A stretch of DNA of 21,510 nt. Source: a virus. This document shows, piece by piece, positions 1 through 21,510 of the stretch. The notes under the pieces were generated by a model. The model did not search any database. It saw only the letters and a program-made list of their open reading frames with translations, and was not told where the DNA came from. The translations under genes were made by a program, and so were the position numbers. Positions within the stretch are counted from its first letter, which is position 1; each line of letters starts with the position of its first letter. The DNA is taken from the IMG/VR virus record IMGVR_UViG_3300010400_000137, positions 1 to 21,510 of that record. The stretch is one strand, 5' to 3'.

Positions 1-292
1 CCAATGCCTGCGGGGTGCCATACCAACTCCCCGCCCCGCCGCGGGTGATGGGAAACAGCCGCTCGGGCGCAATCTGGAGCTCCGTGCGCAGCTTCGTCAG
101 CCACGGCAGCCAGTAGAGCACCTCGAAGCCCACTTCGCCCCGCCACGGCCCGACTAGAATCGGCCGTGTGGTGGTGCGAATGGCCTTACAGAGGCTGCGA
201 AACTGCTGCTGCCGGCGGACGGACTGCGCCCACTGCCACCAGCCGTTCAGCGTCGCTCCAGTCCTCTTCAGTGTCGACGGCGAACCCTTCAT
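1..292 (-). CDS. Hypothetical protein with GPWRGEVGFE motif (partial, 3' end outside window)
   Basis: The reading frame is open from an ATG at 290-292 to the left edge, giving 97 residues with the C-terminus missing. A purine-rich GGAGGG lies just upstream of the ATG, with very short spacing. The visible N-terminus is helical and Trp/Gln/Arg-rich, followed by GPWRGEVGFEVLYWLPWL, a strongly patterned segment that I recall from uncharacterised phage and polysaccharide-locus proteins, but I cannot name a family. It overlaps the upstream cytidylyltransferase gene by 107 bases, far longer than the four-base overlaps typical here. No ATG, GTG or TTG in this frame lies closer to the motif, so this start is the best available. 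Its position at the end of the sugar cassette suggests a glycan-related role, which is inference only. Confidence 0.6.
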   Translation of the reverse strand, partial: MKGSPSTLKRTGATLNGWWQWAQSVRRQQQFRSLCKAIRTTTRPILVGPWRGEVGFEVLYWLPWLTKLRTELQIAPERLFPITRGGAGSWYGTPQAL

Positions 293-905
293 GACCCTCC
301 GTGAAAAACGGCGCGATTTTCGTCCCACTGATGGTGTTGTAACTGCTCACGACGTAGGTCCACGCCATCTCGAGCGAACTGTTCTGCACGTAGACCGTGG
401 GGAGCGTCTGCGTCGGCCGGGAATGCCACGGCGTGACCCCGAGGTCGCTCGCCATGAACGGTTTCATAGGGTAGCCCGGACCGTCCCACGTCCACATCTT
501 CCCCGGATGTTCCTTCACCGGCTGCACGGCCCTGATGGAATGCACTTCGCTGCGCTTGAACTGCGTGAACGCGCGCTGGATGGTGGCTGCGGTGCGAAAC
601 GGCGACGTCGGCCGGAGAATCGCGAACGCCTCTGACTGACACCTCGGGAGGGCATCACGCACCCAGAAGATGTCCGGCTGATCATCCGGCACCGGTGGCC
701 GCACCATCGTCTGAATGCCCATCGCCCGCGCGATGTTCCATGCTGTATCGTCATCGGTGCAGCAGTAGATGGCCGAGAACACGCCGCTCTCCTGCGCGGC
801 GGCGATCGTCCACGCGAGCAACGGAGTGCCCCCAAGCAGACGGGTGTTCTTCCCCGGACAACGTTTCGAGCCAGCACGCGCCGGGATGAGAGCGACGATG
901 TTCAC
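186..905 (-). CDS. neuA: CMP-nonulosonate (acylneuraminate) cytidylyltransferase, NeuA-like
   Basis: This family activates a sialic-type nonulosonic acid with CTP, giving the CMP-sugar used by glycosyltransferases in the cytoplasm. The 239-residue protein opens with the signature IPARAGSKRCPGKN (residues 7-20), which binds the nucleotide. It has LRPTSPFR at 97-104, a YVQNSSLE segment near 172 and a terminal AVDTEEDW acidic motif typical of NeuA/PseF-type enzymes. The length is normal for a single-domain enzyme. The start is GTG and overlaps the cupin stop as GTGA. NeuB lies two genes upstream, so a nonulosonate pathway is well supported. The exact sugar (neuraminate, legionaminate, pseudaminate or Kdo-like) cannot be told from sequence alone. 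Confidence 0.85.
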   Translation of the reverse strand: MNIVALIPARAGSKRCPGKNTRLLGGTPLLAWTIAAAQESGVFSAIYCCTDDDTAWNIARAMGIQTMVRPPVPDDQPDIFWVRDALPRCQSEAFAILRPTSPFRTAATIQRAFTQFKRSEVHSIRAVQPVKEHPGKMWTWDGPGYPMKPFMASDLGVTPWHSRPTQTLPTVYVQNSSLEMAWTYVVSSYNTISGTKIAPFFTEGHEGFAVDTEEDWSDAERLVAVGAVRPPAAAVSQPL

Positions 906-1252
906 ACGGAAACCCTGTCGTCAAAGACCGGGGTGCTGGCTTCGAATAGAACGCAGTCTGTTTGCGCCTCTACCTGGTGAATGGCGCCCGGCGGGACGTG
1001 ATACGACTCCCCCGCCGACATCCCCCACTCCACAATCGACCCGTCGTCCGTCTTCGTGCGGATGAGGGCCTTCCCGCAGTATAGGTGGAACGTCTCGTCC
1101 TTCTTCTCGTGGTACTGCATCGCGCCAGACGTGCCCGCCCGCATGAACAGCACCTTGCCGATGTAGTCCTTCGTCTCGGCGATCAGCAGTTCGGTGCCCC
1201 ACGGCTTCTGCCCGAGCTCGCGCGGATAGAACGGTTGCAGCGTCGGTCTCAT
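902..1252 (-). CDS. Cupin-fold protein, sugar isomerase/epimerase-like
   Basis: A 116-residue single cupin domain. The segment PWGTELLIAETKDYIGKVLF leads into the first cupin motif (G43 to G60), with H48 and E53 as likely metal ligands, and H92 in the second motif (VPPGAIHQV). The first histidine of the usual HxH pair is Gln46, so metal binding may be altered. The family includes phosphomannose-isomerase-type C-terminal cupins and small cupins found in sialic acid loci. I chose the ATG at 1250-1252 because it overlaps the preceding stop as ATGA; upstream codons in this frame only read through the neighbouring gene. Between neuB and neuA it most likely acts on a sugar precursor, which is inference. 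Confidence 0.75.
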   Translation of the reverse strand: MRPTLQPFYPRELGQKPWGTELLIAETKDYIGKVLFMRAGTSGAMQYHEKKDETFHLYCGKALIRTKTDDGSIVEWGMSAGESYHVPPGAIHQVEAQTDCVLFEASTPVFDDRVSV

Positions 1253-1632
1253 CGCAGCCGCAACCCCGACGGCACCGGAATGGCCAACACGATGTAGGAA
1301 AACGGCGTGCTCGGCAGACTGGTCTGCCCACCACTCGACGCCGTCAGCGTCAACGTGTGCGACCCGCCAGGAATGGTCGACGCCGGCACCGAGCACGTCT
1401 GAAACGCCGTGGCACAGGCCGCGAGCGTCCCGGTCCCCGCGACACAGGTCACGTTCGGTAGCGGGCCCGGCTGCGTCGTGCCGTCGACGTTCAACGTGTA
1501 GGTGATGATGACCGACACGGGCGCGCAGGCATCCCACGCCAACACGGTGGATGGCCCGACGATGACCGGCGTCTGCGCCGACACCGGCACAGCGAGCACC
1601 AACATCCCAATCAGAATCCTAATGATACGCAT
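1249..1632 (-). CDS. Exported Ig/fibronectin-III-like small protein
   Basis: A 127-residue protein with a clear signal peptide: two arginines and a hydrophobic stretch (residues 2-16) ending in VSA before Gln20, fitting signal peptidase I. The mature part is rich in Thr, Ser, Val and Pro, with alternating beta-strand character and a TIPGGSHTLTLTASS segment, resembling an Ig-like or fibronectin type III fold. Four cysteines (36, 63, 73, 80) could form two disulfides after export. AGGAGAG lies seven bases before the ATG. It overlaps neuB by 14 bases and the cupin by ATGA, so it is expressed with the sugar genes. The function is unknown; an envelope or virion-surface role is inferred. Confidence 0.7.
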   Translation of the reverse strand: MRIIRILIGMLVLAVPVSAQTPVIVGPSTVLAWDACAPVSVIITYTLNVDGTTQPGPLPNVTCVAGTGTLAACATAFQTCSVPASTIPGGSHTLTLTASSGGQTSLPSTPFSYIVLAIPVPSGLRLR

Positions 1633-2551
1633 GCAGCATCTCTCCTGTGACTCGAGGCCCGAGTGGGGTATCCACTCGGCGCATCTTCGATAGCGGGCGC
1701 AGTTCGCTGGGATAGACCCGCTTCACTCCGTCCCCGGTGGCAATCCGTGCCCGATCCAGATCCCGACAGAGCTTCTTCAAGCCCGCCGGCTCCAGGCTGA
1801 ACGCATGGTCCGTGCCTTTACTCGCCCGATTGAGCGTGAAGTGCTGCTCCAGAATCCGCGCGCCCATCGCATAGGCCAACAGACTCATCGCAATGCCCGA
1901 GACGTGCCCCGACCAGCCGATCACCACCTCCGGATACCGCGCCCGCATCTCCACGATCGCCATCAGGTTCAATTCAGCGTAATCGTGGACCGGGTAGGCC
2001 GCCGTGCAATGGAGGAGCGCGAAATGCGCCCCCAGCCCCGTCAGCAGGTCCACTGCGCTATCGACGTCGTGCCAATCACTCCCACCGGTAGAGACGATCA
2101 TCGGCTTGCCCAGGCTGGCGAGGTGCCGGAGCAGGCGAGAATCCGTCAGGCCGCTCGAGGCCACCTTGAACGCCGGAATCCCCACGTTGAGCAGGAAGTC
2201 TGCAGATGTTTCATCAAACGCCGTCGCGAAGAAGTCAATCGAGGCGGTCTGAGCCACGGCCCGGCAGGCGAGATACTCCCGGCTGCCGAATTCCAGCGCT
2301 TTCCGGTGCTGGCCGTAGGTCTTCCCGAAGCTGTGCTCATGCTCATACGGGGTGGCGAGCATGGCTTTGGTATAGAGCGTGTCAATCTCCCGCTTCTGGA
2401 GCTTCGCCGCATGGGCTCCGCACGCCGCAGCGGTCTGGATCATCGTGCGCGCGGTGTCGAAGCTGCCCCCATGGTTGTTGCCGATTTCCGCGATGACGTA
2501 GGCCGGTTCATCCTCGGCAATGCGCCGGGTGCCGATAATCAGCTCGCGCAT
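1619..2551 (-). CDS. neuB: NeuB-like nonulosonic acid synthase lacking the SAF domain
   Basis: NeuB enzymes condense an N-acetylated hexosamine derivative with phosphoenolpyruvate to form a nonulosonic acid. The 310-residue protein has the family TIM-barrel motifs in order: AEIGNNHGG (21-29), KLQKREIDTLY (50-60), AFKVASSGL (127-135), STGGSD (154-159), LLHCTAAYP (179-187), IGWSGH (211-216) and EQHFTLNR with KGTDHAFSLEP (235-255). Usual family members are about 345 residues and end in an antifreeze-like SAF domain; here the protein stops soon after the barrel and that domain is absent. The start at 2549-2551 has GGAG upstream; a longer reading would only extend into the preceding gene, which it already overlaps by 13 bases. 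Confidence 0.85.
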   Translation of the reverse strand: MRELIIGTRRIAEDEPAYVIAEIGNNHGGSFDTARTMIQTAAACGAHAAKLQKREIDTLYTKAMLATPYEHEHSFGKTYGQHRKALEFGSREYLACRAVAQTASIDFFATAFDETSADFLLNVGIPAFKVASSGLTDSRLLRHLASLGKPMIVSTGGSDWHDVDSAVDLLTGLGAHFALLHCTAAYPVHDYAELNLMAIVEMRARYPEVVIGWSGHVSGIAMSLLAYAMGARILEQHFTLNRASKGTDHAFSLEPAGLKKLCRDLDRARIATGDGVKRVYPSELRPLSKMRRVDTPLGPRVTGEMLHAYH

Positions 2552-3420
2552 GGCATCTCCGCACGGAGCGCATTCAGGAGACGCGGCCAGCCACCGTGCC
2601 CCTGTGCCTGCACCGAATCGGGAAACTCCGGCCACGCCATCATCGTGGTGATGTCGTAGAGCACGAAACTGGGTGAATCCTCATCCGTGTTCGTGATCAA
2701 GGGCACCCCACGTTCCCGCACCGCCCACGCCGTGGTGTTGTTCGCTCTCAGCGCCGGATCGTAGAAGGCCGCGCACGCCGTCGCCGCCCGAATCTCACGG
2801 TCCAGAGCGACGTCTGAGAGGTAGCCGAGTAACTCCACATGATCAGCACCGAATAGCCCCCGCAGAGTCGTAGCCGCGCCCTCCAAGGCCGCATCCCATG
2901 GCGTCCCTTCATGGACGCCCGTCGAAACCAAGATGGTGTAGGGCTCGCCATGGGCGTCTAGCAGGGCTTTCAACTTCTGGTAGTGCGGACTGACCAGTTT
3001 GTGCGCCATCCCGAAGGTGAGCACGGTCAGATTCGCGCGCGGTGGCGGCGTCTCAATCGTGCTCGGACACCACGCTTCGATGACATCGGGGCGATACTGC
3101 CGCAGTTCGCGCGCAATCACCGCATTCGCGGCATAGACCCGCATCGGGTGGTTCTGCCGCCACCACTGATAGAGCCCGTTGCCGGTGGGCACGTCATGGA
3201 GGAACAGATCGAAGCACTCCCAGCGCGGTCGGAGCCGTTGCAGGGGCCGTTCCGCGCACTTGATGGAGACCAGCGGGTGCCGATAGTGCCAGCCGTCCAG
3301 TAGGGAGGCGAACGGCACCCCGAGTTCCCGCGCCAGGCGGATGTTCCACTTCGCCACCCCGCAGGTGTACGGGTTGGTGTGGTAACTCAGGACGGCGTCA
3401 ACCACGTGGCCGTTTCCCAT
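2539..3420 (-). CDS. Glycosyltransferase-like protein (putative)
   Basis: A 293-residue protein without a decisive motif. The N-terminus has SYHTNPYTCGVAKWN and LGVPFASLLDG, reminiscent of the first Rossmann-like half of GT-B glycosyltransferases. The middle has a strand-like LTVLTFGMAHKLV and YTILVSTGVHEGTP, and the C-terminal half has LLGYLSD and ANNTTAWAVRERGVPLITNTDEDSP, which looks like the donor-binding half where a glycosyltransferase reads a capped or changed sugar-nucleotide site. It lies directly upstream of neuB with a 13-base overlap. The start ATG at 3418-3420 has only a weak ribosome site, and an in-frame GTG five codons in is an alternative. The assignment rests on pattern and context. 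Confidence 0.55.
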   Translation of the reverse strand: MGNGHVVDAVLSYHTNPYTCGVAKWNIRLARELGVPFASLLDGWHYRHPLVSIKCAERPLQRLRPRWECFDLFLHDVPTGNGLYQWWRQNHPMRVYAANAVIARELRQYRPDVIEAWCPSTIETPPPRANLTVLTFGMAHKLVSPHYQKLKALLDAHGEPYTILVSTGVHEGTPWDAALEGAATTLRGLFGADHVELLGYLSDVALDREIRAATACAAFYDPALRANNTTAWAVRERGVPLITNTDEDSPSFVLYDITTMMAWPEFPDSVQAQGHGGWPRLLNALRAEMPCAS

Positions 3421-3598
3421 AAATCAGTTCGCAGTTGCCGCAACCCCATCCTTTTCGGTCATCCCACTCCAGTTTCCGCTCGCATTGGCGACAGAGCAAT
3501 TGCACGATCGGATACATGCTGCGATGTGCATCTGGCGCACGTAGCCAGAAGTCATCATCCTTCAGCACCTCATCTGACTCGTTCTCAGGCTCGCTCAT
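3398..3598 (-). CDS. Small zinc-ribbon protein
   Basis: A 66-residue acidic-N-terminal protein with two CxxC pairs: CRQC (36-39) and CGNC (53-56), spaced as in a zinc ribbon. The start ATG at 3596-3598 was chosen over an upstream one because it sits 14 bases inside the end of the methyltransferase gene, matching the short overlaps of this genome. The stop lies 23 bases inside the following glycosyltransferase-like gene. The function is unknown; a structural or nucleic-acid-binding role is possible. Confidence 0.6.
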   Translation of the reverse strand: MSEPENESDEVLKDDDFWLRAPDAHRSMYPIVQLLCRQCERKLEWDDRKGWGCGNCELIYGKRPRG

Positions 3599-4223
3599 AA
3601 ACGAGGCACCGGCCCTTGCGCTGCCAATCCATCCGCTCTTCAAGGTCTGCGCGCCGCTTGAACCCCTCCAGCACGAACAGGAGCCGCAGCAGATCCTTGT
3701 TCAGCATCGTGATGTGCGTCGGGTCCAGATCGTCCTTCGTGTCCACGCTCAGGATGGCGTGGGGCATCGTCCAGTTCTGTGTGAATCGGGTGGTAACGTA
3801 GACGAATTGACCCGAAATCCTGCAAAGCTCATGAACGGTCTTCCGAATATCGAGCACTGTTAGATGTTCCAGTACTTCCCGACAGATGACGAGGTCGTAG
3901 ACATCCGGCCGCCCGTTCATGGCGTTATCCCACGTGGAACTGCTCACTAGCCACTTCACATAGGGCGGCACCATCTCCCGTAACGACTCGCTCGGCTCGT
4001 AGCCCTTGACCCGCACACCGATTTCACTGAGCAAGGCCACGAGATATCCTGCCCCGCAGCCATAGTCGAGCGCATTCTTCGGCTGGAAACATTCCTTGAT
4101 CAGCGCCGGTTGTTGGCCTTCGATGACTCGCCGTGCTTCGAAGCTGTAATCCGTGACTGGCAGCCAGGACGTGCGGGCCGGCTTCTGGCTCTGCACCAAC
4201 GCTTCGAACTGGTCCACCGTCAT
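3585..4223 (-). CDS. Class I SAM-dependent methyltransferase
   Basis: A 212-residue Rossmann-fold methyltransferase. Motif I is ALDYGCGAGYL (51-61), the acidic end of strand 2 is VKGYEPS (72-78), and the motif IV region is VYDLVICREVLEHL (108-121), typical of UbiE/Methyltransf_11-type enzymes that methylate small molecules or sugars. The start at 4221-4223 overlaps the preceding stop as ATGA; a longer reading is not needed. Being in the sugar cassette between a nucleotidyltransferase and a glycosyltransferase-like gene, it may O-methylate a glycan or a sugar precursor. The substrate is inference. Confidence 0.75.
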   Translation of the reverse strand: MTVDQFEALVQSQKPARTSWLPVTDYSFEARRVIEGQQPALIKECFQPKNALDYGCGAGYLVALLSEIGVRVKGYEPSESLREMVPPYVKWLVSSSTWDNAMNGRPDVYDLVICREVLEHLTVLDIRKTVHELCRISGQFVYVTTRFTQNWTMPHAILSVDTKDDLDPTHITMLNKDLLRLLFVLEGFKRRADLEERMDWQRKGRCLVYERA

Positions 4224-4615
4224 GCCCGCGCCTGTGAGGTGTGTTTGCCCGGTGTATTCACGAACTTCACAACACACGACGCGCTATCACACGCCTGCTG
4301 TACATCCAGCGGTAACATCGTCTCGGCCCAGTCTGACCCTTTCACGAACACCCGCGGGCGATACAACCGGATTACCTCGGCCACCGATGGCGACTCATGC
4401 AACACCACGGCATCCACGTAGTCGATGGCCTCCACCGCATAGCCCCGCTCCAGTTGTGGCCAGAACGGCTCCCGCCCCTTCTGCGTGCGGATGTAGCTAT
4501 CCGGGGCCACCGCCACCATCAGCCGTTCCTCGGGCTGCCGGAACCGATCCGCGGCCTCGAGATAGGCCACATGGCCGGCGTGGAGCCCGTCGAAACACCC
4601 GGAGCAGAGAATCAT
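4220..4615 (-). CDS. Cytidylyltransferase-like nucleotidyltransferase, HldE/RfaE C-domain type
   Basis: A 131-residue protein of the nucleotidyltransferase superfamily that transfers NMP to a phosphorylated substrate. It has CFDGLHAGHVAYL (7-19), which contains the HxGH nucleotide-binding motif, and LYRPRVFVKGSDW (84-96), very like the KGxD region of the ADP-heptose adenylyltransferase domain of HldE. The end of the protein has TPGKHTS where that family has its STT/SST-type nucleotide motif, so this part is altered. It stands alone, without the kinase domain. The stop-start overlaps with both neighbours are ATGA. The sugar or alcohol substrate is unknown; it opens the surface-sugar cassette. 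Confidence 0.75.
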   Translation of the reverse strand: MILCSGCFDGLHAGHVAYLEAADRFRQPEERLMVAVAPDSYIRTQKGREPFWPQLERGYAVEAIDYVDAVVLHESPSVAEVIRLYRPRVFVKGSDWAETMLPLDVQQACDSASCVVKFVNTPGKHTSQARA

Positions 4616-5157
4616 TCCTCTGGTCGTCTTTCAATGCGTTCGTAGGAATCCTTCACCTGCCCGATCGGCCCCGCATGGCCGACTTCCAGGTTCGCATCCA
4701 TCATCTCCGCCGCTTCCGGCCCGATGGCACTCGCCGCCGCTTCGACAATCTCCGTCTTCTGCCGGTTCGGATTGCCCATGTTGGCGATGTTGGCTTTGGT
4801 CTTCGCCGTCTGGATCATGTTGCGGATGTCCCGCGGCATCGACATCAACACTTCCTGCCCGCGTTCGCCGCGAGTCACAAACCCGTTCGTCACGGTATAG
4901 CCGCCGAGTTGATCCGGATCGGCCACCTGATTCAACCGCACCTGGTCCCACCCGTTCTGCTTCGCGCGCCAGATGTGGTCGGTCCCGACCGCCCCGTTGA
5001 ACCAGCGGGCTTCGCGGGTGCTGTCCACGAGCTGCACCGCGGCGGACGGGGAGCCGAACGGGTTCTGGAGCCGTTTGTTATACCTGGGGTCGGTCAGTGC
5101 GCTCGTCTGCACGCCGCGTTCAATCACTTCGACGTGGGGCTTTCGTCCTCTGGGCAT
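4612..5157 (-). CDS. Phage hypothetical protein, probably virion-associated
   Basis: A 181-residue hydrophilic protein. A middle block, EARWFNGAVG followed by GWDQVRLNQVADPDQLGG and then GFVTRGERGQEVLMSMP, matches a pattern I remember from uncharacterised proteins near head genes of environmental podovirus-like phages; I cannot give a family name. The C-terminal third is Ala/Glu-rich and helical. The start ATG directly follows the preceding TAA and has AGGA seven bases upstream. It is the last gene before the sugar cassette, and a structural role is inferred from position. Confidence 0.65.
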   Translation of the reverse strand: MPRGRKPHVEVIERGVQTSALTDPRYNKRLQNPFGSPSAAVQLVDSTREARWFNGAVGTDHIWRAKQNGWDQVRLNQVADPDQLGGYTVTNGFVTRGERGQEVLMSMPRDIRNMIQTAKTKANIANMGNPNRQKTEIVEAAASAIGPEAAEMMDANLEVGHAGPIGQVKDSYERIERRPEE

Positions 5158-5370
5158 TTACTTATCCTGTGTCTTCTGTGCTGTCTGCGCCGTCACCATG
5201 AACTGCTTCAGTGCATCAAGGTTGTATTCGTTGGTGATGGCGGTCCCGGTCGGTTGTAGAAACCCAGTCGGCATCGTCCCGCCGTAATAATACGGAGGCG
5301 TCCAGTAGGGCTTCATGTACTGGCCACCACGTCCGCAATGCGGACAGTAGCCACAATTCGGGCAAGACAT
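5158..5370 (-). CDS. Small CxxC/aromatic hypothetical protein
   Basis: A 70-residue protein starting with CPNCGYCPHCG (3-13), two closely spaced CxxC pairs that could hold one zinc ion, then an aromatic PYWTPPYYYGG stretch and a helical Gln/Ala/Lys-rich tail. GGAG precedes the ATG by seven bases. It lies ten bases after the scaffold-like gene and immediately before the 181-residue gene, so it belongs to the head-assembly operon. The function is unknown. Confidence 0.6.
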   Translation of the reverse strand: MSCPNCGYCPHCGRGGQYMKPYWTPPYYYGGTMPTGFLQPTGTAITNEYNLDALKQFMVTAQTAQKTQDK

Positions 5371-5380
5371 GGTGGTGCTC

Positions 5381-6247
5381 CTAGTCCTCGATCTGTGAAC
5401 TGCGTCCGGCGGTGAACCCTTTCCCGAGTTCCCCCCATTTCGTCTCGCTGATCCCGCGCGTGGCCGCCACGTCCCGTTCCAGTTGCGTCAGGCGTCCCCC
5501 GCCCGGCCGCGGCTGGCCTCCACTCGGTTCGCTCACCAGCGGGGCATTCGGGGCCGGTGCGACTCGCTGCGGAGCGCCCATCACCGCGGCTCCAGTGGCT
5601 GCCAGTTGAAGAATCGTCGCGACGTTGGGGTCTGCAGTCAGGTGCGCCGGCAGACTGCGCCACAGGTTCGTCAGGGCCACCTGATCGGGCTTCACGCCGT
5701 TCGGCATGGTGGTGTTCAACGCCTGGTGGTAGTTCCGTGCGCTCCGCTCCTGCGCCGTCTGCTGTACATGCGGCTGAATCGCGGCCTGCACCCGCTTGTC
5801 CGAGCGTTTCTCGGCCACCTGCAGGATCTTTTCAGCACCCTTGATGTTGAGGCTGCCATCGGGGTTATAGAGGCTCAGCGTTTCCGCGAGCATCACGACG
5901 TCCGGATCGACGTCCTGGGCCGGTGGTGGCGGGGCGGGCGCCTGCTGCGGCTGTTTCAAGAGCCCCGGATTGGCGTTGATGAAGTCGACGTAGGGTTTCG
6001 TCTGGTTGTAGTACTGCTCGAGTTGCCCGCCGCGCTCTTTCAGCGCTTTCTTCTCGTTCCGCTCGGCAATCAGGGCCCGCAGGGGCACCATCTGCTCGCC
6101 GCCGACGTCCACCGCTTCGGGTTCGACCGGCTCGGCTGCGGGTGCTGGCGGGGCCGCAGCGGCCGGAGGCGGCGGGGCCGGCGCCGGGGCAGGAGTCGTA
6201 GGGCCATCTTCCAGGGAGACACTACCAGCGGGGAGATCATCAGCCAT
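5381..6247 (-). CDS. Scaffold-like head assembly protein
   Basis: A 288-residue protein. Residues 18-42 are almost only Pro and Ala, followed by an acidic stretch, then a coiled-coil-like segment (LRALIAERNEKKALKERGGQLEQYY) which resembles the start of many phage scaffolding proteins. Another Pro-rich linker, a helical Lys/Glu/Gln region (AEKILQVAEKRSDKRVQAAIQ) and a basic C-terminal part follow. Phage scaffolds are usually acidic, helical and encoded between portal and major capsid, which fits the position. AGGTTACGA precedes the ATG. It has no catalytic motif; the call rests on composition and gene order. Confidence 0.6.
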   Translation of the reverse strand: MADDLPAGSVSLEDGPTTPAPAPAPPPPAAAAPPAPAAEPVEPEAVDVGGEQMVPLRALIAERNEKKALKERGGQLEQYYNQTKPYVDFINANPGLLKQPQQAPAPPPPAQDVDPDVVMLAETLSLYNPDGSLNIKGAEKILQVAEKRSDKRVQAAIQPHVQQTAQERSARNYHQALNTTMPNGVKPDQVALTNLWRSLPAHLTADPNVATILQLAATGAAVMGAPQRVAPAPNAPLVSEPSGGQPRPGGGRLTQLERDVAATRGISETKWGELGKGFTAGRSSQIED

Positions 6248-6431
6248 TCGTAACCTGTTTTTTCGTGTTATCTACGAGATGGGCCTCATAGATGCCTTCG
6301 GTGAGTTCCAGCGCACGGTCGTATATCTGACCACCCACGGATTCGTAGGGAAATTTCTGCTGATAGTCGATCGTCACAGCGGTCACGACAGCCAAGAACA
6401 GATCGATCTTGAACGGATCATCTGTCAGCAC
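6240..6431 (-). CDS. Small hypothetical protein
   Basis: A 63-residue protein starting with GTG immediately after the TAG of the co-chaperonin gene. It overlaps the start of the scaffold-like gene by eight bases. A hydrophobic helix (IDLFLAVVTAVTIDY) precedes a mixed charged region. It is not recognised; conserved position between portal and scaffold genes suggests a head-related accessory protein. Confidence 0.55.
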   Translation of the reverse strand: MLTDDPFKIDLFLAVVTAVTIDYQQKFPYESVGGQIYDRALELTEGIYEAHLVDNTKKQVTNG

Positions 6432-6830
6432 CTACACACCCTCCAAGACGGCCAGGAGGTCATCCTCTGGCAGTAACAGATACCGTTCACCATCGACCAC
6501 GAGTTCTTGCCCGCTCTGCCATGAGAACATGACGAAATCGCCCACCTGCACGACGGGTTCACGGGCGACGAGTTCACGGAGCAGCACGGCTGCTGATGTC
6601 GTGTCGTCATATTCGACGCAGCAAGCCGGGATCAGTGCTTCTCTCGCCGTTTCCACCCTCAGCGCGAGCGCTTCCGCTTCCTGTTTCCGAGGATGCGTCA
6701 GTGTCCCGATGGCCACTACCGTGCCTGTCTGGTCGGGTTTCTTGTCTTCCTGCAGCCACAGCCCGCTTTCGGTGCGGTCCTGGGCCGCTTCCGGCTTGAT
6801 GAGGATGCGGTTGCCGAGCGGACGCAGCAT
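6432..6830 (-). CDS. Phage GroES-like co-chaperonin with enlarged roof region
   Basis: Co-chaperonins cap the GroEL chamber during folding of client proteins, and phage versions such as T4 gp31 serve capsid folding. The 132-residue protein begins RPLGNRILIKPE (3-14), has a mobile-loop-like segment ESGLWLQEDKK (21-31) in which LWL matches the hydrophobic GroEL contact of GroES, then TGTVVAIG (35-42), and ends VQVGDFVMFSW with LLLPEDDLLAVLE (94-130), all typical of Cpn10. Residues 43-92 replace the short roof hairpin of GroES with about 50 mostly helical residues, making it about 35 longer than usual. Its start overlaps the upstream stop as TGATG. Confidence 0.8.
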   Translation of the reverse strand: MLRPLGNRILIKPEAAQDRTESGLWLQEDKKPDQTGTVVAIGTLTHPRKQEAEALALRVETAREALIPACCVEYDDTTSAAVLLRELVAREPVVQVGDFVMFSWQSGQELVVDGERYLLLPEDDLLAVLEGV

Positions 6831-7126
6831 CAGAACCCCCCGCGCCGGCTCGGATCCTGCCAGCCCGTCACCGTCACCGCCTGCGCCTCATCCTTCTGGA
6901 CGAGTCGTGCGAGTCGTTCCTTCGGCCACTGCAGCAACACATCCACCGCTTTCTTCGCAGCAATCACCTGCCGCATCTTGTTGGCCGCCAGCGCATCATC
7001 GGTGTCGTTCAACGCCGTCTCCAGATGCCGGTTGATCTGTTCCTGCCATTCTCGGGTAGCGTGCTCCACGAACAACTGCCAGCCGGGCGATTTCAGGAGG
7101 TTGTCTAGGTCTTCGCGTTGACTCAT
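6830..7126 (-). CDS. Small helical phage protein near portal
   Basis: A 98-residue, probably all-helical protein (LLKSPGWQLFVEHATREWQEQ, then an Ala/Lys-rich region and DVLLQWPKERLARLVQ). I recall similar small proteins next to portal genes in podovirus-like genomes, without a known role. I chose the ATG at 7124-7126 because it overlaps the methyltransferase stop as ATGA. A role in portal or head assembly is inferred from position. Confidence 0.6.
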   Translation of the reverse strand: MSQREDLDNLLKSPGWQLFVEHATREWQEQINRHLETALNDTDDALAANKMRQVIAAKKAVDVLLQWPKERLARLVQKDEAQAVTVTGWQDPSRRGGF

Positions 7127-7719
7127 AGCGCTTTCTGCATCCACACCGCCGCGTAATACCACCGTGCGTGCGGGGCCACCGTCGGAGGCCGGATCTGCTC
7201 CCCCTCCTGATTCGCATAGAACTGTGCCCGACGTGCTGGCGCAAACGGCGTCACCAATCGCTCAGTGAGGGCGGCTTCGTCATAGACGCGGCACTTGGTC
7301 CCCACCACCCGGTAGCCGGTCGGGTCATACGGGACATCGGCATAGAACCAGCCCCCCGGCTTGAGCCACCGTGCCGCACGGGCCACAGCCACCGAATCGC
7401 CGTCCACGTGGCACGGATCCTCGTTGTAATGCCCAAGCCCGATATGCTCCACGCTGCTGATACCAACAACCGCATCGAAGCTAGCCGGGGGAAAGTCATG
7501 GACCAGCACGTCTCCCTGAATCGTCAACCCTTTACGGTCACACGCGCGCCAATCAATGCCGGTCAACTGCAAGTCCGGCCGCGCTTCCAACACCAACGAC
7601 ATCCAGTCGAGCTCCGCACAGCCGATTTCGAGCACCCGTGCATACGGCGGGAAGTCGAACTCCTTGAGCTTGTAGACGCCTTCCCAGATGTTCCAACACG
7701 CATCACCGCCTTTGCCCAT
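7123..7719 (-). CDS. Class I SAM-dependent methyltransferase inserted in head operon
   Basis: A 198-residue methyltransferase: ARVLEIGCAELDWMS (27-41) is motif I, LTGIDWR (52-58) ends strand 2, and FDAVVGISSVEHIGLGHY (81-98) is the motif IV region with the SVEH signature of sugar/polyketide-type methyltransferases. RWLKPGGWFYADVPY follows, as in Methyltransf_11 proteins. It lies three bases after the portal stop and couples by ATGA to the next gene, so it is an insertion in the otherwise standard portal-to-scaffold order. No clear ribosome site is visible. The substrate could be a virion protein, nucleic acid or a sugar; none can be chosen from sequence. Confidence 0.75.
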   Translation of the reverse strand: MGKGGDACWNIWEGVYKLKEFDFPPYARVLEIGCAELDWMSLVLEARPDLQLTGIDWRACDRKGLTIQGDVLVHDFPPASFDAVVGISSVEHIGLGHYNEDPCHVDGDSVAVARAARWLKPGGWFYADVPYDPTGYRVVGTKCRVYDEAALTERLVTPFAPARRAQFYANQEGEQIRPPTVAPHARWYYAAVWMQKAL

Positions 7720-7722
7720 ACG

Positions 7723-9888
7723 CTACTGGGGTCGCTGCGGGCCCTGCATCATCCCCGGTGGCGGATGCCCGAACCGTTGCGCCAATTGCTGCGCAAGCTG
7801 CGAGATGTGGTCCCCACCCCCCTGCTGCGGTGGCTGCCCCGGATGCGGTGGCCCTGCCTGTGGTGGCCCTTGTGGGGCTCCAGGCGGCCCTGGGGGCTGT
7901 CCCGGCATCCCCGGGGCGCCCATCATCGGCGGCGGGGCTGGTATCGCAGGCGGAGCCGGCATCATGTTTAATTGCCCCTGCTGCATCAGATCCTGCGCCG
8001 GTGACCCGAGGAACGCCTGTGGGCTCGGAATGTTGAACAGGTGCAGGAAGTAGCGCCCCATCGCCCGTGCCGCTTGTGGCGTCTGGAACATCGGCGCCAG
8101 CATCGGGAATGCCTGCACCAGCATCGGCATCACCTGCAGCGCCTGCCCAAAACTACTCCGCTGTTTCGCCTTGTCGGCGGTCTCGACGCTGCCATGCGGC
8201 TTGAACCGATACGCACCGTCCAGCAGTTCTGCCGTCACCCGCTTATCAGGCAGATACTGGTCGATGCTGACGCCGCGCCCCTCGAGGTTCCCGATGACAC
8301 TCGACGGCATGTCCACGCCTTCGGGCGAATCGGCCAGGGTCCGTTTCCAGATCAGGTGCCGAATCTGCCCGAGGTCTTCCATGAACTCCTGAAAGCGCCG
8401 GATGATCAGGTCCATCCGCACTTCAGACGCCGCCGTCGCCATCTGCACTTCACCCAGCGTGCGCGATTCCTCACTCACCTGGCCGGCGGCGATGTCATTC
8501 ACCCCGACGATTCTTTCGGCGTTCCGCTCCACCATCTGAATGTGCGTGAACACACTCTGCGTGAGGTCGGGCACCGTCACCGGTTCCACTTCCCGCATGT
8601 CCCGCACGTCAATCACCGCCCGCGGCCCCCACGGCTGCTCTTCCGGATCCCAGAGTGCTCCGGTGAGCCGTTTGACCGGCGCCTGCACCACCATCGCCGC
8701 CCGATCCGCGGCCATGTTGCGCCACGCCGTGTGCTCTTCGCAGGTGGTGATTAATTTGTGCCCGACCAGTGACAGCCCCTCCGTGACCCGATCCGTGCGC
8801 GGGAACAGAATCACCGGCAGGAACCGGCTCCGCTCAATGTCATCGTGCTGCACCCGTAGTAGCACGTTCTGGTTCAGGCTCAACGTGACCAGATACCACC
8901 GCGCGCCACGGAGCTCGGGCTTCACCGGGCCTACGCTGTATTGCGTCATCAGCGCATCGAGGTCCACCAACACCAGCCCTTCCCAGAGCTCTTTCTCGGA
9001 CGTCACCCCATCCTGCGGCGCCACTCCCATCCCTGAGCGGGTCAGTCCGTCGGTGGGTTCCCGGTCTCCGACGTTGGTGAGACTGTCGACCGCGTCTTTG
9101 TCGTAGATGGGGTTGGGGCCGATGGCGTTGCGTTGGATGTCAGGGAGCCGGCGCCAGAAGCGCTTGAAGTAGCCCCAGATTTCGTTCTGATCGCGCGCAT
9201 GTCCAGGGAGGATGGCTGAATCGCGGTAAGGAATGATGCGATAGCAGGGTCCGACTCGAACTGGCTCAGGGACATCCACCACGGTAACAGCCGTGAACTG
9301 CTGGTTGCCGGTGGCTTCCACGAATTTGCCATCCTCGCCTTTCTGGAGGCTCGGTTTCCCATCCGGCCCATACACCAGCCCGCCCGTCATCGGGTCCATT
9401 TCCACCGCGGCGTTGATGGTCTTCCGCACCACCCGGTATTCCGTGCCCTCGTAGACTTCCAGTAACCCTCGCGGTTCAATCAGGCTGATGGCGAGCAGCC
9501 GGTCAATGACACTCTGCAGCCGCTCTTCTTCCGCCTTCCACTGATGGAACTCTTCGACAAACGGCGCTTTATCCGTGGCGGTGCCCCAGCCTTCCACCGT
9601 CCAGATCGGGTCGGTGAAGATGGTCCGCATCGCTCGCGCCACGATCGCATCCACCTTCTCCGCGGCCAGATACGTGGTCAGGTCCGCGGCATCCACCCAT
9701 GGCGCCCGGCGCCCGGTGCGTGTGCGTGCCTGCTCATAGACCCGGTGCCAGTATTCGACGTCGGTTTCTGCTGTGGCTTTGGCGTTCAGCCCGTTCTGGA
9801 GTTCGTCCACCAGCCACAAGCAGAGGGTCTTCCGCTGCTCAGCGTTCAGATCGACGTCGAACGGGTTCCGGGGCTTGCGCTTGCTCAC
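7723..9888 (-). CDS. Portal protein
   Basis: A 721-residue protein in portal position directly after the terminase genes. The N-terminal part (VEYWHRVYEQARTRTGRRAPWVDAADLTTY) and the VDAIVARAMRTIF region are typical of long podovirus-type portals that form the dodecameric DNA gate of the head; a long alpha-rich middle carries RNMAADRAAM and IVGVNDIAAGQ blocks. The last 100 residues are Pro/Gly/Gln/Met-rich with collagen-like GPPGAPQGPP runs, an unusual low-complexity tail. I chose the GTG at 9886-9888, which overlaps the preceding stop as GTGA and has GGAAG eight bases upstream; a GTG six bases earlier is possible. Confidence 0.8.
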   Translation of the reverse strand: MSKRKPRNPFDVDLNAEQRKTLCLWLVDELQNGLNAKATAETDVEYWHRVYEQARTRTGRRAPWVDAADLTTYLAAEKVDAIVARAMRTIFTDPIWTVEGWGTATDKAPFVEEFHQWKAEEERLQSVIDRLLAISLIEPRGLLEVYEGTEYRVVRKTINAAVEMDPMTGGLVYGPDGKPSLQKGEDGKFVEATGNQQFTAVTVVDVPEPVRVGPCYRIIPYRDSAILPGHARDQNEIWGYFKRFWRRLPDIQRNAIGPNPIYDKDAVDSLTNVGDREPTDGLTRSGMGVAPQDGVTSEKELWEGLVLVDLDALMTQYSVGPVKPELRGARWYLVTLSLNQNVLLRVQHDDIERSRFLPVILFPRTDRVTEGLSLVGHKLITTCEEHTAWRNMAADRAAMVVQAPVKRLTGALWDPEEQPWGPRAVIDVRDMREVEPVTVPDLTQSVFTHIQMVERNAERIVGVNDIAAGQVSEESRTLGEVQMATAASEVRMDLIIRRFQEFMEDLGQIRHLIWKRTLADSPEGVDMPSSVIGNLEGRGVSIDQYLPDKRVTAELLDGAYRFKPHGSVETADKAKQRSSFGQALQVMPMLVQAFPMLAPMFQTPQAARAMGRYFLHLFNIPSPQAFLGSPAQDLMQQGQLNMMPAPPAIPAPPPMMGAPGMPGQPPGPPGAPQGPPQAGPPHPGQPPQQGGGDHISQLAQQLAQRFGHPPPGMMQGPQRPQ

Positions 9889-9986
9889 TTGCACTTCTTC
9901 CCGCCCTTGGGTTTCCCCGCAGGCTTCGGGACCGTCTTCTTCACGCCATCAGAGAGGGCTGGGAACGTGCCGCCTACTTGTGCCAT
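9885..9986 (-). CDS. 33-residue basic peptide
   Basis: A short gene with a plausible ribosome site (GGAAGGA ten bases before the ATG). The peptide has an uncharged N-terminus followed by a Lys/Pro/Gly-rich tail ending GKPKGGKKCK. Its stop overlaps the portal GTG as GTGA, the coupling seen across the genome, which is the main reason to accept it. The function is unknown; a nucleic-acid or virion interior association would fit the charge. It might instead be only a translational leader for the portal gene. Confidence 0.5.
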   Translation of the reverse strand: MAQVGGTFPALSDGVKKTVPKPAGKPKGGKKCK

Positions 9987-10050
9987 GGGTAACGTATCCT
10001 TCCGTGCCGTGCTGAGATAGAACCGCGCTGAGCCTGAGCCCTTCGGCCGC

Positions 10051-10305
10051 TCACTGGCCACGAAGCAACTCCACGACGCGCTGTGCGATTCGCTCGACAT
10101 CCTCATCCGAGAGCCGCCGCTTCGCCGTGACTACTGGCCCCTCCCACTCCCATTGCCCGTAGTTCACATGACGAAGACGTCCCTGCGCTCTACCAGTCAC
10201 ACAATACTGGCATGTGCATTCCGAGCCATTCGGTGCTGGCGCATCTTCATCCACGAACTCGTCCAGCGCCTTCATCAATTGCTGCTCTGGTGTCAGATCA
10301 GCCAT
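10051..10305 (-). CDS. Small hypothetical protein with CxCxxC motif
   Basis: An 84-residue protein. A helical acidic N-terminus (LTPEQQLMKALDEFVDED) precedes CTCQYC near residue 30, then a Trp/Tyr patch and a C-terminal helix (LSDEDVERIAQRVVELLRG). The ATG at 10303-10305 is preceded by GGTGGGT and overlaps the terminase end by eight bases. It is not recognised. About 64 bases without an obvious gene separate it from the 33-residue peptide. Confidence 0.6.
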   Translation of the reverse strand: MADLTPEQQLMKALDEFVDEDAPAPNGSECTCQYCVTGRAQGRLRHVNYGQWEWEGPVVTAKRRLSDEDVERIAQRVVELLRGQ

Positions 10306-11767
10306 ACCCACCCCGTCCCGCACTCACCGGCTTCCGATCCGCCAGGTCATAGTCCTTCTGGCTGTATTTGAGCTGCTGCCGGTGCACCCGACTCGCATGG
10401 CGGTTGCTCTGCTCCACACTCGGTTGCGCCCCGCCGAAGTTCAGCTCGAGGTATTCGGTGGCGTTCTGCCCGTGCTCGTACCAGCCGTCTTTCTTGGCCT
10501 TCCGCACCTGCTTGGAGCCCACGGACACGAAGTGCTCATCCCAGACGTAACCCGCTTCAAAGCCGTCCGCCAGGAAGCTCCAGGGCCGCACCGTGTCTGG
10601 GGTGACAATCAACCAGCGGTTGGGGTTGCTCTCGATGCTGAACGCTTCCCCGCGTGGGGTACGTTTCCGCATGTAGCCGGCGAGCCGTTCGATCATCGCC
10701 AACCGCACATCCGGGGCGTTGCTGTTGTCCTTCCACGTCGCATAGATGCCGTGGTCCTGCAACACCTTGACCCCGTTGTTCCGCACCCCCTGCGAGTTGT
10801 CATGGCTGCCGGCGGGGTCACAGCAGGTCTGCACGGCCAGCGCGTGGGGGAACCACTCGGCCCGGTAGCGCAGGATCATCGGGGCAAAATCCTCGAGGTA
10901 GAGGTTCTGCCCCATCAGACCCCCGAGCAGCTGTAACTGGTTCCACGGCGTGAACTGGCCCCACACCACGCAGGGATGGTGCTTCCCGAAGTCCAGCGAC
11001 TCACACAGGGTGAGGTCGGGGTTCATGCTCAGCGGCTTCAGGTGCAGCGCGCGGTCATACATCGGCGCCAGGCCCTTCTCAGGATCCCCGCCATACACCG
11101 GCTTCCCGATGACGTTCAGCCCGCGCCGGCCAAGGACCGCACTTCTGTGCTTCGGGTGGCTCGCCGGATACGCCTGCTCGAGTGCCGGGATAGTCTCCGG
11201 GGGCAGGTTGTGCGCGTTGGCGTGGATCGGCGCGCTGTAATACTTCCGCCCGCGGAGGTTATTGGCCTCGGGGAACTCCCGCGCCAGCCAGTGGTTCTCA
11301 TCCGGCGGGTTCGGGGTCAGCAGCATCTGGTGCGGCATCCCCGCCTGACTCAGCCGGCCAATCAGCTCGAGGAAAATGTCGTGTGGCAGTTCCTCGCCCT
11401 GATCCACGTAGATGCCGGCCAACGTCATACCGCGTAACTTGGCATAGCGTGACACCTGATCCTGGGCCTTCAGCCCGAAGATGTAGACCGTGGAGCCATT
11501 CGGCAACACGTCGCACATCTCGGCAGGATCCCAGGCCGGGGTCACCCCAACCGTGTGGAGCAGTTGCCGCCACGGTGGTTTCAGTTTGGATTGGGTGTCG
11601 CCATCGCCATAGCGGCAGATCAGCCACTTGATGCCGGGATGGTCAATGCAGCTTTTGTAGACCTTCCACAGCGCGGCGGTGGTCTTCCCTGAGCGGAAGG
11701 CCCCTTCCAGATCGATGTGCCGGGTCTCGTCCGCCATGAAGTCAGCCACGACGCCCTTGAACACCAT
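10298..11767 (-). CDS. terL: Terminase large subunit
   Basis: The packaging motor ATPase and nuclease that cuts and pumps DNA into the prohead through the portal. The 489-residue protein has Walker A GAFRSGKT (22-29), Walker B GIYVD (118-122) with the catalytic EE at 125-126, a coupling motif TPNPP (151-155), and the RNase H-like nuclease start ESLDFGKHHP with Asp259. A second acidic candidate is in CCDPAGSH. The ATG at 11765-11767 follows GAGGTGAGA; an upstream GTG is less likely. The length is normal. It lies between the small terminase gene and the portal operon, the classic order. Confidence 0.93.
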   Translation of the reverse strand: MVFKGVVADFMADETRHIDLEGAFRSGKTTAALWKVYKSCIDHPGIKWLICRYGDGDTQSKLKPPWRQLLHTVGVTPAWDPAEMCDVLPNGSTVYIFGLKAQDQVSRYAKLRGMTLAGIYVDQGEELPHDIFLELIGRLSQAGMPHQMLLTPNPPDENHWLAREFPEANNLRGRKYYSAPIHANAHNLPPETIPALEQAYPASHPKHRSAVLGRRGLNVIGKPVYGGDPEKGLAPMYDRALHLKPLSMNPDLTLCESLDFGKHHPCVVWGQFTPWNQLQLLGGLMGQNLYLEDFAPMILRYRAEWFPHALAVQTCCDPAGSHDNSQGVRNNGVKVLQDHGIYATWKDNSNAPDVRLAMIERLAGYMRKRTPRGEAFSIESNPNRWLIVTPDTVRPWSFLADGFEAGYVWDEHFVSVGSKQVRKAKKDGWYEHGQNATEYLELNFGGAQPSVEQSNRHASRVHRQQLKYSQKDYDLADRKPVSAGRGGYG

Positions 11768-11816
11768 TCTCACCTCGCGCACGGTCTATCCATACGGTGA
11801 GAGGGTGTCATTTTTC

Positions 11817-12092
11817 CTAAGGATTCCGGTGCAGTTCGATTACGACCTTCGCCGGCAGATTGTCGTCATTCGGCACCGTGAAGGTGAGCTCCCCGCGGGC
11901 TTCATCCGGCCAGCCCCGTTTGGCGAGGGCCTCCCACGCCTGGACATCCCCGGCATTGGCTTTCGCGGCGAGGGCATCGACGGCAGTCTGTCGTTGGACA
12001 GGCTTCCAGCGGGCACGAATCAGTTCAGCGAGCGAGTCGCCTTTGTGGGGGCGGCCTTTGGGGTTACCGCTGCGACCTTTGGCAAACGGCAT
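11817..12092 (-). CDS. DUF5681-type protein, probable terminase small subunit
   Basis: A 91-residue protein with the N-terminal signature FAKGRSGNPKGRP (3-15), which defines DUF5681 proteins often found next to terminase genes, then a helical LAELIRARWKPVQRQTAVDALAAKANAGDVQAWEALAKRGW. The combination with terL immediately downstream (49-base gap) makes a DNA-recognising small terminase likely. No strong ribosome site is visible before the ATG. Confidence 0.75.
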   Translation of the reverse strand: MPFAKGRSGNPKGRPHKGDSLAELIRARWKPVQRQTAVDALAAKANAGDVQAWEALAKRGWPDEARGELTFTVPNDDNLPAKVVIELHRNP

Positions 12093-12131
12093 TGTTTGGG
12101 GATTGTTTTCTGCCCCTCCAGAATAGACGGG

Positions 12132-12338
12132 TTATGTGGACGTCGAAAGAGGGTGTTTTCGGTTTGGGTCGGTTTGGACTAGTCGGATTTCATCGAGGGA
12201 GGATTTCCACACGCGCCAATGACCGGAAGGCAGCTTCACACAGCGCAGGAGTTCGCAGCGGCAATACTTCTTGATGGTCTTGGGAGCGACTCCGATGAGG
12301 TCGGCCGCCGCGTTGAGCCGGAGGAGTTCATCATTCAT
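12132..12338 (-). CDS. Small HTH regulator (MerR/excisionase-like)
   Basis: A 68-residue protein with an N-terminal helix-turn-helix of the MerR/excisionase type: LNAAADLIGVAPKTIKKYCRCELL followed by a wing-like LPSGHWRVWKSSLDEI. GGAGAG precedes the ATG. It is the first gene of the left-going morphogenesis block and sits across the control region from the plus-strand island, so it likely regulates one or both divergent promoters. A directionality-factor role is possible but no integrase is seen. Confidence 0.75.
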   Translation of the reverse strand: MNDELLRLNAAADLIGVAPKTIKKYCRCELLRCVKLPSGHWRVWKSSLDEIRLVQTDPNRKHPLSTST

Positions 12339-12371
12339 GTCGGCTCTCCAGGGGTGGGATCGGGACGGTGG

Positions 12372-12395
12372 AACATTCGCATAATTCCTAATGTT
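12372..12395. promoter_or_regulatory. Inverted repeat, candidate operator
   Basis: AACATT at 12372-12377 and AATGTT at 12390-12395 form a perfect six-base inverted repeat with a 12-base AT-rich spacer, so the half-sites are 18 bases apart centre to centre. It lies between the divergent HTH gene and the plus-strand promoter, inside the predicted minus-strand promoter. A dimeric repressor could bind here; the local HTH protein is the natural candidate. Confidence 0.4.
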
Positions 12396-12410
12396 TTACC
12401 CACTTGACAA
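12381..12410 (-). promoter_or_regulatory. Candidate minus-strand promoter for the HTH/terminase block
   Basis: Read on the minus strand, TTGTCA (12410 to 12405) and AATTAT (12386 to 12381) are 18 bases apart, five and four matches to the sigma70 boxes. The -35 overlaps the -35 of the plus-strand promoter on the other strand, so the two promoters could exclude each other. This is weaker than its plus-strand partner. Confidence 0.35.
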
Positions 12411-12432
12411 ACCTAAGCGGTTAGACTATATT
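12404..12432 (+). promoter_or_regulatory. Near-consensus sigma70 promoter, probably leaderless
   Basis: A perfect TTGACA (12404-12409), a 17-base spacer and TATATT (12427-12432, five of six matches). The spacer contains an imperfect AACC/GGTT inverted repeat (12410-12422). Only seven bases separate the -10 from the ATG at 12440, so transcription should begin at or next to the start codon, giving a leaderless or almost leaderless mRNA for the plus-strand island. Confidence 0.8.
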
Positions 12433-12439
12433 CTTACTC

Positions 12440-12652
12440 ATGATGAACACGAAAACGGAACTGACCGCCGAGCAACTGAACGCCCTCACCATGTATGCCG
12501 CCACGAATGGCCGCACGTGGAAGTCTCAACTGTGGAACGAATGGATGAACGCCTGCCAGGGCATCAGCGATCCCGACCAACAGTCGCTTCTGCAGCAAGT
12601 ACGCAACACCTTCGGCCCGAGCTGGCTGAAGTCCTTCCGGCTGGGTCGCTAA
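12440..12652 (+). CDS. Conserved small phage hypothetical protein
   Basis: A 70-residue protein (ATG ATG start) with LTAEQLNALTMYAATNGRTWKS at the N-terminus and LQQVRNTFGPSWLKSFRL at the C-terminus, a pattern I recall from small phage and plasmid proteins of unknown function. It is the first gene of the plus-strand island. With the promoter -10 ending seven bases before the ATG there is no room for a ribosome site, so translation is probably leaderless. Its stop TAA is immediately followed by the next ATG. Confidence 0.7.
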   Translation: MMNTKTELTAEQLNALTMYAATNGRTWKSQLWNEWMNACQGISDPDQQSLLQQVRNTFGPSWLKSFRLGR

Positions 12653-12943
12653 ATGACCCACTGGCTCACGACAGCCCCGAATCCGCGCGTCCCTGCGACT
12701 GGCTATGACGCCGGTCAACGAGGCTGGCGACTGCACGCGATTGAAGCCCCGGAAGACGCCACGGTCGGATTCGTGAGTGGCCTGCGATCTGCCTGTGGCA
12801 TCAGACCACGACACGGCTGGTCCTTGGATCTGTTCATTGACCGACGCTGCACTCACTGTGAACGCCGTCTCGGCCTGCCACTTTCCGAAGAGAACAGATT
12901 CTCGGTGGAACTCAGAGCCGAACGTCGCGCGAGGATTCGCTGA
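12653..12943 (+). CDS. Small putative zinc-binding hypothetical protein
   Basis: A 96-residue protein whose second half has SACGIRPRHGWSLDLFIDRR followed by CTHCERRLG, giving three cysteines that could bind zinc with a nearby histidine. The charged C-terminus is Arg-rich. The ATG directly follows the stop of the upstream gene, and its own TGA directly precedes the next ATG, so the three island genes form one transcript. No family name is known to me. Confidence 0.65.
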   Translation: MTHWLTTAPNPRVPATGYDAGQRGWRLHAIEAPEDATVGFVSGLRSACGIRPRHGWSLDLFIDRRCTHCERRLGLPLSEENRFSVELRAERRARIR

Positions 12944-13066
12944 ATGGCGAAGAATCCCAACGCCGTGGCCCTCGGCCGCAAGGGTGGCAAAGCCAAGAGC
13001 GCCGCGAAGACTGCAGCCGTCCGCCTGAACGGAGCCAAAGGTGGACGGCCCAAGAAACAGCCCTGA
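12944..13066 (+). CDS. 40-residue basic protein with AT-hook-like end
   Basis: A short Lys/Ala/Gly-rich protein: ALGRKGGKAKSAAKTAAVR in the middle and GAKGGRPKKQP at the end, where GGRPKK resembles the GRP core of an AT-hook minor-groove binder. It starts directly after the previous TGA. It ends only two bases from the stop of the convergent minus-strand gene. DNA or RNA binding is inferred from charge. Confidence 0.55.
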   Translation: MAKNPNAVALGRKGGKAKSAAKTAAVRLNGAKGGRPKKQP

Positions 13067-13068
13067 TC

Positions 13069-13575
13069 TCATAGGGTGGGATCGGGGGAGGCGGTGAGGG
13101 CGGCGTGTAGTTGGTCGATGCGAATCCACAGATGCTTCCCTGCCATCACTTCCTCGCTGCCGTCGTGGGGCACGGCCACGATGTAGCAGCGGTTCATGTA
13201 GTCCTCGCCCATATCGTTGCAGTGCTGGAGCTTGTAGCGCGGGAGTTTTTCAATCGCGGCGCGCAGCCCCTCCCCGGTGGGGACGGCAGGGGCTATGAGA
13301 CGTCCGTCCTGATGACCGAACATGGTCTCTTCAGCACCGGCGTCCGAGCGATGATCCGGTGTAGCATTCGCAACAACTCTCGCCTGCACGCTTCCCGTCT
13401 GCGTTGCCTCGGTGACAGTTTCCGCTTCTTCATGCTGCTCCTCCTGGTGGGGCACGGGGACGGCGAGCAGGGCGGCGAGGTCATCGGCACAGGTTCTCGG
13501 CGTCATCGGCTGTTGATAATCGCCATACGAACCCATGCGCCACCATTCGATCAATGCTTGGAGTTGCTCCCGCAT
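13069..13575 (-). CDS. Phage hypothetical protein
   Basis: A 168-residue protein with an N-terminal helix and Trp-rich patch (LQALIEWWRMGSYG), TCADDLAALLAVPVP, a Glu/Thr-rich low-complexity middle, and a C-terminal part with LPRYKLQHCNDMGEDYMNRCYIVAVPH and HLWIRIDQLHAAL. I recall the N-terminal pattern from other phage hypotheticals. It is the last gene of the right minus-strand block, immediately after the TGA of its upstream neighbour. Confidence 0.6.
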   Translation of the reverse strand: MREQLQALIEWWRMGSYGDYQQPMTPRTCADDLAALLAVPVPHQEEQHEEAETVTEATQTGSVQARVVANATPDHRSDAGAEETMFGHQDGRLIAPAVPTGEGLRAAIEKLPRYKLQHCNDMGEDYMNRCYIVAVPHDGSEEVMAGKHLWIRIDQLHAALTASPDPTL

Positions 13576-13863
13576 TCACGCCTCCTGCTGGGTGAGCCGC
13601 TGGATAATCGCCAACAGATCACGCACGATGTCGTCCGACGAGTCGAAGTGCCATTGTCCGCCTAGCGTGCGCATCCATGCGGTCTGCGAACACGTCGAGT
13701 GCCGCCGCCGCTGAATCTCCGCAATCCGCTGCTGCTCGGCCTCAGTCAACGTCGGCACCTGTTTCTTCCCAGCGAAATAGCCGGCTTCGTACAGTTTTCC
13801 ATCGCGGGCCATCTGCGCGTTCTGGGCGTCTCGGTCCTCAATCGTGCAGTCCGGTTCGGTCAT
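13576..13863 (-). CDS. Small hypothetical protein
   Basis: A 95-residue protein: KLYEAGYFAGKKQVPTLTEAE is followed by a helical QQRIAEIQRRRHSTCSQ, and the C-terminus is DIVRDLLAIIQRLTQ. The ATG at 13861-13863 overlaps the preceding stop as ATGA; a much longer reading of the frame covers upstream genes and is rejected. The function is unknown. Confidence 0.6.
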   Translation of the reverse strand: MTEPDCTIEDRDAQNAQMARDGKLYEAGYFAGKKQVPTLTEAEQQRIAEIQRRRHSTCSQTAWMRTLGGQWHFDSSDDIVRDLLAIIQRLTQQEA

Positions 13864-14153
13864 GCCGCCTGCCCTTTCCGTTGCGGGTGATATGCCGCTT
13901 GATACCCACTGCGATACCCGACAAGGAGTGCTTCTCGCAACAGTCCCTGTTCCCGCTCGGTGAGCGCTCCGAACCGGGCCGCCATGCGCGCATCCCACTT
14001 CGCTTTGTGAAACGCTTTCAGGCTGGCTGAGCGCTTCTTGTTCGCTTCCGGGGTATGGCTGCAGGTGTTGTCGGCCTGCAGTCCTCTCCGGTGATGGCCT
14101 CGTACCCAACGATGTTCCACGAGTCGTCCACAGCCACACGCACAGCCAGTCAT
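13860..14153 (-). CDS. Small CxCGCG zinc-knuckle-like protein
   Basis: A 97-residue protein starting TGCACGCGRLVEHRWVRGHH, a short Cys/His motif seen at the N-terminus of various phage proteins and HNH-type nucleases, then a basic helix (ANKKRSASLKAFHKAKW) reminiscent of NUMOD-type DNA-binding segments, and an Arg/Ala-rich helix. There is no complete HNH catalytic set. Both ends overlap neighbours by ATGA. A DNA-binding accessory role is likely but unproven. Confidence 0.6.
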   Translation of the reverse strand: MTGCACGCGRLVEHRWVRGHHRRGLQADNTCSHTPEANKKRSASLKAFHKAKWDARMAARFGALTEREQGLLREALLVGYRSGYQAAYHPQRKGQAA

Positions 14154-14410
14154 ACCGCTCCAATCGCTTGCAGCGCTTCATCCAACGTCCGCACCACCGC
14201 CGCGTGCCCCTGCCAGCGCCCTAGAAATGCCTGCTGAGACGCACGCAGCTTCCCCTTGGCCGTCTTCACCTCCAAGAGATACGTGCGGCCCCTGAACCCG
14301 ACCAAGAGGTCCAAGGGACACTTCCCGTCGACCGTCGCCCCGATGGCTTCCAGCCCTTGCCGAATCGCCTTGTGGTTGGCATCGAGCTGGTGATAGGCGT
14401 AGCGGGCCAT
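14150..14410 (-). CDS. PD-(D/E)XK nuclease-like protein (VRR-NUC type)
   Basis: An 86-residue minimal nuclease fold: a helix with Glu21, then PLDLLVGFRGRTYLLEVK with Asp34, Glu47 and Lys49 in the D-(X)n-ExK arrangement of the PD-(D/E)XK superfamily, followed by KLRASQQAFLGRWQGHAAVVRT, typical of VRR-NUC or small Holliday-junction resolvase-like proteins. Members cut branched or nicked DNA. It starts directly after the TAG of the winged-helix gene and ends with an ATGA overlap. Confidence 0.75.
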   Translation of the reverse strand: MARYAYHQLDANHKAIRQGLEAIGATVDGKCPLDLLVGFRGRTYLLEVKTAKGKLRASQQAFLGRWQGHAAVVRTLDEALQAIGAV

Positions 14411-14716
14411 CTACGCCGCTTTCCGATACGTGTATTGGCGAATCGGGCCTTCCCGCAGCACCTTGCCGGCCGCCGCCAGCTTCCCGAGCGCCGTGCTGGT
14501 ATCCGCCGTCGGACAGCCCATCGCTTCGGCAATCGCTCGCGCCGTGCGGGGTTCCGTCGTCACCGCCCGGAGCACTTTCGCCTGCCGATACGGTTTCTTA
14601 CCTTTCGCTTCGGGTGCCCAGCGTTCAATCAGGTGCGGACGCCAGACCTGTGCCGGATAGTGCGGCACTGGCCAGGTGATTTCCATATCGCGTTTACAGC
14701 CACAGGGACAGATCAT
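14411..14716 (-). CDS. CPCGC zinc-knuckle plus winged-helix protein
   Basis: A 101-residue protein. The N-terminus is CPCGCKRDMEITW, a Cys-rich knuckle, followed by a linker and a winged helix-turn-helix: KVLRAVTTEPRTARAIAEAM, then TSTALGKLAAAGKVLREG and a wing ending RQYTYR. Such domains bind DNA or sense state in MarR/ArsR-like folds. The ATG at 14714-14716 overlaps the C5 methyltransferase stop as ATGA. It may regulate or assist DNA processing. Confidence 0.65.
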   Translation of the reverse strand: MICPCGCKRDMEITWPVPHYPAQVWRPHLIERWAPEAKGKKPYRQAKVLRAVTTEPRTARAIAEAMGCPTADTSTALGKLAAAGKVLREGPIRQYTYRKAA

Positions 14717-15897
14717 GCTGTTATGTGCCTTTCTGCTTCGAGGATGCGCCGTGCGATCCATTCCGCGATCTGCGGGACGATCGCGTTGCCCAAGCCGCGC
14801 AAACGGTCCACCCGAGCGGATACCCCATGAGCCACTCGACCCACGTCGGGTTCAACGCGCCACTGTTCGGATGCTCTGACTTGATCGCTGAATGCAACGT
14901 ATCCAAAGACCCGCGATGCCTCCCGCTGTCGTATTCCGCTCGAGGTGTCGGCCACTGATGCACCACGCGCCCGAGCAGTCCGTTTGCCGGCACGTTCGCG
15001 CAGCTCTGCGCCGTCCCATCCTTGTGATCCCGACTCGTCGGAGTCGGCCAGAGCTGCACCGCCATCGCGAGTGGAGTTCCACATCCATTGCCGTTCTGAT
15101 GTGTGGCTTTGAGCCGAGCTCGCCGTGCCAGCCAAGTGTCCGGCTTCTCGCCCAACTGCATCACGCTCGCATCCGGGGTAGGCCACGATCCAGACTCGGT
15201 CTCTGCGGTGAGGGGCGCCAAAGGCACTCGCCGGTACGCAGTCCCACTCCGCGTCATACCCGCACGCGGCCAGGTCCCGGAGAACATTGCCAAAGAACCG
15301 TCCAGCCTCGGCTGACAGAAGTCCTGGGACGTTTTCGGCAACCACCCATCGGGGCCGAGCCTCGCGAATAATTCGGGCGAACTCGGGCCAGAGATCGCGC
15401 TCGTCGGTAGATCCGCCGCGTCGACCAGCCAGGGAGTGCGGCTGACAGGGAAAGCCTCCGCAAATAACGTCAACTGGGGCGAGACAGTGGGAGCAGCCAT
15501 CGGCTCCTGTATCACAGCGTCGGCCAGATTCGCGCCGTAGAGCATCGTGCCCGCTTTGTTCGTGCGCCGCCCCTGCGGGTCCAACGTGCGCGGCCCGCCG
15601 GTCACATCCGACGTGCGCGGTGTCGGCCACATGCGTCGTTCGGACATCCTCGTAGCGCCTCACGTCCGGCCAGTGTTTCGCGAGCACCGCCCGACAAAAC
15701 TGGTCAATTTCAACTTGCCAGCGAATCTCAAAGCCTGCCCGTTCGAATCCCAGATCGAACCCGCCAATACCTGAAAACAACGATCCGACGGTCAGCGTGC
15801 GTCCGGTGTGTCCGAGGTCCACCTGTGCCCTTCCTGTTTCCTCCCCACCAGCCAGTAGGCTCCGGACGCACGTATCTGGAATGGTCACGTCAGACAT
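14713..15897 (-). CDS. C5-cytosine DNA methyltransferase
   Basis: A 394-residue enzyme that methylates cytosine C5 in DNA. Motif I is SLFSGIGGFDLGFERAG (39-55), motif IV GGFPCQPHSLAG with nucleophile Cys151, motif VI ENV (188-190), motif VIII FGAPHRRDRVWIVA, and the end is RVDRLRGLGNAIVPQIAEWI, motifs IX-X. An extra segment of about 50 residues lies between YEDVR (82-86) and motif IV and has poor protein-like composition. The ATG at 15895-15897 overlaps the zinc-knuckle gene by three bases. A second long frame overlaps residues 84 to the end. It may protect phage DNA from host restriction; no partner restriction enzyme is evident. Confidence 0.88.
   Translation of the reverse strand: MSDVTIPDTCVRSLLAGGEETGRAQVDLGHTGRTLTVGSLFSGIGGFDLGFERAGFEIRWQVEIDQFCRAVLAKHWPDVRRYEDVRTTHVADTAHVGCDRRAAHVGPAGAAHEQSGHDALRRESGRRCDTGADGCSHCLAPVDVICGGFPCQPHSLAGRRGGSTDERDLWPEFARIIREARPRWVVAENVPGLLSAEAGRFFGNVLRDLAACGYDAEWDCVPASAFGAPHRRDRVWIVAYPGCERDAVGREAGHLAGTASSAQSHTSERQWMWNSTRDGGAALADSDESGSQGWDGAELRERAGKRTARARGASVADTSSGIRQREASRVFGYVAFSDQVRASEQWRVEPDVGRVAHGVSARVDRLRGLGNAIVPQIAEWIARRILEAERHITA
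14721..15647 (-). CDS. Overprinted ORF with repeated WPTP motifs, in +1 frame of the C5 methyltransferase
   Basis: A 308-codon ORF entirely inside the methyltransferase gene on the same strand. An in-frame TGA lies five codons before its ATG, and GAGG lies upstream. It has WPTP at residues 7, 155, 200 and 232, FSGTWPRAGMTRSGTAYR (122-139), WPTPTSRDHKDG (200-211) and LNPTWVEWLMGYPLGWT (265-281). These match my memory of a recurrent family of phage hypothetical proteins. Each VADT/LADS-type segment of the methyltransferase becomes WPTP in this frame. It may be a genuine second gene, a frameshift product or a conserved shadow; I cannot decide from one sequence. Confidence 0.45.
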   Translation of the reverse strand: MSERRMWPTPRTSDVTGGPRTLDPQGRRTNKAGTMLYGANLADAVIQEPMAAPTVSPQLTLFAEAFPVSRTPWLVDAADLPTSAISGPSSPELFARLGPDGWLPKTSQDFCQPRLDGSLAMFSGTWPRAGMTRSGTAYRRVPLAPLTAETESGSWPTPDASVMQLGEKPDTWLARRARLKATHQNGNGCGTPLAMAVQLWPTPTSRDHKDGTAQSCANVPANGLLGRVVHQWPTPRAEYDSGRHRGSLDTLHSAIKSEHPNSGALNPTWVEWLMGYPLGWTVCAAWATRSSRRSRNGSHGASSKQKGT

Positions 15898-16072
15898 AGC
15901 CGCGACCACCGCATTCTTCACACTCGCGCCAATTGCGATCCTGCGGTTCGCCGTCTTTGTAGAGGCATGGGCAACTGTCCTCCATGCAGTCGTGATACCC
16001 GCCTTCACCGTGACAGGCCCAGCAACACTCCGCATCATCATCCGGCTCAAGGTCGATGTATTCGCCGTTCAT
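15890..16072 (-). CDS. DnaJ-type zinc-knuckle small protein
   Basis: A 60-residue Cys-rich protein: CCWACHGEGGYHDC and CPC, then CEECGGRGYV at the end, resembling the CxxCxGxG repeats of DnaJ zinc centres. The acidic N-terminus is MNGEYIDLEPDDD. The ATG at 16070-16072 overlaps the preceding stop as ATGA. Its end overlaps the methyltransferase start by eight bases. The role is unknown; proteins with such repeats often assist nucleic-acid-binding or folding partners. Confidence 0.6.
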   Translation of the reverse strand: MNGEYIDLEPDDDAECCWACHGEGGYHDCMEDSCPCLYKDGEPQDRNWRECEECGGRGYV

Positions 16073-16449
16073 CGTCCGAACCTTGAGGGCTTGACCGTCT
16101 TGCCCACCTTCGCGAGCTCGTCCTCTTCCCCCCGCGGCTTGACTTTCAGCGCGGCCCCTTTCGGGCACCAGCAGGTGGTCACATACTCATGCGCCAGGTG
16201 CGGATTCTTCCGGCCGCAGGACGCATCGCCGGGGCACTGATACACCCGCCAGCCGCTGTCCGAACACGTGTCGCAGAGGTAGTGCCAGGGCTCTTCGCGG
16301 CCTCGTGGCCACGCCTGCTGGAGTGCCTGCGCTACGATGTCGTTGGCCTGCTCCTTGGATGCGCCATGCACCAGTGCCTGCTTCCGGAGCTGATCCGCGG
16401 CCACGAACGTCTGACAAAGCACCGAGGCGGTGGCTTTCGGAACGGTCAT
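16069..16449 (-). CDS. Zinc-containing hypothetical protein following the replication gene
   Basis: A 126-residue protein: an alpha-helical N-terminal half (LCQTFVAADQLRKQALVHGAS and ANDIVAQALQQAW), then CDTCSDSGWRVYQCPG and a second Cys group ending CWCPKG, like a DnaJ-type zinc centre. Downstream of a lambda-O-like gene this position often encodes a helicase loader or a similar replication accessory factor, but no ATPase motif is present, so that role is only a guess. ATGA overlaps exist on both sides. Confidence 0.6.
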   Translation of the reverse strand: MTVPKATASVLCQTFVAADQLRKQALVHGASKEQANDIVAQALQQAWPRGREEPWHYLCDTCSDSGWRVYQCPGDASCGRKNPHLAHEYVTTCWCPKGAALKVKPRGEEDELAKVGKTVKPSRFGR

Positions 16450-17204
16450 GCGGCCCCCGATTTCTTCGCTTCGTGCTCGGCTAATTTGCCGTCGCACCAG
16501 CTCGCCAGCGCCAGAAATTGGGGCACCGTACGGCTGCCTTCATCGGCAAATTTGTGGTCCGTCGTGAGGAAAATCACCGCCAGTTTGTCCAGCCGCACAT
16601 CGTCCCAGGTGGCACAGAGCGTCACCGCCGCGTTGTAATCCCGCACCGGATTCAGCGCATAACGTGCGCCTTTTCTGTGCTTTACGTAGAGTTCCGTATA
16701 TCGATCCAAGAACTCCCCGGCGCGAGTCGTCACCGCAAGATCCGTGAACGGATCACGCGCCGGATTTCCGATCATTCTTTTCTCTGAAGAAGTACTTAAG
16801 ACAGAACCACGTAGAAGTTCTTGCGAACTTCTCAGCGAACTTCTCTCAGAACTTTCTGAGAACTTCTTCGGAACACGAGACGCAGCCATTCGCTCCTTTG
16901 CTTCGCTGCGTTTCTTCGTCACGATGGCGCGGCTGTCGTTCCAGTCGAGATAGTCGTGGACTTGATAGCCGCCGGGGGCTGTCTCCCACAGCGGGGCTTT
17001 CCCTTCAACGCTCGAGATGCTGAGGGCGTCCACGTCTTTCCGTTTCGCGCCGATGTCGCGGAGCCATTCCACCGGGATGTGCCCGTCGGTCAGTTGCCGC
17101 TGGCAGTAGCACAACCCTTTCATCCACAACCGGAAGGCCGCATCCGACAGCCGCATCACTTTCAGGCTGTTCATCGCGTCGTCATGGATCCGCACCCAGG
17201 CCAT
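16446..17204 (-). CDS. Replication initiator-like protein (lambda O / DnaD-type)
   Basis: A 252-residue protein. The N-terminus (WVRIHDDAMNSLKVMRLSDAAFRLWMKGL, then GHIPVEWLRDIG and YQVHDYLDWNDSRA) matches the winged-helix N-domain of phage replication proteins that bind origin DNA. A polar Ser/Glu/Arg linker (residues 113-140) coincides with iteron-like DNA. The C-terminal half has RARY-type helices and CATWDDVRLDKLAVIFLTTDHKF, resembling the region which recruits the host or phage helicase. The start ATG directly precedes the stop of the upstream 53-residue gene. It likely initiates phage replication. Confidence 0.7.
   Translation of the reverse strand: MAWVRIHDDAMNSLKVMRLSDAAFRLWMKGLCYCQRQLTDGHIPVEWLRDIGAKRKDVDALSISSVEGKAPLWETAPGGYQVHDYLDWNDSRAIVTKKRSEAKERMAASRVPKKFSESSERSSLRSSQELLRGSVLSTSSEKRMIGNPARDPFTDLAVTTRAGEFLDRYTELYVKHRKGARYALNPVRDYNAAVTLCATWDDVRLDKLAVIFLTTDHKFADEGSRTVPQFLALASWCDGKLAEHEAKKSGAA
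16767..16869. other. Candidate phage replication origin
   Basis: An AT-rich stretch (16767-16800) with the palindromes AAGTACTT (16790-16797) and CTTAAG (16795-16800) lies beside an iteron cluster, inside the middle of the replication gene. This layout is the one in lambda, where iterons and an AT-rich unwinding region sit inside gene O. The call rests on one genome and pattern only. Confidence 0.5.
16813..16867. repeat. Iteron-like GAACTTCT repeats with a hairpin
   Basis: GAACTTCT occurs at 16825-16832, 16837-16844 and 16860-16867, with a near copy GAACTTTCT at 16849-16857, so copies are 12, 12 and 11 bases apart, about one helical turn. The first two share an 11-base GCGAACTTCTC core. AGAAGTTC at 16813-16820 is a perfect inverted copy of the first, separated by four bases, giving an eight-base-pair hairpin. 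Confidence 0.75.
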
Positions 17205-17366
17205 TTACGAATGCCTCCGTCGATCCGCCGCCAGCCGCTCGCTGAATCGCTCCACCCGCCCTGTCACAATGGCTCGCAGCGCCGCTGTCCGGCTCAGGGC
17301 GGCCATCTCCCGGCGTACGCGATACCGGCGCCAGGGCAGCGTCAGCACGCGCCACAGGGCACTCAC
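17205..17366 (-). CDS. Small Arg-rich hypothetical protein
   Basis: A 53-residue basic protein (ALWRVLTLPWRRYRVRREM, then helical RTAALRAIVTGRVERFSERLAA). The GTG start overlaps the upstream stop as GTGA, and the TAA directly abuts the start of the replication gene, so it fills the gap exactly. No motif is recognised. The fit to the overlap pattern is the main support. Confidence 0.55.
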   Translation of the reverse strand: MSALWRVLTLPWRRYRVRREMAALSRTAALRAIVTGRVERFSERLAADRRRHS

Positions 17367-17566
17367 GCCGCTTCTCCGCTCGGCTTCACCACACGGCTGA
17401 CCTCTGACATCCTCCCCGGCTTGGTGCGCTTCTCGGCGCGCTTGGCCAGCTGGGCGTGCTTCAGCGCTTCAATCGCTGCGGTGAGCGCCAGCACCTTCTG
17501 TTCATGCGGGCGCAGTTCCTCGCGCAGTCTGGCGATGGCGTGGTCAATCTGATTCAGTCGGCTCAT
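17363..17566 (-). CDS. Small coiled-coil hypothetical protein
   Basis: A 67-residue helical protein (LNQIDHAIARLREELRPHEQ, LALTAAIEALKHAQLAKRAEK) with heptad-like Leu/Ile/Ala spacing and a basic C-terminal tail. The ATG at 17564-17566 overlaps the HNH stop as ATGA, which favours this start over a longer one. It may dimerise; the function is unknown. Confidence 0.6.
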   Translation of the reverse strand: MSRLNQIDHAIARLREELRPHEQKVLALTAAIEALKHAQLAKRAEKRTKPGRMSEVSRVVKPSGEAA

Positions 17567-18000
17567 GCAACCTCCGCATGGTGATGGTTGTTGTGGCAGC
17601 GAACGCAGAGCCACCGGACAACAAGCGGTTGTGAATAATCGTCGTGATGGGCTTGTGCGCGAGCCGTGCCGCACTGTTCACAGGCGAGCCGTTTCAATGT
17701 TCCGCGCTTTAGCGCAGCTTTCACAGCCCATCGTGCGCGTGCTTTCAACGGATGTCTGGCTTGATGACGTTTGGCGGCAGCACGCGACTGTTCCGGGGTC
17801 AACCGTCTACACCGCGAGCAGACCGTGACGCGACACGCGACCAGCGCTGGCGTGACGTTAAATAGGTTCCCACATCGCCGACACGCCGCACGCGTGATGA
17901 CCGCGATCGCTGCCTTACGTTCAGCTCGGCGTTGACGCAACTTGTCACGATTAGCGTCCGTCCATCGCCGCATGTAAGCGTTACGCTCTTCTCTCGTCAT
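17563..18000 (-). CDS. HNH-type zinc endonuclease-like protein
   Basis: A 145-residue protein. A basic N-terminal helix (residues 1-35) precedes CRRCGN and CSRCRR, then a basic linker, and the C-terminus has CEQCGTARAQAHHDDYSQPLVV and WLCVRCHNNHHH, the HH...CxxCHxxxH core of HNH nucleases common in phage genomes. The start follows the methyltransferase TAA by three bases. It might cut DNA at packaging or intron-homing sites; activity is inferred from motif only. Confidence 0.7.
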   Translation of the reverse strand: MTREERNAYMRRWTDANRDKLRQRRAERKAAIAVITRAACRRCGNLFNVTPALVACRVTVCSRCRRLTPEQSRAAAKRHQARHPLKARARWAVKAALKRGTLKRLACEQCGTARAQAHHDDYSQPLVVRWLCVRCHNNHHHAEVA

Positions 18001-18003
18001 GGC

Positions 18004-18690
18004 TTACGCCACTTCCAGCGGTAAGGCTTCCTGCCGTAAACGACGGGCGGCAATCTCGCAGTAGCGCTCTTCCAGTTCGATGCCGATGGCTCTGCGCCCG
18101 AGACGCTTCGCGGCTGCCAATGTGGTGCCGCTGCCCATGAACGGATCGAGAATCAGATCTCCGGCATCGCTGAACTGTGCGACCCATTCCAGCAGCAACG
18201 ATTCCGGCTTCCCTGTCGGGTGGTAGCCCTGCACCTTGTTGTGAATCCACACCGCCGGATAGCCGCCACCGTTCCAGCGCATCTTGCCGCTGACGCCTGC
18301 ATGGAGAATCGCGACGGCTTCCCAGCCCTGCGCCGGTCGGTCTCCTGTGAACTGCGGAGCACCATTCGGCTTCACCCATGCTCCATGGCGCACGAACCGC
18401 CACCCGGCCGGAGGTGATTGCTTCAGCGGCAAGACGTGTTGCCAGTCGATCGTGAGAATGGCCCACCGCTTCAACCGGATCGGCGCGAGCATGGCCGCGA
18501 TCTTCGCCGCCTCCGTCGAAGCGAAGTCCACCAACACTGATTGCCCGCTCCCGGTGCGTGCGCCTTCGTGTGTTTCCTCACCGTAGGGCGGATCGGTCAT
18601 CACATGGTCGACAGGTCCGAGCGTGGTAATTACCTCCCGGCAATCCCCGTGGTAAATGACGATTCCGCCGTGTTCGTAATACGGCGTCAC
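18004..18690 (-). CDS. N6-adenine/N4-cytosine DNA methyltransferase (beta-type)
   Basis: A 228-residue enzyme of the N6/N4 family that methylates exocyclic amines in DNA. TDPPYG (32-37) is the catalytic motif IV, followed by GSGQSVLVDF and, near the C-terminus, LILDPFMGSGTTLAAAKRLGRRAIGIELEERY (motif I and the strand 2 acidic end), so the order is IV then I, as in the beta group. The start is GTG, overlapping the HNH stop as GTGA. It lies between two HNH-type genes. Whether adenine or cytosine is the target cannot be seen. Confidence 0.85.
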   Translation of the reverse strand: MTPYYEHGGIVIYHGDCREVITTLGPVDHVMTDPPYGEETHEGARTGSGQSVLVDFASTEAAKIAAMLAPIRLKRWAILTIDWQHVLPLKQSPPAGWRFVRHGAWVKPNGAPQFTGDRPAQGWEAVAILHAGVSGKMRWNGGGYPAVWIHNKVQGYHPTGKPESLLLEWVAQFSDAGDLILDPFMGSGTTLAAAKRLGRRAIGIELEERYCEIAARRLRQEALPLEVA

Positions 18691-19061
18691 GCCTTCCCCC
18701 GTCGCGGCACCCTGATGCCCGCCTGTTGCCCCAGTGCGGTCAGATGCACCGACACCCGCCCGCGATCGGGATTCCCCGTCGTATAGATCAATCCGGCCTT
18801 GAACAGCCGGTGATGCTCGCTACAGGCACTCACGATGCCGTCAGAACGCCATTCGGTCTTCCCCCTGACACTGCGCGACACAAGGTGGTGCTTCTCGCCT
18901 GCGGGCTTGGAACAGCCAGGCCAGAAACATTGCCGGCCGTCTCGGGCATCAACCGCCGCACGACACGCCCGCTCCTCTGCCGCCAGGGTGGCCCGCTTCT
19001 GGAGCTTGGCCACGATGCGGGGCTGGCCCTTCGGATAGGCCATGCCGCTGTAGTCGATCAC
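18687..19061 (-). CDS. HNH endonuclease-like protein
   Basis: A 124-residue protein. After a basic helical N-terminus it has RDGRQCFWPGCSKPAGEKHH with LVSRSVRG, then SACSEHHRLFKAGLI, giving the C/C...HH...C..HH pattern of an HNH nuclease. The end is a basic strand-turn region. The GTG start overlaps the upstream stop as GTGA with GAGG six bases before it. It directly precedes a DNA methyltransferase, so a modification/cutting pair is possible, but cognate specificity is not shown. Confidence 0.7.
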   Translation of the reverse strand: MIDYSGMAYPKGQPRIVAKLQKRATLAAEERACRAAVDARDGRQCFWPGCSKPAGEKHHLVSRSVRGKTEWRSDGIVSACSEHHRLFKAGLIYTTGNPDRGRVSVHLTALGQQAGIRVPRRGKA

Positions 19062-19402
19062 TGGTGCCTCGCGTACTGCATCTCTTCACCCTTCGACCGC
19101 AGGAAGTACTTCAGCGACCGCACCAGTTCTATAACTAATTCCTTGGTGTCTCGGGCTTCCCGCTTCCGCTGATACTCCGGACTGGTCTCGGCCCGAATCC
19201 GTGCCCGGTTGGCTTTCTCTTCCGACTCGAGGTGCTGCAACAGGACCGCCGCGAACGCCGCATCCGCCGCTCGGATTTCATCGTTGCAGTTCCCGAGCAG
19301 CGAACAGAGCTGCGTGAGAATGTCCGCGGCACGATCCGGCAGCAGATCCGGGGTCTCCCGAATCTCCCGCTGAAACGCGCGGACCATGTCGCGAACCGTC
19401 AC
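19058..19402 (-). CDS. Helical phage hypothetical protein
   Basis: A 114-residue, predominantly helical protein: VRAFQREIRETPDLLPDRAA, LTQLCSLLGNCNDEIRAADA, then LLQHLESEEKANRARIRAET and ELVIELVRSLKYFLRSKGEE. It is not assigned. The GTG at 19400-19402 overlaps the exonuclease stop as GTGA; a longer frame to the right covers the exonuclease and is a shadow. Placement after an exonuclease and SSB hints at a recombination accessory role. Confidence 0.6.
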   Translation of the reverse strand: MTVRDMVRAFQREIRETPDLLPDRAADILTQLCSLLGNCNDEIRAADAAFAAVLLQHLESEEKANRARIRAETSPEYQRKREARDTKELVIELVRSLKYFLRSKGEEMQYARHQ

Positions 19403-20067
19403 GCCACCGCCTGCGCACTGACCGGCCGCACCCACCCGAGCCGCCGCGCCAGGAGCGTGGTGGCCATCACATCGCTGCGGCAGTGGCTCGCCACCGCCTC
19501 CCAGTCCTTCGCCGCCACCAGCGCCGTGATGTCCTTTCCCTTGACCGTGTCGTCGTGGGGCACACCAAACCGCTGGCAGTAGAACGACAGCGACCGCATC
19601 TTCAACCGGCCGCGGAACGTGAGCCGGTCCAGCACATCGAGGTGCGGGGTTCTGTATTTGTCCAGATTGAAATCTGGGCAGCGAATGCCGAGATACTGCG
19701 CCCGGCGCATCACCACGGGCAGGTCGAAGTTGAGCGTGTTGAACCCCACCACGCAGCGGTTCCCGATGGCATCCAGCAGCCACCGAATCAGGTCGGCTTC
19801 GTCGTCGGTCTCGCGGGTCGCTACCGACACCGGGTCTGTATCCTCTGCGTAGAGCCAGCCCACCGCCACAATCTCGTTCAGGTCCGCATCCAGCCCCGCC
19901 ATCGCAATCTGCTTCAGCCGCTCCTGTTCGATGAAGGCGGCAATCTTCACCGGATCCTTGTAATTGCTCGGGGCATCGACGTCCGGCAGGAACCCCGCAC
20001 AGTCGGGGGCTCCCACCGTCTCGATGTCAATTACGATCTGCCCGCTCAGTTCGTTGTCGTAGGCCAT
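19399..20067 (-). CDS. DnaQ-like 3'-5' exonuclease (DEDD type)
   Basis: A 222-residue nuclease. ExoI is IVIDIETVG with Asp14 and Glu16; ExoII is VVGFNTLNFDLPV with Asp115; ExoIII is SHCRSDVMAT with Asp199, so the DEDD catalytic set is complete. The arrangement is like PolB/RNase-H-fold proofreading exonucleases without a polymerase part. It probably degrades or proofreads DNA ends. The ATG at 20065-20067 is preceded by AGGTGG. It follows the SSB-like gene in the same operon. Confidence 0.8.
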   Translation of the reverse strand: MAYDNELSGQIVIDIETVGAPDCAGFLPDVDAPSNYKDPVKIAAFIEQERLKQIAMAGLDADLNEIVAVGWLYAEDTDPVSVATRETDDEADLIRWLLDAIGNRCVVGFNTLNFDLPVVMRRAQYLGIRCPDFNLDKYRTPHLDVLDRLTFRGRLKMRSLSFYCQRFGVPHDDTVKGKDITALVAAKDWEAVASHCRSDVMATTLLARRLGWVRPVSAQAVA

Positions 20068-20076
20068 GGCACCCAC

Positions 20077-20547
20077 CTAGAACGGAATGTCGTCATCGGT
20101 GAGCGCCTCGCTATGAGTGCGCGACTGATAATCTCCGTCCGCATCCCTGTCGTCATCCTGTATCGGAGGTGGAGGCGGTGCCGGCCGCGACGGCTTGGCC
20201 TGTCGCGTGGCCCCGTTCCCGTTGCCGTTGGTGACCGGCGCCCCCTTCACCCGGATGCACTCCACCGTCTCGCCGCCGAACTCGGTTTCCGTCGGATAGA
20301 TCTTGATGCGCGTGCCCGGCCAGTCCTCGGTCATCTGCGACCCGGCGAGGTTCGCGATCTTCGTGGCGTTGGTCTTGTTCAGGACCAACCCCTTCTCCTT
20401 GCCGGTGAAGTAGGCGACGGCTTTCATTTCCTTGGTGCGCCCGACCGGTTCGAAGGCAATCCGATCGATGGTCACGATGGCTTCGTTCCCCTTCAGATCG
20501 GACGCCTTCACGTAGTTGCTCGGAAACGCCTCGTTGATATTCGGCAT
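20077..20547 (-). CDS. Single-stranded DNA-binding-like protein
   Basis: A 156-residue protein. The N-terminal domain (NINEAFPSNYVKASDLKGNE to ETVECIRVKGAP, residues 3-104) has alternating beta-strand character like an OB fold. A Gly/Asn/Pro-rich linker (105-128) follows, and the end is acidic with terminal DDDIPF, the tip that in SSBs binds partner proteins. GGAG lies eight bases before the ATG. It stands upstream of the exonuclease in the same operon. The fold assignment is by pattern. Confidence 0.75.
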   Translation of the reverse strand: MPNINEAFPSNYVKASDLKGNEAIVTIDRIAFEPVGRTKEMKAVAYFTGKEKGLVLNKTNATKIANLAGSQMTEDWPGTRIKIYPTETEFGGETVECIRVKGAPVTNGNGNGATRQAKPSRPAPPPPPIQDDDRDADGDYQSRTHSEALTDDDIPF

Positions 20548-20551
20548 GTCG

Positions 20552-20911
20552 TTATCTCCGCGGGTCCGCCCCGCCCGTCTCGAATGGTTCACGCTCCATC
20601 ATGTCGGCCAGCAGGCGCATCACGTAAGGCCAGCTCTCCGCACGTGCCATCTGCGCCAGTGGGGCATCGTGCGGGCTGATGTAGAAGTTGTGTTCGACCC
20701 CTTCCCGTGCCCGCACCAGCCGATACAGAATCTCGCTCCACTGCAGGGACCAGGGCGCTACACGCCAGCGGCGCACCCATTCGGTAAAGGCGGCATCGCG
20801 GGCCAGGATGGCTTCCGTCTGGGCCAGGGCATCCTGTTCCCGTTCAGCCGCATCTTCGATGTCGGTGTCGGTGGGGCCGAAGGCGGACAGATAGAAATCC
20901 ATGTCGGCCAT
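20552..20911 (-). CDS. Phage hypothetical protein
   Basis: A 119-residue protein: an acidic helical N-terminus (DTDIEDAAEREQDALAQTEA), a Trp-rich centre (TEWVRRWRVAPWSLQWSEIL), FYISPHDAPLAQMA and a helix before a polar tail. GGAGG lies eight bases before the ATG, which overlaps the upstream TAA. It ends five bases before the SSB-like gene. No family is known to me. Confidence 0.6.
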   Translation of the reverse strand: MADMDFYLSAFGPTDTDIEDAAEREQDALAQTEAILARDAAFTEWVRRWRVAPWSLQWSEILYRLVRAREGVEHNFYISPHDAPLAQMARAESWPYVMRLLADMMEREPFETGGADPRR

Positions 20912-21141
20912 TAGGAGACCCTCCGGCGATCACCCGCACGGACCACTGCATTCAACTGTCGGCGCCGGTAGTCGGCCAGATCCACCACCGTGGCCTTCGG
21001 GTGGACCGTGTCGATCAGCCAGCCGAAGAGCCCGCGCAGGAACGTGATCGTCCAGACCATCATCACGATCACGCACCAGCCCGCCAGCATGACGGCCACC
21101 GCCTGGAGCGCAGGCCCCGCATGAACGAAGGTGTCCATCAT
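20911..21141 (-). CDS. Small membrane protein
   Basis: A 76-residue protein with a long hydrophobic segment (residues 10-45: ALQAVAVMLAGWCVIVMMVW, then TFLRGLFGWLI), enough for one or two membrane helices, and a basic C-terminal tail (YRRRQLNAVVRAGDRRRV). The ATG at 21139-21141 overlaps the previous stop as ATGA; an extra ATG follows directly. A holin-like or host-membrane role is possible, but nothing else in view indicates lysis. Confidence 0.65.
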   Translation of the reverse strand: MMDTFVHAGPALQAVAVMLAGWCVIVMMVWTITFLRGLFGWLIDTVHPKATVVDLADYRRRQLNAVVRAGDRRRVS

Positions 21142-21323
21142 CGCGGGCCTTCTTCCTGCACCGGTTCCGCGACCGTGCAGCGCAGTTCCTGGGGCTCCCA
21201 GCCTTTGCACTTCATGAGCAGCGAGCGGTGCAGCCGAATCGCCCATCGCTTGCCGGGGGCTTCGATCGTTTCCTCGATGAGACAGCCCGAGGTGGTTTCC
21301 GTCGTCACCACAAAGGCCGTCAC
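21138..21323 (-). CDS. Small hypothetical protein
   Basis: A 61-residue protein (TAFVVTTETTSGCLIEETIE, then RWAIRLHRSLLMKCKGWEPQ) with beta-rich N-terminal and charged C-terminal halves. The GTG start overlaps the stop of a 13-codon upstream ORF as GTGA. It is not recognised. It opens the run of genes toward the SSB-like gene. Confidence 0.5.
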   Translation of the reverse strand: MTAFVVTTETTSGCLIEETIEAPGKRWAIRLHRSLLMKCKGWEPQELRCTVAEPVQEEGPR

Positions 21324-21361
21324 AGGGCACCCACTGTCCGTTGTAAACTTGTCTGCGTCAT
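21320..21361 (-). CDS. 13-residue leader ORF (speculative)
   Basis: An ATG with GAGGAG upstream opens a 13-residue frame (MTQTSLQRTVGAL), whose TGA overlaps the next GTG as GTGA, the same coupling as real gene pairs here. It may be a leader peptide that carries ribosomes to the next gene rather than a functional protein. Confidence 0.3.
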   Translation of the reverse strand: MTQTSLQRTVGAL

Positions 21362-21394
21362 CTGTCTTCAGCTCCTCTCGCTGATGCCAGGTGC

Positions 21395-21427
21395 GGGGGC
21401 ACGGGTTCCAGCCGCGCCCCCTTTTTT
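21395..21427 (+). terminator. Intrinsic terminator on the plus strand
   Basis: GGGGGC (21395-21400) pairs perfectly with GCCCCC (21416-21421); the 15-base interval can add a CGG/CCG inner stem, and six T bases (21422-21427) follow. It would stop plus-strand transcription. All adjacent genes are on the minus strand, so no transcript for it is seen in the window. In the minus direction no T run follows. Confidence 0.6.
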
Positions 21428-21431
21428 CATG

Positions 21432-21510
21432 TCAGACCACGAGATAGCACAGCCAACCCCACCAGTCGTCGCAGCAGAGCGGCATCGCATCGCACGCCAG
21501 ATACACGTAG
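21432..21510 (-). CDS. Cys/Trp-rich hypothetical protein (partial, 5' end outside window)
   Basis: The frame is open from the right edge to a TGA at 21432-21434, showing the last 25 residues, which end CCDDWWGWLCYLVV. The Cys/Trp-rich aromatic tail is unusual. No homologue is recognised. The 108 bases after it (21324-21431) hold only the plus-strand terminator and short speculative ORFs. Confidence 0.4.
   Translation of the reverse strand, partial: YVYLACDAMPLCCDDWWGWLCYLVV

Follow-up and report, generated by a model that had tools for sequence, protein, structure and literature searches.

Most C5-cytosine DNA methyltransferases are single chains, with two exceptions, M.AquI and M.EcoHK31I (PMC3404938). 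In M.EcoHK31I, the larger subunit holds motifs I-VIII and X, and motif IX is located on a smaller polypeptide; the predicted target-recognition domain (TRD) was placed in the alpha subunit, leaving only motif IX to the small one (PMC3404938). In M.AquI, the large subunit comprises motifs I-VIII, and the small subunit includes the distal variable region together with motifs IX-X (PMC3404938).

The window analysed here is a whole virus record of 21.5 kb (IMGVR_UViG_3300010400_000137; 21,510 nucleotides), in which phage-like neighbours were observed, including a terminase, a portal protein and a replication initiation protein. A Chaperonin-10 (GroES-like) protein (6432-6830, minus strand; PF00166, E 5.3e-16) is encoded with structural genes nearby, and a second DNA methyltransferase of the N6/N4 type (18004-18690, minus strand; PF01555, E 7.2e-28) is located upstream of the C5 gene. 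Additionally, a NeuB-family gene (1619-2635, minus strand; PF03102, E 2.6e-67) was identified near a cytidylyltransferase gene (186-905, minus strand; PF02348, E 1.7e-16), and this pair is possibly a phage-borne nonulosonic/sialic-acid-type sugar pathway.

Judging from its sequence, one stretch of this phage DNA very likely holds the genes for the two subunits of a heterodimeric C5-cytosine DNA methyltransferase, with the DNA-target recognition part most likely carried by the shifted frame. The frames, called alpha (frame 0) and beta (+1), have the following features in the window:

14713-16050, minus strand: alpha ORF, C5-cytosine DNA methyltransferase, motifs I-VIII and X (PF00145, E 7.8e-45; phrog_363, E 3.1e-79)
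16050, minus strand: TTG, merely the earliest possible start of the alpha ORF
15822 (GTG, with GGAGGAAACAGGAAGG before it) or 15897 (ATG), minus strand: likely starts of alpha
15760-15783, minus strand: alpha motif I, SLFSGIGG
14721-15647, minus strand: beta ORF from ATG to stop, 308 codons, wholly within alpha in the +1 frame (phrog_1008, E 5.1e-31; synonymous-permutation test)
15475-15633, minus strand: extra alpha segment ahead of motif IV, facing the beta N-terminal WPTP unit
15618-15629, minus strand: WPTP motif 1 of beta, alpha frame opposite VADTA
15480-15500, minus strand: alternative beta start ATG (CAGGAGCCGATG), AGGAG 3 nt upstream, ahead of the conserved QLTLF segment
15442-15459, minus strand: alpha motif IV including the catalytic Cys, GGFPCQ
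15322-15336, minus strand: alpha motif VI, ENV
15178-15219, minus strand: alpha motif VIII, GAPHRRDRVWIVAY
15174-15185, minus strand: WPTP motif 2 of beta, alpha frame opposite VAYPG
14857-15177, minus strand: putative WPTP-repeat target-recognition segment of beta, where alpha appears to be weakly constrained filler (segment test)
15039-15050, minus strand: WPTP motif 3 of beta, alpha frame opposite LADSD
14943-14954, minus strand: WPTP motif 4 of beta, alpha frame opposite VADTS
14805-14855, minus strand: motif IX-like segment of beta, LNPTWVEWLMGYPLGWT, where alpha reads VGRVAHGVSARVDR (segment test; profile match to in-frame motif IX, E 5.2e-11)
14770-14796, minus strand: alpha motif X, GLGNAIVPQ

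The alpha frame possesses motifs I, IV (PCQ), VI (ENV) and VIII of the PF00145 family. Motifs IX and X, which belong in one chain in that family, are divided here, with X in alpha and IX (LNPTWVEWLMGYPLGWT) in the beta frame. The first-pass annotation had assigned all C5 methyltransferase motifs to one frame; no canonical motif IX was recognisable in the alpha frame of the window, and the full set is obtained only when alpha and beta are combined. The same annotation was accurate in describing a second same-strand frame with its own ATG, four WPTP motifs and the motif IX-like segment, which was confirmed at 14721-15647 with an in-frame TGA immediately upstream of the ATG at 15647 and a GAGG ahead of it. 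Its pairing of each WPTP with a VADT/LADS-type segment is borne out by the alpha readings VADTA, VAYPG, LADSD and VADTS.

Two starts are possible for the window beta, 15647 and 15500. The beginning M...QLTLF, equivalent to the start at 15500, is common to many homologues, and the start at 15647 adds an N-terminal WPTP unit that faces the odd insertion in alpha. In the closest relatives (L012 and L014), an extra alpha segment was also observed before motif IV, with a WPTP or WSTP unit of beta at that place; on the evidence of very few loci, this fits the earlier idea that beta was the selected frame there. The beta protein had no match in Pfam or NCBIfam. By profile match it belongs to PHROG 1008 (E 5.1e-31), labelled 'DNA methyltransferase', a label silent on this being the non-catalytic half and on its usual overprinting.

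For the permutation test, the methyltransferase protein was held fixed, its synonymous codons were permuted, and the +1 frame was rescored as beta. Of 2000 permutations made for the window, 14 left the second frame open. The actual beta frame scored 256.7 bits with a profile built without the window, whereas the permuted versions averaged 83.5 and peaked at 131.2. Beta and methyltransferase matches coincided on the same DNA, with beta always in +1, in ten annotated phage and plasmid loci that range in GC from 0.40 to 0.66 and whose beta proteins are about 25-40% identical. In a larger set of 171 loci, retrieved through their resemblance to beta from annotated records, bacterial genomes and viral contigs, the methyltransferase ORF was overlapped by beta in the +1 phase in every locus (171/171), and the +1 frame exceeded all 60 synonymous permutations, again in 171/171. 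To avoid selection on beta, 80 viral loci were fetched by methyltransferase alignment alone. The beta score of the +1 frame exceeded all 60 permutations in 80/80 of these, and the longest open stretch of the +2 frame was above the null in 0/80. Permuted sequences in both sets still averaged about 50 bits on the beta profile.

The earlier annotation had named stops in the +1 frame of most homologues as the finding that would speak against dual coding; between motifs IV and VIII, this frame was open in 78/78 methyltransferase-selected loci, with 5.0 expected. Over the same motifs, +2 stops in the nested clade occurred at the expected level. Openness of the +1 frame from IV to VIII was also found in 18 of 36 single-chain enzymes (4.4 expected) and in 6 of 22 split ones (1.5 expected). 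The excess over the catalytic domain of single-chain enzymes (L252, L258, L265-L290), where no beta is needed, may be either a relic of a nested past or a codon-context effect.

Codon choice in alpha showed a similar lock. The conserved Gly facing the beta MG was GGG in 73/73 methyltransferase-selected loci, compared with 17% of N-domain Gly codons, and a conserved Ala was GCT in 61/61, compared with 20%; methyltransferase-selected loci were used for these counts, and counts at WLMG in motif-chosen loci are partly circular. Furthermore, a Shine-Dalgarno (SD) motif preceded the first beta-frame ATG in 56% of 214 nested loci versus 12% of 259 control ATGs taken from other frames of the same region, and the SD-preceded beta starts were positioned at or near the beginning of the conserved domain.

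The frame under selection was located by a segment test on about 150 non-redundant loci, in which the protein of one frame was fixed, synonymous codons were resampled and the other frame was scored with cross-validated profiles. Before motif VIII, the excess was 1.21 bits per residue for alpha and 0.39 for beta. Between VIII and IX, alpha fell to 0.05 and beta reached 0.48, which suggests that what alpha reads from VIII to X results largely from the need to encode beta. At motif IX the values were 0.64 for alpha and 2.52 for beta. Profile excess in the N-terminal segment of beta was rejected as proof of coding, since single-chain and classic enzymes exceed the null there too, and the openness and SD signals were therefore used for that part. 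From these sequence tests, the second frame very probably constitutes a gene, and the permutation, segment, openness and codon results together strongly support the earlier claim of true dual coding in phages.

The identity of beta becomes clearer from relatives that are encoded in one frame or as two genes. ShiLan gp70 and Hamulus gp68 from mycobacteriophages and Spartoi gp40 from a Rothia phage contain motifs I-VIII, PTP repeats, the segment xLxxxFxEWMMGxPxGW and motif X in a single frame, and the repeats of these actinophage single-chain enzymes are the same LPTP repeats as those of beta. The beta profile matches all three in frame (E 5.6e-13 for ShiLan gp70, 2.4e-14 for Hamulus gp68 and 1.4e-10 for Spartoi gp40). 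In profile-profile comparison, the beta segment LNPTWVEWLMGFPxGWT aligns with the single-chain EWMMG segment (E 5.2e-11), which was placed at motif IX because PF00145 covers residues 3-321 of the 324 of Spartoi gp40. Classic motif IX in other phage enzymes fits the same reading, such as RKLTPRECWRLQGFP in L263.

Two separate genes, the second in +1, encode the catalytic half and the half containing PTP repeats, IX and X in Rebeuca (gp80/gp79) and Abidatro (gp40/gp41). In phrog_1008, the nested beta proteins are grouped with gp79 of the split pair (6e-72) and with the Hamulus gp68 C-terminal half (4e-80). For Abidatro gp41 (L259:2129-2842), the open +1 frame extends upstream with a conserved WPTSGMTRNGEAYEL inside gp40, so that the true start probably lies upstream of the annotated one. 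The search proposed earlier, for WPTP/WVEWLMG proteins free of an overprinted methyltransferase, thus recovered them as the C-terminal half of single-chain enzymes, in the same frame, or as a separate downstream gene. These in-frame or separate +1 counterparts in actinophages indicate that beta is the target-recognition/motif IX half, so that of the earlier suggestion of a partner or an antagonist, the partner is retained and the antagonist is not. Single-chain, split and nested loci encode between 0 and 7 strict [WL][PA]TP units per protein, at a spacing of about 30-36 residues, as if the putative target-recognition segment were modular.

The predicted structure of a single-chain relative (L268; pTM 0.70) superposes end to end on M.HhaI, with Z 21.8 over 231 residues and model positions 1-346 placed on HhaI 15-326. 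The IX-X part of this model has pLDDT values mostly of 83-95. The PTP-repeat stretch is below 50, and its role in DNA reading is therefore proposed from where it lies, after VIII and before IX. AlphaFold produced no confident fold for beta by itself (pLDDT 59, pTM 0.30), which might be expected for a partner-dependent subunit, and the beta profile retrieved nothing from PDB sequences up to E 10.

In the arrangement we propose, alpha would form the core that binds S-adenosylmethionine and carries out catalysis (motifs I-VIII and the C-terminal X), and beta, translated from its own start, would supply the WPTP-repeat target-recognition segment and motif IX. The two would assemble into one active methyltransferase, which may methylate phage DNA and thereby protect it from host restriction. 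Translation of beta, its binding to alpha, the need for both in activity and the protective role are all predictions made from comparison of genes.

An untranslated second frame, arising from methyltransferase residues and codon bias, would account for the partial resemblance of the +1 frame of any C5 catalytic domain, single-chain and classic enzymes included, to the N-terminal half of beta, and for the roughly 50 bits kept on average by permuted sequences. It would leave unaccounted for the loss of the match upon permutation in all 80 unbiased loci, the GGG and GCT codon lock and the SD enrichment before beta starts. Moreover, from VIII to IX the unconstrained frame is that of the methyltransferase, and the conserved segment lies in frame in the enzymes of other phages; we regard such a by-product as exceedingly unlikely. 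An artefact of the antisense or shadow ORF type was also considered and rejected.

Programmed ribosomal frameshifting out of alpha, yielding one chimeric chain with I-VIII, TRD and IX, agrees with the constant +1 phase (227/227 nested loci) and with the evolutionary frame changes that do occur, as in L168 and L024. However, nested loci keep motif X in the alpha frame, so that a chain made by one shift would be missing it. SD-preceded beta starts also lie close to or at the beginning of the domain, and frameshifting is given only a slim chance. A beta that regulates or antagonises the methyltransferase, or acts as an anti-restriction protein, instead of being a subunit, would be compatible with its extra N-terminal part, which has no assigned role. 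The conserved C-terminal half of beta nevertheless corresponds to the TRD-motif IX part of single-chain enzymes, and alpha has no recognisable motif IX, which makes this reading very improbable. The preferred reading is thus the heterodimer with beta as its recognition half.

Classified loci comprised 227 nested layouts (all in +1), 37 single-chain and 23 split (21 in +1). The motif patterns used were strict, so some of the 38 loci assigned to 'no IX' and 'other' would also be nested. In an unrooted catalytic-domain tree, one supported clade held the single-chain and split enzymes of actinophages, with the nested genes elsewhere; in this sample, nesting is the rule outside one actinophage clade. 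According to record titles, genome matches came from Actinomycetota, Bacillota, Pseudomonadota, Acidobacteriota, Chloroflexota, Spirochaetota, Verrucomicrobiota and others. Within a single class, beta was matched at E 1e-20 in 8 of 274 genomes, the centre genome included, and part of these matches cover the unspecific N-terminal part of beta alone.

Gene callers permit one frame, and records accordingly name alpha, beta or both. Tadhana is annotated in both frames, Sc-Yong805-2 for beta only (as 'hypothetical protein') and mycobacteriophage Spikelee for alpha only; in such records, beta is often called 'hypothetical protein' or 'DNA methyltransferase'. Several loci showed unusual arrangements. 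EBPR siphovirus 2 gp44 (L007:1036-3531), a methyltransferase that also has a nested +1 frame, contains an intein-like insertion right after the Pro-Cys of motif IV (..CPCFPAGALVLTKRGYVEIQHV...VHNCQPF). In L014/L211 (same contig) and L153, motifs I-VI are located in the beta frame and the remainder of alpha in the other frame, through either a natural frame swap or an assembly indel. Frame fusions were observed in L168 (2625-3608), with motif IX in the alpha frame, and in L024 (2968-3840), with motif X in the beta frame. Additionally, one Roseovarius chromosome record contains five near-identical copies of the nested locus (L111-L115), which suggests several related prophages.

A broader proposal, which we hold tentatively and rate somewhat below an even chance, is that a large phage and prophage clade of C5 enzymes, spanning many bacterial phyla, obligately overprints its DNA-recognition subunit (~200-300 codons) in the catalytic gene. 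The move between frames, including the gain of a new N-terminal beta segment over the catalytic domain, could then be traced from single-chain, split and nested relatives, and different or multiple specificities might follow from the varying number of WPTP units. With three layouts in one family, the origin of the nested gene is directly testable. Few same-strand overlaps are both this long and conserved across great distances. Cloning alpha alone to find the specificity would probably give no activity, and the putative recognition half offers a handle on how phages change their methylation specificity.

Compared with the known systems, the single-chain enzymes ShiLan gp70, Hamulus gp68 and Spartoi gp40 are homologous to the window pair and differ in being one protein in one frame. 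The M.AquI layout, with I-VIII on the large subunit and the distal variable region and IX on the small one, is that of Rebeuca gp80/gp79 and Abidatro gp40/gp41. Rebeuca gp80/gp79 also follows the M.AquI type in that motif X is carried by the smaller subunit and the genes overlap only in part; in the window, by contrast, motif X is on alpha and beta is fully nested.

The small-subunit gene of M.EcoHK31I reportedly lies inside the large-subunit gene in an alternative frame, and M.EaeI is said to have a similar layout. The window beta gene is likewise nested in alpha in another frame, and the two systems share a large subunit with I-VIII and X but without IX, which is on the small subunit. By this likeness of layout, the window pair would match M.EcoHK31I in type. 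The two differ in that the TRD of M.EcoHK31I was predicted in the large subunit, whereas the frame selected over the TRD in the window is beta, and in that the loci described here include phages. A literature search for nested methyltransferase subunits in phages returned no description among the papers covered. The breadth of the arrangement, 227 nested loci, all in +1, in phages and many bacterial phyla, appears to be new, and so do the fixed phase, the placing of the TRD in the overprinted frame and the occurrence of single, split and nested layouts side by side within a family.
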